Positions 1-64,000 of a stretch of 64,000 nt of DNA are shown here, one piece after another. The stretch is taken from the NCBI GenBank assembly GCA_900472175.1, contig UCHD01000001.1, positions 855,665 to 919,664 of the forward strand, given 5' to 3'. The stretch comes from Hyphomicrobiales bacterium (GTDB lineage: Bacteria > Pseudomonadota > Alphaproteobacteria > Rhizobiales > Rhizobiaceae). A model generated the notes under the pieces. It saw nothing but the letters and a program-made list of their open reading frames with translations, did not search any database and was not told where the DNA came from. The translations under genes were made by a program, and so were the position numbers. The first letter of the stretch is position 1; the number at the start of each line of letters is the position of its first letter.

Positions 1-1356
1 AATGCGCCGAATTCCAACGTCTCGCTGGTCGACGCCGCCATGCCCGGCATGTTGCCCGTCATCAACGAGGAATGCGTCAAGCAGGCGGTCCGCACCGGTC
101 TTGGCCTGAAGGCTCAGATCAACAAGCGTTCGATCTTCGACCGCAAGAACTATTTCTATCCGGACCTGCCGCAGGGCTACCAGATTTCCCAGTTCAAGGA
201 TCCGATCGTCGGCGAAGGCCAGATCGTCATTTCGGTCGGCCCGGATCGTCAAGGCCAGTTCGAGGATATCGAAATCGGCATCGAGCGGCTGCATCTGGAA
301 CAGGATGCCGGCAAGTCGATGCACGACCAGAGCCCGACCATGTCCTATGTCGATCTGAACCGTTCGGGCGTGGCGCTGATGGAAATCGTCTCCAAGCCCG
401 ACATGCGCTCGTCCGACGAGGCCAAGGCCTATGTGACCAAGCTGCGTTCGATCGTGCGTTACCTCGGCACCTGCGACGGCAACATGGACGAAGGTTCCTT
501 GCGCGCCGACGTCAACGTCTCGGTGCGCCGCCCGGGCGAAGGCTTTGGCACGCGCTGCGAGATCAAGAACGTCAACTCCATCCGTTTCATCGGCCAGGCG
601 ATCGAATATGAGGCCCGCCGCCAGATCGGTATTCTCGAAGACGGCGGCTCGATCGACCAGGAAACCCGCCTGTTCGACCCGAACAAGGGCGAGACCCGCT
701 CGATGCGCTCCAAGGAAGATGCGCATGATTATCGCTATTTCCCGGATCCGGACCTTCTGCCGCTCGAATTCGACGATGCCTTCGTCGAGGAACTGAAGGC
801 ACATCTACCGGAACTGCCTGACGACAAGAAGGAGCGTTTTGTCCGCGATCTCGGCCTGTCGATCTACGACGCATCGGTGCTCGTCTCGGAAAAGGCGATT
901 GCCGATTATTTCGAAGCCGTGGCCGCCGGCCGCGATGGCAAGATTGCCGCCAACTGGGTGATTAACGATCTCTTGGGCGCGTTGAACAAAGCCAGCAAAG
1001 CCATTGAAGAGACTCCGGTTTCGCCCGCTCAGCTCGGTGGCATTCTCGATCTCATCAAGTCGGAAGCCATCTCCGGCAAGATCGCCAAGGATCTGTTCGA
1101 AATCGTCTGGACCGAAGGCGGCGACCCGGCCGAGCTGGTCGAGAGCCGCGGCATGAAGCAGGTCACCGACACCGGCGCCATCGAAAAGGCTGTCGATGAA
1201 ATCATTGCCGCAAACCCGGATCAGGTTGCCAAGGTTCAGGCCAAGCCGTCGCTGGCCGGCTGGTTCGTCGGCCAGGTGATGAAGTCGACCGGCGGCAAGG
1301 CCAACCCGCAGGCCGTACAGGCGCTGGTCAAGGCCAAGCTCGGCATCGAGGACTGA
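1..1356 (+). CDS. gatB: Aspartyl/glutamyl-tRNA amidotransferase subunit B, 5' end outside window
   Basis: GatB binds misacylated Glu-tRNA(Gln) or Asp-tRNA(Asn) in the GatCAB complex and activates it for amidation. The frame is open from base 1 with no start codon of its own, so the gene begins upstream; 451 codons are visible out of roughly 500 usual for the family. The visible start ([19 protein letters not shown]) is the conserved GatB substrate region, and the [13 protein letters not shown] motif of the cradle domain follows near visible residue 243. The last 150 residues match the helical and YqeY-like tail that contacts tRNA. A palindromic repeat follows the stop codon directly. Identity is secure from these motifs. 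Confidence 0.97.
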
Positions 1357-1400
1357 GCAATTCCAGGAAAAGTGTGACGCGGTTTTCCGTCCGGAATTGC
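1357..1400. repeat. Intergenic palindromic repeat
   Basis: An 8-bp perfect inverted repeat (GCAATTCC / GGAATTGC) encloses a second stem, GGAAAA / TTTTCC, around a short loop. This form of palindrome is, from memory, dispersed in many copies between genes in Rhizobium-type genomes. It starts one base after the gatB stop and ends just before the next gene's ribosome site, so it may end or stabilise the gatB transcript. No T-run follows, so it is not a classical terminator. I saw no second full copy in this window. Confidence 0.7.
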
Positions 1401-1418
1401 GATTGAAAGGCCCAAAAC

Positions 1419-1904
1419 ATGTTTTTTGTCCGCACAGCCACGGAGCGTGATCTGGCAAAAGTCTCGGCGCTTCTCGGCGAGACGGCCCACGCCACCTATG
1501 ATGCGCAGTACGGCGCCGAAAAAATCGACGAGATGACGGCGAAGTGGCACTCCGTGGCGGCGCTGAAGGCCAATCTTCAACGCAAGAACGGCGAGTTTCT
1601 CGTTGCCGATGACGGCAAGGCGATCGGTGGCATGGGCTTTGCCTCAATGTCCGAAACACTGCATGAAACGGCCGTGTTGCATCAGCTCTACGTCCTGCCG
1701 CAATTCCAGCGGCAGGGCATCGCCCGCGATATCTTTGCCGAGCTTGAAACCTGCTTTCCCTATGCGGGTACGATGCGGGTCGAGGTCGAGGAAAACAACG
1801 CGAAAGCCATCGGCTTTTATGAGGCGCATGGCTTCGTCAGGGCAGGGACCGGAACGGATACCTGGGGCATTGCGACCATCGTGATGGAAAAGCCTCTCGA
1901 CTGA
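1419..1904 (+). CDS. GNAT-family N-acetyltransferase
   Basis: A 161-residue single-domain GNAT protein expected to move an acetyl group from acetyl-CoA to an amine; the substrate cannot be told. Motif A is clear: LYVLPQFQRQGIARDIF near residues 90-106 carries the Q-x-x-G-x-A pyrophosphate loop. The C-terminal NNAKAIGFYEAHGFV segment is the usual motif B. The ATG is preceded by GAAAGG at a good distance. It is the first of three unrelated-looking GNAT genes within 2.6 kb. No partner gene points to a pathway. Confidence 0.88.
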   Translation: MFFVRTATERDLAKVSALLGETAHATYDAQYGAEKIDEMTAKWHSVAALKANLQRKNGEFLVADDGKAIGGMGFASMSETLHETAVLHQLYVLPQFQRQGIARDIFAELETCFPYAGTMRVEVEENNAKAIGFYEAHGFVRAGTGTDTWGIATIVMEKPLD

Positions 1905-1989
1905 AGCTCGACCGGGGCTGCTCCGTGCTTGTCACATTTCCTTCTTCATCCGCTGGCAAGCCACGGCCGGAAATCGGGAATCAAAAGAC

Positions 1990-2463
1990 ATGCACGCACC
2001 AAAATTGAATGTGTCGATCAGGACAGCCAACCGCGAAGACCTCCCGGAGATCATCGCCCTGTTTGCTTCCGATCCGATCGGTGGTCATGGCGATACCACT
2101 GCGCTGGACGCCTATCCTGACTATCTAGCGGCATTTGAGCGCATTATGGCCACACCCACCGAGACACTCTATGTCGCCGAACTGGACGGCGCGGTGGTCG
2201 GTACGTTCCAGACCACGGTCCTGACGACGCTGTCGGGCCGGGGGAGCTCCAACCTGCTGATCGAAGCGGTCCAGACCCGGAAGGATATGCGTGGCAGGGG
2301 GATTGGAGAGACAATGATGCGGTTTGCCGTCGAATCGGCCCGTCAGCAGGGGCTTTCCAAGATACAGCTGAGTTCAAACAAGGCGCGCGTCGATGCTCAC
2401 CGGTTCTACGAGCGGGTCGGGTTCGAACCTTCGCATCTCGCCTTCAAGATTCGGTTGAAATAG
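1990..2463 (+). CDS. GNAT-family N-acetyltransferase
   Basis: A 157-residue acetyl-CoA-dependent acetyltransferase. The acetyl-CoA loop is visible as RKDMRGRGIGETMMRFA near residues 97-113, and a typical end of the fold follows (KARVDAHRFYERVGFEPS). The N-terminal half (IRTANREDLPEIIALFASDP) is the usual first strand and helix. It stands alone between the first GNAT gene and the NDUFA12 gene on the same strand, with 85 bases before it. Substrate unknown. Confidence 0.88.
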   Translation: MHAPKLNVSIRTANREDLPEIIALFASDPIGGHGDTTALDAYPDYLAAFERIMATPTETLYVAELDGAVVGTFQTTVLTTLSGRGSSNLLIEAVQTRKDMRGRGIGETMMRFAVESARQQGLSKIQLSSNKARVDAHRFYERVGFEPSHLAFKIRLK

Positions 2464-2569
2464 CGGCTTTGCCACGGAAACGCTGGACAAGCGGCGGCCT
2501 GCGCGGCATAAGCGGGGCAGTACTCTAGGATATCCCGCGCGGATTTTGGCGCGGTCAAGGACGGACATC

Positions 2570-2965
2570 ATGAAGTCTCTGCTGCAGATTTTTACCTGGT
2601 GGAATGGACAGACGATCGGCACCCGCTTTCACACCTGGCGCTTCGGCAAAAGGGTGGGCGAAGATGCCGCTGGTAATGTCTATTATCAGGGCGGCAAGGA
2701 CTCCGAAGGCCGCACGCGCCGCTGGGTGATCTACAACGGTTATGCCGACGCTTCAGCCATCCCTCCGGGCTGGCACGGCTGGATGCATCACCGCACCGAC
2801 GTTTCGCCGGCTGATGAAAGCTACAAGGCGCGCGAGTGGCAGAAGCCGCACCAGCCGAACGGCACCGGCTCTGCCCAGGCCTACCGGCCGCCGGGCTCGA
2901 TCAATGCCACCGGCGAGCGTCCGCGCGTTACCGGCGACTATGATGCCTGGACGCCACGTTCCTGA
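2570..2965 (+). CDS. NADH:ubiquinone oxidoreductase subunit NDUFA12 family protein
   Basis: A 131-residue homologue of the mitochondrial complex I accessory subunit NDUFA12 (B17.2), which alphaproteobacteria also have in their respiratory complex I. The family signature is present: GNVYYQGGKDSEGRTRRWVI near residues 33-52, then PPGWHGWMHHRTDVSP. The C-terminal third is proline-rich and ends in a DYDAWTP motif, also usual. The ATG at 2570 is preferred to an in-frame codon eight residues upstream because the family begins close to this methionine. The next gene (DUF2155) is a normal neighbour in Rhizobiales. Confidence 0.93.
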   Translation: MKSLLQIFTWWNGQTIGTRFHTWRFGKRVGEDAAGNVYYQGGKDSEGRTRRWVIYNGYADASAIPPGWHGWMHHRTDVSPADESYKAREWQKPHQPNGTGSAQAYRPPGSINATGERPRVTGDYDAWTPRS

Positions 2966-3086
2966 ACCGGATCTGCAAACAGTTGTTCGCGATTGCACCG
3001 CTGGCATCATGCCGCGGCCACATTTGATGTTTAGCGCCTGATATCCGGCACTTTGGCCGGGGATTGCGCGGGAGACGGGCGTTAGA

Positions 3087-3539
3087 ATGGTAGTTTCAAG
3101 TCAGCGAATTCTAAAGCGCCGGATCTCTGCGGCAGCCTCGCTGTTCGCGATTACCGGCACCGCTATTCTCTCCATGGTGACGGCGGCCGACGCCGCCCGG
3201 ATTACCAATCCGGTCGCCGTCTTCTCCGGCATCGACAAGATCACCGGCCGCATTACTACCTTCGATGTCTACATCGGCGAAACCGTGCAGTTCGGCGCGT
3301 TGCAGGTGACGCCGCGCGTCTGTTATAGCCGCGACGATACCGAAGCGCCGAAGACCGACACGTTCGTCGAAGTCGACGAGATCACGCTCGACCGCAAGAT
3401 CCGCCGCATCTTCACCGGCTGGATGTTTGCCGACAGCCCGGGCCTGAATGCCGTCGAGCATCCGGTCTATGACGTCTGGTTGAACAGCTGCAAGGCAAAA
3501 TCCGACCTGCCACCGCCGGATTCCGCCGCCAAGCAGTAA
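3087..3539 (+). CDS. DUF2155 domain-containing exported protein
   Basis: A 150-residue protein of the DUF2155 family, whose role is not established. An N-terminal signal peptide is visible (basic residues at about 9-12, a hydrophobic stretch to about residue 32, then a likely cut after AADA), so it is probably periplasmic. The mature part has the family core KITGRITTFDVYIGETVQFG and two conserved cysteines (TPRVCYSR and LNSCKA) that may form a disulfide. GGGAGA lies 11 bases before the ATG. It sits between the NDUFA12 gene and aat as in other Rhizobiales. Confidence 0.9.
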   Translation: MVVSSQRILKRRISAAASLFAITGTAILSMVTAADAARITNPVAVFSGIDKITGRITTFDVYIGETVQFGALQVTPRVCYSRDDTEAPKTDTFVEVDEITLDRKIRRIFTGWMFADSPGLNAVEHPVYDVWLNSCKAKSDLPPPDSAAKQ

Positions 3540-3555
3540 CGGCTTGAGGATCGCG

Positions 3556-3948
3556 TTGACCATCGAAATCCGCACTGATCCATTTCCCCTGAACGACCAG
3601 ATGAATGCGCTGTGGGCCGCGGCATGGGGTGAAGCAACGCCGAGAGATTTTTCCGGCGTCCTGTCGCGAAGTCTTGGTCATATCGGCGCCTATGACGGCG
3701 GCAACAGTCTGATCGGATTCGTCAACATCGCCTGGGACGGCGGCATCCACGCCTTCATCCTCGACACCTGCGTGCACCCGGCCAAGCGACGCAATGGCGT
3801 TGCTACCCGGCTGGTGAAGGCAGCAGAAACGCTTGCCCGGGAGCGGGGTGCTGTGTGGCTGCACGTCGATTTCGAGGAACATCTGGCCGCGTTCTATCGA
3901 AGCTGCGGTTTTGGCGAGAGCCGGGCGGGTTTGATCAGGCTGCGATAG
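3556..3948 (+). CDS. GNAT-family N-acetyltransferase
   Basis: A 130-residue small GNAT enzyme. The acetyl-CoA loop is CVHPAKRRNGVATRLVKAAE near residues 75-94, with the R-R-x-G-x-A pattern, and the fold ends FYRSCGFGESRAGLIRL. No ATG is available near the N-terminus. A TTG at 3556 with GAGGA five bases upstream is the best start; a TTG four codons earlier has no such signal. It overlaps neither neighbour and is convergent with aat, whose stop is 36 bases away. Substrate unknown. Confidence 0.85.
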   Translation: MTIEIRTDPFPLNDQMNALWAAAWGEATPRDFSGVLSRSLGHIGAYDGGNSLIGFVNIAWDGGIHAFILDTCVHPAKRRNGVATRLVKAAETLARERGAVWLHVDFEEHLAAFYRSCGFGESRAGLIRLR

Positions 3949-3984
3949 GCTTTCGAATGACTGGCCAGCCAACCATTGCTGAGT

Positions 3985-4599
3985 CTAAAATTTCAGATGC
4001 GGCGAAGCAATGGCTCGCGCCAGCATCTTCTCATAACGCGCTTTCGGCACATCGATCGCACCAAAGTTCTTCAAATGCTCGGTGGTGAACTGCGTGTCGA
4101 GCAGGACAAAGCCCTGTTTGCGCAGGCGCTCCACCAGATGCACGAGGCAGATCTTCGAGGCATCCGTGCGGCGTGAAAACATGCTCTCGCCGAAGAAGGC
4201 CGAACCGAGCGAGACGCCATAGAGACCGCCGATCAGCTCATCATCCTCCCACGCTTCGACGCAATGTGCATGGCCCATGCTGTGCAGCGTCGCATAGAGC
4301 GAGCGGATCTTGGCGTTGATCCAGGTGGTCGGGCGATCCGGGGCAGGGGCGGCGCATCCTTCCATGACCTGTTCGAACGCCGTGTCATAGCGGATATCGA
4401 AGGGCGCGCGGCGGATCGTCTTGGCAAGGCTTTTGGAGACGTGGAAATCGTCGAGCGGGATAATGCCGCGGAGTTCAGGCTCGACCCAGAACAGTTCGGG
4501 GTCGTCAGCGCTGTCGGCCATCGGGAACAGCCCGATGGAATAGGCCCGCAACAGCAAATCCGGGGTAATGTCCGGTTGCCTGCTGCGGGTCCCTTTCAT
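3985..4599 (-). CDS. aat: Leucyl/phenylalanyl-tRNA--protein transferase
   Basis: Aat transfers Leu or Phe from its tRNA to proteins with N-terminal Arg or Lys, marking them for ClpS-ClpAP degradation in the cytoplasm. The 204-residue length fits the short alphaproteobacterial form. Family motifs are present: [15 protein letters not shown] near residues 15-29, [20 protein letters not shown], and [20 protein letters not shown] near residues 124-143 forming the acceptor pocket. It is last in a minus-strand run behind accC with eight bases between them, so the two are probably cotranscribed. Confidence 0.96.
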
Positions 4600-4607
4600 T
4601 CAAAACC

Positions 4608-5951
4608 TCATTCGGCCGATTTGGCCAGGTAGTTTTCCAGCCAATGGATATCGTAGTCGCCGTTGGCGATGTCCTGATTGTTGATCAGGTCCTGGAACAG
4701 AGGCAAGGTCGTCTTGACACCGTCAATGACGAATTCATCGAGCACGCGGCGCAGGCGCATCATGCATTCGACGCGGGTGCGTCCGTGCACGATCAGCTTG
4801 CCGATCAGGCTGTCGTAATAGGGCGGGATCTTGTAGCCCTGATAGACGCCTGAATCGACGCGGACGCCGAGACCGCCCGGCGCATGGAAATGCGTGATCG
4901 TGCCGGGTGAGGGCACGAAGGTGCGTGCATCCTCGGCATTGATACGGCATTCGATGGCATGACCGGAAAAGACGATCTCGTCCTGCGTCACCGAGAGACC
5001 ACCGCCGGAAGCGACGCGGATCTGCTCGTGAACGAGGTCGATACCGGTGATGGCTTCGGTGATCGGATGCTCGACCTGCAGGCGGGTGTTCATCTCGATG
5101 AAGAAGAACTCGCCGTTTTCGTAGAGGAATTCGATCGTGCCGGCGCCGCGGTATTTCAGCTTGCGCATGGCATCGGCGCAGATTTCGCCGATCTTCATCC
5201 GCTGCTCGACATTGAGCGCCGGTGAATTGGCTTCTTCCCAGACCTTCTGGTGGCGGCGCTGAAGCGAGCAGTCGCGTTCGCCGAGATGAATGGCATTGCC
5301 TTCACCGTCGCCGACGACCTGAACTTCGATATGGCGCGGCTTGCCGAGATATTTTTCCATGTAGACGGCGTCATTTCCGAAAGCGGCAAGCGCCTCGGCA
5401 CGGGCGGTCGATACTGCCTCTGACAGTTCTTCCTCGTTCTTTGCCACCTTCATGCCGCGTCCGCCGCCGCCGGCAGTCGCCTTGATCAGCACCGGAAAGC
5501 CGATTTCACGGGCGATCTCAAGTGCGTTTTCCGGCTTCACTTCACCGGCAGAGCCAGGAACGACGGGAATGCCGAGCGATTTCGCGGTTTCCTTCGCCGT
5601 GATCTTGTCACCCATGATGCGGATGTGATCGGCGGTCGGTCCGATGAAGGTGATGCCATGGGCGTCGAGGATATCGGCGAACTTGGCATTTTCCGACAGG
5701 AAGCCGTAGCCCGGATGCACGGCGTCAGCGCCGGTGATCTCGCAGGCAGCAACGATCTGGTGAATATTCAGATAGCTGTCGCGCGATGGCGGCGGGCCGA
5801 TGCAGACACTTTCGTCGGCAAGGCGCACGTGCATCGCATTGGCGTCGGCGGTCGAATGAACCGCAACGGTGGCGATGCCGAGCTCCTTGCAGGCGCGCAG
5901 CACCCGAAGGGCGATTTCGCCGCGATTGGCGATGAGGATTTTTGAAATCAT
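4608..5951 (-). CDS. accC: Acetyl-CoA carboxylase, biotin carboxylase subunit
   Basis: AccC carboxylates the biotin of AccB with ATP and bicarbonate, the first half-reaction of malonyl-CoA synthesis for fatty acids. At 447 residues it is full length. It carries the N-terminal [17 protein letters not shown] segment, the ATP-grasp glycine loop [13 protein letters not shown] near residues 159-171, and the catalytic region [18 protein letters not shown] near residues 288-305. It starts nine bases after accB ends, forming an accB-accC unit as in most bacteria. Confidence 0.98.
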
Positions 5952-5960
5952 CTGCGCGGC

Positions 5961-6425
5961 CTATTCGATGACGACAAGCGCTTCGCCGTATTCGACCGGT
6001 GCGCCGTCTTCAACGAGGATTTCGGTGACCTTGCCGGAGCGGGGCGCCGGAATCTGGTTCATCGTCTTCATGGCTTCGATGATCAGGATGGTCTGGCCTT
6101 CCTTGACGGTGGCGCCGACTTCAACGAACGGGCGCGAGCCCGGGGCAGGCGACAGGTATGCCGTGCCGACCATCGGTGCGGTGAGCGCGTTCTTGGAAGT
6201 CCGAGCAGGTTCAGCAGCCGAGACCGCGGAAATGCCAGCGGAGGCGATCTGGACCGGTGCTGCGACCGGAACAGGAGCGGACACGTATTGCGGCGTACCG
6301 GCGCGCGAAACGCGGATACGCAGGTCGTCCTGTTCCACTTCGATTTCGGTGAGATCGGTTTCGTTCAGGATGTTGGCGAGATCGCGGATCAGCGACTGGT
6401 CGATGCCGGGTTTCTTGTCAGCCAT
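5961..6425 (-). CDS. accB: Acetyl-CoA carboxylase, biotin carboxyl carrier protein
   Basis: AccB carries the biotin that shuttles carboxyl groups between AccC and the carboxyltransferase. Its 154 residues comprise an N-terminal dimerisation segment, a linker rich in Ala, Pro and Val (about residues 45-75), and a C-terminal biotinyl domain. The biotin-accepting lysine sits in EAMKTMNQI near residue 120; the more common form is EAMKMMN, so one position differs without loss of the lysine. It lies between aroQ and accC on the minus strand, 23 bases after aroQ. Confidence 0.97.
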   Translation of the reverse strand: MADKKPGIDQSLIRDLANILNETDLTEIEVEQDDLRIRVSRAGTPQYVSAPVPVAAPVQIASAGISAVSAAEPARTSKNALTAPMVGTAYLSPAPGSRPFVEVGATVKEGQTILIIEAMKTMNQIPAPRSGKVTEILVEDGAPVEYGEALVVIE

Positions 6426-6448
6426 GGGATATGAGCCTCGTGTTCTTT

Positions 6449-6895
6449 TTATTTCGTGTGTTGTGTGAGTGTCTTTAGCGCATTGAGCGCCAGAATGTAA
6501 CTGTCGGCGCCAAAGCCGCAGATCACGCCTTTTGCGGCGGGGGCGAGCATCGACTTGTGCCGGAATTCCTCGCGGGCGTGAACATTGGAGAGATGCACCT
6601 CGATGACCGGAATACCGATCGCCTTGGCCGCATCGTGCAGAGCGATCGATGTGTGGGTGTAGGCACCGGCATTGATGGCGATGCCCTGTGCGACGCTGCC
6701 CGCCTCATGGAACCAGTCGATGAGGTCACCCTCATGATTGCTCTGGCGGCAGACGACGTTAAGGCCAAGCGCATTGCCATGCTCGACGCACATCGCTTCG
6801 ATGTCGGCCAGTGTCTGGCCCCCATAAATACCGGGCTCGCGTTTACCGAGCGCGTTGAGGTTGGGGCCGTTCAGCACGAAAATGGTCGATGGCAT
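6449..6895 (-). CDS. aroQ: 3-dehydroquinate dehydratase, type II
   Basis: AroQ removes water from 3-dehydroquinate in the third step of the shikimate pathway. The type II fold is clear in this 148-residue protein: [17 protein letters not shown] at the N-terminus with the catalytic arginine and tyrosine, [15 protein letters not shown] near residues 77-91, and [15 protein letters not shown] with the catalytic histidine near residue 104. It is upstream of accB on the same strand, an arrangement typical of alphaproteobacteria. Confidence 0.97.
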
Positions 6896-7017
6896 AAGGG
6901 GTCCGGTCCGATAATCGAGCGCTACCTATAGACCGGCGAACAGCCGAGGAAAAGCCCTTTGGCCCCCCTCGGCATTTGTCCACAAGCCATAACGGGCTGC
7001 TTTGCTTAAAGTCGGGC

Positions 7018-7785
7018 TTAGCAGACGGTCTTGCCGCAGGTACGGACGTTGGTGACTTTAGTTTCAATCTCTTCGGCACCAACCGCGCCATAAACGGCTT
7101 CCTTGCCGATGACGTAGGAAGGCGTGCCGGTGATGCCAAGGTCGTTGGCAAGCGTGTAGACCTGCTTGACGGCGTCGTCCTGGGTGTTTTCGGCCATTTT
7201 CTTGCGCAGATCGGCCTCAGCAACGCCAAGACCGGTGGCGACCGCCATCGCAGTTTCTTCGTTGGCACGGTCTTCGCCACCCAGCAGGGCGCGGTGGAAA
7301 TCACCGTATTTTTCCGGCGCGATTGCGCGGAATGCGGTGCTCACCTTGTGTGCGGCCATCGAGTCCGGTCCGAGAATCGGCAGCTCCTTCAAGACGAAAC
7401 GGACGTTCTTGTCCTTTTCGAGAATGGTTTCCATGTCCGACAAGGCGCGTTTGCAATAGCCGCAATTGTAGTCGTAGAATTCGACGATGGTGACATCGCC
7501 ATTGGGATTGCCGAGCGTGACGTCATAGGGCGACTGGAAGATCGCCTTTTCATTGTCGGTGATGGCGGCTTGCGCCTGCGCCGACTGTTCGTCGGCCTGC
7601 TTCTTCTTCAGCGCCTGCTGGGCTTCGAGCAGGATTTCCGGATTGGCAACGAGGTATTCCTTGATGAAATCGCCGATTTCCTGCTTCTGCTTGGCATCCA
7701 GCGCGTAGGCTGCCGGAGAGGTGGCAACGCTTGCCGTCAACAGGATAAGCGAAGCGGCGATGATCTTGCGGGCGTTAAATGCCAT
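7018..7785 (-). CDS. DsbA-family periplasmic thiol:disulfide oxidoreductase
   Basis: A 255-residue exported thioredoxin-fold protein. A signal peptide (about residues 1-27, ending SPAAYA) is followed by a helical segment rich in Lys and Gln, a disulfide-exchange motif CGYC in FYDYNCGYCKRALSD near residues 107-121, and the cis-proline region GITGTPSYVIG near residues 217-227. It resembles the DsbA/DsbG and BdbD-like group that oxidises or isomerises cysteines in the envelope. The ATG at 7785 is chosen over one 14 codons upstream because it begins the signal peptide and has GAGGA before it. The protein ends in a cysteine. Confidence 0.92.
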   Translation of the reverse strand: MAFNARKIIAASLILLTASVATSPAAYALDAKQKQEIGDFIKEYLVANPEILLEAQQALKKKQADEQSAQAQAAITDNEKAIFQSPYDVTLGNPNGDVTIVEFYDYNCGYCKRALSDMETILEKDKNVRFVLKELPILGPDSMAAHKVSTAFRAIAPEKYGDFHRALLGGEDRANEETAMAVATGLGVAEADLRKKMAENTQDDAVKQVYTLANDLGITGTPSYVIGKEAVYGAVGAEEIETKVTNVRTCGKTVC

Positions 7786-8005
7786 GATGGTCCTCGTTGT
7801 CTTTCTTTGCTGCAGTCTGTCGTTCAAGTACTAAGGCCACGTCAACAGGCTTGTTTGAAGGGCAACAGAATATCGCCGCCGACCATAGGGTGGCGCGGCG
7901 CCAAACGAAACCGCAAAATCGGCGGAAATGCGGCGCTCGCGCACTTGTGAAGGCCTTTGCGATCAGGCACATGCCTGTCACGTCAAAAATATCGAGGATG
8001 TGCCG

Positions 8006-9163
8006 TTGAAGCCTCTTTCCGTTCGCAGCTCCGTTGAACCGTTCCATGCCATGGACGTTCTGGCCGAAGCCACCAAGCGCCGCGAAGCCGGTTATCCGGT
8101 GATCTCGATGGCCGTCGGCCAGCCGAGCCATCCCGCGCCGAAGGCGGCACTGGAAGCCGCGCGAACGGCACTTGAGCACGGCCGCCTCGGGTATACCGAC
8201 GCGCTCGGCACATCGTCGCTGCGGCTGGCAATCGCCCGCCATTATCGCAGCCGCTATGGCGTCGATATCGACCCGCAGCGTGTTGCGGTAACAACCGGAT
8301 CGTCGGCCGGCTTCAATCTCGCTTTCCTGGCCCTGTTTGACCCTGGCGATTGCGTCGCCATCGCTCGTCCGGGGTATCCGGCCTATCGCAATATCCTGGC
8401 GGCCCTCGGCCTGACAGTTGTCGAGGTTGAAGCGGACGCCGAAAGCGGTTTCACGCTGACGCCACAAAACCTGGAAGCGGCGGCCAAAAAAGCGGGAAGG
8501 CCGTTGAACGGCGTTCTGCTCGCCAGCCCGGCCAATCCGACGGGAACGGTGACCGGCAAGGCCGGGCTGAAGGCCTTGGCCGACTACTGTCACGACAACG
8601 ATATCGCCTTCATCTCGGACGAGATCTATCACGGCCTGACCTTCGCCGGCGAAGAGACGACGGCGTTGGCCGTGACCGGAGAGGCCGTGATCATCAACTC
8701 GTTCTCGAAATATTACTGCATGACCGGCTGGCGCATCGGCTGGATGGTCTTGCCCGAATCCCAGGTCCGCGCCTTCGAGCGGATCGCCCAGAGCCTCTAC
8801 ATCTCGCCGCCGGAACTGTCGCAGATCGCCGCTGAAGCGGCACTCGGCTGCGAGGCAGAGCTAGATGTCTACAAGGCGTCCTATAGCGCTAATCGCGACC
8901 TGCTGCTGAAGCGCTTGCCGGAGATCGGCTTTACCATCGCTTCGCCGATGGACGGGGCTTTCTACGCCTATGCCGATGTCAGCCGCTTTACCAATGACAG
9001 CATGGAATTTGCCCGCAAGATGCTGGCCGAGATCAATGTCGCGGCAACGCCGGGGCTGGATTTCGATCCTGTCGAAGGCCATCGCGCGATGCGGTTTTCC
9101 TATGCTGGCGCACACGCTGACATGGTCGACGCGATGGATCGCATCGCCCGCTGGCTGGCATGA
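8006..9163 (+). CDS. Pyridoxal-phosphate-dependent aminotransferase, class I/II
   Basis: A fold-type I aminotransferase of about 385 residues; the amino donor is unknown. The PLP lysine lies in NSFSKYYCMTGWRIGWM near residue 234, with the substrate-binding arginine in the same motif, and LLASPANPTGTV near residues 172-183 holds the conserved asparagine. The C-terminal arginine is in MRFSYAG. The start is a TTG with GAGGA seven bases upstream; further in-frame codons exist upstream but have no comparable signal. It is divergent from the DsbA gene, with about 220 bases between them holding both promoters. Confidence 0.9.
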   Translation: MKPLSVRSSVEPFHAMDVLAEATKRREAGYPVISMAVGQPSHPAPKAALEAARTALEHGRLGYTDALGTSSLRLAIARHYRSRYGVDIDPQRVAVTTGSSAGFNLAFLALFDPGDCVAIARPGYPAYRNILAALGLTVVEVEADAESGFTLTPQNLEAAAKKAGRPLNGVLLASPANPTGTVTGKAGLKALADYCHDNDIAFISDEIYHGLTFAGEETTALAVTGEAVIINSFSKYYCMTGWRIGWMVLPESQVRAFERIAQSLYISPPELSQIAAEAALGCEAELDVYKASYSANRDLLLKRLPEIGFTIASPMDGAFYAYADVSRFTNDSMEFARKMLAEINVAATPGLDFDPVEGHRAMRFSYAGAHADMVDAMDRIARWLA

Positions 9164-9314
9164 TCCTGTAATGATTTCAGTCCACTAAAGGGTTTTGCGG
9201 ATTCACTCTGTCACGGCCATGACTCAGATTGGGAAGTGAAGTGGCGGCGGCCCTTCAGCGTTTCATGCGCGTCCAGCGAACGCGCATGTGTGCAGCACAG
9301 GTCGATAGCCCAAC

Positions 9315-9530
9315 TCAGCGGCAGATTTGAACTTTCCGGATGACGCGATTGCCTTGCTCGTCCGTCGTCCGGACCATTCTGGTCACGCAGACCGGCTCAA
9401 AGGCTGTGTCATATCTGCCGTAGTAAAAATCATTGTAGCGCTGGCGGCTCTTGCCGTCGGCCTGGAACGTTGCTGCAAGCGATAGCGTGGGAATGGCGGC
9501 AAGCGCCGCGGCGACAAGGAAACGTCGCAT
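9315..9530 (-). CDS. Small exported protein, hypothetical
   Basis: A 71-residue protein with a clear signal peptide (MRRFLVAAALAAIPTLSLAA), leaving a basic mature part of about 50 residues with two cysteines (EPVCVTRMVR and the C-terminal QICR) that could form one disulfide. GGAGG stands upstream of the ATG at 9530, which is preferred to a longer frame. A strong terminator-type hairpin separates it from rne upstream, so it has its own promoter. I do not recognise the family. Likely periplasmic; role unknown. Confidence 0.75.
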   Translation of the reverse strand: MRRFLVAAALAAIPTLSLAATFQADGKSRQRYNDFYYGRYDTAFEPVCVTRMVRTTDEQGNRVIRKVQICR

Positions 9531-9640
9531 GATTGCCTCCTCTGGCTGATGCTGGCCGAGCCGATCCCGTCCAGCAGAACACACTCTGCTGCAGTTTTCA
9601 TATTTCCGCAGTTCCTTATGGAACAGGGTGCCCAAACGAA

Positions 9641-9668
9641 AAAACCGGCCAATCGCTTGGCCGGTTTT
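9641..9668. terminator. Bidirectional rho-independent terminator
   Basis: A perfect 12-bp stem (AAAACCGGCCAA / TTGGCCGGTTTT) with a TCGC loop. The T-run on either strand can end transcription in both directions. On the minus strand it lies 24 bases after the rne stop codon and is the likely rne terminator. Confidence 0.9.
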
Positions 9669-9692
9669 CATGTCTCAGGTATCAGCTTCGGC

Positions 9693-12563
9693 TCAGAAGA
9701 AGCCGCGCTTCTGCCACCAGCCGCCCTTCTTGGGCTTTGCCGGCTCGGCGTCGCCTTCGTCCTTCTGGACGGTGGACGACTTGACCACAGGCTCGCTGGC
9801 GATCGTCTCGATATCGCGGTTGGCGCGCACCGGCTTGGTTTCCTCGAGATCTGCAGCAGCCTTTTCGACAGCCGGTTCCTCGACGATCGCGACCACTTCG
9901 GGCTTGGCTTCGACAGCAGCCTGGGCATCCGCATCGGCGGTTGCGACGGGCGCCTCTTCCACGACTGCCACTTCGGCGGCGGAAACGGCCTTCTTGCGGC
10001 TGCGCTTCGGCTTGGCTGGCTTCGCGTCTTCCTCGGCAACAACCGGGGTTTCGGCGATCTCTTCCACAGCAACGGCGACAACAGCTTCGGTTGAAACCAC
10101 GGCTTCCGTTTCCGGCGCATCCGTCGAGGCTTCTTCACCAGCGGCTTCGCCGTCGGCTGAAAGGTTTTCACCTTCTGCCTCGTCCGGACGGTTGCGGCGG
10201 CCACCACGCTTGCCGCGGCGGCGGCGCTTGCGCTTCTGGCGTTCTTCTTCGCTCAGGCCAGCGTCCTGGGCGTCTTCAGAACCTGCCTGTGCGGCAACAT
10301 CATCGTTTTCGTCCTCGTCGCCATCCTCATCGGAAGCATCCTCGGCACTGACACCGGCTTCGGCACCCTGATCACCACCCGGGCGGCCACCACGCCGGCG
10401 CCGGCGGCGCTTGCGCTTGCGGTTGCCCTGTTCGTCACCCTCGGCGGCAGGTGCCCGTTCGCTGCGCTCGGCCCGCTCTGCGCGTTCCGGCTTGGCTTCG
10501 GCCACGAGTTCTTCATCGTCCTCGATATCCTCTTCGATGATGATATCGTCGTCTTCATCGATTTCCGGCTCGAACTGGATGATCTGCTCGATCTTGACCG
10601 GGTTCTCGACAGCTTCGCCGCGATCGATGGCAAAATGCTGCGCACCGACATGAGCGTCCGCCTCGATGATGATCTGAACGCCAAAGCGTTCTTCATAATC
10701 GATGATCGTGCCGCGCTTGTGGTTGAGCAGATAGAGCGCGATATCCGGTGTGGTACGCACGGTGATGTTGTGCGTGGTGTTCTTCAAGAGATATTCCTCG
10801 ACGCCGCGCAGGACATGCAGGGCAACGGAGGACTGCGAACGGACATGGCCTGTGCCGTTGCAATGCGAGCAGACCTGCATCGTCGATTCGAGAACCGAGG
10901 CGCGGATACGCTGGCGCGACATTTCGAGCAGGCCGAAATGCGAGATGCGGCCGACCTGGATGCGGGCGCGGTCGTTCTTGAGATGGTCCTTCAGACGCTT
11001 CTCGACGGCGCGGTTGTTGCGCTTTTCTTCCATGTCGATGAAGTCGACGACGACGAGACCGGCAAGGTCACGCAGACGCAGCTGGCGGGCGACCTCTTCG
11101 GCTGCTTCGAGGTTGGTCTGGAGAGCCGTGTCTTCGATCGAGTGTTCGCGGGTCGAACGGCCCGAGTTGACGTCGATGGCGACCAGCGCTTCGGTCTGGT
11201 TGATGATGATGTAACCGCCGGACTTCAGCGTTACCTGCGGTACCAGCATCCGGTCGAGCTGGGCTTCGATGCCCGAGCGCGAGAAGATCGGGTGCACGTC
11301 GCGGTAAGGCTGAACCACCTTGGCGTGGCTCGGCATCAGCATCTTCATGAAGCCCTTGGCTTCTTTGTAGCCTTCTTCACCGGCAACGATGATCTCGCTG
11401 ATATCCTTGTTGTAAAGGTCACGGATCGAGCGCTTGATCAGGGAGCCTTCCTCATAGACGAGGCAGGGGGCGGTGGAGGAGAGCGTCAGTGTGCGGACGT
11501 TTTCCCACAGGCGCATCAGGTATTCGAAGTCGCGCTTGACCTCGACCTTGGTGCGGTTGGCGCCGGCAGTGCGCAGGATGACGCCCATGCCCTGCGGCAC
11601 GTCGAGCGCGCGGGCGATTTCCTTCAGGCGCTTGCGGTCCGGCAGGTTGGTGATCTTGCGGGAAATACCACCGCCACGCGCCGTATTCGGCATCAGGACC
11701 GAGTAGCGGCCGGCCAGCGACAGGTAAGTGGTCAGGGCTGCGCCCTTGTTGCCGCGTTCTTCCTTGGCAACCTGCACGAGCAGGATCTGCCGGCGCTTGA
11801 TGACTTCCTGGATGCGGTACTGCTTGCGCGGACGGCGGTTGACCTGCCGGTCCGGCACTTCTTCCATGGCGTCTTCGGCGCCGACGGATTCGATGACTTC
11901 CTTTTCTTCGTGATGACCGTCGTCATCATCGTCGTCATCACGGCCACGGCGTCCGCCGCGCGTCTCTTCCGAAATGCTGTCGGTATCGACCATGGCAGCC
12001 ATTTCGCCGCCATTGCCTTCTTCGCCATCGGCCTCAGCGGCGGCCGCTTCGGCTTCTGCTGCTACGGCCTTCTTGGTGCGGCGCGGGCGCTTGGCCTTTG
12101 CCTTCGGCTTTTCTTCTTCGGTCTCAGCGGCAGTTTCCACTGTCTCGACCGGCTCTGCAGTTGTCTCGATAACTTCGACAACGTTCTCTACGGCCGTCTC
12201 TACCGTTTCCTCTTCGGAATCGGGGCCGAGATCCGTGCCGGTTTCGACATGCTCGATGTCGTCGTCGCGGCGCGCCTCTTCGGCTTCCTGCCGCAACAAG
12301 GCCTGACGGTCGGCCAGCGGGATCTGGTAGTAGTCGGGGTGGATTTCGGCGAAGGCCAGGAAGCCGTGGCGGTTGCCACCGTAGTCGACGAAGGCTGCCT
12401 GTAGCGACGGCTCTACGCGCGTTACTTTCGCGAGATAGATATTGCCGCGGATCTGTTTCTTGTGTTCGGATTCGAAGTCGAATTCTTCTATGCGGTTTCC
12501 GCGTACGACAACGACGCGCGTCTCTTCAGCGTGAGACGCGTCGATAAGCATTTTCTCTGCCAT
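9693..12563 (-). CDS. rne: Ribonuclease E
   Basis: RNase E is the endonuclease that starts most mRNA decay and processes rRNA and tRNA; it forms the core of the degradosome. The 956 residues comprise an S1 domain split by a long acidic insert (about residues 90-260, with an aspartate run) typical of alphaproteobacteria, then the DNase I-like catalytic part with both metal-binding aspartates (VAIDVNSGR and VVDFIDMEE), the Zn-link CSHCNGTGHV, and a charged disordered tail from about residue 660 with Arg-rich patches for RNA and partner binding. The ATG at 12563 follows GAGGAG and begins MAEKMLIDASHAEETRVVVV, the standard N-terminus. A terminator follows the gene. Confidence 0.97.
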   Translation of the reverse strand: MAEKMLIDASHAEETRVVVVRGNRIEEFDFESEHKKQIRGNIYLAKVTRVEPSLQAAFVDYGGNRHGFLAFAEIHPDYYQIPLADRQALLRQEAEEARRDDDIEHVETGTDLGPDSEEETVETAVENVVEVIETTAEPVETVETAAETEEEKPKAKAKRPRRTKKAVAAEAEAAAAEADGEEGNGGEMAAMVDTDSISEETRGGRRGRDDDDDDDGHHEEKEVIESVGAEDAMEEVPDRQVNRRPRKQYRIQEVIKRRQILLVQVAKEERGNKGAALTTYLSLAGRYSVLMPNTARGGGISRKITNLPDRKRLKEIARALDVPQGMGVILRTAGANRTKVEVKRDFEYLMRLWENVRTLTLSSTAPCLVYEEGSLIKRSIRDLYNKDISEIIVAGEEGYKEAKGFMKMLMPSHAKVVQPYRDVHPIFSRSGIEAQLDRMLVPQVTLKSGGYIIINQTEALVAIDVNSGRSTREHSIEDTALQTNLEAAEEVARQLRLRDLAGLVVVDFIDMEEKRNNRAVEKRLKDHLKNDRARIQVGRISHFGLLEMSRQRIRASVLESTMQVCSHCNGTGHVRSQSSVALHVLRGVEEYLLKNTTHNITVRTTPDIALYLLNHKRGTIIDYEERFGVQIIIEADAHVGAQHFAIDRGEAVENPVKIEQIIQFEPEIDEDDDIIIEEDIEDDEELVAEAKPERAERAERSERAPAAEGDEQGNRKRKRRRRRRGGRPGGDQGAEAGVSAEDASDEDGDEDENDDVAAQAGSEDAQDAGLSEEERQKRKRRRRGKRGGRRNRPDEAEGENLSADGEAAGEEASTDAPETEAVVSTEAVVAVAVEEIAETPVVAEEDAKPAKPKRSRKKAVSAAEVAVVEEAPVATADADAQAAVEAKPEVVAIVEEPAVEKAAADLEETKPVRANRDIETIASEPVVKSSTVQKDEGDAEPAKPKKGGWWQKRGFF

Positions 12564-13421
12564 GGAAGTGGTGCTCCTCGGCGCACCCTGGAAACGGCAG
12601 GAAAGTGGCATCCCGGAGGAGACTTTCCATGCAGTTCAGGTTTTTCGCCGGATGTGAATGTTCCTGTAGGGTTGGGGAGATTGTCCAACAGCCAGACGGC
12701 AGCCGGAACAGTTGCGTTCCGGGGCCTGTTTACTTCTGACCGATACTGCTGGGACAACGTCAATGACCAAACAAGAATGCCAATGTAGTAGGCCACGAAG
12801 GCCCGATGAATGTGCCCGGTCACGGGCCTGCGGTGATCGTCACCATAAACGCTCCGGCCACCGCCGGAATTTCTCGATTCAGCATGCGAAAAAAAAGTGG
12901 AGCGACGGCGGATGAAGCGCGACTGCTTGTCCGAGACGTGATCTGCGTTGAAGCGGTTTTACCCGTCCTGATCACGCTCTGGCGCCAAGGCTTTAAAGAC
13001 CCTTTGGCTGCCGGTCGTCGATTCTATCCCGTCAACACTTTCTCCCTGCAAGGCTTTTATGTTTTCTATGTCACAATGGCAAGGGAAAAGCCGGAGCCGC
13101 CATAATATTGATTGATTCGGTTGGAGGGGTGTGTACTGCCGGAGTGCCTGTTTGCCGTCCCTCTGATGTCCTTGGACATCGTCGGAAGAGGACAGGCGGC
13201 CTTGCTTGAGAGCTGGGGAAAGCAAGGCGTGAAAAATGGGAACGCAAGGTTTGGTTAACCATATGGCGTCATGGATGCTACAGGCCGCAACGCGCCAGCT
13301 GTAGGGATATGCCCTGAAATGGCGCGCTGTGACCGGACTGTGGGTGGCGTTCCAACATAGGTTCCGGCGGACGGCCACACGAATGTAGCAAGCCGGGCGA
13401 ATGCAACAAGGAAGAGCAGAT
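12564..13421. promoter_or_regulatory. Long untranslated region between rne and the amidase gene
   Basis: No convincing gene is seen in about 860 bases. The region must hold the divergent promoters of rne (minus) and the amidase gene (plus). Two well-formed hairpins are visible: a 7-bp GATGTCC / GGACATC stem at 13165-13180, enclosed by further pairing, and an 8-bp CCTTGCTT / AAGCAAGG stem at 13200-13227. A long rne leader is known in other bacteria to let RNase E control its own mRNA; that this applies here is inference from position and structure. Confidence 0.55.
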
Positions 13422-14624
13422 TTGATCCTGTCAGCAATGATACGGCGGTGCCTGCTGGGCCTCTTGCTTTTTTCAGCCGTGCCGGTCGCTCATGCAGCAG
13501 ACCAGCCGCTGCTGGCTTACGGTGCGCGCATCGCCGGCGACGATGCCCGCACGCGGGTGGTGATCGATTTCGACCGCAAGCCAATCTTCTTCGTCCATTA
13601 TGTTGCCAATCCGCCGCGTGTTATCGTTGATCTGCCGGAAACCTCTTTCGGCCTGAAGCCGGACGATCTCAAGGCGCGCGGCCTGTTCACCGAAATCCGC
13701 TATGGCGCCATGGGCCCTGGCAGCGCCCGCGTGGTGCTGACCGCAAGCAAACCTGTCGGCATTGCCGTCGCCGACGTGAAGCCCGATGAAGAAGGGAAGG
13801 GGTTTCGCCTCGTTCTCGACGCCGAGCGGGTGACCAAGGAGCGCTTCGCCAGCTTGATCGAAGAGCAGCAATGGACCGGCGCTGTCACGACAACGAAAAC
13901 CGACCGGCTGGTCGAACCGGCGGCACCCGGCGCATTCGTCGTTGCCGTTGATGCGGGCCATGGCGGTATCGATACCGGCGCGATCGGCGCCGAGACCAAA
14001 ATGGAGGAAAAGAGCGTCACGCTGGCCTTCGCCACGCAGCTGGTCGAGACGTTGAACAAGGAGAAGGGCGTCAAGGCGTTCCTGACGCGGGAAAAGGACG
14101 AGTTCCTGTCCCTGCCGGAACGCGTGCAGGTCGCCCGCCAGCACAGCGCCAACCTCTTCATCTCCATCCACGCCGATACGCTGAAGCAGCGCGATATTCG
14201 CGGCGCCACCGTCTATACGATCTCCGACAAGGCATCCGACCATCTGGCAGCCAATCTTGCAGCCCGCGAAAACCTGTCGGACGAGATTGCCGGCGTTACC
14301 TTCAAGAGCGAACCGGCCGAAGTCGCCGACATCCTGATCGATCTGACCCGCCGCGAAACGCAGGCGTTCTCGGTCAATCTCGCCCGTTCGGTCGTTTCCT
14401 CCTTCGAGGGACAGATCAACCTGATCAACAATCCGCATCGTCATGCCGGGTTCCGGGTGCTGCAGGCGCCGGACGTGCCGTCGATTCTCCTGGAGCTCGG
14501 TTTTCTGTCGAACAAGGAGGACGAGAAACTCCTCGTCGATCCGGTCTGGCGCAGCAAGGTCGCCGATCGGCTGGCCGTCGCTGTGCGCGCCTATCGCGGC
14601 GAAGCGGTCGCAAACGGCGGCTGA
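13422..14624 (+). CDS. N-acetylmuramoyl-L-alanine amidase, AmiC type
   Basis: A periplasmic zinc amidase that cuts the amide bond between MurNAc and the stem peptide, needed for cell separation. After a signal peptide (ending VAHAAD) comes an AMIN domain (about residues 28-140) that directs such enzymes to the septum, then an Amidase_3 domain. Zinc and catalytic residues are visible: VDAGHGGIDTGAIG, MEEKSVTLAFA, FISIHADTLK and LELGFLSNKEDE. Three starts are possible: ATG 13401, TTG 13422 with a good GGAAG, and ATG 13437. The TTG was chosen for its ribosome site. PBP1A follows on the same strand, giving a peptidoglycan pair. Confidence 0.93.
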   Translation: MILSAMIRRCLLGLLLFSAVPVAHAADQPLLAYGARIAGDDARTRVVIDFDRKPIFFVHYVANPPRVIVDLPETSFGLKPDDLKARGLFTEIRYGAMGPGSARVVLTASKPVGIAVADVKPDEEGKGFRLVLDAERVTKERFASLIEEQQWTGAVTTTKTDRLVEPAAPGAFVVAVDAGHGGIDTGAIGAETKMEEKSVTLAFATQLVETLNKEKGVKAFLTREKDEFLSLPERVQVARQHSANLFISIHADTLKQRDIRGATVYTISDKASDHLAANLAARENLSDEIAGVTFKSEPAEVADILIDLTRRETQAFSVNLARSVVSSFEGQINLINNPHRHAGFRVLQAPDVPSILLELGFLSNKEDEKLLVDPVWRSKVADRLAVAVRAYRGEAVANGG

Positions 14625-14996
14625 GGGTGATTTGGATGGGCCGCAGCCGTTGCAAGTCCAAGGTTTGGACCGGCAATAACGCGTGTTGTGATTTGTGTCG
14701 CCAGAGTAACAGCGATATCGTTTTCAACGGGATGACCTATGTTTAATCTGCCGCAAGCCCTATTTTCCTCACAATCCGGTCGCTATCCGGAAGCCTGAAT
14801 TGCGCGGCGGGTGATCTGAAAGACGATCGCCGGTCGTAAACATGCAGCGCGGAGAAACGTCGCCGGCCGTCCGGAAGGCGTTTCATTCGTTGTTTTAATT
14901 CGTTGGCGTGATTGCATTCGGGCAAGGTGCGGGGTAGGCCCACCGGCAGCGTGTGCTCCGCATAGATAACGACAACAGGATACCGGTACCTGGCTG
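14625..14996. other. Intergenic region without a gene
   Basis: About 370 bases between the amidase gene and mrcA. I see no ORF with a ribosome site, no tRNA and no clear terminator. It presumably holds the mrcA promoter and leader. Confidence 0.4.
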
Positions 14997-17450
14997 ATGA
15001 TCAGACTGATTGGATATTTCTTCGGCATTGGCGCATTTCTGGTGCTCGGCGTTGCCGCAGCGGCCGCCATTTATCTTGGCCACGTGACCAAGGACCTGCC
15101 AGATTATGAAGTGCTGAACAGCTATGCGCCGCCGGTGACGACCCGCGTCCATGCTGGCAATGGTGCGCTGATGGCCGAATATGCCCGCGAGCGCCGCCTC
15201 TATTTGCCGATCCAGGCTATTCCCGATCGTGTCAAGGCCGCCTTCATCTCGGCCGAAGACAAGAATTTCTATCAGCATCCCGGCGTCGATATCACCGGCC
15301 TTGGCCGCGCGATCTTTGTCAACCTGCAGAATTTCGGCTCCGGCCGCCGTCCGGTCGGTGCCTCGACCATCACCCAGCAGGTTGCCAAGAACTTCCTTCT
15401 CTCCTCCGACCAGACGATCGACCGTAAGGTCAAGGAAGCCATCCTGTCGTTCCGCATCGAGCAGGCCTACAGCAAGGACCGCATTCTCGAACTTTACCTC
15501 AACGAGATTTTCTTCGGTCTGAATTCCTACGGCATCGCTGGCGCAGCTCTCACTTATTTCGACAAGTCGGTCACTGAACTGACCATCGCCGAAACGGCTT
15601 ATCTCGCGGCACTGCCGAAGGGGCCGGCAAACTATCATCCGTTCCGCAGGGCCGAAGCTGCCATCGAGCGCCGCAACTGGGTCATCGATCGCATGGTCGA
15701 AAACGGTTACGTCGCCAAGAGCGATGGCGATGAGGCAAAGAAGCAGCCACTGGGTGTCAGTGTTCGTCGCGGTGGATCGCATCTGTTCGCGTCTGACTAT
15801 TTCGCCGAGGAAGTTCGCCGCCAGATCATCCAGCGCTACGGCGACAACGCGCTTTACGAAGGCGGCCTGTCTGTCCGCACGTCGCTCGACCCACGCATTC
15901 AGGTGGAAGCGCGCCGGGCGCTGCAGAACGCGCTGGTTTCCTATGACGAGCGCCGCGGTTTCCATGGCCCGATGAAGTCGATCGAAATCGGTGGAGACTG
16001 GGGCGAGCCGCTCGGCAAGCTGAATGCTTTGTCTGATGTGCCCGAATGGAAACTGGCCGTCGTACTCTCCGTTGACGGTAACGGTGCCGACATCGGCATC
16101 CAGCCGGAAAAAGAGGCCGGCGGAAAAATCGGCGCCGACCGCGTGACCGGCCATATCACCGCCAAGAACATGCAATGGGCCTACCGCTCTTCGACCGGTG
16201 AGCGTAAAACGGCAAAGTCGCCGGAAGGCGTCGTCGGTCCGGGCGATGTCGTTTATGTCGAGCCGACTGATGCTGCCGGAGAATATCGCCTGCGCCAGCC
16301 GCCGAAAGTGCAGGGCGGCCTTGTCGCCATGGATCCGCATACGGGCCGTGTTCTGGCCATGACGGGCGGCTTTTCCTACGGCCAGTCCGAATTCAACCGT
16401 GCAACGCAGGCCATGCGTCAGCCGGGATCGTCCTTCAAGCCCTTCGTTTACGCGGCAGCATTGGACAACGGCTATACGCCCGCATCCGTCATTCTCGACG
16501 CGCCGTTCGAACTTGTCACCGGCGGCCAGGTCTGGCGTCCGGAAAACTATGGCGGCGGTTCGGCCGGCCCTTCGACACTGCGTCTCGGCATCGAAAAGTC
16601 GCGTAACCTGATGACGGTGCGGCTTGCCAACGACATGGGCATGAACTTGGTGGCCGAGTATGCCGAACGCTTCGGCATCTACGATAAGATGCTGCCGGTG
16701 CTCGCAATGTCGCTCGGTTCAGGCGAAACGACGGTTCTGCGCATGGTGTCGGCCTATTCGGTGCTCGCCAATGGCGGCAAGCAGATCAAGCCGTCGATGA
16801 TCGACCGCATCCAGGACCGCTACGGCAAGACGATCTTCCGCCACGAAGAGCGCACCTGCGACAATTGCAATGCGGCTGATTGGGAGGATCAGGAAGAGCC
16901 GGTTCTCACCGACAACCGCGAGCAGGTCCTTGACCCGATGACCGCCTACCAGATCACATCGATGATGGAAGGCGTGGTTTCCCGCGGTACTGCGGCCGGC
17001 AAGATCAAGCTCGACCGTCCGGTTGCCGGCAAGACCGGAACGACCAACGACGAAAAGGACGCCTGGTTCGTCGGCTATACGCCGGACATGGTGGCTGGCC
17101 TCTATCTCGGTTTCGACAGCCCGGCGCCGCTCGGCCGCGGTGCGACGGGTGGCGGTCTGGCGGCTCCCGTGTTCAATGATTTCATGCAGGCCGCAACGCA
17201 GGGTACCCGCCCAAGCAAGTTCGTTGTGCCGGAAGGCATGAGCCTCATCCCAGTCAACCGCAAGACCGGTATGGCGGCGGCAGACGGCGATCCGGATACG
17301 ATCATCGAGGCCTTCAAGCCCGGCACCGGCCCGGCCGATACCTTCTCGGTCATCGGTGGTGCCGATCAGTACATCCCGCCGGAAGAAATCCTGAAGGCGT
17401 CGCCGCAGGCCAATGATGCGATCAATCGCGGTTCCAGCGGCCTGTTTTAA
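14997..17450 (+). CDS. mrcA: Penicillin-binding protein 1A, bifunctional class A
   Basis: An inner-membrane enzyme that polymerises glycan strands and crosslinks stem peptides. The 817 residues show an N-terminal membrane anchor (about 5-28), a GT51 glycosyltransferase domain with catalytic glutamates in FISAEDKNFYQHPGVD, an OB-like insert (about 310-430) typical of PBP1A, and a transpeptidase domain with the serine in PGSSFKPFVYAA, the second motif in SRNLMTVRL and KTGTTNDEK. A CxxC (CDNC) sits between the last two motifs. A stable hairpin follows the stop. The symbol ponA is also used for this family. Confidence 0.96.
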   Translation: MIRLIGYFFGIGAFLVLGVAAAAAIYLGHVTKDLPDYEVLNSYAPPVTTRVHAGNGALMAEYARERRLYLPIQAIPDRVKAAFISAEDKNFYQHPGVDITGLGRAIFVNLQNFGSGRRPVGASTITQQVAKNFLLSSDQTIDRKVKEAILSFRIEQAYSKDRILELYLNEIFFGLNSYGIAGAALTYFDKSVTELTIAETAYLAALPKGPANYHPFRRAEAAIERRNWVIDRMVENGYVAKSDGDEAKKQPLGVSVRRGGSHLFASDYFAEEVRRQIIQRYGDNALYEGGLSVRTSLDPRIQVEARRALQNALVSYDERRGFHGPMKSIEIGGDWGEPLGKLNALSDVPEWKLAVVLSVDGNGADIGIQPEKEAGGKIGADRVTGHITAKNMQWAYRSSTGERKTAKSPEGVVGPGDVVYVEPTDAAGEYRLRQPPKVQGGLVAMDPHTGRVLAMTGGFSYGQSEFNRATQAMRQPGSSFKPFVYAAALDNGYTPASVILDAPFELVTGGQVWRPENYGGGSAGPSTLRLGIEKSRNLMTVRLANDMGMNLVAEYAERFGIYDKMLPVLAMSLGSGETTVLRMVSAYSVLANGGKQIKPSMIDRIQDRYGKTIFRHEERTCDNCNAADWEDQEEPVLTDNREQVLDPMTAYQITSMMEGVVSRGTAAGKIKLDRPVAGKTGTTNDEKDAWFVGYTPDMVAGLYLGFDSPAPLGRGATGGGLAAPVFNDFMQAATQGTRPSKFVVPEGMSLIPVNRKTGMAAADGDPDTIIEAFKPGTGPADTFSVIGGADQYIPPEEILKASPQANDAINRGSSGLF

Positions 17451-17470
17451 CCCAACCCTTCCTATTTGCT

Positions 17471-17505
17471 GACGCCTGCCGGTCTTTACACGAGCGGCAG
17501 GCGTC
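17471..17505. terminator. Stable hairpin after mrcA
   Basis: A perfect 11-bp stem (GACGCCTGCCG / CGGCAGGCGTC) with a 13-base loop begins 21 bases after the mrcA stop. It is followed by GTTATT rather than a T-run, so termination may be weak. It separates mrcA from prfB. Confidence 0.65.
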
Positions 17506-17549
17506 GTTATTCACGGCGCACATTCCATACGAACGCAAGAAGCGGAACC

Positions 17550-18681
17550 ATGCGGACTGAAATCGAGAACATTGTCGACGAAATCAAGCAGGCCATAAGC
17601 CTGCTGAGGAGGCATCTTTGACTGGGATCAGGCGGTAAGACGGCTGGACTGGTTGAACAACAAAGCAGAGGATCCAAACCTCTGGAACGACGCGTCGGAA
17701 GCTCAGAAGCTGATGCGCGAACGCCAGCAGCTGGATGACGGCATCAATGGCGTTCGTGCTTTCGAGCGGCAGATGCAGGATGCCATCGACCTCATCGAAC
17801 TCGGTGAGGAAGAGGGCGACGCCGACATCATCAAGGAAGCCGAAGATGCGCTGCGCGCACTGAAGGTTGAAGCCGCCCGCCGCCAGGTGGAAGCGATGCT
17901 CTCCGGCGAAGCTGACAGCAACGATACCTATCTCGAAGTCCATTCCGGTGCCGGCGGTACCGAGAGCCAGGACTGGGCGAACATCCTCTTGCGCATGTAC
18001 ACGCGCTGGGCTGAGCGCCAGGGCTATAAGGTCGAGCTTCTCGAAGTTCATGACGGCGAAGAAGCCGGCATCAAGTCGGCAACGCTGCTGGTCAAGGGAC
18101 ACAATGCCTATGGCTGGCTGAAGACCGAATCGGGTGTTCACCGCCTCGTTCGTATCTCCCCGTTTGACAGCAACGCCCGCCGCCACACCTCGTTCTCGTC
18201 GATCTGGGTCTACCCGGTCATCGATGATTCGATCCAGATCGATATCAATGAGAGCGATTGCCGTATCGATACCTACCGTTCGTCCGGCGCCGGCGGCCAG
18301 CACGTCAACACCACCGACTCGGCCGTGCGCATCACGCATATGCCGTCCGGTATCGTCGTGCAGTGCCAGCAGGAGCGTTCGCAGCACAAGAACCGGGCTA
18401 AGGCCTGGGACATGTTGCGTGCCCGCCTCTATGAAGCGGAGCTGAAGAAACGCGAAGATGCGGCCAATGCTGAAGCCGCATCGAAAAGCGATATCGGCTG
18501 GGGGCACCAGATCCGGTCCTACGTGTTGCAGCCGTATCAGCTGGTCAAGGACCTGCGTACCGGCGTCGCCAGCACAGCGCCTGACGATGTGCTCGATGGC
18601 GATCTGAACGAGTTCATGGAAGCTGCACTCGCACACCGTGTCAACGGCGGCGCCGATGCCGTTGTCGACGATCTGGCGTAA
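17550..18681 (+). CDS. prfB: Peptide chain release factor 2, programmed +1 frameshift
   Basis: RF2 recognises UGA and UAA and releases the finished peptide. The gene is read in two frames. Codons 1-23 run from ATG 17550 to CTT at 17616-17618, followed by an in-frame TGA at 17619-17621; reading then resumes one base later at GAC 17620 ([11 protein letters not shown]). The slip site CTTTGAC and the internal Shine-Dalgarno AGGAGG three bases before it match the classical RF2 autoregulation signal, in which low RF2 favours the frameshift. The whole protein is about 376 residues, with the codon-reading SPF in [14 protein letters not shown] and the catalytic GGQ in [15 protein letters not shown]. 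It is not a pseudogene. Confidence 0.96.
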
Positions 18682-18703
18682 GCCGGGTTTCGATCTCCTG
18701 AAA

Positions 18704-18741
18704 GTAAAAAAGCCGGGCGCATCCATCGCCCGGCTTTTTCT
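18704..18741. terminator. Bidirectional rho-independent terminator
   Basis: GCCGGGCG pairs with CGCCCGGC across a short loop, with an A-run before and a T-run after the stem. It ends prfB on the plus strand and the convergent exported-protein gene on the minus strand. Confidence 0.9.
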
Positions 18742-18761
18742 TTTGGATTATGTTCAGACGG

Positions 18762-19304
18762 TCAGTTCGTCTCGCGCTCGACCTTGATATCGCCGATATC
18801 ATCGATCAGCACGGTCCAAGTCTCGGGTTCCAATGCGGTCGGGTCCGTTTTCAGATAGACCGTGGCAAACAATCCCGGCTGGGCGGCAACGCCATCGGAT
18901 GTGTCCGGCCTGATATCCGTGACATAGGCCTTCATTGCGGAAAACTCCTCAAGCTCCGCCGACGAAATAACTTTGGGGCCGCCAGCATCCAGCGCCACCT
19001 GCTGCAGGAAGATGTGGGCATTGCCCTCGGGCTGGCGCACAGCTACCAGCTTGTAATAGCCGCGTTGAGCCGGTGACGCTGGTGCCGGTTGAGTGTTCGC
19101 TGTCGCGCCTGTCTTTGGATCCAGGACAGCCAGCGGATCGCCGCTTTCCTCCCAATATCCCGTACTTGTCACGAAAATGATGTTGGCCGGCATCAGCACA
19201 GTTTCGTCTGCCTGAACCTGCGATCCCGCAGCCAATGGCAGCATGACAATGAGAGCGGCCAGACACTGGGCGGACAGCACGCTGAAACGTCGGATTGGGA
19301 GCAT
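18762..19304 (-). CDS. Exported protein of unknown function
   Basis: A 180-residue protein with a signal peptide (MLPIRRFSVLSAQCLAALIV and on, with a cut likely near SQVQADE). The mature part contains no cysteine and no motif I recognise. Mixed strand-like segments such as HIFLQQVAL and GLFATVYLKTD suggest a small beta-rich domain. GAGG lies eight bases before the ATG at 19304; a GTG two codons earlier would leave too little space. It faces prfB across a shared terminator and lies upstream of nadK in the genome on the same strand. Confidence 0.75.
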   Translation of the reverse strand: MLPIRRFSVLSAQCLAALIVMLPLAAGSQVQADETVLMPANIIFVTSTGYWEESGDPLAVLDPKTGATANTQPAPASPAQRGYYKLVAVRQPEGNAHIFLQQVALDAGGPKVISSAELEEFSAMKAYVTDIRPDTSDGVAAQPGLFATVYLKTDPTALEPETWTVLIDDIGDIKVERETN

Positions 19305-19462
19305 CGTCACCGCCTCGGGTAAACTCGTGTGAAAAGCTGGATGCTCTGGTGCCTTAATCCGTTGCGGGCCTTAAGACACGCTCAACTCTGCCACAATTTT
19401 CGGCGGAAATCGATTCGAAATCAAAGCATTGGGACAGTGCGCGGCGGAGAACGCCGCCGTTT

Positions 19463-20236
19463 CTAATTGGAAAACTGTTCGGCAAGGATACGGTCCGACC
19501 AGGAGTAATCCGGATCCGACAGAATATGCGCCGTCTTGTTTTCCGATTCGGCGATCCGCACCTTCACCACCGATTTGACCTCGATATGATCAGCGACCGC
19601 GTTGACCGGACGTTTTTCGGGTTCGAGAATGTCGATATCAACGGTCACCTTGTTGGGTAGCAATGCGCCGCGCCAGCGCCGTGGCCGGAAGGGGCTGACC
19701 GGTGTCAGGGCGAGAAGCGGCGCTTCCAGCGGCAGAATCGGGCCATGGGCGGACAGATTGTAGGCCGTCGAGCCGGCGGGTGTGGAGAGCAGGACGCCGT
19801 CGCAGACCAGTTCCTCCAGCCGCACCCGGTCATCGACCACGACCCGGAGCTTGGCGGCCTGATAGGACTGGCGAAATAGATAGACCTCGTTGATCGCCAG
19901 CGCCTTAAACGTGTTGCCGTCGGCGTCTGTGGTCTTCATCTCAAGCGGCCGGAACGTGTTCTCGACGGCCTCAGCCAGGCGCTCATGCAGGTTTTCGGTG
20001 CTGTAGCGGTTCATCAGGAAGCCGATCGAGCCACGGTTCATGCCGTAGATCAGCTTGCCGGAATTCATCGTCTTGTGCAGTGTCTGCAGCATGAAGCCGT
20101 CGCCGCCAAGGGCCACGATCACATCCGCTTCGGCCGGATCTTCCTGGCCGTACAGAGCGATAAGTTCTGCCTCCGCCGCCTGTGCCTCGTCGGTGGCGGA
20201 AGCGGCGAACGCGATGGTTTTGAACGTGCGAGCCAT
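19463..20236 (-). CDS. nadK: NAD kinase
   Basis: NadK phosphorylates NAD+ with ATP to make NADP+. The 257-residue length matches the short alphaproteobacterial form. The nucleotide-binding GGDG is in VIVALGGDGFMLQTLHK near residues 40-55, followed by NEVYLFR and the glycine-rich DGVLLSTPAGSTAYNLSAHG near residues 148-167 that closes over NAD. MARTFKTIAF at 20236 is taken as the start, since the 21 codons upstream do not resemble the family. It has its own upstream region, shared with the glycosyltransferase downstream end. Confidence 0.96.
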   Translation of the reverse strand: MARTFKTIAFAASATDEAQAAEAELIALYGQEDPAEADVIVALGGDGFMLQTLHKTMNSGKLIYGMNRGSIGFLMNRYSTENLHERLAEAVENTFRPLEMKTTDADGNTFKALAINEVYLFRQSYQAAKLRVVVDDRVRLEELVCDGVLLSTPAGSTAYNLSAHGPILPLEAPLLALTPVSPFRPRRWRGALLPNKVTVDIDILEPEKRPVNAVADHIEVKSVVKVRIAESENKTAHILSDPDYSWSDRILAEQFSN

Positions 20237-20385
20237 GAAATGCCTGTCTGTTTTACGCTGTGGACCGCTCCAAACGGAAGGGCCAGAAATATGGTCCATC
20301 TGAATGTTCGACAGAACGCGTCGCTAAACAGAATACAGATATTATCATGCACAAAAGAACATCACGGGGAAGAGGAGATTGAATG

Positions 20386-21231
20386 TCACTCCCGCCAATG
20401 ATCAGCGACCCACGGCGTTGGAAGGATGTATTGGCGCAGGTATTTGAGCGGTGCCTTGCCTTTCCTGCGGTCCGCGTCAAACACGCCCAAAAAATGATCG
20501 AGAGGTGTTGCGGCACGCCCTCGCTCACCAAACCGCCCGTCAATGGCATGCTGCGGGAAAAAGTTGCGCGGGAACAGAACGACACGGGCATCCGAGGGGA
20601 GGCGCGGAGCCAGGAAATAGTTCAGGGGAATTGGCCAGCGGCAATCCTGCCTGAAATGCAGAACCCAGCGACGCCGAAAAAACTTGACGCCGCCCGGAGC
20701 GTTACGGGTGACGAAACGCTGTTCAAATTCATATTTGTCGGCGACACCCTGCGGGTCGGCACGGAACTTTTCCTGCAGCGGAACAAGCTTGCCGACCGGA
20801 AACCGGAACAACGACGTCTGGCCGAGCCGTTCGAAAGGCGTCGTCTGGTTCTGGGCGATCATCACGTCGTCCGGTTCTCCTGCCTCGAAGAAGACGTCCA
20901 GGGAGCCGACGATGACGAGATCGAGATCCAGAAACAGCACCGGACCGCGCAGGCTGCCGAGTGTAGGCCCCCACAAGCGCGCCTTGGGCCAGATCCCCTT
21001 GGTCTTGACCGGCATCTTTTCGATATCCAGGTGTGGCAAGTCCTCCAGGAGAATTTCCGGCCGCAGACCTTCTCGATTGTCAGTGAAACAGGTGAAGGTG
21101 AAAGGCGGCGTAATGTTGCGGGCCACCATCGCGTAGAGCCGGTTGATAAACGGCGCGCCGTATTTCGTACCCCAGTTGATGCAAATTATTTGCTTCACGC
21201 CGCCACTCGCAGCCAGGACGTCTGCCGTCAT
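20386..21231 (-). CDS. Glycosyltransferase-like protein
   Basis: A protein of about 281 residues resembling GT-A fold sugar transferases. VLFLDLDLVIVGSLDVFFE near residues 98-116 is the expected D-x-D metal and nucleotide-sugar site at the end of a hydrophobic strand, and KQIICINWGTKYGAPFINRL at the N-terminus matches the first strand. The acceptor is unknown; a cell-surface glycan is plausible given the FkbM gene nearby. An AAGGA nine bases before the ATG at 21231 favours that start over one three codons earlier. No signal peptide, so cytoplasmic. Confidence 0.75.
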   Translation of the reverse strand: MTADVLAASGGVKQIICINWGTKYGAPFINRLYAMVARNITPPFTFTCFTDNREGLRPEILLEDLPHLDIEKMPVKTKGIWPKARLWGPTLGSLRGPVLFLDLDLVIVGSLDVFFEAGEPDDVMIAQNQTTPFERLGQTSLFRFPVGKLVPLQEKFRADPQGVADKYEFEQRFVTRNAPGGVKFFRRRWVLHFRQDCRWPIPLNYFLAPRLPSDARVVLFPRNFFPQHAIDGRFGERGRAATPLDHFLGVFDADRRKGKAPLKYLRQYILPTPWVADHWRE

Positions 21232-21770
21232 GCTTGTCATTCCTTATTTCGTGCCGGGGCTTGTCGCTCAGGCATTCAGACCAGTTCCAACGGCCTAACG
21301 CGCTCGCATATAGGTTTGCTACGGCCTGATTCTAAGTGGTTATTGCATATCCTTCGCGTCGCTACCTTACGCGAAGCGCTGATAAGCTCACCAAGCATTC
21401 AATAAATAAGGATTTTTGCGCGTTGGAAATGTTGCGTGCAGCGCAAGGGGAAGAATTTGTTCGGTTTCAGGCCGAAGAGACGCCCGGCTGTACCCCCGGG
21501 TGCCGCTCCAACTGCTTCGCAAGGCGCGTATATCGGTGGGGCCCGTTGGCCTTTCCCGTCAGGACCGGGCTTGGTTTCTGGCCGGTTTCAACCAGCAGGA
21601 AATCGCGCTTGCGTGTAAACTCCTAGAAAGCGTCGTTAAGTTTTCGCCAGCCGTGAGTTCGCATCTGAAAGATAGAAAATCGTATATAATTCATAATTTC
21701 CTCAAGTATTACTTTCGAAAATTCCAATGTATATCCGGTTATCAAAAACAATAGCTATTTTATCTGGGGT
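21232..21770. other. Intergenic region, possibly a decayed gene
   Basis: About 540 bases between the divergent glycosyltransferase and FkbM genes. One plus-strand frame around 21480-21640 reads like protein (QDRAWFLAGFNQQEIALACK) but lacks a convincing start and runs into AT-rich DNA without homology I can name, so it may be a remnant. The last 130 bases are much more AT-rich than the flanks. Confidence 0.35.
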
Positions 21771-22703
21771 ATGAAAAGACAGGAAACTTTCTATTCCATA
21801 AGTTTCACAGCAGGCAAAGTCTGCATAAAAAATTTGAGAGAAAACATGAGTCAATCTCTGAATTTGATGATGACGCTTCTGCGGCCAAAAAGAAGAAAAA
21901 AATATCTTGCGAGAATATTGCAACAAGTTAGCAAAACAAACCCGAGCACGTTCCTGGATGTCTGTAAATCAATAGGTATAAACCAGGTCCGCTACCAATT
22001 CATGGGCAAATACCCGATGCTTCTCGATACCAGGGGACAAAGCATCGCGGAGGAGGTGCTGGAGAAGGGCTGCTTCCAGGCATCGCTGTTCGAAACGCTG
22101 TCCCGCCTATACGCAAATAGGGACGTGTGCTTCGTCAATATCGGCGCAAACATCGGCACCTCATGCCTGAGCGCTCATGCGATGGGATTCCGCGATTTTA
22201 TTGCCTTCGAGCCGGTCCTGTCGAACTTTGAGCTGCTGGAGTACAACCTAAACCAGTTGAGGGAGACGAGCCAAATTGAGTTGCGGCGCGAAGCAGTCGG
22301 CGATGTTGCGGGAACAGGCAGCATCAATCTCAACCCAACAAGCATAGGCCGCCACTCGTTTGTCCGTGATTTTCACAAGGGGCAGGAAGAGGTTCCGCTG
22401 GTCCGGTTGGACGACGTGCTGCCCGCGAAAAGAGGCTTCCTGTTCATGGACACGGAAGGTTATGAACTGAACGTCTTGGAGGGTGCTCGCCAGTACCTGC
22501 GTAACCATGCCGACGGCATCTGCGCCGAAATCACACCTGCTCTTATCGGTCAGAACAACGTTGCGGAGATCGATGATATTCTGCAGGAGAACTTCCCACT
22601 CCTCTATGATGCCGACGGGAAGCGATACGCCAGCCTGAAGGAGGTCCGGGCACTTCAGGAGGGCCATCAGGTGGATATTATCGGTCTGAAAGCCGCGCGC
22701 TAA
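21771..22703 (+). CDS. FkbM-family methyltransferase
   Basis: A SAM-dependent O-methyltransferase of the FkbM family, 310 residues as given or 285 if it begins at the ATG at 21846, which has GAGAG upstream. Motif I is VNIGANIGTSCLSAHAMG (about residues 122-139), the SAM-binding acidic residue is in FIAFEPVLSNFELLEYN, and the catalytic region is FLFMDTEGYELNVLEGA. Such enzymes often methylate sugars or lipids of surface glycans, but the substrate here is unknown. Its first 200 bases are AT-rich, unlike the rest of the chromosome, which suggests acquisition with the neighbouring glycosyltransferase. Confidence 0.85.
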   Translation: MKRQETFYSISFTAGKVCIKNLRENMSQSLNLMMTLLRPKRRKKYLARILQQVSKTNPSTFLDVCKSIGINQVRYQFMGKYPMLLDTRGQSIAEEVLEKGCFQASLFETLSRLYANRDVCFVNIGANIGTSCLSAHAMGFRDFIAFEPVLSNFELLEYNLNQLRETSQIELRREAVGDVAGTGSINLNPTSIGRHSFVRDFHKGQEEVPLVRLDDVLPAKRGFLFMDTEGYELNVLEGARQYLRNHADGICAEITPALIGQNNVAEIDDILQENFPLLYDADGKRYASLKEVRALQEGHQVDIIGLKAAR

Positions 22704-23245
22704 AACAGGAAAACTCACGCGGCACGGTTGACCGTATCCTCGATGGTGCGGTGCATATGGCGCATTACCGGATCGGTCCCGCTGATCCGGCTTGGCCCTG
22801 CGGTGTTCAACACCGGTCTTGAAGTGCATTCGAGAGGAAGCGGTGTCGCCCTCACTTTCGGCAGGATAGTCTCCGGAAAACGTGATTCTTTCGCTGAAAC
22901 CGGAGAATCATGCGGAGGGGCGAAAGACCAACTCACGTCACATGGAGCGGTTGCGCCCCAGCCAGTTTCCACGATGTCCGTGCCAAGGCGGCTTGGGCAT
23001 TGCTTCGCTATGGGGATGCAGATTGCCAACAGCCTGCGGTAAATGCAGCAGTTCTCTCATCGGCAGTTTGTCTCGATCAGGGTTCGCCCGATCTACGGCC
23101 GAATGTACCGCTCGTGTGGTGCGGACCAGTCGAATGTCTCAGGAGAACGTTGCAAGCCAAGGGAAATCAGTTGCCACATGCCGCACCGTGATACGCGGGT
23201 ATTTGACCGAGAACATCTCTCAATGATTTTCAGATTGAAGAAAAA
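22704..23245. other. Intergenic region next to attL
   Basis: About 540 bases between the FkbM gene and the prophage left end. Several short frames are open on both strands but none has a ribosome site or recognisable motif. Nothing else could be identified. Confidence 0.35.
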
Positions 23246-23261
23246 TGGTGCCCCCACCAGG
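23246..23261. repeat. attL core
   Basis: The 16 bases TGGTGCCCCCACCAGG are identical to the end of tRNA-Thr at the far boundary and here have no tRNA body attached. This is the displaced original 3' end of the tRNA gene. The integrase stop codon is ten bases away. Confidence 0.9.
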
Positions 23262-23270
23262 GCTACCATA

Positions 23271-24362
23271 TCATTTTTTTGATGTTGTTTTCATTGTGTT
23301 TTCCGGATTCATTCCCTCACCGAGATTAGGGTGAGGGATTTCTATGTTCCCTATCTGGTCTGCGACGATCCGGCTGCCCTCGATACCGAGGCGGGCCCGA
23401 TCCACTCCCTTAGTGTAAATTTGGGCTGTCGCAATGTTCGTCCAGCCATACTGCGCGAGCAGATGATGTGTCGCCGCGCCGCCTTCAGCCGCCAGCGTGG
23501 CGCTGAGCTTGCGGAGCCCGTGCGCTGATTTGGTCACGCCCGCTTCGGTGCACTTCTCCCTGAACCAATTTCCAAAGCTCTCTTTCGTGAAGGGGCGCCC
23601 ATGCGCGTTCTCGACGAGGTGAAGCCCGCGGCGTGGCGTGGTGTCCATTACGGCCAGCAGGACGTCTGGCAGCTCGACAGTGACCCGAGCGCCGGTCTTT
23701 GCCGTGTCCATCGAGAGAATCCGTCCGCTGATGTGCTGTCGGCCGGCTAGGACGACGTCAGAGCGCCGTAGGCCAGCCAGCAGCATAAGCTCCATAGCCA
23801 AGCGCTCCGGCGTTCCCACGGTGTGTCTGGTGCGGAACCCTTTCACGTCATCAACCGTCCAAGCCGGAAAGCCATCGGACTTGTAGGATGGCTTCTCAAC
23901 GCCGATGGTTGGATCAGTAGCGATCAGCCGCATCTTCTTCGCCCACGAAAACAGCCCCCTCATGGCCTTCAGGAAGTTTCCTGCCTGCGCCGGCGTCTCG
24001 TGGCGCTTATCGACACCCTCCTGGATGACGTCTTGAGAGATAGCGGAGAGGGCTGCTCGAGCATTTCCCTTTAAGACCTTTGCCATGATCAGGCGCTGCT
24101 GCTTCTGCGTTGAAGCGCTATATCCCTGCCAGCGGGCGCTTTCGGTCGTATAACGGCCCCACAGCCATTCGAGCGTGTTCTCGTAGACTTTCGGGGCTAC
24201 CACCGGCTCGCCGGTCAGAGCAGCCATGTACGCGGCCTTGAATGCTGGATCGTTCGGGTTCGGGAGCCGGGTTCTTTTCCCTTTGCCGATACGGAAATAA
24301 AAGACCCACTTTTCATGGCGGGTCTTTTGCTTGTGAACGTGGAGGGGGAGCTTTCTTGGCAT
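23271..24362 (-). CDS. int: Phage integrase, tyrosine recombinase family
   Basis: A site-specific recombinase that joins phage and host att sites. The 363 residues comprise an N-terminal arm-binding part (MPRKLPLHVHKQKTRHEKWV), a SAM-like core-binding domain (about 70-160) and a catalytic domain. The first arginine is in LLAGLRRSDVV, the H-x-x-R is HGLRKLSATL, and the tyrosine nucleophile is in AQIYTKGVDR; the second histidine position reads as Trp (QYGWTN), a known variant. ATG 24362 is used; a TTG 12 codons upstream overlaps the preceding gene. The gene is adjacent to attL, as expected for a phage integrated by this enzyme. Confidence 0.95.
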   Translation of the reverse strand: MPRKLPLHVHKQKTRHEKWVFYFRIGKGKRTRLPNPNDPAFKAAYMAALTGEPVVAPKVYENTLEWLWGRYTTESARWQGYSASTQKQQRLIMAKVLKGNARAALSAISQDVIQEGVDKRHETPAQAGNFLKAMRGLFSWAKKMRLIATDPTIGVEKPSYKSDGFPAWTVDDVKGFRTRHTVGTPERLAMELMLLAGLRRSDVVLAGRQHISGRILSMDTAKTGARVTVELPDVLLAVMDTTPRRGLHLVENAHGRPFTKESFGNWFREKCTEAGVTKSAHGLRKLSATLAAEGGAATHHLLAQYGWTNIATAQIYTKGVDRARLGIEGSRIVADQIGNIEIPHPNLGEGMNPENTMKTTSKK

Positions 24363-24372
24363 CCCCGAACCA

Positions 24373-24543
24373 TCATAGGACGGGGCGTGAGTAGTCAATT
24401 CCAGCTTCCTTCAACGATTTCTGCTCCGGATAGACGGTGAAAACGGCTTCTCCGACGCGGATTTCCACCTTGCAGCCAGTCTGTTTGGCCACTTCGGCGG
24501 CCCGGAGCATGTCGGGCTTGCGAATGAGGGAAGGCGTCGTCAA
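24373..24543 (-). CDS. Small phage protein before integrase
   Basis: A 56-residue frame starting at TTG 24543 and ending 11 bases before the integrase ATG. Its start overlaps the stop of the preceding gene in the four bases TTGA, and GGGGAG lies about eight bases upstream, so it should be translated by coupling. The sequence (start MTTPSLIRKPDMLRAAEVAK, then VEIRVGEAVFTVYPE) is protein-like with a helix followed by two strands, as in small DNA-binding proteins. Position suggests an excisionase or recombination directionality factor, but I see no diagnostic motif. Confidence 0.6.
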   Translation of the reverse strand: MTTPSLIRKPDMLRAAEVAKQTGCKVEIRVGEAVFTVYPEQKSLKEAGIDYSRPVL

Positions 24544-24875
24544 GTTCGGTTCTCCCCACTTTCCCCGTTATCCACAGGGCGTTTGGTAGCGATCGACCGG
24601 AGGAAAAAAGCGAGCAGCACTTCCCCATTTTCAGTTATTGTCGTTCCCAAGCTGTCAACGCCGTCCTTGATTTCGAGGAAAAACTGCGCTTTGCATGCGA
24701 TATCTGTCATTGAATGGCAGGGGTAGGCGGCGATGTCGAGTTCGACCTTTTCAAGCTCTCTCCACTCGATGCAGTTGGTAGCGTTGTCAAAGTCTCGGTC
24801 GAATACCGCCTCCCATGAAGCCTTTGCTTGATGGTACCGGGCGACGACTTGTTCAATGGTAGGCGCCTTTATCAT
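24540..24875 (-). CDS. Phage hypothetical protein
   Basis: A 111-residue, mostly helical, acidic protein (KAPTIEQVVARYHQAKASWE at the start). I cannot name a family. It overlaps the S24-like gene upstream by ATGA and the 56-residue gene downstream by TTGA, so it is part of a tightly coupled minus-strand operon. Cytoplasmic, no membrane segment. Role unknown. Confidence 0.7.
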   Translation of the reverse strand: MIKAPTIEQVVARYHQAKASWEAVFDRDFDNATNCIEWRELEKVELDIAAYPCHSMTDIACKAQFFLEIKDGVDSLGTTITENGEVLLAFFLRSIATKRPVDNGESGENRT

Positions 24876-25234
24876 TGGGCCGGCTCCCGCAGAAACCGAT
24901 CGTCTCTCACTTTGATATCCGCCACAACATAGGCGAGCACGATCTCCCGGAATTCATCCCGACCCAAGATGTGCTCTGTGACGTAAACTGGGTTGTCGAA
25001 TTTGAGCCGCACCTTGCCGCCCATGATGTTTTGGACGCGATAGATGGCTTCTCCGCCGCCGATATCGATCAAATAAAGGCCTTCCCCACAATAGCGGTCT
25101 GTGGGGGCCAATAGCACATAGTCCCAGTTGGACCGGAGGGCCGGCTCCATGCCGTCGCCCTTGACGAGGTGGACGCGAAATTTGTCCGACAGAACCTTGT
25201 CGGCAGGGATGGCGGGTGCGAAGAAATCGTTCAT
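24872..25234 (-). CDS. S24/LexA-like domain protein lacking the catalytic serine
   Basis: A 120-residue protein consisting only of an S24 peptidase-like domain, without a DNA-binding part. The region VKGDGMEPALRSNWDYVLLA near residues 25-44 matches the LexA/CI motif GDSMEP, but the serine nucleophile is glycine. The usual lysine position near IYRVQN reads arginine, so self-cleavage is not expected. It overlaps both neighbours by ATGA. It could pair with the dimerisation domain of the CI-like repressor and so act as a modulator; this is inference. Confidence 0.75.
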   Translation of the reverse strand: MNDFFAPAIPADKVLSDKFRVHLVKGDGMEPALRSNWDYVLLAPTDRYCGEGLYLIDIGGGEAIYRVQNIMGGKVRLKFDNPVYVTEHILGRDEFREIVLAYVVADIKVRDDRFLREPAQ

Positions 25235-25920
25235 GATGCCAACTCCGCAATGAACCTGTTCGCGGCCTTGGAAGAGAACTCGTCGCCGAATTCGCCCCGT
25301 ATGAATGCGGCTTTCGCCCGTACGTCGGCCATGGTCTCGCACTTGAACCCGACGATTTTGTCCTCGATCTCGATCGCCCTGTCCCAAGCAGCGAATCTGG
25401 CATCGTCAGCAGCCACATAGCCACTGGACATCATCCACGCGTCGAACGTCGCCTGCCGCTCATCAAACAGTGCCAAGACCCTGGCGCGGTGGTGACCGAG
25501 TTCTGCGACGCGTTTCCGGTGATTGGCTTCATATGCGGCCATGGACGCGACCTCCACCGCATCCTTCGGCGGGGTCATGACCATCTCATACATGTTTGCC
25601 ATCTCGCGCTGACGGCGGTCGAAAAGCTCAGCGATCTGGTGCCGAAACCGGTTCACCACCGGGACTTGGTAGAGCGAAGGCGCGAACTCGCTTTTGTGCA
25701 CCCATGCTTCAGAGGGCCGCGACGGGTCTTTCCACCGCTCGGACATGCCCGCATCGAGCAGCCTTGCCTCCGCCTTAAGCTTGGCATGGTCTTCGATCAG
25801 TTGATCAAGTGTTGTGGCTTCCGCCATAGGCGCGGCCGCGGCAATGCCAACAACAGCGGTTCGTGGCAGGGAGACGGCAGCGAGAAGGCCAAGGGCCTTG
25901 CGGCGGGAGATATTAGGCAT
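25231..25920 (-). CDS. Phage protein with a twin-arginine type leader
   Basis: A 229-residue protein beginning MPNISRRKALGLLAAVSLP, which has the S-R-R-x-A-L pattern and hydrophobic run of a Tat signal peptide, followed by AAAAPMAEA as a possible cut. The rest is helical, with His- and Arg-rich segments (ANHRKRVAELGHHRARVLAL) and no known domain. The ATG at 25920 is chosen among three close methionines because the Tat motif directly follows. It is the middle gene of the minus-strand immunity operon, where an exported protein is unexpected. Function unknown. Confidence 0.72.
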   Translation of the reverse strand: MPNISRRKALGLLAAVSLPRTAVVGIAAAAPMAEATTLDQLIEDHAKLKAEARLLDAGMSERWKDPSRPSEAWVHKSEFAPSLYQVPVVNRFRHQIAELFDRRQREMANMYEMVMTPPKDAVEVASMAAYEANHRKRVAELGHHRARVLALFDERQATFDAWMMSSGYVAADDARFAAWDRAIEIEDKIVGFKCETMADVRAKAAFIRGEFGDEFSSKAANRFIAELAS

Positions 25921-26161
25921 TGTCATTGTCATTCTCCCTCTCATACTCGACGAACAGACTGGTCTCCGCTTTGCCCAGGCCGATAAAAGCCTGATAGAGC
26001 GTGTCAGCGACTGCTGTATCGGTGGGGTCGTAGTTGGGGCTGGACAGGGCAAGCCAAACGGTCAGAACAGCAGCCTTCGCCTTGCTGACCTCATCACGGC
26101 TTTCCAGATCGGTTATGCGCATCGGCACAGCTTCGCCGGCCGACTGAATCGGAGTTTTCAT
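25913..26161 (-). CDS. Small phage protein, hypothetical
   Basis: An 82-residue acidic protein (MKTPIQSAGEAVPMRITDLE, ending YERENDNDNA). AGGAGA lies seven bases before the ATG at 26161 and too close to the ATG two codons upstream, so the former is used. It overlaps the Tat-leader gene by eight bases. Predominantly helical; no recognised domain. Confidence 0.65.
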   Translation of the reverse strand: MKTPIQSAGEAVPMRITDLESRDEVSKAKAAVLTVWLALSSPNYDPTDTAVADTLYQAFIGLGKAETSLFVEYERENDNDNA

Positions 26162-26208
26162 TTTCATTCTCCTGATTGAAAGGGGGATCGGGCTATCGCG
26201 GCCCGGCG

Positions 26209-26982
26209 CTACTCGCGTTGAACAAGTCGTAATTTGCCTTGGCCCTGGCGCTCTTCGATGTGGCGCTTTGCCAGTAAATACAGGCCGTTCCGCATTGCGA
26301 CCCGCGCGCGTCCGGCATCAAACTGACGGCGCCAACTCGCGCCAATCTTGGAGCGGCTGCCGAACTCCGGCGAGCAGCTCATCTCGATCAAACGATTTCC
26401 CAGCCAGATAGTGCCGCCTTTGCATGGTGCGAGGTTGAATTCGGTCCAGAGATCGTGCGCAGTGCAGGTGAGGGGCGATTGGAGGCGGTCTTCCATCTCG
26501 GCGAGGCGAACGGACAGTTCAGCCTGCTCCTTTTGCATGACGGTCACCTTGTGAATGATTTGTTTCGTCATGCCGTCACCGCGGCGGAACATCTCCAGGA
26601 TGTCATCGGGCAGCCCCGTCGGCAACTTTCCCTGCATCACATCACGGACGACAGTATTGAACCACGCGTGAAGCTTTGGGCTAAGGTATTTGCCATATGC
26701 CATACCCAACTGCCAGTGCGCGAAGGTCTCTCCCTTTGCAGATCCGCCTCTCGACACCTTGACCAGACCGAAGTGTGAATTACTCACCTCGGGATCAAGG
26801 CCCAAGCTGTCGGCCAGGAATTCAATGAACCGTTTAGCCTCGACGGAGCGAAGCCATTGAGCCGGCTTTCTGCTTTCCTCGGCGCCTTCTGCCTTCCAAA
26901 GGGAGGTGAGCGAAATCGTTTCGCCTTGATCGGCGATCTGGTGCCCTTCGTAGACCAGCGGGGTTTTCTGGTGAGCGTTCAT
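26209..26982 (-). CDS. KilA-N domain protein, likely phage regulator or antirepressor
   Basis: A 257-residue protein with an N-terminal KilA-N domain (about residues 8-115): LVYEGHQIADQGETISLTSL begins it, and GETFAHWQLGMAYGKYLSP and HAWFNTVVRDVM complete the usual core. A short coiled coil (about 140-165) and a basic C-terminal part follow. KilA-N proteins in phages bind DNA or act as antirepressors. It overlaps the XRE gene upstream by ATGA, so the two are expressed together. Because the CI-like protein lacks cleavage residues, an antirepressor role here would be logical but is not shown. Confidence 0.88.
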   Translation of the reverse strand: MNAHQKTPLVYEGHQIADQGETISLTSLWKAEGAEESRKPAQWLRSVEAKRFIEFLADSLGLDPEVSNSHFGLVKVSRGGSAKGETFAHWQLGMAYGKYLSPKLHAWFNTVVRDVMQGKLPTGLPDDILEMFRRGDGMTKQIIHKVTVMQKEQAELSVRLAEMEDRLQSPLTCTAHDLWTEFNLAPCKGGTIWLGNRLIEMSCSPEFGSRSKIGASWRRQFDAGRARVAMRNGLYLLAKRHIEERQGQGKLRLVQRE

Positions 26983-27383
26983 CGCGCGCCCTCCATCGCC
27001 TGCAAAAGGCTCAGTGAGTTCTGCGCGATCGACTTGGCATTCAGTGCCACGGCCGAGACTGCGTAACCGTCGGCGCCGCCGATACCATCCCCGACCTTGT
27101 CGAGGGCGTGCAGGAGGTCAGAGATTTCTTCGATCTGTTCGCGGAGCTCGGTGAGACGGGGTAGGGGCATCTGCACCCCGTGTGGCAGATCAATACCGAG
27201 CACGCCGGAGAGTTTCAGGAGGTTCATGCCCGAAGGTGTGGTTTCGTCGCGCTCCCACTGGCTGACGGCCTGGACCGTGACGCCCATCTGGGCGGCGATC
27301 TCGCTCTGACCGAGGCACTTCATTTTACGCGCGGTGCGGAGCGTCGAGCCCAGAGTTTTGGTGATTGTCGGATAGGCGTTCAT
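26979..27383 (-). CDS. XRE-family helix-turn-helix regulator
   Basis: A 134-residue protein with an XRE DNA-binding domain at residues 8-65; QSEIAAQMGVTVQAVSQWER is the helix-turn-helix. The C-terminal half is helical, probably for oligomer formation. It is first in the leftward operon that ends in integrase. Its upstream 94 bases carry a palindrome related to sequences in the CI/Cro operator, so the repressor probably controls this operon too. The ATG at 27383 is where homology to XRE proteins begins. Confidence 0.88.
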   Translation of the reverse strand: MNAYPTITKTLGSTLRTARKMKCLGQSEIAAQMGVTVQAVSQWERDETTPSGMNLLKLSGVLGIDLPHGVQMPLPRLTELREQIEEISDLLHALDKVGDGIGGADGYAVSAVALNAKSIAQNSLSLLQAMEGAR

Positions 27384-27477
27384 GTTCGCTCCATCGGTTA
27401 AGATGGAGCCATTAATACATCTTGGATTAATCCGGTCAATCCGACTTGTATTAAAAATTTGTGAATGGGCGACCTTT
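27384..27477. promoter_or_regulatory. Leftward operon control region with operator-like repeats
   Basis: Between the repressor gene and the XRE gene. It contains the 10-bp palindrome GGATTAATCC at 27424-27433 and, around it, an outer inverted pair TTAATACA / TGTATTAA. The block ATTAATCC is shared with two sites in the divergent region at 28318-28399. It is AT-rich compared with its flanks. Likely a repressor-controlled promoter of the integration operon. Confidence 0.6.
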
Positions 27478-28317
27478 TTACAGGCGGCTGATACGACCTG
27501 CCACCTTTCCGACGATCGAAAGCGCGTCCATTTCAAGGATTTGCCTCTCCTCCGGGGTAGCCTCGGCAAACATCGTAACTGTTGTGGGATTCGAAAATAG
27601 GTTGATTCGGAGCCTACGAACCTGTGGCTGCGCGACCTTATCAGCAACTAGGTAGAAAGCGTCAGCCACGACATCGTCCTGTGACGTATCGACAATCGCA
27701 ATATCCCCATGAGATAACACGGGAGCATTCGCATTCCCGATCACGGGAAATAGAATGGTTCTGGTAGGAGACGATCCCAGCTCAAACTGAAGATGATTTT
27801 CGGGGATTCCCCATGTTGAAACGACAGGGTGAAAAACTGCGTCATCCAAATCTACGTATCGTTTCCATCCATGAAAACTGTCGTACGGGTCAGTTCGCGT
27901 GAAGCTTGGGGAAATTTCTGGAACGAACGCAAGGTCCTTCGCAGCCTTGAGAACAGCCTGCTCTTGCCAGTGCTTTTCGGTCTCCCTGACCTTTTGACGC
28001 TGCTCGACCGTCATAGCAGCCCGCGCGTCAAAGTATTCACGTTCTTGCTCCTCTTTCTCCGCTAGGGCGGCGGCCTTCTCAGCGGCGAGTTCGGCCGTAT
28101 CCATCTCCCCTTCGCCAAGAAGAAGCCAAGACTGAGAGACATGAAACCGCCTCGCATAAATAGCGGCGGCGGCCTCTCCAAAATCCCGCGTGCCGTTTTC
28201 ATGATGAATGTAAGTCGCGGTTGAAACGCCGAGCGACCTGGCCGCTTCGCTTGCCGACTTGAACTTCGCACCCATGCGAGATTTGCGCAGCCGGTCGGCT
28301 TTAGAGGTACTCACCAT
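27478..28317 (-). CDS. CI-like phage repressor, XRE plus degenerate S24 domain
   Basis: A 279-residue repressor. The N-terminal helix-turn-helix (about residues 15-70) includes KSASEAARSLGVSTATYIHH. An Ala/Glu-rich linker (about 72-125) follows, then an S24-like C-terminal domain starting near FPVIGNANAPVLSHGDIAIV. In LexA and lambda CI this motif has a catalytic serine (GDSM); here it reads GNAN, and the lysine position near QVRRLR is arginine, so RecA-stimulated self-cleavage is unlikely. It is divergent from a Cro-like gene across 82 bases holding paired operator-like sites. It should maintain lysogeny. Confidence 0.88.
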   Translation of the reverse strand: MVSTSKADRLRKSRMGAKFKSASEAARSLGVSTATYIHHENGTRDFGEAAAAIYARRFHVSQSWLLLGEGEMDTAELAAEKAAALAEKEEQEREYFDARAAMTVEQRQKVRETEKHWQEQAVLKAAKDLAFVPEISPSFTRTDPYDSFHGWKRYVDLDDAVFHPVVSTWGIPENHLQFELGSSPTRTILFPVIGNANAPVLSHGDIAIVDTSQDDVVADAFYLVADKVAQPQVRRLRINLFSNPTTVTMFAEATPEERQILEMDALSIVGKVAGRISRL

Positions 28318-28399
28318 AAATTAATCCGCCCCGTATTGACTTTGATTGCGTTATACCAGATGAATTAATCCATAGCGTATCAATTTTAAGAAAGGATGA
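28318..28399. promoter_or_regulatory. Divergent CI/Cro operator-promoter region
   Basis: An AT-rich 82-base gap between the repressor and Cro-like genes. The 9-base block AATTAATCC occurs twice in direct orientation, at 28319-28327 and 28363-28371, 44 bases apart, and its core ATTAATCC recurs at 27426-27433. TTGACT and TATACC elements are visible between the two copies, but spacings are not canonical, so I do not assign exact promoters. The layout is that of a phage genetic switch. Confidence 0.65.
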
Positions 28400-28594
28400 A
28401 TGGTGACAAACCGCCTCAAGCAGTTGCGGGAACGATTGGAATGGTCACAGGCGCGAATGGCTATTGAGCTTGGTATCAGCCAACCAACCGTCTGGAGGAT
28501 CGAGAACGCACAACAGCGGCCGTCGAAGTCTGTTGAGAAGCTGATCGATGTCTTAATGATCCGTTACGCTCCAAGCGGGGTGCAATCCGCATGA
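28400..28594 (+). CDS. Cro-like XRE regulator
   Basis: A 64-residue single-domain helix-turn-helix protein; SQARMAIELGISQPTVWRIE is the DNA-binding motif. Size and position, opposite the CI-like repressor and first in the rightward early operon, fit a Cro-type protein that favours lytic growth. An AAAGGA precedes the ATG. Its stop overlaps the next gene by ATGA. Confidence 0.85.
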   Translation: MVTNRLKQLRERLEWSQARMAIELGISQPTVWRIENAQQRPSKSVEKLIDVLMIRYAPSGVQSA

Positions 28595-28779
28595 CGCCCC
28601 GCCAACTCCCCCACGACCCCGCCGTTGTCGAGGCCGCCCAGTGGCTCGCCGATCAAACCAATCCGCCGCATCCGATTGTGCCGGAGTTGAAAGCCCGGTT
28701 CGGACTTAAAGCCGCCCACGCCTGCGAGGCGCTTTCGCTGTCTTCGGACATGCGTTTGCTTCGGAGGGCGATGGCATGA
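28591..28779 (+). CDS. Small early phage protein
   Basis: A 62-residue protein (start MTPRQLPHDPAVVEAAQWLA) with a helical centre and a basic end. It overlaps the Cro-like gene and the next gene by ATGA at each end, so it is certainly in a translated operon. No family recognised. Confidence 0.7.
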   Translation: MTPRQLPHDPAVVEAAQWLADQTNPPHPIVPELKARFGLKAAHACEALSLSSDMRLLRRAMA

Positions 28780-29657
28780 GCAAGCGCATCGAATGGAAAG
28801 AAACATTCCGAGAAGGAATGTTTACCTCTCCCGAACTTCTCGAAAAGAAGATCCACCGCGATCTCCTCAGCTACATCGTCCACCGGGCCAATCGGAAAAA
28901 CCGGCTTTGCTGGGCAAGCCAGACCGAGCTGGCGCGCGTTCAGAGCTGCTCTGTCCGAAACACCAAGGCCCTTCTCGACTATCTTGTCGACATAGGCGCC
29001 ATCTTCAGAGTTCCGTTCAACGAGCTGCCGAAGCGCGATCAGATGATGATAAGGGCACTCACGCCGGAGAAAGTCACTCGGAATTCTAAAGCCTACTATG
29101 TCTGTGAGATGTGGGCCAAAGAGGCGCTAGCCGCCGGTTCAAGCCCGACCGCTCAGGAAAGCGGATCAATCGGCATCTCACCAGTTGATCGAAAGCGCGG
29201 CAGCGAAAAGGCGAACGATCGCCGCCGGCGATATCTTCCAGCCTATTTGCAAGGGGGGCCGGTCATCGACCCAAATCCGGACCACGATGACTGGCAATTC
29301 ATCAACGCGATCGACGTTGAAACCGGAAGTCCCACTACACCATTGAATAGGGTTGAAACCGGAAGTCCCACTACAGATAGGACCAATGATAATAACCCGG
29401 CCGAAAATTCAGCGACTAATCTTCCTCGCGCCGTCGCTTCGTTTGACCCCAATCCTTCAAAAGCAAATGCCCATTCGGGATTGATTTCGTCACTACCGGA
29501 TCAACACGGCGCTTCCGTGCCGCATGGTTACGGTGGCGGCGCAGCCGTCACGCCGGGTTCCAAGGCCGCAGGCTTTGGTCTCCCCGAAGGGGCCCGCCTG
29601 GAAGGCACAGAACTCGGAGTCGCGGGCGCGCGCGCGAACGAACGGAGGGCGCTATGA
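28776..29657 (+). CDS. Winged-helix early protein, possible replication initiator
   Basis: A 293-residue protein. The N-terminal 110 residues look like a winged helix-turn-helix (SQTELARVQSCSVRNTKALL), the kind found in phage replication organisers and plasmid initiators. The C-terminal half is low-complexity, Pro/Asn/Gly-rich, and includes two copies of VETGSPTT encoded by a 24-base direct repeat (29316-29339 and 29352-29375). It is the only early gene large enough to be the replication protein, but no catalytic motif is seen, so that role is inference. Confidence 0.65.
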   Translation: MSKRIEWKETFREGMFTSPELLEKKIHRDLLSYIVHRANRKNRLCWASQTELARVQSCSVRNTKALLDYLVDIGAIFRVPFNELPKRDQMMIRALTPEKVTRNSKAYYVCEMWAKEALAAGSSPTAQESGSIGISPVDRKRGSEKANDRRRRYLPAYLQGGPVIDPNPDHDDWQFINAIDVETGSPTTPLNRVETGSPTTDRTNDNNPAENSATNLPRAVASFDPNPSKANAHSGLISSLPDQHGASVPHGYGGGAAVTPGSKAAGFGLPEGARLEGTELGVAGARANERRAL

Positions 29658-29932
29658 CCGATTGCCAGATTATCCCATTTCCGCTGGCGGCACGGGTCGG
29701 CAAGATCCGGAGATGCACGGAAGTGCTGCAGTCTTCGGCCAATCAGCCGACGCGAGATGCGTATTGGCACCGGACCGTGACGCACTTCCGGGAAAAGCTC
29801 GAGGCGTTAGGGCTGCCGGAGGAAACGGTTCGCCGGGAGATCCTCGGTTTCCGCGATGCGGTCCAGCAGGAATACCAGCGTCGCGATTACGTTGTCCCAC
29901 AAACTGGCCAAGCCCCGGATGGTGCAGCATGA
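29654..29932 (+). CDS. DUF6074-like small phage protein
   Basis: A 92-residue protein beginning MTDCQIIPFPLAARVGKIRR; the IIPFP-x-x-x-R-V-G-K-I-R-R pattern is typical of a small family seen often in rhizobial prophages (DUF6074, named from memory). The rest is helical and charged. It overlaps the genes on both sides by four bases. Function unknown. Confidence 0.7.
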   Translation: MTDCQIIPFPLAARVGKIRRCTEVLQSSANQPTRDAYWHRTVTHFREKLEALGLPEETVRREILGFRDAVQQEYQRRDYVVPQTGQAPDGAA

Positions 29933-30372
29933 CCCAACTCATCGACATCAAGTCCGGCCAATGGGTGCTGGCCTTTGACCAGCCCTACGGTCCTTTTGAC
30001 CGCAGCCTGTCGGAACACCTCGAAATGTTCGCGTTTGCCGGTGGCGGATGGGATGCTGATCTCACTCGGGAAATGTTCCTGGTGCATGAGGTCGTCCACA
30101 TCTGGCCGAGGACGTATCTGGCGCGCCGTCTCGTTTCAGGTGGAGTGTGGAAAGAGGATCGTCACCCAAGGGCAAACGTCGTCGCCACGGTCGCCTCTGA
30201 AGGGGCGGCTAAGAACCTTGCACGTGATCTGATCGCGATCGGCGTTGAAACCGATAAGCTGATCGAGGCCGAAATGTATCGGCGCATCGAGAAGTTCGCC
30301 GCCAAGGCGCGGACAAAGGCGCTCGTCAGGATACACAGATCGCTGCCATATATCTTCGGGAGGCCGGCATGA
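29929..30372 (+). CDS. Early phage protein, hypothetical
   Basis: A 147-residue soluble protein (start MTQLIDIKSGQWVLAFDQPY). The C-terminal part is a basic helical segment (YRRIEKFAAKARTKALVRIH). Its ATG overlaps the stop of the previous gene (ATGA), and its own stop overlaps the next start the same way. A longer open frame upstream is not used because it runs antiparallel to real coding sequence of the neighbours. No family recognised. Confidence 0.65.
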   Translation: MTQLIDIKSGQWVLAFDQPYGPFDRSLSEHLEMFAFAGGGWDADLTREMFLVHEVVHIWPRTYLARRLVSGGVWKEDRHPRANVVATVASEGAAKNLARDLIAIGVETDKLIEAEMYRRIEKFAAKARTKALVRIHRSLPYIFGRPA

Positions 30373-30593
30373 TGGCCAAGAGTTTCAACGAACTGAAAAT
30401 CGCAGCTCTCAGGACCCAGCTGTCCGGCGAAGCCAAGGCGCATCGCGCAACCATTGAAAAGCTGAAGGCAGAGAAGTTGCGTGCCGACAGTGCCGAGCGG
30501 CGTGAACGCGATTTGGCGGGGCAGTATCGAACGGTAAAGGACCGTGCCGATCTCCTCGCATCCGTTTTGAAGTCGAAAGGAATAGAGGCGTGA
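30369..30593 (+). CDS. Small coiled-coil phage protein
   Basis: A 74-residue, highly charged protein that is almost entirely helical, with heptad-like spacing (KLKAEKLRADSAERRERDLA). Probably a coiled-coil dimer. It is coupled by ATGA to both neighbours. Function unknown. Confidence 0.65.
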   Translation: MMAKSFNELKIAALRTQLSGEAKAHRATIEKLKAEKLRADSAERRERDLAGQYRTVKDRADLLASVLKSKGIEA

Positions 30594-30775
30594 AGATCAA
30601 TCTTGATGCTTTGAGGCTGACGATGTTGGCGCTTTTAGTCGGGCTCGCGGCGGCGGTTGCATTTCTGTTGATGGCTGCGATCCTGCCGCTGTGGGCCGGA
30701 ATAGCCGTTATCGCCGCATTGGGCGGTTACGGCATTTACCGTACGGTCCTATCGGACATGGAGGAAAGTGAATGA
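30590..30775 (+). CDS. Small two-segment membrane protein
   Basis: A 61-residue protein with two hydrophobic segments (about residues 9-31 and 33-52) and a short acidic tail. It is probably an inner-membrane protein with both ends in the cytoplasm. It lies in the early operon, coupled by ATGA upstream and to a micro-ORF downstream. Early membrane proteins of phages often affect superinfection, but nothing in the sequence proves that. Confidence 0.65.
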   Translation: MKINLDALRLTMLALLVGLAAAVAFLLMAAILPLWAGIAVIAALGGYGIYRTVLSDMEESE

Positions 30776-30840
30776 TCATCCTCCATATCCTGAAACTGAA
30801 ACTGCGGTTCTGGCGCCGGAAGCGGGAGGTCCGGTCATGA
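30772..30840 (+). CDS. Micro-ORF, 22 residues, coupled at both ends
   Basis: ATG at 30772 with GAGGA six bases upstream; the start overlaps the stop of the 61-residue membrane gene (ATGA), and the stop overlaps the start of the next gene (ATGA). The product (start MIILHILKLKLRFWRRKREV) is a short hydrophobic segment followed by a very basic end, as in membrane-binding peptides. It could be a real microprotein or serve only to carry ribosomes to the next gene. Confidence 0.5.
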   Translation: MIILHILKLKLRFWRRKREVRS

Positions 30841-31289
30841 CGCAGATCCTCAACGTCACCCGGAAGGATGACTTCCACTTCGAAATCACCGACCAGCACG
30901 GCAAGACCGTTGAAGGCCCGTTCGATACCAATGCCGCCGCGTGGAAGGCGCTCGATCGACTGGATAACGTCGACAGCAACCGGCCGCCCGAGAGCGTCAA
31001 GCCAAACAAAAAGGTGCTGTGGGGCAGACCCGAGAAGAAGTCGAAGAAGGCCAAGCGCAAGGAGCGCCAGCAACGCAAGCTGACGCCGGAGCAAGAGGAG
31101 CACCGCCTGAAGGTGAACGCTGGCAAGGCGCCAGGCTGGGTTCGCAGTGTTGCCGCGACGAAATTTGATCCGGCCGGTGAGCGGGCGTACCGCGATCACA
31201 AGCTCGGCACGTTCGGCCCGGCATCGGAATGCAAGCGTATCGATCCGGCCGTCTACCTGGCTGAGAAAGCGGCGCGGGGTGAGCTTTGA
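30837..31289 (+). CDS. Early phage protein, hypothetical
   Basis: A 150-residue protein. The ATG at 30837 has GGGAGG seven bases upstream; an in-frame GTG at 30768 is possible but its ribosome site is too close. The first 55 residues look like a small beta-rich domain (RKDDFHFEITDQHGKTVEGP). A very basic stretch follows (EKKSKKAKRKERQQRKLTPE), which may bind nucleic acid. No family recognised. The stop overlaps a TTG that begins a possible truncated frame (see findings). Confidence 0.65.
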   Translation: MTQILNVTRKDDFHFEITDQHGKTVEGPFDTNAAAWKALDRLDNVDSNRPPESVKPNKKVLWGRPEKKSKKAKRKERQQRKLTPEQEEHRLKVNAGKAPGWVRSVAATKFDPAGERAYRDHKLGTFGPASECKRIDPAVYLAEKAARGEL

Positions 31290-31447
31290 CGGTTCGGAAA
31301 GTAGATTCTCTAGAACTGGCTGAAACGCCGTCTTCGCCGCCAACGACATTGCTTTGCAACGGACGAAAGATCAGGTTGAGCGCAGGAGTGGGGATGACGA
31401 TTGCGGGCGGTGAAATAACGTCGAAATATTTAAGCTTTCCAAGGTCC

Positions 31448-32173
31448 TTAATTCACAACTGCGCTACTCGGAAGAAATGCATTAAACGGCACATTCAGAG
31501 TAAGCGTTCGAATTTTGTTACGGCTATCGCTGTAGAAATAATCAATCTCTACGATGGATTCCCAGTCTTTTGCCATTTTGACAAGGTCTTTATTTCTTCC
31601 TCCGATGAAAACAAAGAAGAAGTCGCGGTACATCGGCGCGCCTTGTCTGTCGAGCCAACCCATAACACCTGCGCGGTCCCTTATCTTTCCGTCGGGCCCG
31701 ACATCGCGAAGTTTGGCTGGGGCGGTCATGGGAGCCTTAACAGCCGCGCTAAACATCTTATCGATATGGACCCTTCCAGCCGGAGTAATAATGCGCACTG
31801 CGCAAATATACAAACTTCGCCTATTCCAGTTCACGACACGAATTATTCCGCTCCGGGCCATCCTGCCAGATGTGGAAAATTTTTTACTTTTGTGAACTTC
31901 TATCGTCGGAAGACCGTCTCCAAGGACAAACGCTGTCTGCAAACGTTGCTGGTTAAGTTGGTGATAGACAAAATAGGCGCCAATAGCGGCCGCGCCAAAG
32001 CCGACCCATCCCGCTGTGGCGGACAGCCAACCCTGTATGGTGCAATCTTCAGAGCCGCACAAGTATGGCTGCCAAGTGTCGGGGAAATGTGGCCAGAACC
32101 GCATCAAAAGTATCACTGCTGCCAACGTCAAAAACGTCAGAACAGGCACATAGAATTGACTGTTATCTTTCAT
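31448..32173 (-). CDS. Reversed membrane protein gene, candidate moron
   Basis: A 241-residue protein on the strand opposite to the surrounding early operon. Two membrane segments are visible (about residues 8-25 and 47-67); between them is a small outside loop with two cysteines (LCGSEDCT), and the remaining 170 residues form a soluble cytoplasmic domain. The base composition is visibly more AT-rich than its neighbours. Reversed orientation, composition and an insertion-like position mark it as cargo expressed from the prophage. No family recognised; superinfection control or defence is possible but unproven. Confidence 0.75.
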   Translation of the reverse strand: MKDNSQFYVPVLTFLTLAAVILLMRFWPHFPDTWQPYLCGSEDCTIQGWLSATAGWVGFGAAAIGAYFVYHQLNQQRLQTAFVLGDGLPTIEVHKSKKFSTSGRMARSGIIRVVNWNRRSLYICAVRIITPAGRVHIDKMFSAAVKAPMTAPAKLRDVGPDGKIRDRAGVMGWLDRQGAPMYRDFFFVFIGGRNKDLVKMAKDWESIVEIDYFYSDSRNKIRTLTLNVPFNAFLPSSAVVN

Positions 32174-32235
32174 AGAATCGCCCCCGTCCGCCAGAACCTA
32201 CCGAGCCGCCAACCTGTCTGCAACGGGAGGGCAGC

Positions 32236-32688
32236 ATGATGGGCTTACCCACTCACCGTATAGACATCTACAAGGTTGCCCGGGAATGCAACGTGCGCCT
32301 CATGGACGCTCATCTGCACAGTTCGGCCAGCCGCCGGCCGTTTGAGTGCTACTGCAAGCCGACGGTGCGCGAGATCGGCGCCAGACACGGGGAGGGGCAT
32401 TTACGCCTTGTCCTGCAGCTCATGACCGGGACGCGCCAGAATGCCCGGGAGCTATACGCCGATATGCTCAAGGCGGTCTCCCGGCTGCTGGCCCAAAATC
32501 CCGACCTGATCAACCGGCGCACTCTCGTCGCCGACTTCGATTCCATCAACCTCGGCAGCCTTCGCCGGAAAGCCAAGGCGATGCGGTGCGGCATCCCGGC
32601 AAGCGATGTGCTGCTCGTTTTGATTTCAGTGAAATTCTATCAGCCCGTCCAGGGCGACATGCTTGAGATGATCGGAGACGCCGCATGA
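32236..32688 (+). CDS. Early phage protein, hypothetical
   Basis: A 150-residue, mainly helical protein. CGGGAGGG precedes two adjacent ATG codons; the first is given. The segment ARHGEGHLRLVLQLMTGTRQ resembles phage proteins of unknown role found before DUF6362-type genes in rhizobial prophages (recollection). It overlaps the next gene by ATGA. Confidence 0.65.
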   Translation: MMGLPTHRIDIYKVARECNVRLMDAHLHSSASRRPFECYCKPTVREIGARHGEGHLRLVLQLMTGTRQNARELYADMLKAVSRLLAQNPDLINRRTLVADFDSINLGSLRRKAKAMRCGIPASDVLLVLISVKFYQPVQGDMLEMIGDAA

Positions 32689-33266
32689 AGTTTGAAGATT
32701 GGAATGCAAAGACCGTCGAGGGGCGGATATTGGAAATGGCTGAGGCTTTGCGGCTTTCACCGGCAGCACGCGGCCCTCAATCGTTTGGCAACGCCATGCC
32801 CGAGGCCGTCAGAGAGCCCGGAGAGGGATATGGGTATGGAGCGGCCTACTACCGCAAAACCGTCTCAGCGGGCGCCTTGGGGCGAATGGAGCAGGTCTGG
32901 GCGTGGATCAATGCCTTGCCGGATCAGTCGGACCGGAAGCTGATCTATGCCTGGTCATGGGTGAAAGTCCGAAAAGGCATGAAGATTTCGGCTTTTGCAG
33001 CTGAAAATGACCTGAATGAACGAACTTTGCGCCGCGCTGTAACCGCTGTCTGTCAACGGATTGCGAACAATCTAAACCGGAACCATGCTATTCGGCTTGA
33101 CAGTGCGGATTTACAGCTGTCCGAAAATCAGCCAGATATCACATCACAAACGGTAACGTCCGAAAGTTGCGTCACACACTGGCGCAGCACGGGCGCCAAG
33201 CCGCAAATCGACCCTGCCCACGCTCTGCGCCGGGTAATCGATCACCGGGAAATCCGGGTGCGGTGA
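32685..33266 (+). CDS. DUF6362-like phage protein
   Basis: A 193-residue protein. The central region (VWAWINALPDQSDRKLIYAW, then RTLRRAVTAVCQRIANNLN) resembles a helix-turn-helix family common in alphaproteobacterial prophages (DUF6362, from memory), which usually sits just ahead of the packaging genes and may be a late-gene regulator. A C-terminal tail is rich in Ser and Thr. It is the last gene before a long untranslated structured region. Confidence 0.65.
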   Translation: MKFEDWNAKTVEGRILEMAEALRLSPAARGPQSFGNAMPEAVREPGEGYGYGAAYYRKTVSAGALGRMEQVWAWINALPDQSDRKLIYAWSWVKVRKGMKISAFAAENDLNERTLRRAVTAVCQRIANNLNRNHAIRLDSADLQLSENQPDITSQTVTSESCVTHWRSTGAKPQIDPAHALRRVIDHREIRVR

Positions 33267-33314
33267 AATTCATTACATATGGGGTTTGCTCTGACAGGCG
33301 ACTTGTAGCAAGAT

Positions 33315-33447
33315 GAGCCCGCTTGGGGATGAACCGGGTTCCAGCCAATCCATCCCCGCGCGCGGTTGCAGTCATTTGACTGCCGTACCAAGGCCGAGGA
33401 GCGACGTTTAAGTGTTCGTGAGACACTGTCGTTGCCTCGGCCTTTTT
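33315..33447 (+). ncRNA. Multi-hairpin RNA ending in a terminator, candidate
   Basis: Three hairpins in a row. The first pairs GGGGATG with CATCCCC (about 33336-33365). The second is GCAGTCA / TGACTGC (33367-33382). The third is a long one at 33390-33444, pairing AAGGCCGAGG with CCTCGGCCTT, with inner stems GCGAC / GTCGT and AGTGT / ACACT, followed by a T-run. The last hairpin is a rho-independent terminator that could close the early operon. The extra structure upstream suggests a stable RNA or a regulated terminator, which would need transcript data. Confidence 0.55.
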
Positions 33448-34125
33448 CAATAATGCGCAGCGCGTAGAGCCAAGATCAATCGCGATTTTTAACACTTTGA
33501 AGGCGCTGGACATTGACTGGCAATGCTTCTCCTGCATGAACAGTACCCCGGCAGAAGGGAATCGCTTTGCATTCAATGACTTTGAATTTTGGCGCGGAAC
33601 TTAGTGCGGAAAAAACAAAAAAAATAAAATATTACTTGACCGCAATTTAGACTGAAAAGTCACAGGATTAGTCCCCAATATGGGGCAAGCAATTGTTAGT
33701 GCTCACGCATTCTTCGTCCCGATTCGAACAATTTGGTGTCAAGCGAGAAATCGGCTCACTCAGAATGTATCGGTTTGAAGCTGGTCTATTAACGCCGCAA
33801 GGACGCCAACAAACGGCGGCAGCAGGCGGCATAGAAATCGGAGCCACTGCCAAGAGTAGTGTTGCACGATGCTTCCAACCGGGGGAGCAATGGCCAAAGG
33901 ATGCGGCGGCCACCGGTGCTTTTACTTCATCCCGCTATCCACAGGGTAGAGCTTAGTCCAAAAGGCATAGCTCGGGGTACTAGTTCGACAACCGTGCATT
34001 GTCCGTTCGTAAACCGTTCGTGCTTGGTTTAGAACTCGCGAATTTTCGTTCTGTCAAGAGAACGGCCCGCATTTCAGCCCCGTCGCCTTCACTGGTGGCG
34101 GGGTTTCTCGTTTCAGGAGATGGCA
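33448..34125. other. Untranslated region before the late genes
   Basis: No secure gene in about 680 bases. A poly-A-rich stretch near 33600-33635 followed by TTGACC looks promoter-like. An 87-codon frame from TTG 33693 to 33956 exists but has no clear ribosome site. A perfect 6-bp hairpin CGTTCT / AGAACG at 34047-34064 and a 10-bp stem starting GCCCCG at 34077-34102 followed by TTTCTC precede the next gene. This is the likely place of late-promoter control. Confidence 0.4.
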
Positions 34126-34392
34126 TTGACGATCTTCGAACGTATCATCCCGTTCCCGCAGCGCCTTCAATGGCTGATGCTTAAGTCAGCGATCGATCAG
34201 GAGATCAGCGCTCAAACAATCGCCTTGCGGCTTGATTGGAGCGTGCAGAAGGTCCGCCAGACCGTTTGGGGCAACGCTGGAAAGTTCCGCATCGACCGGA
34301 TCGCCGAATGGTTCTTCGCTTGCGGCGGGCAGATGCCACGCTTCTCCATCATCGATGCTGTGACCGGTGATCCCATCGGACGGGCGCTCTAG
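34126..34392 (+). CDS. Small phage protein with HTH-like segment
   Basis: An 88-residue protein starting at TTG 34126, which has AGGAG six bases upstream; the ATG at 34120 directly abuts that site and cannot use it. The middle (ISAQTIALRLDWSVQKVRQT) looks like a helix-turn-helix. It may be a regulator of the late region. No family recognised. Confidence 0.6.
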   Translation: MTIFERIIPFPQRLQWLMLKSAIDQEISAQTIALRLDWSVQKVRQTVWGNAGKFRIDRIAEWFFACGGQMPRFSIIDAVTGDPIGRAL

Positions 34393-34412
34393 TTTTAGGA
34401 CAAGGATCAGTC

Positions 34413-34664
34413 ATGAGCTACACCGTTCCATTTGGAGAGGCCGAACGCCAGCGCCAGACAGTGAACCTGATCAACGCGGCGGTTCGCCACTGCCGGATCG
34501 GGAAGGTGAAGCCCAAGGCCGCTTATCCGCGGCATCCCTTCGATCTTTTGCCGCCGTACAAGTCCGGCTCATACGTCTGGCGTCCCAACACTGCGGACCC
34601 AGCGCCTAGCGCGTGGTGGCAGAACCCTGTCGTTTCGACCTGCGCCATCGGCCACACCTACTGA
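34413..34664 (+). CDS. Small phage protein, hypothetical
   Basis: An 83-residue basic protein (start MSYTVPFGEAERQRQTVNLI) with a Pro/Tyr-rich second half. An AGGA stands before the ATG. It follows the HTH-like gene by 20 bases. No family or motif recognised. Confidence 0.55.
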   Translation: MSYTVPFGEAERQRQTVNLINAAVRHCRIGKVKPKAAYPRHPFDLLPPYKSGSYVWRPNTADPAPSAWWQNPVVSTCAIGHTY

Positions 34665-34690
34665 CTTCCACCAGCCCGAAAGGAAACAGC

Positions 34691-34906
34691 ATGCGCTACT
34701 ATCGCCTGTTCGATATCTGCCTCGCCGTCGTCGCGGTACTCGCCTCGTTCACGCTCGCCATCATCCGCTATGGCGCCGGCCACACCTGGCATTCGCTGCG
34801 CACCCTCGGCATCACCGCATATCGCAAGATCGCCGATCTCCGGCCGGTCTACCGCGAGAGCTACGACACCCACGGGCTATCCCTCGAACCGGAACGAATG
34901 CGGTAG
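34691..34906 (+). CDS. Small single-pass membrane protein
   Basis: A 71-residue protein with one membrane segment (about residues 5-26, FDICLAVVAVLASFTLAIIR) and a basic soluble tail. AGGAAA precedes the ATG at 34691. Its role is unknown. Confidence 0.6.
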   Translation: MRYYRLFDICLAVVAVLASFTLAIIRYGAGHTWHSLRTLGITAYRKIADLRPVYRESYDTHGLSLEPERMR

Positions 34907-34962
34907 CGCTCCCGCAGCCCTGAAATGGAGAGCCGGGCTTAACCGCCCGGTTCGCCGATGTC

Positions 34963-35157
34963 TTACACGTCAATTCCATCCGGTGCCGTTGAGGCCTTCA
35001 TGAGCAGGTAGGGCTCGAAAGGGTAAGTACTGGGCTGGGCTTGCTTCCTGTCAGCGAACCAAATGCACGTGACATAGGTGTCGTCTATCTCAGTCACCGT
35101 CATGTTCGGTCCACCCGACTTCAGTGTGACAACATCACCGGTTTGGAAACTCATCAT
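34963..35157 (-). CDS. YodC/DUF2158-family small protein
   Basis: A 64-residue protein with the complete family pattern: FQTGDVVTLKSGGPNMTVTE followed by VTCIWFADRK. The family is widespread in proteobacteria and phages; it forms a small SH3-like barrel of unknown role. The gene is reversed relative to the late genes and is therefore probably expressed independently, perhaps in the lysogen. ATG codons at 35157 and 35154 are both possible. Confidence 0.85.
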   Translation of the reverse strand: MMSFQTGDVVTLKSGGPNMTVTEIDDTYVTCIWFADRKQAQPSTYPFEPYLLMKASTAPDGIDV

Positions 35158-35177
35158 TACACTCCCAAGGTTAGCTC

Positions 35178-35312
35178 ATGCCCGTCATAAAGAACGCTAG
35201 GCACGAGGCATTCGCCCAGGCATTGGCCAAGGGCATGACCGCAATCAAGCGGGTAACGTGCGGCGATACAAGGTGTGCGTGCAGTTTGTGCAGGAGTTTT
35301 TCCGATGGATGA
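35178..35312 (+). pseudogene. Truncated terminase small-subunit N-terminus, candidate
   Basis: A 44-codon frame beginning MPVIKNARHEAFAQALAKGM, which closely resembles the start of the terminase small subunits of many alphaproteobacterial phages. After about 22 residues the resemblance stops and a Cys-rich, unlikely sequence follows to the stop. It overlaps the start of the DUF5681 gene by eight bases. I read it as a remnant of an older terS gene, though a short expressed peptide cannot be excluded. Confidence 0.55.
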
Positions 35313-35691
35313 GACCCGAAACAACGGGGGAAAAACGGGAAAGCCGTCTCCACCTGTTGAACACCAATTCAAGCCAGGCAATCCGGGCCGTCAGAAGGGT
35401 TCGCGAAACAAGCTTGGAGAACTTTTCCTCGAGGCGATGCACGCCGATTTCGAGGCTCACGGCCCAGCGGTGATCGAGAAGGTCCGGAACGACAAGCCGG
35501 ACCAGTATCTCAAGATTGTTGCGTCCATCCTGCCCAAGGATTTTAACGTCAGCTTCAGAAAAACGGATGAACTATCGGATGACGAACTTATTGAGCGCAT
35601 CCGCCTCCTCGACGCCTCCATCAAGCCTTTCCTCGCTGCTCGAGGAGAGAATGGAGCTGACGAAAGAGATCCAGCGCAGACAGAGCACTAA
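35305..35691 (+). CDS. DUF5681-type protein in the small-terminase position
   Basis: A 128-residue protein with the DUF5681 signature FKPGNPGRQKGSRNKLGELF near residues 22-41, a Gly/Arg/Lys-rich segment expected to bind DNA, followed by helices. It lies directly before, and overlaps by 41 bases, the large terminase gene, so it probably recognises phage DNA for packaging. CAGGAG lies eight bases before the ATG at 35305. Confidence 0.8.
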   Translation: MDETRNNGGKTGKPSPPVEHQFKPGNPGRQKGSRNKLGELFLEAMHADFEAHGPAVIEKVRNDKPDQYLKIVASILPKDFNVSFRKTDELSDDELIERIRLLDASIKPFLAARGENGADERDPAQTEH

Positions 35692-37051
35692 CCGGCTTCG
35701 GTTCTACAGCCCCTACACGAAGCAGCGCGAGTTCCATGCGGCCGGAGCAGTGAAGTCAGAGAGACTTTTCATGGCGGGCAATCAGCTCGGCAAAACTGTC
35801 GCTGGCGGCGCAGAATGGGCGATGCATCTAACCGGCCGATATCCAGACTGGTGGACAGGCGCGACATTCGACAAGCCACCGCTGCTCTGGGCCGGGTCGG
35901 TGACGGGCGAGAGCACGCGGGATAACCCGCAACGCATTCTCATCGGCCCGCCTGCGAAGGAAACGGAATGGGGTACTGGCTTCATTCCTGCCGACTGCAT
36001 CGTCGATCGGGCAAGAGCGATGGGTGTTCCCGACCTGCTCGACAACGTCGTCGTCCGGTGGGGCGGCGGGGGAGATGTCCAGGCAGGTGACAGCATCATT
36101 GCCTTCAAGGCCTACGAGAAGGGCCGCGAGAAGTGGCAGGGGCCAACGGTGGACGGTGTCTGGTATGACGAAGAGCCCCCCGAGGATATCTACAGCGAAG
36201 GCCTGACGCGAACCAACAATGGCCAGCGCGGGCAGTTCGCGCAAATGACGTTCACACCGCTGCTTGGCATGTCAACCGTCGTAGCGAGGTTCATCATGCC
36301 GGCTGCTGACGAAATCGGGACAGAAGCACGGCACGTCACATCGATGACGATCGACGACGCTGAGCATTACACACCCGAGCAGCGAGCGAAAATTGTCGCC
36401 AGCTACCCGGCGCATGAGCGTGAGGCGCGGGCGAAGGGCATTCCAACGCTCGGCTCCGGGATCGTCTTTCCAGTGCTGGAAGAAGACATCATCGTGGAGC
36501 CGTTCGATATTCCGAAGCACTGGCCGCAGATCGGTGCTCTGGACTTCGGCTGGGACCACCCGACCGCGGCCGTCAATCTGGCATGGGACCGTGACGCCGA
36601 CGTCATTTACGTGACGAAGGACTATCGCAAGCGGCAAGCGACACCAGTGTTCCATTCGGCCGCACTGAAGCCCTGGGGCAACTGGCTACCGTGGGCATGG
36701 CCTCACGATGGCAACAACGACACGGCAGCGGGCGAGAACCTCGCAAGCCAGTACAAGGCTCAGGGCCTGAAGATGCTGCCGGAGCGGGCGACGTTCGGCG
36801 ACGGCGGCAATAGTGTCGAGGCTGGCGTCACTGACATGCTGGATCGCATGCTGACCGGACGCTGGAAAGTGTTCCGAACCTGCGGCCTCTGGCTTGAGGA
36901 GCGCCGTCTCTATCACCGCAAGGACGGCAAGATTGTGAAACTCCATGACGACGTCATCTCGGCCTCTCGATACGGGCTGATGATGAAGCGCAAGGCCGTG
37001 GTGAATAAGCCCGCAAGTTCGTGGGACTTCAAAGGAACGAAGGTAGTCTGA
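35651..37051 (+). CDS. terL: Phage terminase large subunit
   Basis: The packaging motor ATPase and nuclease, 466 residues. Walker A is FMAGNQLGKTVAGG near residues 43-56, Walker B is GVWYDEEPPED near residues 177-187, and the nuclease domain starts with IGALDFGWDHPTA near residue 295. The sequence type resembles the terminases of short-tailed phages. The ATG at 35651 has GAGGAGA before it and overlaps the previous gene; the longer frame upstream is a shadow. The stop overlaps the portal start (TGATG). Confidence 0.95.
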   Translation: MELTKEIQRRQSTNRLRFYSPYTKQREFHAAGAVKSERLFMAGNQLGKTVAGGAEWAMHLTGRYPDWWTGATFDKPPLLWAGSVTGESTRDNPQRILIGPPAKETEWGTGFIPADCIVDRARAMGVPDLLDNVVVRWGGGGDVQAGDSIIAFKAYEKGREKWQGPTVDGVWYDEEPPEDIYSEGLTRTNNGQRGQFAQMTFTPLLGMSTVVARFIMPAADEIGTEARHVTSMTIDDAEHYTPEQRAKIVASYPAHEREARAKGIPTLGSGIVFPVLEEDIIVEPFDIPKHWPQIGALDFGWDHPTAAVNLAWDRDADVIYVTKDYRKRQATPVFHSAALKPWGNWLPWAWPHDGNNDTAAGENLASQYKAQGLKMLPERATFGDGGNSVEAGVTDMLDRMLTGRWKVFRTCGLWLEERRLYHRKDGKIVKLHDDVISASRYGLMMKRKAVVNKPASSWDFKGTKVV

Positions 37052-39111
37052 TGGCAATGTCCGATGAGGAGATGTCCAAGCTGGTCAATGGCTTGGTCAA
37101 GGATTGCGAGAGCTATCGGGGCCAGTTGTCCAAGGACCGCCAGACGGCGACCGAATACTACGATGGTGTCATGAAGGATGTGGAAGCGCCTGTAGGCCGC
37201 TCACAGGTCATTTCGCGCGATGTGCGGACCACGATCAAGAAGGTACTGCCATCGATCATTAGGACCATCCTGGGAAGCGACAAAATTGTCGAGTATCAGC
37301 CGGTAGGGCCGGGTGATGAGCCAGGCGCGGAACAATCGACCGACTACATCAACAACATCGTGTTCCCCGAGAGCAATGGCTACAAGGCGGTCAAGGATGC
37401 CGTCAATGACGCCCTGAAGCTGCGCAACGGCGTTATTCGCTGGTGGTACGACAAGAAGATTGTGGTCTCGGTATCGAAGCATACAGGCTTGAGTGAGGAC
37501 GCGGTTGTCCAGCTGGTTTCAGGTGACGACATCACCGTTCTGGAGCAAACCCAGACAATCGAGATGATCGATACGCCGGAGGGCCCACAGCCGCAGACGA
37601 TGTATGATGTGAAGATCCGACGCCGGAAGGAACTGGGGCGCACACGCCTTGGGGCGGTGCCGCCGGAAGAGTTCCTGATCCATCCGGATGCAATCGACAT
37701 TGACGAGAGCCCGATTACAGGGATCAACAAGCGGCTGCGCCGGAGCGATTTGGTCGCGCTCGGCTATGACCGGGCCATGATTGACGACATCCCGGCCGCG
37801 ACCGAGAGCAATGGCGACAAGGATGCTGAGGAGAGCACCCGACGCCGGTACGTTGAAGCGGAATCAGAAACCAGTGCCAAGGCAATGCAGGAGGTCGAAT
37901 ACTACGAGCTGTACGTTCGTATCGACGCCGACGATGACGGCATCGCTGAACTGCGCCGACAGGTCTATGCGGGCGGTATCAAGGCCAAGTACCTGCTCGA
38001 AGACGAGGAGTGCGACGAGGTACCGTTTGCGGACATCGTGTCCGAAGATCGACCACATGAGCGCGAGGGCACATCGATCACGGATGACACGAAAGACCTG
38101 CAGAAGATCAAGACGGTCCTGCTACGCCAGACGCTCGATAACCTCTACTGGCAAAACATGCAGCAGCCGATTGTTCAGGAAGGGACGATCGAGAACCCGG
38201 AATCAGTGTTGAACCCGAAGTTCGGTCAGCCGATCCGTGTTTCTAACGGGACAAGCGTTGCTGATGCCGTTGGTTTCTCGACGGTTCCCTTTGTCGCTCA
38301 GCAGTCGTTCGGCATGCTGACCTATCTCGACAACGAGATCACGGACCGCACCGGGATTTCGGATGCATCAAGCGGCATGGCGGCGGATGCGTTGCAGAAC
38401 ATCACCGCCAAGGCCTCAGCCATGATCGAACAGGCGGGGATAGGCCAGACCGAACTGATGGTCAGCACAATTGCCAACGGCTTGAAGAAGGTCTTCAAAG
38501 GCTTGCTGCGCCTGACAATCAAGCACCAGGATAAGCCGCGTGTGGTTCGCCTGAGAGACGAGTGGGTTGAGGTAGACCCGCGCTACTGGAACGCTGAAAT
38601 GGATGCCACGGTGAACACTGGCCTCGGCGCCGGTACCCGCGAGCGCGACATGATCGTCACCCAGGTGGTCATTGCCCTGCAGAAGGAACTGCTCTCAGCC
38701 TTCGGCCCGATCGATAATCCGTATGTGACGCCAGACAATCTCTACAACGCGATTTCGAAGCACGTCGAAGCATCCGGACTGAAGTCCACGGATATGTATT
38801 TCTCGAAGCCCAACATCGACGAGATCAAGGCGAAGATAGCCGAAAAGGCTCAGCAGCCCGACCCGGAAGCGGAAAAGGCCAAGGCCGATATCGCGCTCCA
38901 ACAGCAGAAGATCGCGGCCGATGCCGCGAATGATCAGCGCAAGATGGAAATTGACCGCGAGCTCGAGCTCGAAAAGATCAATTCCAACACGGAACTGAAG
39001 CGCTACCAGATCGACCAAGAGATTGCGCTTCAGGTTCGTCAGAACACGGCGGAGATGATGCTTGGCGGTCCCCGCATGCCAGCCGTACATATCGGAGGCC
39101 AGCCAGGATGA
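37051..39111 (+). CDS. Phage portal protein
   Basis: The ring through which DNA enters and leaves the head. At 686 residues it is in the size range of the large portals of P22-like podoviruses. Typical features are the N-terminal RTTIKKVLPSIIRTILGSDK, the central GTSITDDTKDLQKIKTVLLR, and a long C-terminal coiled-coil barrel rich in Ala, Lys and Gln (about 590-660). It is translationally coupled to terL by TGATG. Confidence 0.93.
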   Translation: MAMSDEEMSKLVNGLVKDCESYRGQLSKDRQTATEYYDGVMKDVEAPVGRSQVISRDVRTTIKKVLPSIIRTILGSDKIVEYQPVGPGDEPGAEQSTDYINNIVFPESNGYKAVKDAVNDALKLRNGVIRWWYDKKIVVSVSKHTGLSEDAVVQLVSGDDITVLEQTQTIEMIDTPEGPQPQTMYDVKIRRRKELGRTRLGAVPPEEFLIHPDAIDIDESPITGINKRLRRSDLVALGYDRAMIDDIPAATESNGDKDAEESTRRRYVEAESETSAKAMQEVEYYELYVRIDADDDGIAELRRQVYAGGIKAKYLLEDEECDEVPFADIVSEDRPHEREGTSITDDTKDLQKIKTVLLRQTLDNLYWQNMQQPIVQEGTIENPESVLNPKFGQPIRVSNGTSVADAVGFSTVPFVAQQSFGMLTYLDNEITDRTGISDASSGMAADALQNITAKASAMIEQAGIGQTELMVSTIANGLKKVFKGLLRLTIKHQDKPRVVRLRDEWVEVDPRYWNAEMDATVNTGLGAGTRERDMIVTQVVIALQKELLSAFGPIDNPYVTPDNLYNAISKHVEASGLKSTDMYFSKPNIDEIKAKIAEKAQQPDPEAEKAKADIALQQQKIAADAANDQRKMEIDRELELEKINSNTELKRYQIDQEIALQVRQNTAEMMLGGPRMPAVHIGGQPG

Positions 39112-39344
39112 CGCCAGCAGAGAAAGCTGCAGCTGCCCGTGCACTGCTCGACATGCCTCTATTCCACCTCCTGATGGACGACATGGAGGCATCAGCAATC
39201 AACCGGTGCGTAGGAGCATCGGCAACAGATCATGAGACGCGCGCCGCCTATGCGGCCGAGACGCGCGCCATCCGAACTTTCCGGAGCAAGCTCAACCTCT
39301 TGATCGAGGAAGCCAAGGCTACCGGGAATAGTGCGCCGGCATAA
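39108..39344 (+). CDS. Small phage protein between portal and scaffold
   Basis: A 78-residue, Ala-rich helical protein (start MTPAEKAAAARALLDMPLFH). Its start overlaps the portal stop by ATGA. No recognised family. Proteins of this kind between portal and scaffold are common in podoviruses and mostly uncharacterised. Confidence 0.7.
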   Translation: MTPAEKAAAARALLDMPLFHLLMDDMEASAINRCVGASATDHETRAAYAAETRAIRTFRSKLNLLIEEAKATGNSAPA

Positions 39345-39375
39345 CGCCCGCGCCGAACGTCTAGAAGGACAAGCC

Positions 39376-40353
39376 ATGACAGACGAGAGTGCCAACCTGC
39401 CAGGCGGCGGGAGCAAAACCGTTGAACCCTCGACCGATATCGACAACCCCGAAAACCTGAACTTTTGGGAGCCTGGCGACGAAGAGCGCGAACAGCCCAA
39501 CCCGCAGGGCAGGGAACAAGGAATCGAGCCCGAGACGGATGAGATTGCCGGAGGCGATCAAGAGACCGGTGCGAACGCTGACGAAGAGCTCGATCTGGAA
39601 GCCACGGGCGAAGAGCCCGAAGCAGGCGACCCGAACGATGACCTCGTCGTTACCATCAAGGGTGGCGAGCAGGTTCCCGTGAAGGAACTGAAGCTCGGCT
39701 ACATGCGTGAGCGAGACTACCGCACCAAGACACAGGAAGTGGCCAATCGCGGCCGCACTCTTGAGACTATGTCAACCAGCGTGTCGAATACGGCACGCGC
39801 TATCGCAGATTTTCTGGCTAATCAGTTGCCCGACGAACCGCAGACCATCCTGGCGGTCAAAGACCCTGCAGAATACACCCGGCAGAAGGCCATCTATGAT
39901 TCCGCGATGACGCAAGTCTCGCAGATCATAGCGCTTGGCCAACAGCCGCAGCAGGTCGGTCAACTGCTGACGAACGAGCAGAAGCAGGAACGCCTCAATA
40001 GCGAGAACGCAGAGCTGCTCAAGACTTTTCCGAAGCTTGCAGATCCCAAGGCCCGTCAGACCTTCTTCAACAATGCGTTCGAGACGGCTGCCGAGTTTGG
40101 GTACTCGCAAAAGGAAACCGCCCAGGCAACAGACCATCGACTGTTCAAGATGGTCCATTATGCCCGTCTCGGCTTGAAGGCTGAGAAGGACAGGCGCCAG
40201 GCGCTGGAGAAGGTCAACAACGCACCGAATGCCGTGCCACGTGCGAAAGCCACGGGACCGGCAGCGGCGCAAGCCCGCCAGAATCAGACTGCGATGAAGC
40301 GGTTGGATCAAACCGGGTCGATCAAGGACGCAATGTCGATCGACTTCGAATAG
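39376..40353 (+). CDS. Capsid scaffolding-type protein
   Basis: A 325-residue protein directly before the major capsid gene. It has a strongly acidic N-terminus (about residues 20-90), then ELKLGYMRERDYRTKTQEVA, a pattern seen in many phage scaffold proteins, and a helical Gln/Lys-rich remainder with a basic C-terminus that would contact the capsid. The ATG at 39376 follows AGAAGGA; the frame upstream of it is not used. Assignment rests on position and composition. Confidence 0.8.
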   Translation: MTDESANLPGGGSKTVEPSTDIDNPENLNFWEPGDEEREQPNPQGREQGIEPETDEIAGGDQETGANADEELDLEATGEEPEAGDPNDDLVVTIKGGEQVPVKELKLGYMRERDYRTKTQEVANRGRTLETMSTSVSNTARAIADFLANQLPDEPQTILAVKDPAEYTRQKAIYDSAMTQVSQIIALGQQPQQVGQLLTNEQKQERLNSENAELLKTFPKLADPKARQTFFNNAFETAAEFGYSQKETAQATDHRLFKMVHYARLGLKAEKDRRQALEKVNNAPNAVPRAKATGPAAAQARQNQTAMKRLDQTGSIKDAMSIDFE

Positions 40354-40377
40354 GGCCATCATCGAAGGATTATCAAC

Positions 40378-41370
40378 ATGGCTGTTGTAACCAACACCTT
40401 CCTGACGACGAATGCCGTCGGGAACCGCGAAGAGCTTTCCGACGTCGTGTCGCGCATTACGCCGGAAGACACCCCGATCTACTCCATGATCGAAAAGGGC
40501 AAGTGCGTCTCTGTTCACCCTGAATGGGATGTGGACGAGCTCGCACCACCTGCCGAAAACGTCGTGCCTGAAGGTGCCGAATACAATTTCGATGCCATCA
40601 CGCCGCCCGGCCGGTACGGCGACTATACCCAGATCATGCGCAAGAGCTGGGCAATCTCCGGCACTCAGGAAGTCGTTTCCGAAGCCGGCAATGTGCAGAA
40701 GCGCAAGTACCAGAAACTGAAGAAGGGCGTCGAGCTCCGCAAGGATGTCGAGTTCGCCATTGTGTCGCCGCAGGCCTCACAGGGCGGCGCCATCCGCAAG
40801 CTGGGCGGTCTGCCCACCTGGATCACCACGAACGCCTCGCGCGGCGCTGGTGGCGTGAACGGCGGCTTCAATGCCGGTACCGGCCTGACGGTCGCTCCGA
40901 CCAACGGTACGCAGCGCGCGTTCACCAAAGCACTGCTCGACACCGCTATGTCGAACGGCTTCACGGCCGGTGCCAACTTCCAGCATCTGGTTGGCGCTCC
41001 CTACATCAAGTCGGTGTTCGTCACCTTCATGTCGGACGCCAATGTCGCGCCGTTCCGTTACGCGGTTTCCAAGGGCGGCGAGCGCAACACCATCGTGGCG
41101 ACGGCCGATTACTACGAGGGCCCGTTCGGCACGATCATGATCCAGCCCGACCGTGTTATGGCAACGGCGGCTCTGGCTCGAAACGCATTCCTCATCGACA
41201 CCGAATTCCTTGAATTCCTCTGGCTCCGCAAGATCCAGGAAGACAAGGAAGTCGCCAAGACGGGCGATGCGGACAAGGGCGTTCTGATCGGCGAAGGCAC
41301 GCTGAAGCCAAAGAACGAAAAAGGCCTGGGGGTTATCGCTGACCTCTTCGGCATGTCGGCATCGAGCTAA
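40378..41370 (+). CDS. Major capsid protein, DUF5309/SU10 type
   Basis: The 330-residue main head protein with HK97-like fold expected. The N-terminal AVGNREELSDVVSRITPEDT and PIYSMIEKGK are hallmarks of the SU10/DUF5309 capsid family, as is the central GDYTQIMRKSWAISGTQEVV. The C-terminal ETEFLEFLWLRKIQ-like segment (reads DTEFLEFLWLRKIQEDKEVA) is also typical. It follows the scaffold gene by 24 bases with a good ribosome site. Confidence 0.93.
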   Translation: MAVVTNTFLTTNAVGNREELSDVVSRITPEDTPIYSMIEKGKCVSVHPEWDVDELAPPAENVVPEGAEYNFDAITPPGRYGDYTQIMRKSWAISGTQEVVSEAGNVQKRKYQKLKKGVELRKDVEFAIVSPQASQGGAIRKLGGLPTWITTNASRGAGGVNGGFNAGTGLTVAPTNGTQRAFTKALLDTAMSNGFTAGANFQHLVGAPYIKSVFVTFMSDANVAPFRYAVSKGGERNTIVATADYYEGPFGTIMIQPDRVMATAALARNAFLIDTEFLEFLWLRKIQEDKEVAKTGDADKGVLIGEGTLKPKNEKGLGVIADLFGMSASS

Positions 41371-41381
41371 GGAGAACCCAG

Positions 41382-41813
41382 ATGTCTTTCTATCCCGTAG
41401 CCATCACGGCGGCCGCTCTGATGCTCAATCAGAATACGCACGCCGATGTATCTGTCGTGGTCAATCGCGCTGCAGGGTCCGTTCTGACCCTGCCAGCGGC
41501 CTATGGATCGGGTTGCAAATACTCGATCCTTGTCGGCACCACGATCACCTCGAACAACCTTATCATTCAGGTCGCCAACGGCTCTGATGTGATGACGGGC
41601 AATGCCATCAATGCCCAGGATGCCGGTGACACGGCGCTAGCGTTCGAGACCGCGGCTGACACTGACACAATCACCATGAACGGCACCACGAAGGGCGGCG
41701 TAAAGGGTGATCGTGTCGAACTTGAAGACGTCGGCCCGAACCTCTGGGCCGTCAACATCTTCGGTTCTGCCACAGGTACGGAAGTAACGCCGTTCTCCGC
41801 TGCTGTGTCGTAA
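41382..41813 (+). CDS. Putative head decoration protein
   Basis: A 143-residue protein rich in Thr, Val, Ala and Gly with alternating strand pattern, directly after the major capsid gene and before a strong terminator. Composition and position fit a beta-rich capsid decoration or cement protein. No sequence motif proves it. Confidence 0.65.
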   Translation: MSFYPVAITAAALMLNQNTHADVSVVVNRAAGSVLTLPAAYGSGCKYSILVGTTITSNNLIIQVANGSDVMTGNAINAQDAGDTALAFETAADTDTITMNGTTKGGVKGDRVELEDVGPNLWAVNIFGSATGTEVTPFSAAVS

Positions 41814-41840
41814 CAGCGGTTTCACGGCTGAGCATCACGG

Positions 41841-41867
41841 GGCGGTTCTTCGGAGCCGCCTTTTCTT
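41841..41867 (+). terminator. Rho-independent terminator after capsid genes
   Basis: GGCGGTTC pairs with GAGCCGCC around a TTCG tetraloop and is followed by TTTTCTT. It would reduce expression of the following genes compared with the capsid and decoration genes. Confidence 0.9.
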
Positions 41868-41888
41868 ATTCCCAATAGGAGAGACGAA

Positions 41889-42251
41889 ATGTCTGATCTC
41901 AAGAAGGATGCTGAAGACCTCGGCATCAAGGTACCGGGCAACTGGGGCGACAAGCGCATCCAGGAAGAAATCGACAAGGTGCTGAATGCCTCCACGACCG
42001 GCGCCAACGCTGGCAACGGCGAGACGCTGAATACCGCCTTCGCTCCGAAGCCGGACCCGGCCGCTCCTGTGCCGTCGATCGGCATGAACAAGAAGGAATC
42101 AACTGTTCCGGTAAAGCTTCTCTACGATGCTTGGCTTGAAGCCGATGTTCGTACGCCAGCCGGCAAAATCGTTGATCTGCCCGTTTCGAAGGCCAAGGAG
42201 CTGTTCGCTGCTGGCAAGGCCGAACGCGCCGACCGTCTGCCGGGAGAATAA
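41889..42251 (+). CDS. Phage structural-module protein, hypothetical
   Basis: A 120-residue protein. The N-terminus (KKDAEDLGIKVPGNWGDKRI) is a small helical motif resembling the HeH/LEM-like segment seen in phage proteins, then a Pro/Ala linker, then a compact C-terminal part (VPVKLLYDAWLEADVRTPAG). An AGGAGA precedes the ATG. It lies between capsid and connector genes; role unknown. Confidence 0.7.
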   Translation: MSDLKKDAEDLGIKVPGNWGDKRIQEEIDKVLNASTTGANAGNGETLNTAFAPKPDPAAPVPSIGMNKKESTVPVKLLYDAWLEADVRTPAGKIVDLPVSKAKELFAAGKAERADRLPGE

Positions 42252-42254
42252 GCC

Positions 42255-42578
42255 ATGACAATCCGTGACGGTGCGTGGGAGCTGTTCGACTATGATTTCC
42301 AAACCGGTCGCTCAGTCTGGAGATACTTCGACGGCGAAAAGACCACGTTCCGCACGGACTATCCGGTCGATGACCTGATCAAGCAGAACGCCTTCACTCG
42401 GAACGAGACATCCGGCAACCAGATGGGCGACTGGGTGAAAATCGCCTCGGTGCCGCTCAACGTTGCCTATGACGCGGGCCTCGTCCAGGCGCAGACCGAA
42501 GGCGATCAGCAGTTCGTCAAGAAATGGCTGAACGACGGCGACAACCGGGCCTGGCGCTCGTTCGATGCGACTGTCTGA
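42255..42578 (+). CDS. Phage structural-module protein, hypothetical
   Basis: A 107-residue protein (start MTIRDGAWELFDYDFQTGRS) with aromatic-rich sequence. It begins three bases after the previous stop and ends overlapping the next start (TGATG). No family recognised. Position suggests a virion or assembly factor. Confidence 0.65.
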   Translation: MTIRDGAWELFDYDFQTGRSVWRYFDGEKTTFRTDYPVDDLIKQNAFTRNETSGNQMGDWVKIASVPLNVAYDAGLVQAQTEGDQQFVKKWLNDGDNRAWRSFDATV

Positions 42579-42745
42579 TGATCGAGCACCAGAGAGTTCA
42601 GGGCCAGATACGTGCCCTTGAAGAGCGCAAACCTCCAGCAGACGTGGATCCGGAAGAGCATCGCCGGATCAACGATGAGATTTCACGCATCATCGACAAA
42701 TCGCGCCAGTATCAGGCAGCGGCGTCGGGAATGAAGGTCGTCTGA
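42578..42745 (+). CDS. Small coiled-coil phage protein
   Basis: A 55-residue helical protein (start MIEHQRVQGQIRALEERKPP). It is coupled to both neighbours by TGATG. Function unknown; perhaps an assembly factor. Confidence 0.6.
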   Translation: MIEHQRVQGQIRALEERKPPADVDPEEHRRINDEISRIIDKSRQYQAAASGMKVV

Positions 42746-43347
42746 TGTCAGGGATTTCCGACTACAGTGCCTTGCTGATGGATGCCGGTGACTATTCCGG
42801 CAACAATGGCATTGCGCACCTCATGCCGCGCTTCGTCGGCCTTGCTGAGACGAAACTGAACCGGGTCTTGCGTGTCGGCGCGATGGAGAAATCTGCAGTC
42901 GTCACGCTTGTGACGGGTGACGGTGACCTACCGGACGACTTCATTGAGATGAGGCAGACGCTTTCGGCCGACGGTCGCAATCTGCGCTCGTGGTCGCTGC
43001 AGGAGCTGAGCAGCCGCTTCGGGAGCTTTGGTGGCAATCCGATCGGCTATGCGGTCGTGGGAAATCAATTGAGGGTTCGGCCCACCACCGATGGCGACAT
43101 CGGCATCACGTACTATGCCAAGCTGCCCGGGCTCACGCCGGCGACCCCGACAAACTGGCTGCTGACCTCTGCGCCGGATGTCTACCTATACGCCGTTGTC
43201 GAAGAAATCGCGATCTGGGAACGGGACGCGGAGAAGGCCGGTTCAGCGAAGGCGCTCAAGGATCAGGCGATATTCGGCCTCCGGATCAATGATGAGCGCG
43301 CCCGCTGGGGCAATGGACAGGTTGTTATAGGGGAGCCGACACCATGA
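42745..43347 (+). CDS. Phage adaptor (head-tail connector) protein
   Basis: A 200-residue protein of the podovirus adaptor type. The features seen in that group are the N-terminal helix pair (IAHLMPRFVGLAETKLNRVL), LPDDFIEMRQTLSADGR, and the strand-rich centre ending in YYAKLPGLTPATPTNWLLTS, then a helical C-terminus with ALKDQAIFGLRINDERAR. It should bind under the portal. It overlaps its neighbours by one and four bases. Confidence 0.8.
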   Translation: MSGISDYSALLMDAGDYSGNNGIAHLMPRFVGLAETKLNRVLRVGAMEKSAVVTLVTGDGDLPDDFIEMRQTLSADGRNLRSWSLQELSSRFGSFGGNPIGYAVVGNQLRVRPTTDGDIGITYYAKLPGLTPATPTNWLLTSAPDVYLYAVVEEIAIWERDAEKAGSAKALKDQAIFGLRINDERARWGNGQVVIGEPTP

Positions 43348-43946
43348 CCATCCTGACCGCAATCAACGAGGTTGGTGATGTTGTCGGGCTTGACGCCTTC
43401 ACCAGCGTCTACGGTACCGACGATCCCAACGCCAAGACAATGATGGCTCTGGCGACCGAAGCGGGAGCCGAAATAGCGCGCCGTGTGGATTGGCAGCTTA
43501 TGCTGAAGCAGGTGACGCCCTCCGTTGCGTCCTTCGTGCTTCCCGCTGACTATAACCGCATGACACCTGGTGGCGCTCTACGGTCGCCTGCTGGCGAGTT
43601 CGCACGGCCGGTGTTGAGCAGCGGGCAGTGGGCCGTCATCAGCGCGTCCCCGTCGGTCCAGCCATACTTCTTCATCAAGGGAAACGTGATCGGCATTTCG
43701 CCCGTCTCTTTCGCTGCCACAGCCATCATGGATTACGTTTCAAAGAACTGGATCAAGACGAACGCCAGTGTCGAGCGAGATACATTCTCTGCCGACGACG
43801 ATACGGTGCTGTTTCCTGAACGGCTCTTGGTCAAGAATCTCCTGTGGCGCTGGCGCCGACAAAAAGGTTTCGAGTTCGAAGACTACCTGTCCGAGTTCGA
43901 GGCTGACCTCATCGCTGAAATCAGAGCAGATAGGGGCGACCAATGA
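43344..43946 (+). CDS. Second connector/adaptor-type protein
   Basis: A 200-residue protein with the same overall plan as the preceding adaptor: N-terminal helices, a strand-rich middle (QPYFFIKGNVIGISPVSFAA) and a helical end (LLVKNLLWRWRRQKGFEFED). Probably a further tail-hub ring component. Coupled upstream by ATGA and downstream by ATGA. Confidence 0.72.
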   Translation: MTILTAINEVGDVVGLDAFTSVYGTDDPNAKTMMALATEAGAEIARRVDWQLMLKQVTPSVASFVLPADYNRMTPGGALRSPAGEFARPVLSSGQWAVISASPSVQPYFFIKGNVIGISPVSFAATAIMDYVSKNWIKTNASVERDTFSADDDTVLFPERLLVKNLLWRWRRQKGFEFEDYLSEFEADLIAEIRADRGDQ

Positions 43947-45547
43947 TGAACGTGCGCCCTGGCCGTGTTCCTTCGTCGCGTAGAGGCGGGAAGGGTGGTC
44001 CTCCGCAATCCTCGCAGCCGCTCACCTACCCAGCGCCAAAGGGCGGTCTGGTCACGACCAGAGACATGGCGGCTGATACGCCCGGCTCGGCTTCGATCCT
44101 GCTTAACATGCTGCCGACGCTGACCGGCTGCCGCGTTCGGGGCGGATCGGTCAAGAAGGGCTTGGCTGCCGGCGGCGGAACGTTGCGGGCGGCGTTCAAG
44201 TACAAGTACGGCGGCATTGAGCGGATGTTTATGGCAAGCGACACCGCGATTTTCGACATGAGTTCGCCAGCCGCACCGCCAGCAACCACCGCTGCAGCAA
44301 TTTCGGGCATGACGAGCTCGGATTGGTCTACATTTCAACACGCCACGGTCGCCGGTGCCTTTCTTATCTGTGTCAACGGGGCCAATCCGCGACAGATGTT
44401 CAACGGCACGTCCTGGGTCACTACTCCGGCGATGACGTTTGCCGACGGATCGACTGAATCCCAGATGAACTATGGCTGGCTCTTCAAAAACCGGGAATGG
44501 TATCTGAAGAACGGCACGCTCGACGCCTATTACCTCCCGACCAACCAAATCGGCGGAGCCGCTGTCGTCTTCCCACTCGGGGGCGTCCTCAAGAAGGGCG
44601 GATCATTGCTGACTGCCTTCTCTTGGTCGATCGAGAGCGGCGATGGACTGAGCGACATGTGCGTGTTCATTTCCACTGAAGGCGAGGTCGCAGTCTACAT
44701 GGGTTCGGACCCAGCAACTGATTTCGCGCTCAAGGGCGTCTACCAGATCGGCAAGCCAGTCGGCAAAAATGCATGGATTAGGGCAGGGGCCGATATCCTA
44801 GTGGCGAACACTGACGGTCTCACACCGATGTCTCAGGTGTTCACACGGGACCGGGAAGCTCTCAGCTTGGTTTCGGTCTCGCGCCCGATTGAGGACGAGT
44901 GGCGCTTGGCGGCTAACTCCACCGGTGGACGTTGGAACCTGACGCAATGGATCGAGCAGAACCTTGTGTTCATCAGCTTTCCTGAAAATAGCGTGATCAG
45001 CGACAAGACGTTTGTGCTCAACGTTCTCACCGGGAAGTGGTCGTTCATCTCAAATTGGCGGGCAGTGTGTTATGCCAGCTATCAGGGGAGTCTCTTCTTC
45101 GGATCTATCGACGGATATTGCTGGCAGGGGGACACTTCGGGCTCCGACGACGGCATGGTGTTTCAGGCAACCTATCTCTCGCAATTCACGGCAAGTGGTG
45201 CCTACGGACAGCGAAAGACAGCTGCACTTGCGCAGATGTATTTTCGCGGAAAGACAAAACCGAAGGTCAGGCTGTTCGCTCGGGCAGATTTCGACATCTC
45301 TGCACCGGCTACAGCCGACGTCTCAGTCGGCAACTCGCTGTCGTCCGAATGGAATACGGGTCTATGGGATGTTGCTACCTGGGACGGGGTCAGTTCCTCG
45401 ACGCGCTATAAGTACAGGCAGAATGTGAGAGCTACCGGCGACCATCTGGCTGTCGGGTGCGTCATTGCCTCGGGTGGTGAGTTCAGGCTCGATATAGAGA
45501 TCGACCTAGCCAATCTTCAAACTGAAGTAGGGCAGGCAAGCGCGTGA
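43943..45547 (+). CDS. P22 gp10-like DNA stabilisation / tail hub protein
   Basis: A 534-residue beta-rich protein. After a basic N-terminus with short Gly/Pro repeats comes a propeller-like region. Order (adaptors before, ejection proteins after), size and the repeated strand pattern resemble the packaged-DNA stabilisation protein gp10 of P22, which closes the portal channel and holds the tailspikes. Homology is inferred from layout and character, not from a diagnostic motif. Confidence 0.65.
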   Translation: MMNVRPGRVPSSRRGGKGGPPQSSQPLTYPAPKGGLVTTRDMAADTPGSASILLNMLPTLTGCRVRGGSVKKGLAAGGGTLRAAFKYKYGGIERMFMASDTAIFDMSSPAAPPATTAAAISGMTSSDWSTFQHATVAGAFLICVNGANPRQMFNGTSWVTTPAMTFADGSTESQMNYGWLFKNREWYLKNGTLDAYYLPTNQIGGAAVVFPLGGVLKKGGSLLTAFSWSIESGDGLSDMCVFISTEGEVAVYMGSDPATDFALKGVYQIGKPVGKNAWIRAGADILVANTDGLTPMSQVFTRDREALSLVSVSRPIEDEWRLAANSTGGRWNLTQWIEQNLVFISFPENSVISDKTFVLNVLTGKWSFISNWRAVCYASYQGSLFFGSIDGYCWQGDTSGSDDGMVFQATYLSQFTASGAYGQRKTAALAQMYFRGKTKPKVRLFARADFDISAPATADVSVGNSLSSEWNTGLWDVATWDGVSSSTRYKYRQNVRATGDHLAVGCVIASGGEFRLDIEIDLANLQTEVGQASA

Positions 45548-46023
45548 ACATAATTTGGTCTGGACCGAGCACCGCTGAACGGAACGAAACCGTTGGCCAC
45601 TTCGTCGCGTCTCACATCGGGATCGAGAGGGGTTTCGAGAAGTTTGCCTCGATGGCCGTGTTCGACGGTGACAAGATGATTGCTGGCTCGGTCTACCACA
45701 ACTGGCAGCCCGAAAGCGGCGTCATTGAAATCTCATCCGCCGCGGTCAGCAAGCGTTGGCTCACCAAACCCGTCATTAGGGCAATGTTCTCGTTCCCATT
45801 TGACGAACTTGGATGTCAGCTGGTCGTTCTGCGGGTCTCCGAACGAAATACAGTGATGTGCGAGATAGCTACCCGCTTCGGTTTCGAAGCGTACCGTATT
45901 CCCCGACTTCGCGGCTCCTCGGAAGCCGAAATCATATTCACCCTGACAATTGAAAACTGGCGCTCCCACCGCGTCAATTCGAAGGAATCTGCCGATGGGC
46001 AAGTCCACGCCAAAAGCGCCTGA
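45544..46023 (+). CDS. Phage-encoded GNAT-family acetyltransferase
   Basis: A 159-residue GNAT-like enzyme of the RimJ/RimL sort (VIEISSAAVSKRWLTKPVIR and VVLRVSERNTVMCEIATRFG). It is embedded in the virion module, overlapping the gp10-like gene by four bases and the next gene by 29, so it is expressed late with structural genes. Its substrate is unknown; it may modify a virion or host protein late in infection. Confidence 0.75.
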   Translation: MNIIWSGPSTAERNETVGHFVASHIGIERGFEKFASMAVFDGDKMIAGSVYHNWQPESGVIEISSAAVSKRWLTKPVIRAMFSFPFDELGCQLVVLRVSERNTVMCEIATRFGFEAYRIPRLRGSSEAEIIFTLTIENWRSHRVNSKESADGQVHAKSA

Positions 46024-47212
46024 TCCGAAAGAAACCGCATCGGCCCAGACCGCGACCAATATCGGCACGGCTATCGCGAATGGTCAGATCGGCAACATCA
46101 ACCAAGTCACCCCCGATGGGACTTTGACCTATTCGCAGACTGGTTCCTCGAAGTGGACAGATCCGCTGAACGGTAAGGTCTACGACATACCGACGACAAC
46201 GGCTACGCAGACGCTGTCGGCAACACAACAGCAGTTGAAGGACAAGACAGACGCTACGAAGGGGAACCTCGCCAACGTAGCGGTCGAGCAGTCGAACCGC
46301 CTTGGGGCGCTTCTGAACGATCCATTCTCGACAGATAAGCTGCCGGCGGCCGGTAACGCAGCCACGCTCGGTCTGCCGCAATACCAGCAGTACGGGTCCG
46401 GACCGCAGCTGCAAACATCGCTGCCCAATGTGGGGCAGGTTCAGACTGAACTGGCCGACGCTGGGAACATCACGAAAACCTACAACTCGGATTTCAGCGC
46501 AGATCGTCAAAAGGTCGAAGATGCACTTCTATCGCGTATCAACCCGCAACTGGCCAACGATCGGGCAGCGCTCGAGCAGAAGCTAGCAAATCAGGGCCTA
46601 ATGCCAGGCTCAGAGGCTTTCAACCGTGCGGTTGATGAATCCAGCAGGCAATCCAATGACGCGCGGTATGGCGCGATCCTGGCGGGTGGGCAGGAGCAAT
46701 CCCGTCTCGTCGGCCTGGAGGCGCAGCGGGCTCAGTTTCAGAATTCCGCCCAGCAGCAGCTCTATGACCAGATTCTCGGCAAGGGGACATTTGCGAATGC
46801 GGGCCAACAGCAGAAGTTTGCGCAAGGGTTGGCCGGCGCTGAGTATGGAAACGCCGCTAATCAGCAGATGTTCGAAAACTCGACACGCGCGACGTCCGGC
46901 AACAATGCGCTCAAGGATCAGGCGTTCAACGCCGAACAGGCCAAGATCGCAGCGCAGAACACGCAGCGGACACAGGCACTCAATGAAGCCTACGCGGCTC
47001 GAAACCAGCCCCTGAACGAGATTGCGGCTTTGATGTCTGGTTCCCAGATCACCGGACCCAACTTCGTTCCAACCCAAGGTCAGTCGATTGCCAATGTCGA
47101 CTACGCGGGGCTCGTAAACCAAGACTATCAAAACCGTCTTGGCGCCTACAACACCAAGCAGGCTGGCGCCGGGGCACTGCTTGGTGGTCTCGCCGGCATG
47201 TTTGCCCTTTGA
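45995..47212 (+). CDS. Ejection/internal virion-type protein
   Basis: A 405-residue protein, rich in Gln, Ala and Asn, with long helical stretches (QEQSRLVGLEAQRAQFQNSA) and a Gly-rich hydrophobic C-terminus (GAGALLGGLAGMFAL). This composition and its place ahead of two larger ejection-type genes fit podovirus internal proteins that enter the cell with the DNA. The ATG at 45995 has GAAGGA upstream. The N-terminal region resembles proteins often annotated as tail-fibre-domain proteins in rhizobial phages. Confidence 0.7.
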   Translation: MGKSTPKAPDPKETASAQTATNIGTAIANGQIGNINQVTPDGTLTYSQTGSSKWTDPLNGKVYDIPTTTATQTLSATQQQLKDKTDATKGNLANVAVEQSNRLGALLNDPFSTDKLPAAGNAATLGLPQYQQYGSGPQLQTSLPNVGQVQTELADAGNITKTYNSDFSADRQKVEDALLSRINPQLANDRAALEQKLANQGLMPGSEAFNRAVDESSRQSNDARYGAILAGGQEQSRLVGLEAQRAQFQNSAQQQLYDQILGKGTFANAGQQQKFAQGLAGAEYGNAANQQMFENSTRATSGNNALKDQAFNAEQAKIAAQNTQRTQALNEAYAARNQPLNEIAALMSGSQITGPNFVPTQGQSIANVDYAGLVNQDYQNRLGAYNTKQAGAGALLGGLAGMFAL

Positions 47213-47231
47213 TCGATAGGAGGGATAAGCA

Positions 47232-47525
47232 ATGTACCCGCAACCTATGAATCCCTTCGCCCGATACAGCGGCATGCAGCAACAGGACGACGCTGAAACG
47301 CGCCGGAAGCAGATGGTGGCACAGATCCAACAGCAGATCATGGCACAGCCCGCGCAGTTCGTCGCGCAGGGCGTCGGACAGCTTGCCACTGGGGTCGGCA
47401 TGGGGCTGCAGAAGTACGCAAAGCAGAGCGAGGCCTTTCCGACCGCTCCTGGCGGCGCAGGACCATCGGCCATGACCGGACTGGTAAACTTCTTCACTCG
47501 CCGCAACAATGGGGGCCTTTACTGA
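47232..47525 (+). CDS. Small virion-module protein
   Basis: A 97-residue Gln/Ala-rich helical protein (KQMVAQIQQQIMAQPAQFVA), with a Gly-rich middle that could insert in a membrane. It follows the 405-residue protein by 19 bases and overlaps the next gene by TGATG. Its similarity in composition to the neighbours suggests a minor ejection protein. Confidence 0.65.
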   Translation: MYPQPMNPFARYSGMQQQDDAETRRKQMVAQIQQQIMAQPAQFVAQGVGQLATGVGMGLQKYAKQSEAFPTAPGGAGPSAMTGLVNFFTRRNNGGLY

Positions 47526-49831
47526 TGGTCGGTTTCATCTTTGGTGGAAATACGGGCGAGACCGCAGGAACGCTCAAGCGCAAGCGGGAGACGATCGAGG
47601 CGCTCCAGAAGCAGATTATGGGCCAGCAGCCTAGGAACGTCTATGAGGGTCTGGCAGCTGTCATGAAGGGCGTGGGTGCAGGTATCGGCAAACGTCGGCT
47701 GGACGCGGCGGAACGGGAAGGGCAGGCAAAACTGGCTCCCGAACTTGATGCGCTTCGGAGCCGTGTTTATGGCTCGTCGCCCTTCGTGCCTGCTGCCATG
47801 GGTAACGCGATGCCGAAGGTGGACAGCGCCGGAAATATTCCCGCTACGCCCTCAACCTTTGCTCCTGATGACCTCAAGGGCGGGATTGCTGCAACGGCCT
47901 CGTCGCTGGGGATTGATCCTGTCGATCTCGCCACTGCCATCTCCTACGAGACGGCCGGAACGTTCGATCCGCGCAAAAAGGGGCCGGTCACTCAGTGGGG
48001 CCAGCATGAGGGCCTTATCCAATTCGGTGAGCCGCAGGCAAAGAAGTACGGCGTGAACTGGGATGACCCAGTTGGCTCGCAGCTTGGCGCGGACGGCGCA
48101 GTAGCCAAGTACCTGAAGGACGCAGGCGTTCAGCCGGGCATGGGCATGATGGATATCTACAGCGCCATCAATGCGGGCCGTGTTGGTCGCTATGGCGCTT
48201 CAGACGCCAACAATGGCGGTGCTCCGGGTACCGTGGCCGACAAGGTCAATGAGCAGATGGCTGGCCACCGCGCAAAGGCCCTGGCGATGTTTGCTGATGC
48301 GAAGCCTCAGGAGGTCGCCAGTCTCGATCCGTCGGCCGGTATGACCCCGATGCCGGTTGATCGAAGCGCAATGCTTGCGGACCCGTCATTGATCGCTCCG
48401 GAGGATGCAGCGCGTCTTACTGCCATGCGCGGCAACACAGGCGGGGCTGTTCCTTATTCCGGTCCCGGCGCCCAGATCGATACCCCGATGCCGGTCTACG
48501 ACACCGAAGGGCTTCGCATGCCGACAAACGGCAATCAGCCCCAGACGGCCGCCGCGGCGATCGAGGCTATCTCCCCAACGCAACAGCCGGGCTCTCTGTC
48601 TGACGAAGTGGCAGCGTTCCAGCAGACGCCGGAGTATGCGAGCCAGTTTCCAGGCCGTGCCCCTGCGGCTTTGCAGGCTAGGGCGGACAGCCCGTTTGTC
48701 CCGGCTGAGTTCCGCGGCTCGCAGCAACTCGCGAATGCGACCGGTGGCATGATGCCAGCTCTTATGGGGGCGCGTCCGGCGACGGATCAACAAATGGCGC
48801 AGGCCCGTCAGACTGCCCAGCAGCAACCGCAGCAAGCGCGACAGTCGGGCACAATGGACGAAGGTGCGATCATCAAGCTGATCAGCAACCCGTTTGTGAA
48901 CGAGGATCAAAAGGCGGAGCTGAGATACATGCTCGAGCGCGTGACATCTGACAGGGATGCTGCACGGGAACGTGCGATCAAGGCCAACGATCCCTCTACC
49001 CAGCTTGATATGGACTACAAGCGCGCACAGATCGAAGCGCTGAAGGCGAAGGGCGACAAGCAGTCACTCATTAATGCCGGGGAGGGCCGTCTGTACGATC
49101 CCAACAGCGGATCCTGGATATCCGCCCCCGATACGGCTCCCAAAGATGGAAAGTTCCGTTTCGATGGAAAATCGGTCGAAGCACAGGCGCTTAATGGCTT
49201 GATGGATTCGAACACCATCACGCCGGAACAGGCGCAGCAACTCGGCGCTGGAAAGACGATCACCGGGCCGAATGGTGAAATCATGTTCCTCACACCGGAT
49301 GGCGTGTTCAGCCGACAGGGGAATGGTATGCAGCCGCAGGTGGCCCCGATCAAAGGTGAAGCTGTGCCGCAGCCACAGGATCAGCCAGTCAAGGCGCAAA
49401 GATCGGCTACAATTCCTTTGACTGAACCGAAGGTCACCATCGATGAAAAGAAGGCAATGACTTTCGCCGATCGCATGAAGGCGTCAGGGTTATTGATCGA
49501 CAAGCACGGTACCGCTGGCGAAAGTCTCAAAGACACAATAGCCAACCAGATACCCTATGCCGGAAATTATTTGGTCAGCGATGAATTCCAGAGCCTCGAG
49601 CAGGCACGAAGGGATTTCATCAACGCGCAGCTCCGCCGAGAATCAGGTGCCGTCATCGGCGCAGACGAATTTGAAAACGCCAAGAAGCAGTACTTCCCGC
49701 AGCCTGGCGATAATGCAGAAACCATCGAACAGAAGCGTCGCAACCGTCAAACGGTGATTGAGGGCATGGCGAGAGACGCCGGACCGACCTATGGCGGCGA
49801 CAAGACTGTAGACCCGCTGGGGATTCGCTGA
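47525..49831 (+). CDS. Ejection protein with lysozyme-like transglycosylase domain
   Basis: A 768-residue virion protein. Residues about 115-235 form a lytic-transglycosylase-like domain: AISYETAGTFDPRKKGP carries the likely catalytic glutamate and QHEGLIQFGEPQAKKYG the conserved glycine-rich motif. Such domains open the peptidoglycan for DNA entry. The remainder is Pro/Gln/Ala-rich linker and helices. Coupled by TGATG at both ends with its neighbours. Confidence 0.82.
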   Translation: MVGFIFGGNTGETAGTLKRKRETIEALQKQIMGQQPRNVYEGLAAVMKGVGAGIGKRRLDAAEREGQAKLAPELDALRSRVYGSSPFVPAAMGNAMPKVDSAGNIPATPSTFAPDDLKGGIAATASSLGIDPVDLATAISYETAGTFDPRKKGPVTQWGQHEGLIQFGEPQAKKYGVNWDDPVGSQLGADGAVAKYLKDAGVQPGMGMMDIYSAINAGRVGRYGASDANNGGAPGTVADKVNEQMAGHRAKALAMFADAKPQEVASLDPSAGMTPMPVDRSAMLADPSLIAPEDAARLTAMRGNTGGAVPYSGPGAQIDTPMPVYDTEGLRMPTNGNQPQTAAAAIEAISPTQQPGSLSDEVAAFQQTPEYASQFPGRAPAALQARADSPFVPAEFRGSQQLANATGGMMPALMGARPATDQQMAQARQTAQQQPQQARQSGTMDEGAIIKLISNPFVNEDQKAELRYMLERVTSDRDAARERAIKANDPSTQLDMDYKRAQIEALKAKGDKQSLINAGEGRLYDPNSGSWISAPDTAPKDGKFRFDGKSVEAQALNGLMDSNTITPEQAQQLGAGKTITGPNGEIMFLTPDGVFSRQGNGMQPQVAPIKGEAVPQPQDQPVKAQRSATIPLTEPKVTIDEKKAMTFADRMKASGLLIDKHGTAGESLKDTIANQIPYAGNYLVSDEFQSLEQARRDFINAQLRRESGAVIGADEFENAKKQYFPQPGDNAETIEQKRRNRQTVIEGMARDAGPTYGGDKTVDPLGIR

Positions 49832-51879
49832 TGCCGACAATCAAGGAAGTGCGGACTCAGTACCCGCAGTACGACGACATGTCGGACCGGCAGTTGGCCG
49901 ACGCGCTGCATTCGAAGTTCTATTCGGACATGCCGCACGCAGACTTCGATGCCAAGATCGGCATGGGTCAGGAGGCACCCCAGCGAGGCGGCCAACATCT
50001 GTCCTACGAGGACGGCGCGGCTATGCTCGATCGAGAAGAGCGGTTGTCTGGCGTCAATGGCGCTACAGGGGCCGCCCTGACGGGGATGCTAGACGGCGTG
50101 CCTATCGCTGGGCTAGTTCTGTTGGGCGCCGCACAGCGCGGCGCTGCTGGCGTTTCCTCGCTGATCAACGGTGACGACTATGCCACGAACCTCAAAGAGG
50201 CCCAGGCACTCACCGAGACCGCGCAAGATCAACACCCATATGTGACGACCGGTGCAAATGTGGTCGGTGCCGTCGGCGGGACGTTGCCGATGATTGCCGC
50301 CGCGCCTGCGGCGTTTGGGGGTGGTGGGGCTAATCTGTTGGTGCGATCTGCCGCAGCTCTTGGCTCGGGTGCCGCGCTGGGAGGAGCTGATCAGGCCGTA
50401 CGGTCTGGTGGAGACATAGATGCTATCAAATCCGGAATCTATTGGGGTGGGGGAACCGGCGTTGTCGGTCCTGCCGCTGGCAAGGTCGTCGGCGCTGGTG
50501 CACGGGCACTGGTGGATCGACTGAAATTGGGGAAGGTCGCCAAAGCGGCCGGTACCAGGGCATCCACCGTTGCAAAGCTCGCCAAGGCTATTATGGGCGA
50601 TGGGATGGATGAGACCGCCATGCGCGCTCGCCTCGGTGATCTGGGACCGCAGGGAATGATTGCCGACCTCGGTCCCAACCTCCAGGGCCAGGCCGGTGCA
50701 CTGGCTTCCATGCCCGGTCGAGCTCAGGAAATCATGCGGTCGGCGCTCGATACCCGAAACACCGGAGCAAACGCCCGTATCGGTGCCGCCGTCGACGACA
50801 GTATGGGGCGGAACGTCATTCCCAGCGAAATTCAAGGCAATATCGCCGCCAACCAGCGCGCGGTAGGGCCTGCTTATGGTCAAGCGTTCGAAAATGCGCC
50901 GCGCTACGACATGACGCCGATCGCGGATGACATCGATCTGTCCGTCAGCCGTTTACGTGGCCCGGCCCAGACAGCGCTACGCCGAGTTCGCGGGATGCTG
51001 AACATAGAAGGCACGGAACAGCTTTCCGCAGATCCGAGCGTCATGTTTCAGACGCGCCAGGCGATTGACGGCATGCTGACTGGCGAGGTTGACCCAAAAG
51101 TCATCAACGCTCTGTCGGAAGTGCGTCAGCAGCTCGACGATGGGCTGACACGGGCAGTACCTCGGATCAAGGAAGCAGACGCCTCCTATGCCGAGCTCGC
51201 GCGCCAGAGCGACGCGCTGACCCGTGGGCAGACGGTTCTCGACCATGGACGTACAGCGCCACGGCCGGCAGAGCTAGCGCGCGAGTTCGAGCAGGGCGCT
51301 TTGCCACAGGGAAGGCAGATTGGGCCATCGGCGGCGCCGTTGCGCCTGAGACAGGGTGCACGGGCCGAAGTGGACCGCATTCTCGGCTCCAACGCCAATG
51401 ACGTTGCCAAGCTCAACAATCTGATCAAGAGCGAAGGCGACTGGAACCGGGACCGGCTCGCAACGCTGTTCGGGCAGGATCGGGCAAATCGGCTGTTTCA
51501 GGTGCTGGACAACGAGCGGACATTCGCCGGTACGCGGCAAGCCGTCATGATGAACAGCGAGACCGCAAGGCGACAGGCGCACAGGGCCGAACTTGGTGGA
51601 GATGGTGATCCGAACTTCACGCGGAATGCGTTCGCCGCTGGCGGTCTCAGTGGCACAGCGCGTGCGACTGGGGTCAAAGCTGCAGACAAGATCTTGAACA
51701 TGATTGTTGGGGGGCGTCGCGAGGCTGCAAATGCTTCATTGGCAGAGGCGATGGTAACCAATCGGGCTGCGATGGTTGATGCACTTGCAAAGGCTCAGCG
51801 AAGCGGCGGCAATCCTGCCCTGGTAGATGCCCTGACGAAATCAATCCTGCTTGGGAGCGGAACCACGGGGGCGCGATGA
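49831..51879 (+). CDS. Large ejection / DNA-transfer protein
   Basis: A 682-residue protein. The N-terminus (EVRTQYPQYDDMSDRQLADA) is a short motif found at the start of many podovirus internal virion proteins. Residues about 75-190 contain several Gly/Ala-rich hydrophobic stretches able to insert into membranes, and the rest is helical. Together with the two preceding large proteins it forms a three-member set comparable to gp7, gp16 and gp20 of P22. Its last 39 bases overlap a reversed small membrane gene. Confidence 0.8.
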   Translation: MPTIKEVRTQYPQYDDMSDRQLADALHSKFYSDMPHADFDAKIGMGQEAPQRGGQHLSYEDGAAMLDREERLSGVNGATGAALTGMLDGVPIAGLVLLGAAQRGAAGVSSLINGDDYATNLKEAQALTETAQDQHPYVTTGANVVGAVGGTLPMIAAAPAAFGGGGANLLVRSAAALGSGAALGGADQAVRSGGDIDAIKSGIYWGGGTGVVGPAAGKVVGAGARALVDRLKLGKVAKAAGTRASTVAKLAKAIMGDGMDETAMRARLGDLGPQGMIADLGPNLQGQAGALASMPGRAQEIMRSALDTRNTGANARIGAAVDDSMGRNVIPSEIQGNIAANQRAVGPAYGQAFENAPRYDMTPIADDIDLSVSRLRGPAQTALRRVRGMLNIEGTEQLSADPSVMFQTRQAIDGMLTGEVDPKVINALSEVRQQLDDGLTRAVPRIKEADASYAELARQSDALTRGQTVLDHGRTAPRPAELAREFEQGALPQGRQIGPSAAPLRLRQGARAEVDRILGSNANDVAKLNNLIKSEGDWNRDRLATLFGQDRANRLFQVLDNERTFAGTRQAVMMNSETARRQAHRAELGGDGDPNFTRNAFAAGGLSGTARATGVKAADKILNMIVGGRREAANASLAEAMVTNRAAMVDALAKAQRSGGNPALVDALTKSILLGSGTTGAR

Positions 51880-52053
51880 GGGGTCGATCCAAATAATCAG
51901 CAGATAGACAATAATTAGAAAGCCTGCGCCGAAGAGAGCTCCATCAACAAAGCCTGGGCCGCCCCAGGACGCCGTGGCCTGCAGAAACGACTTCACGCCC
52001 CACAGAATTGCGGCGGTCACAACGACACATGCGATTTGAACGATACGGATCAT
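51841..52053 (-). CDS. Reversed small membrane protein, candidate
   Basis: A 70-residue frame on the minus strand whose product has two hydrophobic segments (RIVQIACVVVTAAILWGVKS and GALFGAGFLIIVYLLIIWID) with a basic tail. It overlaps the 3' end of the ejection gene. The clean two-segment pattern favours a real gene; only a weak GGA ribosome site is seen. Comparable reversed small membrane genes occur elsewhere in this prophage. Confidence 0.5.
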   Translation of the reverse strand: MIRIVQIACVVVTAAILWGVKSFLQATASWGGPGFVDGALFGAGFLIIVYLLIIWIDPSSRPRGSAPKQD

Positions 52054-52300
52054 TCATCCAAAATAGGAGAACGTCATGGAAAAGGCAATCTTCGTCCCTT
52101 CTACAGAAATGGTCAGAATTTAAACATGACTGCGCTCATCCGTCGCTACCCCAGCACTTCTATCGCGTCAATTCGTCAATGATCCTTCACAGGGTAACCC
52201 GGAGAATTGCCTTTCTTTTAACCCTTTTACGTGCATGATGTCGCTGTGGACTCGCAACAGATGGCGAAGGCCAGTTAGGTATTTGCATTTCGCCGTCGAG
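52054..52300. other. Region with a remnant late-gene start
   Basis: No full gene. At 52065-52078 an AGGAGA followed by ATG looks exactly like the late-gene starts elsewhere in this phage but opens a frame of only 15 codons (MEKAIFVPSTEMVRI). It may be the start of a structural gene that was lost when the next cassette arrived. The rest is AT-richer than the late genes. Confidence 0.35.
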
Positions 52301-52329
52301 TTGCTAAGAGTCTGGAAGGACCCTATATG
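52301..52329 (+). promoter_or_regulatory. Sigma-70-like promoter of the DUF4760 cassette
   Basis: TTGCTA at 52301-52306 and TATATG at 52324-52329 are separated by exactly 17 bases. Transcription would start near 52336, just before a strong AAGGAGA. This is the best promoter match in the late region and would make the cassette independent of phage late control. Confidence 0.6.
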
Positions 52330-52354
52330 CCTCTCAACTGAAGGAGACCCAGAT

Positions 52355-52405
52355 ATGCGTAATGTTTACAAGCGTGAAGGTTTCGGTGGCATTATCCTCA
52401 AATGA
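52355..52405 (+). CDS. 16-residue leader ORF
   Basis: ATG at 52355 has AAGGAGA seven bases upstream, the strongest ribosome site in the region. It encodes MRNVYKREGFGGIILK and its stop overlaps the ATG of the DUF4760 gene in the bases ATGA. That gene has no good site of its own, so its translation probably depends on this leader. Confidence 0.6.
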   Translation: MRNVYKREGFGGIILK

Positions 52406-53076
52406 GGCTAGGCAGACATAATCTCAGCTTTATAGGACTATGTTTAGCAGCCGCTCCTCCGTTATTCGCAGGGGCGGCTTTTGTATATGCTAAAACATAC
52501 TATTCGGACGTGATAGACGACTACAAGGATATTTTCGGCCCTATCGCGGGCATGGTGAGTGCCGTAGCGGCTATTTTGGCCGCCCTGGTAGTTGCAAATT
52601 TCACGACAGAAGCCGCAACACGCAATTCTACAGTCAAAGCGGCGTGGGAAGCCTTAGCTGAAAAACAATGGGACAAAGACTACATTGCTGCACGCGAGCG
52701 CTATGAAGTATCCTTTGCCCAAGGACTCGCCCCCCAAGATTTGGTTTTCATTGGTTCAGATGCCGACGCAGAAAGCATCCTTGCATCCACAGCTATAAAA
52801 AATATCCTTAATGACTACGAAATGATGGCGCTTGGCATAAAGATGCACGTGCTGGACGAGGCACTGGTAAACGCCTCGATGCGTAGGACTTGGATTACAG
52901 ATTATAGGTACTTGCTCCCTACTATTCAGAAGATCAGAAAATCTGACGGGGGTTACGACAGATATTTCAGAGATTTCCAATATGTATCAGAAAAATGGAT
53001 GGCTGAAGTTGCGAAAGAAGAACGGGACGCGAAGTCATTGAAGAAAAAAAAGCCGTGGCTTCATCAGTATTCGTAG
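52402..53076 (+). CDS. DUF4760-type membrane protein, candidate moron
   Basis: A 224-residue protein with two N-terminal membrane segments (about residues 9-30 and 44-66) and a cytoplasmic helical domain. The middle and end (NILNDYEMMALGIKMHVLDE and RTWITDYRYLLPTIQKIRKS) fit the DUF4760 pattern, whose role is not known. It is AT-richer than the virion genes on both sides and has its own promoter, leader and terminator, so it was probably added as an independent cassette and is likely active in the lysogen. Confidence 0.75.
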   Translation: MRLGRHNLSFIGLCLAAAPPLFAGAAFVYAKTYYSDVIDDYKDIFGPIAGMVSAVAAILAALVVANFTTEAATRNSTVKAAWEALAEKQWDKDYIAARERYEVSFAQGLAPQDLVFIGSDADAESILASTAIKNILNDYEMMALGIKMHVLDEALVNASMRRTWITDYRYLLPTIQKIRKSDGGYDRYFRDFQYVSEKWMAEVAKEERDAKSLKKKKPWLHQYS

Positions 53077-53094
53077 AATAACTCGGTGATTAGA

Positions 53095-53119
53095 GGCGGC
53101 TTTCGGGTCGCCTTTTCTT
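53095..53119 (+). terminator. Rho-independent terminator of the DUF4760 cassette
   Basis: A 7-bp stem from GGCGGCT to GGTCGCC with a TTCG loop, followed by TTTTCTT, 18 bases after the stop codon. The tail is nearly identical to that of the terminator at 41841-41867. Confidence 0.85.
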
Positions 53120-53150
53120 ATTCTGCAAACCACATTCAATCTCTCTCAAA

Positions 53151-53175
53151 GGCTCCCTTAACCGGGGGCCTTTTC
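53151..53175 (+). terminator. Hairpin before the tail fibre gene
   Basis: GGCTCCC pairs with GGGGGCC (one G-T pair) around a TTAACC loop, followed by TTTTCT. It stands directly before the GGAGG of the tail fibre gene, so it could end incoming transcripts or protect a processed 5' end of the fibre mRNA. Confidence 0.65.
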
Positions 53176-53189
53176 TATTGGAGGACACA

Positions 53190-54572
53190 ATGCCAAGAGT
53201 AGGCGGAGTATACAGCCCCCCGGCAGGGACGAAGGGCACACCGAACACGACCATCCAGTCGGCGCCGTACAATGCCTTTGTTGACGACTTGTCATCGGAC
53301 GCAAACAATCCACGGCCGATTACTGCCGGCGGCACGGGAGCGACGAACGCAACCGCGGCACGTGTGAGTTTAGGCGTCGAGATCGGTACCAACGTCCAGG
53401 CATATGATGCTCTGCTCCAATCGATTGCTGGTCTAACCACATCTGCGAACCAGATGATCTACCTGACCGGCACGGATACGGCTGCGGTAACGGCAATCAC
53501 TGCTTTTGGGCGATCCCTGATCGATGATGCGGATGCTGCTGCCGGGCGTGCAACGCTTGGCGCGAACGATGCGTCAAACTTGACCGCGGGAACGGTAAAC
53601 GACGCACGACTGCCGTCCACTATGTCTGGTAAAACATTCACCGGGATCGTCGGCGCAACGGGTAGTTTCACGGTAAAGGCGACGGGAGCCGCTGCTAATA
53701 CCGATCTTCAGCATCTCTCGAATCTCGGAGTGGTCAGGGCCGTCAATTTCTATTCGCCGTCCCTTCAGACTTGGGCAGTTCAGCTTGCCGATACCTCTGG
53801 CACACCTGTCCGCACGATGGATTTCCGGCAAAGTGACGGTCGATTCAACCTTGACGGCTACCTGAATTCCACTGGTGGTGTGTACGCGGCAACAGAACTG
53901 GGTGCTGGATCAGCCAGGTTCACCACGACGGGCAACATCACCTTTGCCGGTGCTATGCAAGCGACCTATGGAAATGCCCTTAGCGACGCGCTGAACGCGC
54001 GCATGACGTTCACCGCTGGTGGCACGATGGCCACCGCTGCGTCGATCGCCTTCGGCCCTTTGTACGGCAATAATAGCATTTCGTCCGGGAACGCGGACGC
54101 AGCGAGCTACGCAGGCCAGAACTGGCGGCTGAACGGTTGGAACGGCTTGGGGATGTACGACTCCAATGCCGGGGCTGTTAAGGGCTTCTACGATTTCCGT
54201 GTCGGGAAGTGGGACACGCTCGGCGGCTTTTTCAAGAACGGCGTGGCCGTCGTCTACAATGACTTCGCCACTTACAACATTGGTATCAATGGTAGCGCGA
54301 CAGCCGTTGGTGGTGTCGGTATCTCGGGCATTGCCCAGATCGCCAACACGACCAATGCCGCTGAAGTCAATTTTCCTATCGGTTGGAGTATCCTGCTTCT
54401 CACCGGCGCGAGCTTGTCGCGAAACGGGGGCTGCTCGCCATGCCTGTTCACCGGTGACACGCTTGCCTACGTCAACTTGGGCGATGCTAACGCTGGGGCA
54501 GGGCTCCCCGGTACCTGGCGGGCGTCCGGGCGTTTTGCCGCCGGCCAACACATTGTTACGAGGATTTCATGA
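53190..54572 (+). CDS. Tail fibre protein
   Basis: A 460-residue Gly/Thr/Ala-rich protein. The N-terminus (PRVGGVYSPPAGTKGTPNTT and ITAGGTGATNATAARVSLG) is a widespread phage fibre module attaching to the virion. The middle holds repeats of the LTAGTVNDARLP type common in fibres, and the C-terminus (GTWRASGRFAAGQHIVTRIS) would bind the host surface. GGAGG precedes the ATG at 53190. The stop overlaps the next gene by ATGA. Confidence 0.88.
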   Translation: MPRVGGVYSPPAGTKGTPNTTIQSAPYNAFVDDLSSDANNPRPITAGGTGATNATAARVSLGVEIGTNVQAYDALLQSIAGLTTSANQMIYLTGTDTAAVTAITAFGRSLIDDADAAAGRATLGANDASNLTAGTVNDARLPSTMSGKTFTGIVGATGSFTVKATGAAANTDLQHLSNLGVVRAVNFYSPSLQTWAVQLADTSGTPVRTMDFRQSDGRFNLDGYLNSTGGVYAATELGAGSARFTTTGNITFAGAMQATYGNALSDALNARMTFTAGGTMATAASIAFGPLYGNNSISSGNADAASYAGQNWRLNGWNGLGMYDSNAGAVKGFYDFRVGKWDTLGGFFKNGVAVVYNDFATYNIGINGSATAVGGVGISGIAQIANTTNAAEVNFPIGWSILLLTGASLSRNGGCSPCLFTGDTLAYVNLGDANAGAGLPGTWRASGRFAAGQHIVTRIS

Positions 54573-55081
54573 TGGAGCAGATCGAAGAAAACACCGCTGT
54601 CTTTGCTTCACCTGCATCGGCATTCGTTCGGGTTGTCACCGCGCACTACATGGATCTGATCGGCACGATCTATGCGATGATCATTGCCGATACGGATGGT
54701 GTCGAAGAAGAACGGATAGCTGTGACAAATCCCACCGATCCCTATGGATTTTCACCAGAGATCCGGCAATGGTTTCTCGACAACCCTGAATTTGTGATTG
54801 GCCCGTACGTTCCGCCACCGGAGCCAACACCGGACGAGCTGCGGGCGCTAATGCCCGCGCTGCCGCGGTTGACGTTCCGCAACCGGTTCAAAGCGGCCGG
54901 GATGACGACGGCAGTCATCAACAGCGCGATTGCCTCGATCGACGATGAAAGCATTCAGGAAGACATGCAGATCGCTTGGGAAGATACCCAGAGCTTTGGC
55001 CGTCTTGATCCGTTCGTGATCATGGTTGCGACATACGCCGTCAAGACGCCGGAGCAGATCGATACGATCTGGACAGCTTGA
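54569..55081 (+). CDS. Tail fibre assembly-type protein
   Basis: A 170-residue protein coupled to the fibre gene by ATGA. Its C-terminal half (LPRLTFRNRFKAAGMTTAVI, then AWEDTQSFGRLDPFV) is a module often found in phage fibre-associated proteins and chaperones. It may help fold or attach the fibre. Assignment rests on that module and position. Confidence 0.7.
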   Translation: MMEQIEENTAVFASPASAFVRVVTAHYMDLIGTIYAMIIADTDGVEEERIAVTNPTDPYGFSPEIRQWFLDNPEFVIGPYVPPPEPTPDELRALMPALPRLTFRNRFKAAGMTTAVINSAIASIDDESIQEDMQIAWEDTQSFGRLDPFVIMVATYAVKTPEQIDTIWTA

Positions 55082-55082
55082 A

Positions 55083-55115
55083 ACCCGGTCGCCGCCTGAC
55101 CGAAAGCGACCGGGT
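55083..55115. other. Perfect hairpin after the fibre assembly gene
   Basis: A 10-bp perfect stem (ACCCGGTCGC / GCGACCGGGT) with a 13-base loop starts two bases after the stop codon. It lacks a T-run, so it may protect the 3' end of the mRNA rather than terminate. Confidence 0.6.
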
Positions 55116-55157
55116 ACTCTCGCTTCACGTATCACTGCATGAAACGGCTGGGCGATA

Positions 55158-55271
55158 TCAAATAAACATGAGCATTGGAAGACTGAGGATAGCCACGGTC
55201 AGGCCCACACCCGTCGTTATGCGCACGGCCCTAAGCAGCCAATGGCGCTTTCCATCCCAGTCGTAAGTCAT
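55158..55271 (-). CDS. 37-residue reversed membrane microprotein, candidate
   Basis: A minus-strand frame from ATG 55271 to TGA 55158. The product starts MTYDWDGKRHWLLRAVRITT and ends in one hydrophobic segment (VGLTVAILSLPMLMFI), so it should be a single-pass membrane peptide with the charged end inside. GAGGGG lies five to six bases upstream. The plus-strand frame over the same bases is less protein-like. Confidence 0.55.
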   Translation of the reverse strand: MTYDWDGKRHWLLRAVRITTGVGLTVAILSLPMLMFI

Positions 55272-55342
55272 TCATGCCCCTCGGTTTTGCTTAGACTTGG
55301 TGCGCTGTGATGAAACTTCAACTCCCTTAGTTGGGGTTGGAC

Positions 55343-55442
55343 GAGGCCTGATTACCTCAGGCGGGCAATACAGGCCTCTAACCGGCATCCGGGAGAGTGG
55401 TCCGTTGGCCGGCTGTTCAGAAACTACCCAGGCTCTTTTTAG
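55343..55442 (+). ncRNA. Structured RNA element A, tandem pair
   Basis: Begins with an 8-bp perfect stem GAGGCCTG / CAGGCCTC (55343-55350 with 55371-55378), then a conserved TAACCGGCATC, a second stem CCGGC / GCCGG, and ends near a T-run (55436-55440). A related second copy follows 143 bases downstream. A 7-bp stem CAACTCC / GGGGTTG stands just before it (about 55319-55339). Confidence 0.6.
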
Positions 55443-55485
55443 TTCAGCGGCGGCTTAAATATAAAAGACGGCGCTTAGGGAGTGC

Positions 55486-55572
55486 GAGGCCTGATGCCGG
55501 GGGCGGCGAACAGGCCTCTAACCGCATCTCGCGAAGGGGATTCCGCGGGTCGGCTGGCTCATAACCGCCCTC
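55486..55572 (+). ncRNA. Structured RNA element B, tandem pair
   Basis: The same 8-bp stem GAGGCCTG / CAGGCCTC (55486-55493 with 55511-55518) with a shorter, different loop, then ACAGGCCTCTAACC-GCATC shared with element A, a CGCG / CGCG inner stem, and CGGCTG near the end as in A. Stems and flanks are kept while loops differ, which suggests selection on RNA structure. The endolysin gene starts 35 bases later. Confidence 0.6.
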
Positions 55573-55606
55573 AGTTGCAATTGTTCCAACATCAAAGGAC
55601 ATCACT

Positions 55607-56590
55607 ATGCTTGCCATCACTGCCGCGCAGGTGCGCACGGCTGCGCTTTCGGCCGTCAACAGCAGCAATATGACCTCGGTCATGGTCGCACTCGATCGCT
55701 TCGGTGACGACCTGGGCATGAACAAGCCGCACATCCTGGTGCAGTTCTTCGCCCAGATCATGCATGAAAGCGGCGACTTCCGGTTTGACCGTGAAATCTG
55801 GGGGCCGACGCCGGCGCAGGAGCGGTATGACACCCGCACGGATCTTGGCAATACGGCGGCAAAAGACGGAGACGGCTTTATCTATCGCGGCCGCACCGCC
55901 ATGCAGCTGACGGGAAAGGACAATTATCGGCAGTTCCGCGACTGGTGCCGGTCGCGCGGCTATAACCCGCCAGATTTTGTTGCCTACCCTGACAAGGTGA
56001 ACACCGATCCTTGGGAAGGCCTGGTGCCGCTCTGGTATTGGTTTTCGCGGGATCTCAACAAGTGGGCCAATCAAGGCGATATCGAAACCGTCACTCAAAA
56101 GATCAACGGCGGGAAGAACGGCTTCGCGGATCGCGTGACGCGCTACGGAAGACTTTCTCTCGTTCTGCTCGGCTACCGGCCGGATAACGTGCTGCAGTTT
56201 CAGGCGGACCACCGTCTCGATGTTGATGGCGATGTTGGCCCGAAAACACGTGCGGCCTTGCACGGCGAACTGGTGGCATTGGTGCCGGGCGAGATGGCAA
56301 AGTCCACCGTTACCGTCGCGCCCGTGGTCGTTGAGACGACTGTGGTCGAACACAAGCCAGTCGTGCCCGTTGCGGTAGATGCGCAGGTCAAGACGAAGGT
56401 CGACCGTACCGGGTGGCTCGTCGGCGTTGGCGGCACAGTCGGAACGGCGGCAACGGCCGCGCTCGGCTCCAACTGGCAGACTGTTCTAGCCTTCGGCGCG
56501 GTCTCGCTTGCTGCGCTGCTTTTGATCGTCCTCCTACGTCGCCAGATCGTAGCCGCGGTGAGGGAAATTCGCGGCGAGGTCGAGGCATGA
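55607..56590 (+). CDS. Endolysin, GH19 type with peptidoglycan-binding domain and C-terminal anchor
   Basis: A 327-residue lysis enzyme. Residues about 1-200 form a glycoside hydrolase family 19 (chitinase-like lysozyme) domain with the catalytic glutamate in FFAQIMHESGDFRFDRE and the conserved YRGRTAMQLTGKDNY. A peptidoglycan-binding segment (FQADHRLDVDGDVGPKTRAA) follows at about 203-222, then a Val/Pro-rich linker, and a hydrophobic segment (about 285-308, VLAFGAVSLAALLLIVLL) before a basic end. The C-terminal anchor is unusual for endolysins and would keep it at the inner membrane. The stop overlaps the spanin start. Confidence 0.9.
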   Translation: MLAITAAQVRTAALSAVNSSNMTSVMVALDRFGDDLGMNKPHILVQFFAQIMHESGDFRFDREIWGPTPAQERYDTRTDLGNTAAKDGDGFIYRGRTAMQLTGKDNYRQFRDWCRSRGYNPPDFVAYPDKVNTDPWEGLVPLWYWFSRDLNKWANQGDIETVTQKINGGKNGFADRVTRYGRLSLVLLGYRPDNVLQFQADHRLDVDGDVGPKTRAALHGELVALVPGEMAKSTVTVAPVVVETTVVEHKPVVPVAVDAQVKTKVDRTGWLVGVGGTVGTAATAALGSNWQTVLAFGAVSLAALLLIVLLRRQIVAAVREIRGEVEA

Positions 56591-56877
56591 TCACCAAGAC
56601 AGCAGCCGTAGCAGGCGGCGTAGGCGGGCTAATGCTTGCCTTCGCGATCTTTCACTTTGTGAACACGTTCTGGCTACTCCCAGCGGCCCGCAAAGAAGCG
56701 CGCGACCTTTACATTGCAGAACAAGCAGTCACCGACCGCAAAACAGAACTCGAAAGGAAGGGTGATGATGCCACGCTTCAGACTCTCACTGACTATGACC
56801 TGTGTGTTGCTGGCCTTCGCGGCAACCGCATGCCGATCGATCCCTGCGACCAGCTGCGCCGGACAGGTGAAGAATAA
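56587..56877 (+). CDS. Inner-membrane spanin, Rz-like
   Basis: A 96-residue protein with an N-terminal membrane segment (about residues 7-29) and a charged helical periplasmic part (ARKEARDLYIAEQAVTDRKT), the plan of an i-spanin. It links the inner membrane to an outer-membrane partner and disrupts the outer membrane at the end of lysis. It overlaps the endolysin by ATGA, and a lipoprotein gene begins inside it in another frame, as in Rz/Rz1 pairs. Confidence 0.8.
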   Translation: MITKTAAVAGGVGGLMLAFAIFHFVNTFWLLPAARKEARDLYIAEQAVTDRKTELERKGDDATLQTLTDYDLCVAGLRGNRMPIDPCDQLRRTGEE

Positions 56878-56983
56878 TCTGTCCTCGGACGGCACGGTCG
56901 CTTTGATCAAGGCTGATCGGCCTGGCTACGAACGGGTCATCGGGAATGATCGCGCCGGCGCCCGTAAAGGATGCTGGGAATGA
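56765..56983 (+). CDS. Outer-membrane spanin lipoprotein, Rz1-like, overlapping the i-spanin
   Basis: A 72-residue protein starting inside the i-spanin gene in a different frame and running 106 bases beyond it. The N-terminus (MMPRFRLSLTMTCVLLAFAA followed by TAC) is a lipoprotein signal with the lipid-accepting cysteine at about residue 20. AAGGAAGG precedes the start. The short periplasmic tail would contact the i-spanin. Its stop overlaps the next gene by ATGA. Confidence 0.78.
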   Translation: MMPRFRLSLTMTCVLLAFAATACRSIPATSCAGQVKNNLSSDGTVALIKADRPGYERVIGNDRAGARKGCWE

Positions 56984-57435
56984 ACGGGGAGAGTTACGCC
57001 GGTCCGGGCGTCTGGATCCGTGTCAAGCACCGGTTCGGGCCGCGCATGATGGAATGGTTTATGGCGCTGCATACGATCGGATGGGGGTATGTTCTTCTTC
57101 TCCCGGAAGAGCTGTTCATTCAGCCGGCGTGGGCGGGGTTTCGCGGTCTCTTCATTAATGAAATCGCCATGGGATGGATCATGACGGCGCTTGGTGTCCT
57201 GCGATTGCTCGGCCTGATCATCAACGGTGCCCGTAAGGACGTGACGCCCTTGATCCGCCAGGTTTCAGCCGGAGTAGGGTGCCTGATCTGGGCCGGTATA
57301 ACCTATTGCTACGCCTCTTCCGGCGTCGTGAGCACATGGCTTGCCATCTATCCGCTCTTTGCAGTGGGCGAGCTCGTCAACATTCATCGTGCAGCGCATG
57401 ACCAGGGAGAAACGCGGAATGGAAAAGCTGGCTGA
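56980..57435 (+). CDS. Phage multi-pass membrane protein in the lysis module
   Basis: A 151-residue protein with about four hydrophobic segments (near residues 22-40, 55-80, 95-112 and 118-135) starting at an ATG that overlaps the o-spanin stop. No canonical holin gene was found elsewhere in the prophage, so this protein or the next one may form the holin. The sequence itself does not decide. Confidence 0.65.
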   Translation: MNGESYAGPGVWIRVKHRFGPRMMEWFMALHTIGWGYVLLLPEELFIQPAWAGFRGLFINEIAMGWIMTALGVLRLLGLIINGARKDVTPLIRQVSAGVGCLIWAGITYCYASSGVVSTWLAIYPLFAVGELVNIHRAAHDQGETRNGKAG

Positions 57436-57745
57436 ACTTCCTCCGGCCGCTCTGGTCACGTTCGGCGCCGTCCTCGCCTTGATCTTTGGGGTTCGTTATC
57501 TCGGTCTGTTTCAGGGGCAAACAGCTTCGCGCGACAAGGACAGTGGCAGCGCGCAGGTTGCGGCCGTTATCGTCGATCCATCTGCGATCAACCGCGCCAC
57601 CGCCGCTCTTGAGGCTCAGACGCTAGAGGCCTTGAACCATCGCAAGATGATGGAGAGAGCGACTGAGGAGGTGGTTGACTGTCTGCAGGAGCTTACGCGG
57701 GGGATTTCCGCGCTGCGGGAAGAGTTGATCCGGAAGGGGCGTTAA
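57419..57745 (+). CDS. Single-pass membrane protein with coiled-coil tail
   Basis: A 108-residue protein with one N-terminal membrane segment (about residues 8-29, AALVTFGAVLALIFGVRYLG) and a helical tail (TEEVVDCLQELTRGISALRE). GGGAGAA stands before the ATG at 57419, and the gene overlaps the previous one by 17 bases. It could be a holin-related or antiholin-type protein. Last gene of the rightward late operon. Confidence 0.65.
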   Translation: MEKLAELPPAALVTFGAVLALIFGVRYLGLFQGQTASRDKDSGSAQVAAVIVDPSAINRATAALEAQTLEALNHRKMMERATEEVVDCLQELTRGISALREELIRKGR

Positions 57746-58103
57746 AGCGCCGCCGTTCACCTTACCCAATAACCCTAATGCCGGGTTTGTCACATTAGAA
57801 AATTCCAATATGCAACAGTGCTTTTGTAGAGCAAAAGCGCTCGGTGCATTTGAGCACCAAAGCATTTAGGCCCTCGCTGGAAACGGCGGGGGCTGAAATG
57901 AAAAACCCTCCCGCATTTCTGCAGGAGGGTCTGGGGTATATGTGTGCCGCCTGGCTGTTCCGCATCCAAGCTCATGCTAATGTTGCCGGTAGACAATTAA
58001 TAAACGGTTAATAAGCTTGCCGTCAGTCGATGATTTCGGTCTCACCGTCGACCTTCGTCCAAGTCAGTCATCCGTCCCGGCTGGTTGACCAGTTTCTTCG
58101 CCT
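57746..58103. other. Hairpin-rich region after the lysis genes
   Basis: No gene seen. Four hairpins follow each other: GCTTTTG / CAAAAGC (57820-57838), GGTGC / GCACC (57843-57858), GCCCTCGC / GCGGGGGC (57870-57893) and the terminator at 57901-57930. None has a plus-strand T-run. Confidence 0.5.
57901..57930 (-). terminator. Rho-independent terminator for the minus-strand cargo genes
   Basis: Read on the minus strand, ACCCTCC pairs with GGAGGGT and is followed by TTTTT. It lies 173 bases beyond the end of the DUF1488-like gene and would end its transcript before it collides with the late operon. Confidence 0.8.
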
Positions 58104-58322
58104 TCAGGCAAAATCAGCCGTGGTGACACGAATCCCGCCATTCGGCTCAAACTTTTCGAGCTGTGCCTTCTCGATCGCTTTATTCATTGCGGCATGTTGG
58201 CCATAATCGGTGATCACCTCTGATGTGATCCGCACGCCAACCGATCGGCCGTCGATCGTTGCCGACAGAAGCATGTCTGTATCGGCAGTCGATTGCTGCC
58301 CTGTAAAAACAAGTACGGCCAT
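58104..58322 (-). CDS. DUF1488-like small protein
   Basis: A 72-residue protein (start MAVLVFTGQQSTADTDMLLS, then SATIDGRSVGVRITSEVITD) with a strand-strand-helix pattern like the DUF1488 family, whose function is unknown. The match is tentative. AGAGGGA lies nine bases before the ATG at 58322. It is downstream of the nuclease gene on the same strand and probably cotranscribed. Confidence 0.6.
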   Translation of the reverse strand: MAVLVFTGQQSTADTDMLLSATIDGRSVGVRITSEVITDYGQHAAMNKAIEKAQLEKFEPNGGIRVTTADFA

Positions 58323-58380
58323 TCTCAAATTCCCTCTTCCCCAAAATGTCCGCGACATCTCAGGGTAAAAGTGGGCAAAG

Positions 58381-58854
58381 TCAATGGAGGCCGACACCAG
58401 TGTCGGATTTCCCATTCTCACACCAGCGGTTCCCCTTGTTCGGCCACCACTGCGCCAGCCCCTCGTCGACAAGCACGCTGCCGGCGTCCCTCCCGTCCAC
58501 CAGGTGCACCCGCAACAACTCCCGATGATCTGACGTCCTGTCAGTCCGGCCGCTGCTCTCCAGCGTGTAGCCGCCCGACATAAGCTGTTGTAGGCGTATC
58601 GTCGCCCGCTTTCCAATCGCATGTTCAGCGGCGCATTCCGCCTGACTGGTTTCGGGCGTGTCGATATCGAGGAGACGCCATTTCACGCCCTTCTCCCAGC
58701 CCGTATCCCCATCCACAAGGCACGTCACCTTGCGAGCCGCGCGGTTGCCGCCGGTGCATAGGTCGATTGATTCTGCCGTCGTCGGAACAATGACGATCGC
58801 AAGGGCCAGCAAAATGAGGTGAGGGGGACGCTTCGGGTTTCTCAATGAAATCAA
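58381..58854 (-). CDS. Exported thermonuclease-like (SNase) protein
   Basis: A 157-residue protein with a signal peptide (about residues 1-28) and a staphylococcal-nuclease-like domain. VDGDTGWEKGVKWRLLDIDT near residues 47-66 holds the calcium-site aspartate and the first arginine, ETSQAECAAEHAIGKRATIR follows, and HRELLRVHLVDGRDAGSVLV the later part. It should act outside the inner membrane. It lies beside attR and is reversed to the lysis genes, so it is probably lysogen cargo. Whether all catalytic residues are intact needs alignment. Confidence 0.8.
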   Translation of the reverse strand: MISLRNPKRPPHLILLALAIVIVPTTAESIDLCTGGNRAARKVTCLVDGDTGWEKGVKWRLLDIDTPETSQAECAAEHAIGKRATIRLQQLMSGGYTLESSGRTDRTSDHRELLRVHLVDGRDAGSVLVDEGLAQWWPNKGNRWCENGKSDTGVGLH

Positions 58855-58954
58855 AGGACGTTTCAGGTGGGTGGGTGAGGGGTTCTCGCTACGGAAAGAT
58901 TAACCGCAAGCCGTTGCAAAATATGCTAAATTATTGATTTTCAAAAGGAAAAGT

Positions 58955-59030
<76 letters not shown>

Positions 59031-59149
59031 AGCACTTGCGGCTGGGAGTTACCATATTCTGATCGTGTGTAAAGCAAAAATGCGATCCGCCGGCTGGTTT
59101 TTCACATCTGTGCCGGTTCAGGCGATGGTTTCGCTGAAATTTGCGGTGA

Positions 59150-59881
59150 TCAGAGGGCGGATTTTGTCAGCGGGGTTTTGGCTGCAGGAGGCATTGCGCG
59201 GGAAGCGAATCGTTGCTGCAGGCGCGGCGGGATGAGAAAGGTGAGTATCGCCAGTGCCGCCGCCAGCGTGCCGACCAGCCAAAGCACACCGGCACCGAGC
59301 GTCCGCTCGAGCAGTGCCCCGCATATGGCGCCTGCTGCCATTCCGGTCCAGGGAACGATTTGCATGCCCCAGTCGCGCCGCGGCGTGCCGACCAGCCAGC
59401 TGCCGATGCCTTTTCCGAAGCGTGAGAGGGCGCCGGTGATATAGGTCAGTCCGATGGGCAGTCCTTCGATATGCTCGACGGCGGCGTTGACGAGCCCCAT
59501 GGCCAGTACGATCGCATAGAATTGCAGCGTTGCAAGACCCGGATCGGTAATGATGGCGGCAAGCGCAAGCAGCAGGGCCGCGCCCGCCAGGATGCGAAAC
59601 GCCCGCCGGGCCGCTTTATGGGCGATAACGATCCCGAGCGCGTTACCGGCGACGAACATCATGAGACTACCGAGGAGAATAGCGGCATAGGCCGTTTGCC
59701 CATCGGCGAACGCGACGGCGGCGCGGGTGGTGTTGCCGCTCATGAACGAGACGAAGTTACCGGCGATCAGCAGGCCCGCCGCGTCGGTCATTCCTGCCAG
59801 AAAGGAGATGGCTGCGACGAGGACGATACCGATAGCTGTCCGCCGCCGTTGGATAATACGCCGTCGCCGCTCTCGCGTCAT
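59150..59881 (-). CDS. DUF1275 (YoaK) family membrane protein
   Basis: A 243-residue inner-membrane protein with about six hydrophobic segments. The family core is visible: FLAGMTDAAGLLIAGNFVSF and MSGNTTRAAVAFADGQ near residues 23-63, and LPIGLTYITGALSRFGKGIG near residues 140-160. The role of DUF1275 is not established. The ATG at 59881 gives a basic N-terminus (MTRERRRRIIQRRR). It stands alone between tRNA-Thr and the lysR gene. Confidence 0.9.
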   Translation of the reverse strand: MTRERRRRIIQRRRTAIGIVLVAAISFLAGMTDAAGLLIAGNFVSFMSGNTTRAAVAFADGQTAYAAILLGSLMMFVAGNALGIVIAHKAARRAFRILAGAALLLALAAIITDPGLATLQFYAIVLAMGLVNAAVEHIEGLPIGLTYITGALSRFGKGIGSWLVGTPRRDWGMQIVPWTGMAAGAICGALLERTLGAGVLWLVGTLAAALAILTFLIPPRLQQRFASRAMPPAAKTPLTKSAL

Positions 59882-59960
59882 GATTCCCCTGCTTCCGCTG
59901 GTTATGATTCGATTGTCTGAAACGTCCGCATCATAAGCCAAGCCGTTCAGGTGACATCCT

Positions 59961-60905
59961 TTATTCCGCAGCGTCCAGCATTGCCGGCTTGGGGTCGATT
60001 TCCGTGCAGCGCGACATCGCGTCCGGCATGTGGTCGGCCAGGAAGTCGATGAGCGCCCGCACGGAGGGCAGCATGCCATGGCGCGAGGTGAAGGCCAGAT
60101 GGGCAATGGTGGCATTCGAACTCCAGTCTGGCAGGACCGGCACCAGCACACCGGTTCTGATCCCACGGCCGCACAGGTGATCCGGCAGCAGCGCGATCCC
60201 GACACCTTCGATGGCGGCCCGTTCGAGAATGCCGAAATCACCGCATCCGATGATGGGTTGATGGGTGATGTCGCGGGCCGAACCATCGGTATGGTTCAAG
60301 CGCCAGGTATCGGAAAGATGCTGCTCGTTCATCGACAGTGTCGGCATGGTGCCAAGCGTATCGATCGTCACATTGCCGATCCGCGCCATCAGCGCAGGAC
60401 TTGCCACGAGAAACTGGCGCGCTTCGCCCAGCTTGCGAATGATCAGGTTATGGTCGGTATCGAGCTGGTCACGCGCGCGAAGCGCGATATCGATGCGTTC
60501 CTCGACCAGGTCGATCCGGCGATTGGTCGTGGTGATCAGCAGGCGGACACCCGGATAGCGCCGGTGAAAGGCGGGCAGGATGGAGGCGACCATGGGGGTG
60601 AAGCCGATCGGGCAGGCGAGGCGGACAACACCGGCCGGTTCGCTCTTGGCTGCCGCGACCACCGCTTCGGCCGCCTCGACGCCGGACAGGATCATCTCGC
60701 AGCGCTCGTAGAAGGCCTGGCCGATCTCGGTTACCCGCAGCTTGCGGGTCGAGCGTTCGAGCAGGCGGACGTCGAGCTGCTGCTCCAGCCGCGCGACATG
60801 CTTGCTGAGCTTCGATTTCGGAACGTTGAGGGCGCGGGCGGCGGCGGAAAACCCCTTGTGTTTCACCACGGCGGCAAAAAGCGCCAGATCATTCAGGTCC
60901 TGCAT
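59961..60905 (-). CDS. LysR-family transcriptional regulator
   Basis: A 314-residue regulator with an N-terminal winged helix (about 1-60, LALFAAVVKHKGFSAAARAL and KSKLSKHVARLEQQLDVRLL) and a periplasmic-binding-like effector domain (about 90-300). It is divergent from the azoreductase gene, the usual sign that it controls that gene, probably in response to quinones or other electrophiles. The intergenic region contains a palindrome. Confidence 0.92.
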   Translation of the reverse strand: MQDLNDLALFAAVVKHKGFSAAARALNVPKSKLSKHVARLEQQLDVRLLERSTRKLRVTEIGQAFYERCEMILSGVEAAEAVVAAAKSEPAGVVRLACPIGFTPMVASILPAFHRRYPGVRLLITTTNRRIDLVEERIDIALRARDQLDTDHNLIIRKLGEARQFLVASPALMARIGNVTIDTLGTMPTLSMNEQHLSDTWRLNHTDGSARDITHQPIIGCGDFGILERAAIEGVGIALLPDHLCGRGIRTGVLVPVLPDWSSNATIAHLAFTSRHGMLPSVRALIDFLADHMPDAMSRCTEIDPKPAMLDAAE

Positions 60906-61049
60906 GTCACACCTTCATATCCATCGATGATTGACCGTCATTGTTTCTATCAGGAAACACCCTGTCGAAAAAGGGCTGACTTATCAGCTGATTGTTTTAA
61001 ATCCATATGTCATGCACCAAACACCACACAAGCACACAAAGGTGCCCAT
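60906..61049. promoter_or_regulatory. Divergent lysR / azoreductase control region
   Basis: A 144-base gap with a 10-bp palindrome ATCAGCTGAT at 60983-60992, a candidate LysR binding site. AT-richer than the genes on both sides. Promoters for both genes are expected here. Confidence 0.4.
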
Positions 61050-61676
61050 ATGAACATTCTCCATATCGACTCCGGTATTCTCGGCGATCATTCCGTTTCC
61101 CGCCGCCTGACCGCATCGATCGTCGCACGGATCAAGGCCGAGCGCCCCGGTGACAGCGTGACCTACCGCGATCTGGCTGCCGCTCCGCTTGCGCATCTCA
61201 ACGGCTCGCATCTGATGGCGGCCTCCGCCAATCCGGAAGGTCTCGATGCGACGCTGGTGTCCGAGCTTGATGCCGGCCGTGCCTCGCTCAACGAATTCCT
61301 TGCTGCCGATGTCGTCGTCATCGGCGCGCCGATGTACAATTTCGCCATTCCGAGCCAGCTGAAAACCTGGATTGACCGCATTCTCGTTGCCGGCACCACG
61401 TTCCGCTACACTGCGGAAGGGGTAGAGGGGCTCGCCAAGGGCAAGAAGGTGATCGTTGCCTCGACCCGCGGCGGCCATTATTCCGGTGCGTCGCCAATCA
61501 GCGCCATGGACCACCAGGAAACCTATCTTAGCACGGTATTCGGTTTCATCGGCATCACCGATGTCGAATTCGTCCGGGCCGAAGGCCTGGCCATCAGCCC
61601 GGATTCCAAGGAAGCCGCGATCACGGAGGCTGAAAAGGCCATCGCCGGCCGCGGGCATTTCGATATTGCCGCCTGA
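61050..61676 (+). CDS. azoR: FMN-dependent NADH-azoreductase
   Basis: A 208-residue flavodoxin-like enzyme that reduces azo compounds and quinones with NADH. The N-terminal FMN phosphate site (HIDSGILGDHSVSRRLTASI), the flavin-ring loop APMYNFAIPSQLKTWIDRIL near residues 93-112 and STRGGHYS are characteristic of AzoR. Its divergent LysR neighbour probably induces it. A terminator follows. Confidence 0.95.
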   Translation: MNILHIDSGILGDHSVSRRLTASIVARIKAERPGDSVTYRDLAAAPLAHLNGSHLMAASANPEGLDATLVSELDAGRASLNEFLAADVVVIGAPMYNFAIPSQLKTWIDRILVAGTTFRYTAEGVEGLAKGKKVIVASTRGGHYSGASPISAMDHQETYLSTVFGFIGITDVEFVRAEGLAISPDSKEAAITEAEKAIAGRGHFDIAA

Positions 61677-61702
61677 TTATTTGGCCCAGGCTGAGTGAAT
61701 GA

Positions 61703-61733
61703 AGAAGCCGGGCAGTCGTTGCCCGGCTTTTTG
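61703..61733 (+). terminator. Rho-independent terminator after azoR
   Basis: AGCCGGGC pairs with GCCCGGCT around a short loop, followed by a T-run, 27 bases after the azoR stop codon. Confidence 0.9.
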
Positions 61734-61835
61734 CGGTTCCACTCTGCCATTTCTGCATAGGCTGGACTCACATGCCGTCAGGCGGTAGAGCCCGCTTGGA
61801 GGGCTTCGGCCGCTAAAATACAGATTGGAACGGCA

Positions 61836-62051
61836 ATGACGGATGTCAGGGATAGCAATGGCACGATTCTTGTCGAGGGCGACAACGTCACCCTGATCAA
61901 GGATCTGAAGGTCAAGGGCACGTCCGAAACCTTGAAACGCGGCACGATGATCAAGGGCATCCATCTGACGGGAGACCCGGACGAGGTGGAGTGCCGTCAT
62001 GCCAAGATCAAGGGGCTGGTGCTGCGTACGGAGTTCCTGAAGAAGGCCTGA
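61836..62051 (+). CDS. PhnA/YjdM-type domain protein
   Basis: A 71-residue protein that matches the C-terminal domain of PhnA (YjdM): DSNGTILVEGDNVTLIKDLK and then KGTMIKGIHLTGDPDEVECR, a small SH3-like barrel. Despite the old name, this family has no shown role in phosphonate use. It lacks the N-terminal zinc finger of longer members, which is common. Single gene after the azoR terminator. Confidence 0.9.
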   Translation: MTDVRDSNGTILVEGDNVTLIKDLKVKGTSETLKRGTMIKGIHLTGDPDEVECRHAKIKGLVLRTEFLKKA

Positions 62052-62149
62052 GCTTTCGATTCGGCTTGGCGCAAACCGGCACCGGCACGCAGCTACGTGC
62101 CGGGCGCCAATCCGCTGGACGTCCGGATTTTTTGTATTACACTCTGCTT

Positions 62150-62422
62150 ATGAAAAGCGTTCCGGCATTTTTGATGGTCGCGCTTGTTCCGGTCTTTGGC
62201 GGAACGTTTTCTGGCGTGTCCTTTGCCGCCGATCCGATCTGCACCTGCAGAAACAAGGATGGATCGAAACTCGAACTCGGCCAGACCGCCTGCATCCGGG
62301 TGGGCGACACGGCCTATCTGGCGCGTTGCGAAAAAGAACTCAATGTCATGACCTGGCGCAAGCTGCGGGACGAATGTCCCGAAGCGCGATTGTCGGTTGC
62401 CGTGCTGCCTTTGACGCAGTAG
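62150..62422 (+). CDS. Small exported Cys-containing protein
   Basis: A 90-residue protein with a signal peptide (MKSVPAFLMVALVPVFGGTF to about SFAADP). The mature part has five cysteines (DPICTCRNKDG, GQTACIRVG, ARCEKEL and DECPEA), suggesting two disulfides. I do not recognise a named domain. It is convergent with rlmB, with seven bases between the stop codons. Confidence 0.75.
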   Translation: MKSVPAFLMVALVPVFGGTFSGVSFAADPICTCRNKDGSKLELGQTACIRVGDTAYLARCEKELNVMTWRKLRDECPEARLSVAVLPLTQ

Positions 62423-62429
62423 CGGCGGG

Positions 62430-63314
62430 TCAGGCCTTGGCGAGGTGACCGCGGGCCGCATACATGGCGATCGCGGCTGCATTGGAAACATTCAGCGACT
62501 TGATGGCGCCGGGCATGTCGAGACGGGCAAGCGCGTTGACGGTCTGGCGCGTCTTCTGGCGCAATCCCTTGCCCTCCGCCCCCAGAACAAGTGCGATCTT
62601 TGTGCCGGAGAGTGTCTGTTCGAGCGGTGCCGGACCTTCCGAATCAAGACCGATCGAGACGAAGCCGAGCTTGTGCAGTTCTTCCAGCGCGTCGGCCAGA
62701 TTGGTGATCTGGATATAGGGGATCATTTCCAGAGCGCCGGAAGCGGATTTGGCCATGACGCCTGATTCGGTCGGGCTATGACGCTGCGTGGTAATCAGGG
62801 CGCCGGCATTGAAGGCGACGGCGGAGCGCATGATGGCGCCGACGTTGTGCGGATCGGTCACCTGGTCGAGGACGAGAATCAGCGGGCTGTCATTGAGTGC
62901 CGAAAGACGGCGGACGGGCAGGGGCGCCGTTTCCAGCATTGCGCCCTGATGGATGGCGTCCGGTCCGAGGATCTTGTCGAGATCCTGCGGTGTGACGATC
63001 TCCACCGGAAAACCCAGTTCTTCGACCGGGCCGGTTTCCAGCCGCACCAGCGCATTCTGCGTCACCGAAAGCTTGGTGATCTTGCGATCGGGGTTGTCGA
63101 GGGCGGCGCGCACCGTGTGGATACCGTAGAGCAGCACCTGGTCGGGTGCCAGTTGCGGCGCCTTCCAATCTGGCGCGGCGCTTCTCTTGCTCCGCTTGTC
63201 CTGCACGGGTGTCGGGATTTCGCCGCGTTCGCGCTTGGCGTCGCGATGCGCGCGGCGAAGAGTGGCGTAATGGGTGTCTTTGGCGTTCTTGTCGCCCGGA
63301 TTATCTTTGCTCAT
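62430..63314 (-). CDS. rlmB: 23S rRNA (guanosine-2'-O-)-methyltransferase, SpoU/TrmH family
   Basis: A 294-residue SPOUT enzyme expected to methylate G2251 of 23S rRNA with SAM. It has a basic N-terminal extension (about 1-55), an L30e-like substrate-binding part (about 58-135, LLYGIHTVRAALDNPDRKIT) and the knotted domain with LDQVTDPHNVGAIMRSA, LVLGAEGKGLRQKT and SLNVSNAAAIAMY, the three SpoU motifs. Assignment to RlmB rather than TrmH rests on the N-terminal domain. Confidence 0.93.
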   Translation of the reverse strand: MSKDNPGDKNAKDTHYATLRRAHRDAKRERGEIPTPVQDKRSKRSAAPDWKAPQLAPDQVLLYGIHTVRAALDNPDRKITKLSVTQNALVRLETGPVEELGFPVEIVTPQDLDKILGPDAIHQGAMLETAPLPVRRLSALNDSPLILVLDQVTDPHNVGAIMRSAVAFNAGALITTQRHSPTESGVMAKSASGALEMIPYIQITNLADALEELHKLGFVSIGLDSEGPAPLEQTLSGTKIALVLGAEGKGLRQKTRQTVNALARLDMPGAIKSLNVSNAAAIAMYAARGHLAKA

Positions 63315-63532
63315 GCCTGTCTTATACTGACGATGCGGTTCGCGTGGAACCGTTTTTCGCGAAATCGGTGGCTCGCAATCTTTATCGCGATTTTCCCAAC
63401 TTTTTCTGAGGCGCCGTGTTGACAGGATGAAACGGGGCCGTCATATACCCGGCGCAGATTGAAGGAACGACTTGCTCCGGCAAACAACACCTTGATCTGC
63501 AAAGCTTGGTCGCTTGATCCCGACAGAATAAT

Positions 63533-63617
63533 GGAGGGATGCCCGAGTGGTTAAAGGGGACGGACTGTAAATCCGTTGGCTCAGCCTACGTTGGTTCAAA
63601 TCCAACTCCCTCCACCA
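63533..63617 (+). tRNA. tRNA-Tyr (anticodon GTA)
   Basis: An 85-base class II tRNA with a long variable arm. The acceptor GGAGGGA pairs with TCCCTCC, the anticodon loop CTGTAAA contains GTA, the T arm contains GGTTCAAATCC, and CCA is encoded. It is followed 23 bases later by tRNA-Gly, probably in one transcript. Confidence 0.97.
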
Positions 63618-63640
63618 TTCTGTCAGACGGATCTTGACCC

Positions 63641-63714
63641 GCGGGTATAGCTCAATGGTAGAGCAGCAGCCTTCCAAGCTGAATACGCGGGTTCGATTCC
63701 CGCTACCCGCTCCA
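63641..63714 (+). tRNA. tRNA-Gly (anticodon TCC)
   Basis: A 74-base tRNA. The acceptor GCGGGTA pairs with TACCCGC, the D arm is GCTCAATGGTAGAGC, the anticodon loop CTTCCAA contains TCC, the T arm contains GGTTCGATTCC, and CCA is encoded. It lies between tRNA-Tyr and tuf. Confidence 0.97.
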
Positions 63715-63980
63715 GTAAAACCTCCCTAAGTTTTGTACCGTTCCTGCGCTGCTTTAAGATATTTCCATAAATATTTGATTCGAGGCCGTTTCTGCGTTTG
63801 ACGTGACCGGTATTGGAATTGTGTGCTCTCGTCCCTACATAGGCACTATCCGGGCCTCAAGGGCCTGACGGCGCGCAAAATAATTAAGTCTTGCGCATTC
63901 CGCCCGAAACCCTTAAACGCCTCCCCAAACCGGCGCCGCCGGTATGGTGCATTCTCATTGATCACAGGAAACTTGACCCC

Positions 63981-64000
63981 ATGGCAAAGAGCAAATTTGA
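63981..64000 (+). CDS. tuf: Elongation factor Tu, first codons only
   Basis: Only the start is in the window: ATG followed by codons for AKSKF and the beginning of the next residue, the invariant N-terminus of EF-Tu. An AGGAA stands 11 bases upstream. The tRNA-Tyr / tRNA-Gly / tuf order is normal in proteobacteria. Assigned from N-terminus and context. Confidence 0.85.

Follow-up and report, generated by a model that had tools for sequence, protein, structure and literature searches.

Two copies of a structured RNA element precede the endolysin gene of a prophage in the window, by which we mean the whole stretch of 64,000 nucleotides that was analysed. Whatever their function, the copies belong to a family of structured RNAs that shows good covariation and has no entry in Rfam 15. 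The two-hairpin fold is well supported by sequence comparison. As the best explanation, to which we give about an even chance, the copies would form a cis-acting folded 5' leader of the endolysin mRNA and act as a lysis-timing riboregulator. The first-pass annotation of this DNA had named a small RNA, a lysis-timing riboregulator, and a processed leader as options; we favored a cis-acting leader because place and strand of the element are fixed relative to the endolysin gene wherever such a gene is present.

Two elements in the gap before the endolysin gene

The host genome of the window has 5.46 Mb. The prophage seems to extend from an integrase gene (23271-24398, minus strand) to a tRNA-Thr gene (58955-59030, minus strand). 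A 16-base repeat, TGGTGCCCCCACCAGG, is present at the integrase end (23246-23261) and inside the tRNA-Thr gene (58955-58970), and because of these two positions it is the probable attachment site of the prophage. Genes for terminase, portal, scaffold, and tail fibre were recognised. The following features surround the elements:

54569-55081: 170-codon ORF (phrog_6034) between the fibre gene and the gap
55158-55271, minus strand: predicted 37-codon ORF MTYDWDGKRHWLLRAVRITTGVGLTVAILSLPMLMFI with one hydrophobic stretch, a neighbor outside the RNA whose family recurs in the same gap
55340-55432, plus strand: element copy 1 with P2, UAA linker, P3, CUG, and a 3' conserved stretch
55483-55573, plus strand: element copy 2 with P2, UAA linker, P3, and CUG, with its end 33 bases ahead of the endolysin ATG
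55594-55606, plus strand: spacer AAAGGACATCACT, containing a ribosome-binding-like stretch ahead of the ATG, compared with the element-free leaders of loci L118 and L119
55607-56590, plus strand: endolysin gene downstream of the elements, 327 codons long, assigned to PHROG chitinase/endolysin with a weak match to Pfam GH19 (15.2 bits, cut-off 25.5)

The first-pass annotation of this DNA had described two related segments 143 bases apart with shared stems and blocks and differing loops, and coordinates and folding confirmed this description. In copy 1, P2 is formed by GAGGCCTG (55343-55350) pairing with CAGGCCTC (55371-55378) over 8 bp and is followed by TAA, while in P3 CCGGC (55382-55386) pairs with GCCGG (55408-55412), followed by CTG (55413-55415). 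In copy 2, the same P2 arms lie at 55486-55493 and 55511-55518, again followed by TAA, and P3 consists of CCG (55522-55524) and CGG (55551-55553) plus inner pairs, with CTG at 55554-55556. Common to both copies are ACAGGCCTCTAACC, GCATC, and CGGCTG. The covariance models R1 and R2 scored copy 1 with 70.3 and 58.9 bits and copy 2 with 64.5 and 55.3 bits, respectively. Single-sequence folding predicted both hairpins in both copies with z-scores of only -1.4 to -1.8. When the 335-base stretch was shuffled with preserved dinucleotides, at least one such 8-mer hairpin occurred in 532 of 5000 shuffles, and the same 8-mer hairpin twice in none of 5000. A search of the host genome with the two-part pattern returned exactly these two occurrences.

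The segments had also been said to fill the only untranslated gap between fibre and lysis genes. The elements do lie in the gap before the endolysin gene, but the gap also contains the predicted 37-codon ORF on the opposite strand (55158-55271), and the 170-codon ORF separates the gap from the fibre gene. By eye, a single reading frame would give similar peptides from the two copies. We rejected this coding reading, since the loops of relatives carry indels that are not multiples of three, single-base ones among them, which excludes a shared coding frame.

The RNA family and its conserved fold

The family comprises 66 covariance-model matches from genomes of the family of the window and from viral contigs. 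Alignment A3 holds these 66 matches (60 distinct rows) from the window and from 54 of 112 loci, including three pairs of duplicate loci (L020/L097, L027/L098, L025/L100); it was limited to matches of 1e-4 or better. Compensatory two-sided changes were found in 11 of the 13 base pairs, as known for structured cis-acting leader classes, in which pairing is kept by such changes. In the paired columns 87.4% of the cells can pair, compared to 28.6-46.4% with slid partners. The pairing percentage, the covariation score, and the number of two-sided changes were each reached by 0 of 500 shuffles; the number of further pair types was not above that of the shuffles (417 of 500 reached the observed count). 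The selection for RNA structure that the first-pass annotation had suggested is supported by the covariation among homologues.

Since A3 was aligned by a covariance model it is biased towards structure, and the seed members were picked by GAGGCC. Neither explains the replaced stems. The pair GAGGCC/GGCCUC of the first hairpin is replaced by GAGACC/GGUCUC, GAAGCC/GGCUUC, GAGGCU/AGCCUC, GAGGUC/GACCUC, and GGGGCC/GGCCCC, and the pair CCGGC/GCCGG of the second hairpin by CUGGC/GCCAG, CCGCUC/GAGCGG, and CCGU/ACGG. For further helices the comparison gave less. P1 (GGGC/GCCC) and P5 (GCCC/GGGC) of a possible switch are fully paired in 13 and 15 of 31 hand-picked sequences, and in these sequences they are conserved in sequence with no clear two-sided change. 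A possible P4 differs between groups as judged by eye.

No known class had been assigned to the segments, and our searches of Rfam 15 agreed with this. At gathering cut-offs the whole window gave three tRNAs and no match to the element. With lax settings the element region gave sR9 (21 bits, cut-off 36) and Cyano-2 (14.5 bits, cut-off 40), neither of which reached its cut-off. In five relatives the element was without a match above cut-off. The match to the alphaproteobacterial sRNA ar35 in L007 (L007:2492-2586, minus strand, 49.7 bits) was above cut-off; it lies about 900 bases from an element and is a neighbor distinct from it. Phage C4 antisense RNA (RF01695) and other Rfam families resemble the element as small structured phage leader RNAs; the element matches none of them at cut-off.

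The unpaired stretches URA (in the linker), CUG, and UUACCAC are conserved in the family. Such conservation would fit a leader that contains a self-cleaving ribozyme, and other ribozymes occur near phage lysis genes. We consider a ribozyme highly improbable: none of the Rfam ribozyme models matches the element in the window, in the element region, or in the five relatives, and two extra helices tried by hand showed no covariation.

The counts of relatives depended on the search. A DNA search detected relatives in 4 of the 26 genomes of the genus of the window, its own genome included. A three-part pattern occurred in 21 stretches of the genome collection and in 24 of IMG/VR. Eight of the 21 (L013, L018, L021, L022, L026, L029, L031, L033) were judged by eye alone to be chance matches; the other 13 stand in records named as Sinorhizobium, Ensifer, Rhizobium, or a "Rhizobiales bacterium". 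Two IMG/VR matches were likewise dismissed by eye as chance, namely L009 (18.9 bits), which stands before an ash/icd-like ORF, and L129 (25.4 bits), which is apparently coding sequence.

Model R1 was built from 17 hand-picked members (alignment A1; A4 with 31 sequences was also hand-picked) and does not require the stem letters for a match. It found matches in 18 of the 26 genomes of the genus of the window (E up to 0.1), in 19 of 33 genomes of the genus of G279, judged to be Sinorhizobium by loci identical to named records (E up to 0.001), and in 3 of 16 genomes of the genus of G239, judged to be Ensifer by equal scores (E up to 0.001). Family-wide, with E 1e-4 and stricter filters, 6 of 297 genomes had matches. 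Copy numbers are low, with two in the host of the window, at most ten matches in a genome of its genus (E up to 0.1), and one to four in each of the 19 Sinorhizobium-genus genomes having any (E up to 0.001). Only part of the listed model matches became loci.

An order-wide search with the second model, R2, gave matches in 12 of 199 genomes. Among nine newly fetched loci, L136 alone precedes an endolysin gene. L137, from the family of the window, fits the fold, L138 is doubtful, and L139-L144 look like chance or coding sequence. L136 is from another family and was the best R2 match in the 199 genomes after that of the window itself. Its stems have other letters (GGCCCG/CGGGCC and CCGCGC/GCGCGG) in the same order of hairpin, UAA, and hairpin, and an endolysin gene on the same strand, with a product 57% identical to the L040 amidase, starts about 61 bases behind it. 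We regard L136 (L136:1501-1650) as a probable distant member of the family, judged by sequence. In the family of L136, 7 of 18 genomes had matches, and 11 further loci (L145-L155) were without a match to nine endolysin queries. Divergent hairpin pairs of similar layout were seen by eye upstream of position 1501 in L068 and at about 1880-1965 in L130. The models miss these pairs, and the family probably has more members than our counts show.

Position before endolysin genes and possible modes of action

We searched 1.5 kb on either side of the 66 matches with eight endolysin queries. An endolysin gene was found for 32 of the 66 matches, at 27 loci that are not independent, as several of those from Sinorhizobium are near-identical. 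In all 32 cases the best endolysin match was downstream and on the same strand, and none was upstream or antisense. This one-sided position strengthened the tie to the endolysin gene that had been proposed for the window. A fixed strand and a place upstream of the start codon are features of cis-acting leader classes; they apply to the 32 matches with an endolysin, and the other 34 have none within 1.5 kb. Three of these 34 (L037) reach the edge of the sequence searched, and some others keep a shortened or mutated endolysin start as judged by eye. In 19 of the 66 the endolysin match starts within 112 bases of the element, with a distance of 34-39 bases in the window type and of 65-70 in most of the Sinorhizobium type. 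Several kinds of endolysin follow the element, namely a GH19-like type, CHAP, Amidase_2 whose peptidoglycan-binding domain may stand at one end or the other (in L040 the N-terminal domain was assigned by alignment), and the L065 type, which matched the L119 query, itself without a Pfam match.

From these positions we infer that the element regulates the endolysin gene. The late transcript would carry both elements, and a ribosome, an RNase, or some protein could bind the fold, or RNA polymerase could recognise it. Such binding or recognition would tune how much or how early endolysin is made and hence the timing of lysis. Structured cis-regulatory leaders of the riboswitch type or the protein-bound type are alike in having a fold with compensatory changes, a short distance to the start codon, and the strand of the gene. 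Unlike these, the element precedes lysis enzymes of unlike folds, occurs in tandem, has no covarying switch helix, and is known from sequence alone. In a more specific version, which we find doubtful, the element would be a dedicated and transferable class of lysis-timing riboregulators. Temperate phages of Rhizobiales would have placed this two-hairpin leader, often as tandem copies, before the endolysin gene at hand, be it GH19-like, CHAP, or amidase, and the leader would directly control endolysin output on a signal of the cell or the phage. The timing of lysis is commonly attributed to holins, antiholins, and transcription. If the leader reading is true, a conserved RNA fold that goes with unlike endolysin families would make the mRNA leader a further point at which phages set the lysis clock, and the element would offer a testable handle in well-studied rhizobial prophages.

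Simple masking of the Shine-Dalgarno sequence is not supported as the mode of action. The predicted access to it in 16 leaders was on average 0.35 with and 0.34 without the element, and L034 was the sole leader with a clear drop (from 0.67 to 0.31). Positions 54950-55650 contain neither a sigma-70-like promoter nor an intrinsic terminator.

Another reading is a role in transcription, in which the nascent two-hairpin RNA would modify RNA polymerase so that the lysis genes are read through terminators, or would act as an attenuator. Phage HK022 put RNA modifies RNA polymerase in this way, and, by its description, resembles the element in having two neighboring stem-loops in a phage transcript. 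Known put sites sit in early operons, whereas the elements lie at lysis genes. The two hairpins with their short linker, the tandem copies, the border of the lysis genes, and the hairpin with TTTTT between element and endolysin gene in L136 would all suit such a role, as would the 10-bp inverted repeat at 55083-55092/55106-55115. However, no terminator-like site was detected in 54950-55650, and the inverted repeat lies upstream of the elements, so that antitermination would come too late. We rate a role in transcription as unlikely.

A small RNA acting in trans, processed from the late mRNA or made independently, appears quite unlikely to us. This reading includes kissing of the tandem copies, and the loops of tandem partners gave it partial support. 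The second-hairpin loops are complementary over about 9-10 bases in L005, L006, and L007 (-21 to -23 kcal/mol), and in these loci it looks as if the tandem leaders could kiss. For the other eight tandem pairs the values were -13.6 to +2.2 (window -11.8), against a background of -7.9 (sd 5.3), so that strong complementarity is limited to 3 of 11 pairs and we rejected kissing as a general feature. The first-hairpin loops of the 11 pairs had a mean of -15.2, which is somewhat better than the background of -11.4 (sd 3.4). A small RNA would also agree with the sharp 5' border of a conserved block at one orphan site of the genus Sinorhizobium. At this site, present in seven records, about 155 bases are conserved with a sharp start at GGCGAGGCC, and P2 shows an A-U to G-C replacement. 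Against a small RNA, no conserved promoter was present directly upstream of this block and no terminator in 54950-55650, and the fixed place before the endolysin start speaks for action in cis.

Optional presence, orphan copies, and relics of exchange

The motif is absent from some relatives. The sister loci L118 and L119 have the same small ORF on the opposite strand and an endolysin gene, and no element. Between the outer ends of the start codons of these two genes there are 82 bases in L118, 80 in L119, and 341 in the window; in L130, with its divergent hairpin pair unseen by the models, there are 195. The isolated phages phiLM21 and phi3LM21 contain no element, and four of six IMG/VR relatives of the L086 amidase had no match near the start. 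Judged from these element-free relatives, lysis in general does not depend on the motif. Because the sister loci share the gene order without the motif, it behaves in such comparisons as an optional, swappable leader cassette.

The endolysin genes themselves also appear to vary in this place. Behind some elements a cut endolysin start is followed by other DNA or by another endolysin gene. Such relics suggest that endolysin genes behind the motif have been exchanged. Just upstream of the element in L015, L049, L050, L052, L053, and L124 we noted shortened starts (MARETLPVALELMFGDEGGY...) that resemble another endolysin type, presumably GH108-like, and point to more than one replacement of the endolysin. 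Genes for endolysins that break off after about 8 codons (MSAITAQ, MAENISAQ, MSEIISAQ) were seen in L007:1502-1700, L028, L036, L043, L046, and L053; these are separate loci, with the cut at about the same codon and near a possible hairpin at the start codon. The region recombines often.

These observations feed the main rival to a leader, a low-copy mobile repeat or recombination linker, that is, hairpin DNA at module borders that spreads or aids endolysin exchange and has no regulatory role. Several orphan copies lie between ordinary host genes, tandem copies have diverged, the order of elements and opposite-strand ORF is shuffled, and presence or absence differs between sister loci. In addition, shortened endolysin starts behind elements are followed by 0.8-1.6 kb of other DNA and then a second copy. 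The strict strand relation weakens this explanation: random insertion would give both strands, and the orientation to endolysins was fixed in 32 of 32 cases. The copy number is low, the compensatory changes in P3, which is variable in its letters, are unexpected for a recombination linker, and several orphans keep a relic of an endolysin start (by eye) and may be remains of prophages. Altogether we think a repeat or linker rather unlikely.

RIME and REP are high-copy rhizobial repeats. Like the element they are palindromic intergenic sequences in Rhizobiaceae; compared by description, the element differs in being fixed in strand before endolysin genes and in having 2 copies in the genome of the window (5.46 Mb), where many dispersed copies would mark a high-copy repeat. 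REP elements are named in the passages of PMC2873474 that we consulted, and a table there gives SmelB126 at pSymB 1325476-1325586 (plus strand). By this entry SmelB126 is about 3.4 kb from a weak copy of the element, L124:3858-3934 (18.3 bits), on the opposite strand. Full-text searches for endolysin together with RNA motif, phage, and covariation returned no paper, and neither did a search for put RNA. Titles and the first parts of abstracts on ribozymes and endolysins, on Sinorhizobium small RNAs and prophages, and on rhizobial lysis or moron RNAs described no such element. Within the literature searched, including passages of PMC2873474, PMC3616915, and PMC3927594, we know of no published description.

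The 37-codon ORF of the window belongs to a family of small peptides (MxYDWxGkRxR..., 37-56 codons) with one hydrophobic stretch. Members were seen in the window and in L005, L006, L007, L020, L051, L063, L065, L086, L088, L089, L118, and L119, mostly in the gap between fibre and endolysin genes and usually on the strand opposite to element and endolysin gene, with L064 as an exception. The family is present in 16 of the 26 genomes of the genus of the window (E up to 0.05). Two members had no match in Pfam, and the member of the window had none in PHROG. Possibly the family is a moron with its own promoter. The 10-bp inverted repeat of the window, ACCCGGTCGC/GCGACCGGGT, directly follows the last gene before the gap and is a possible terminator of the opposite-strand ORF; a sequence resembling it adjoins the elements or the small ORF in L006, L007, and L065.
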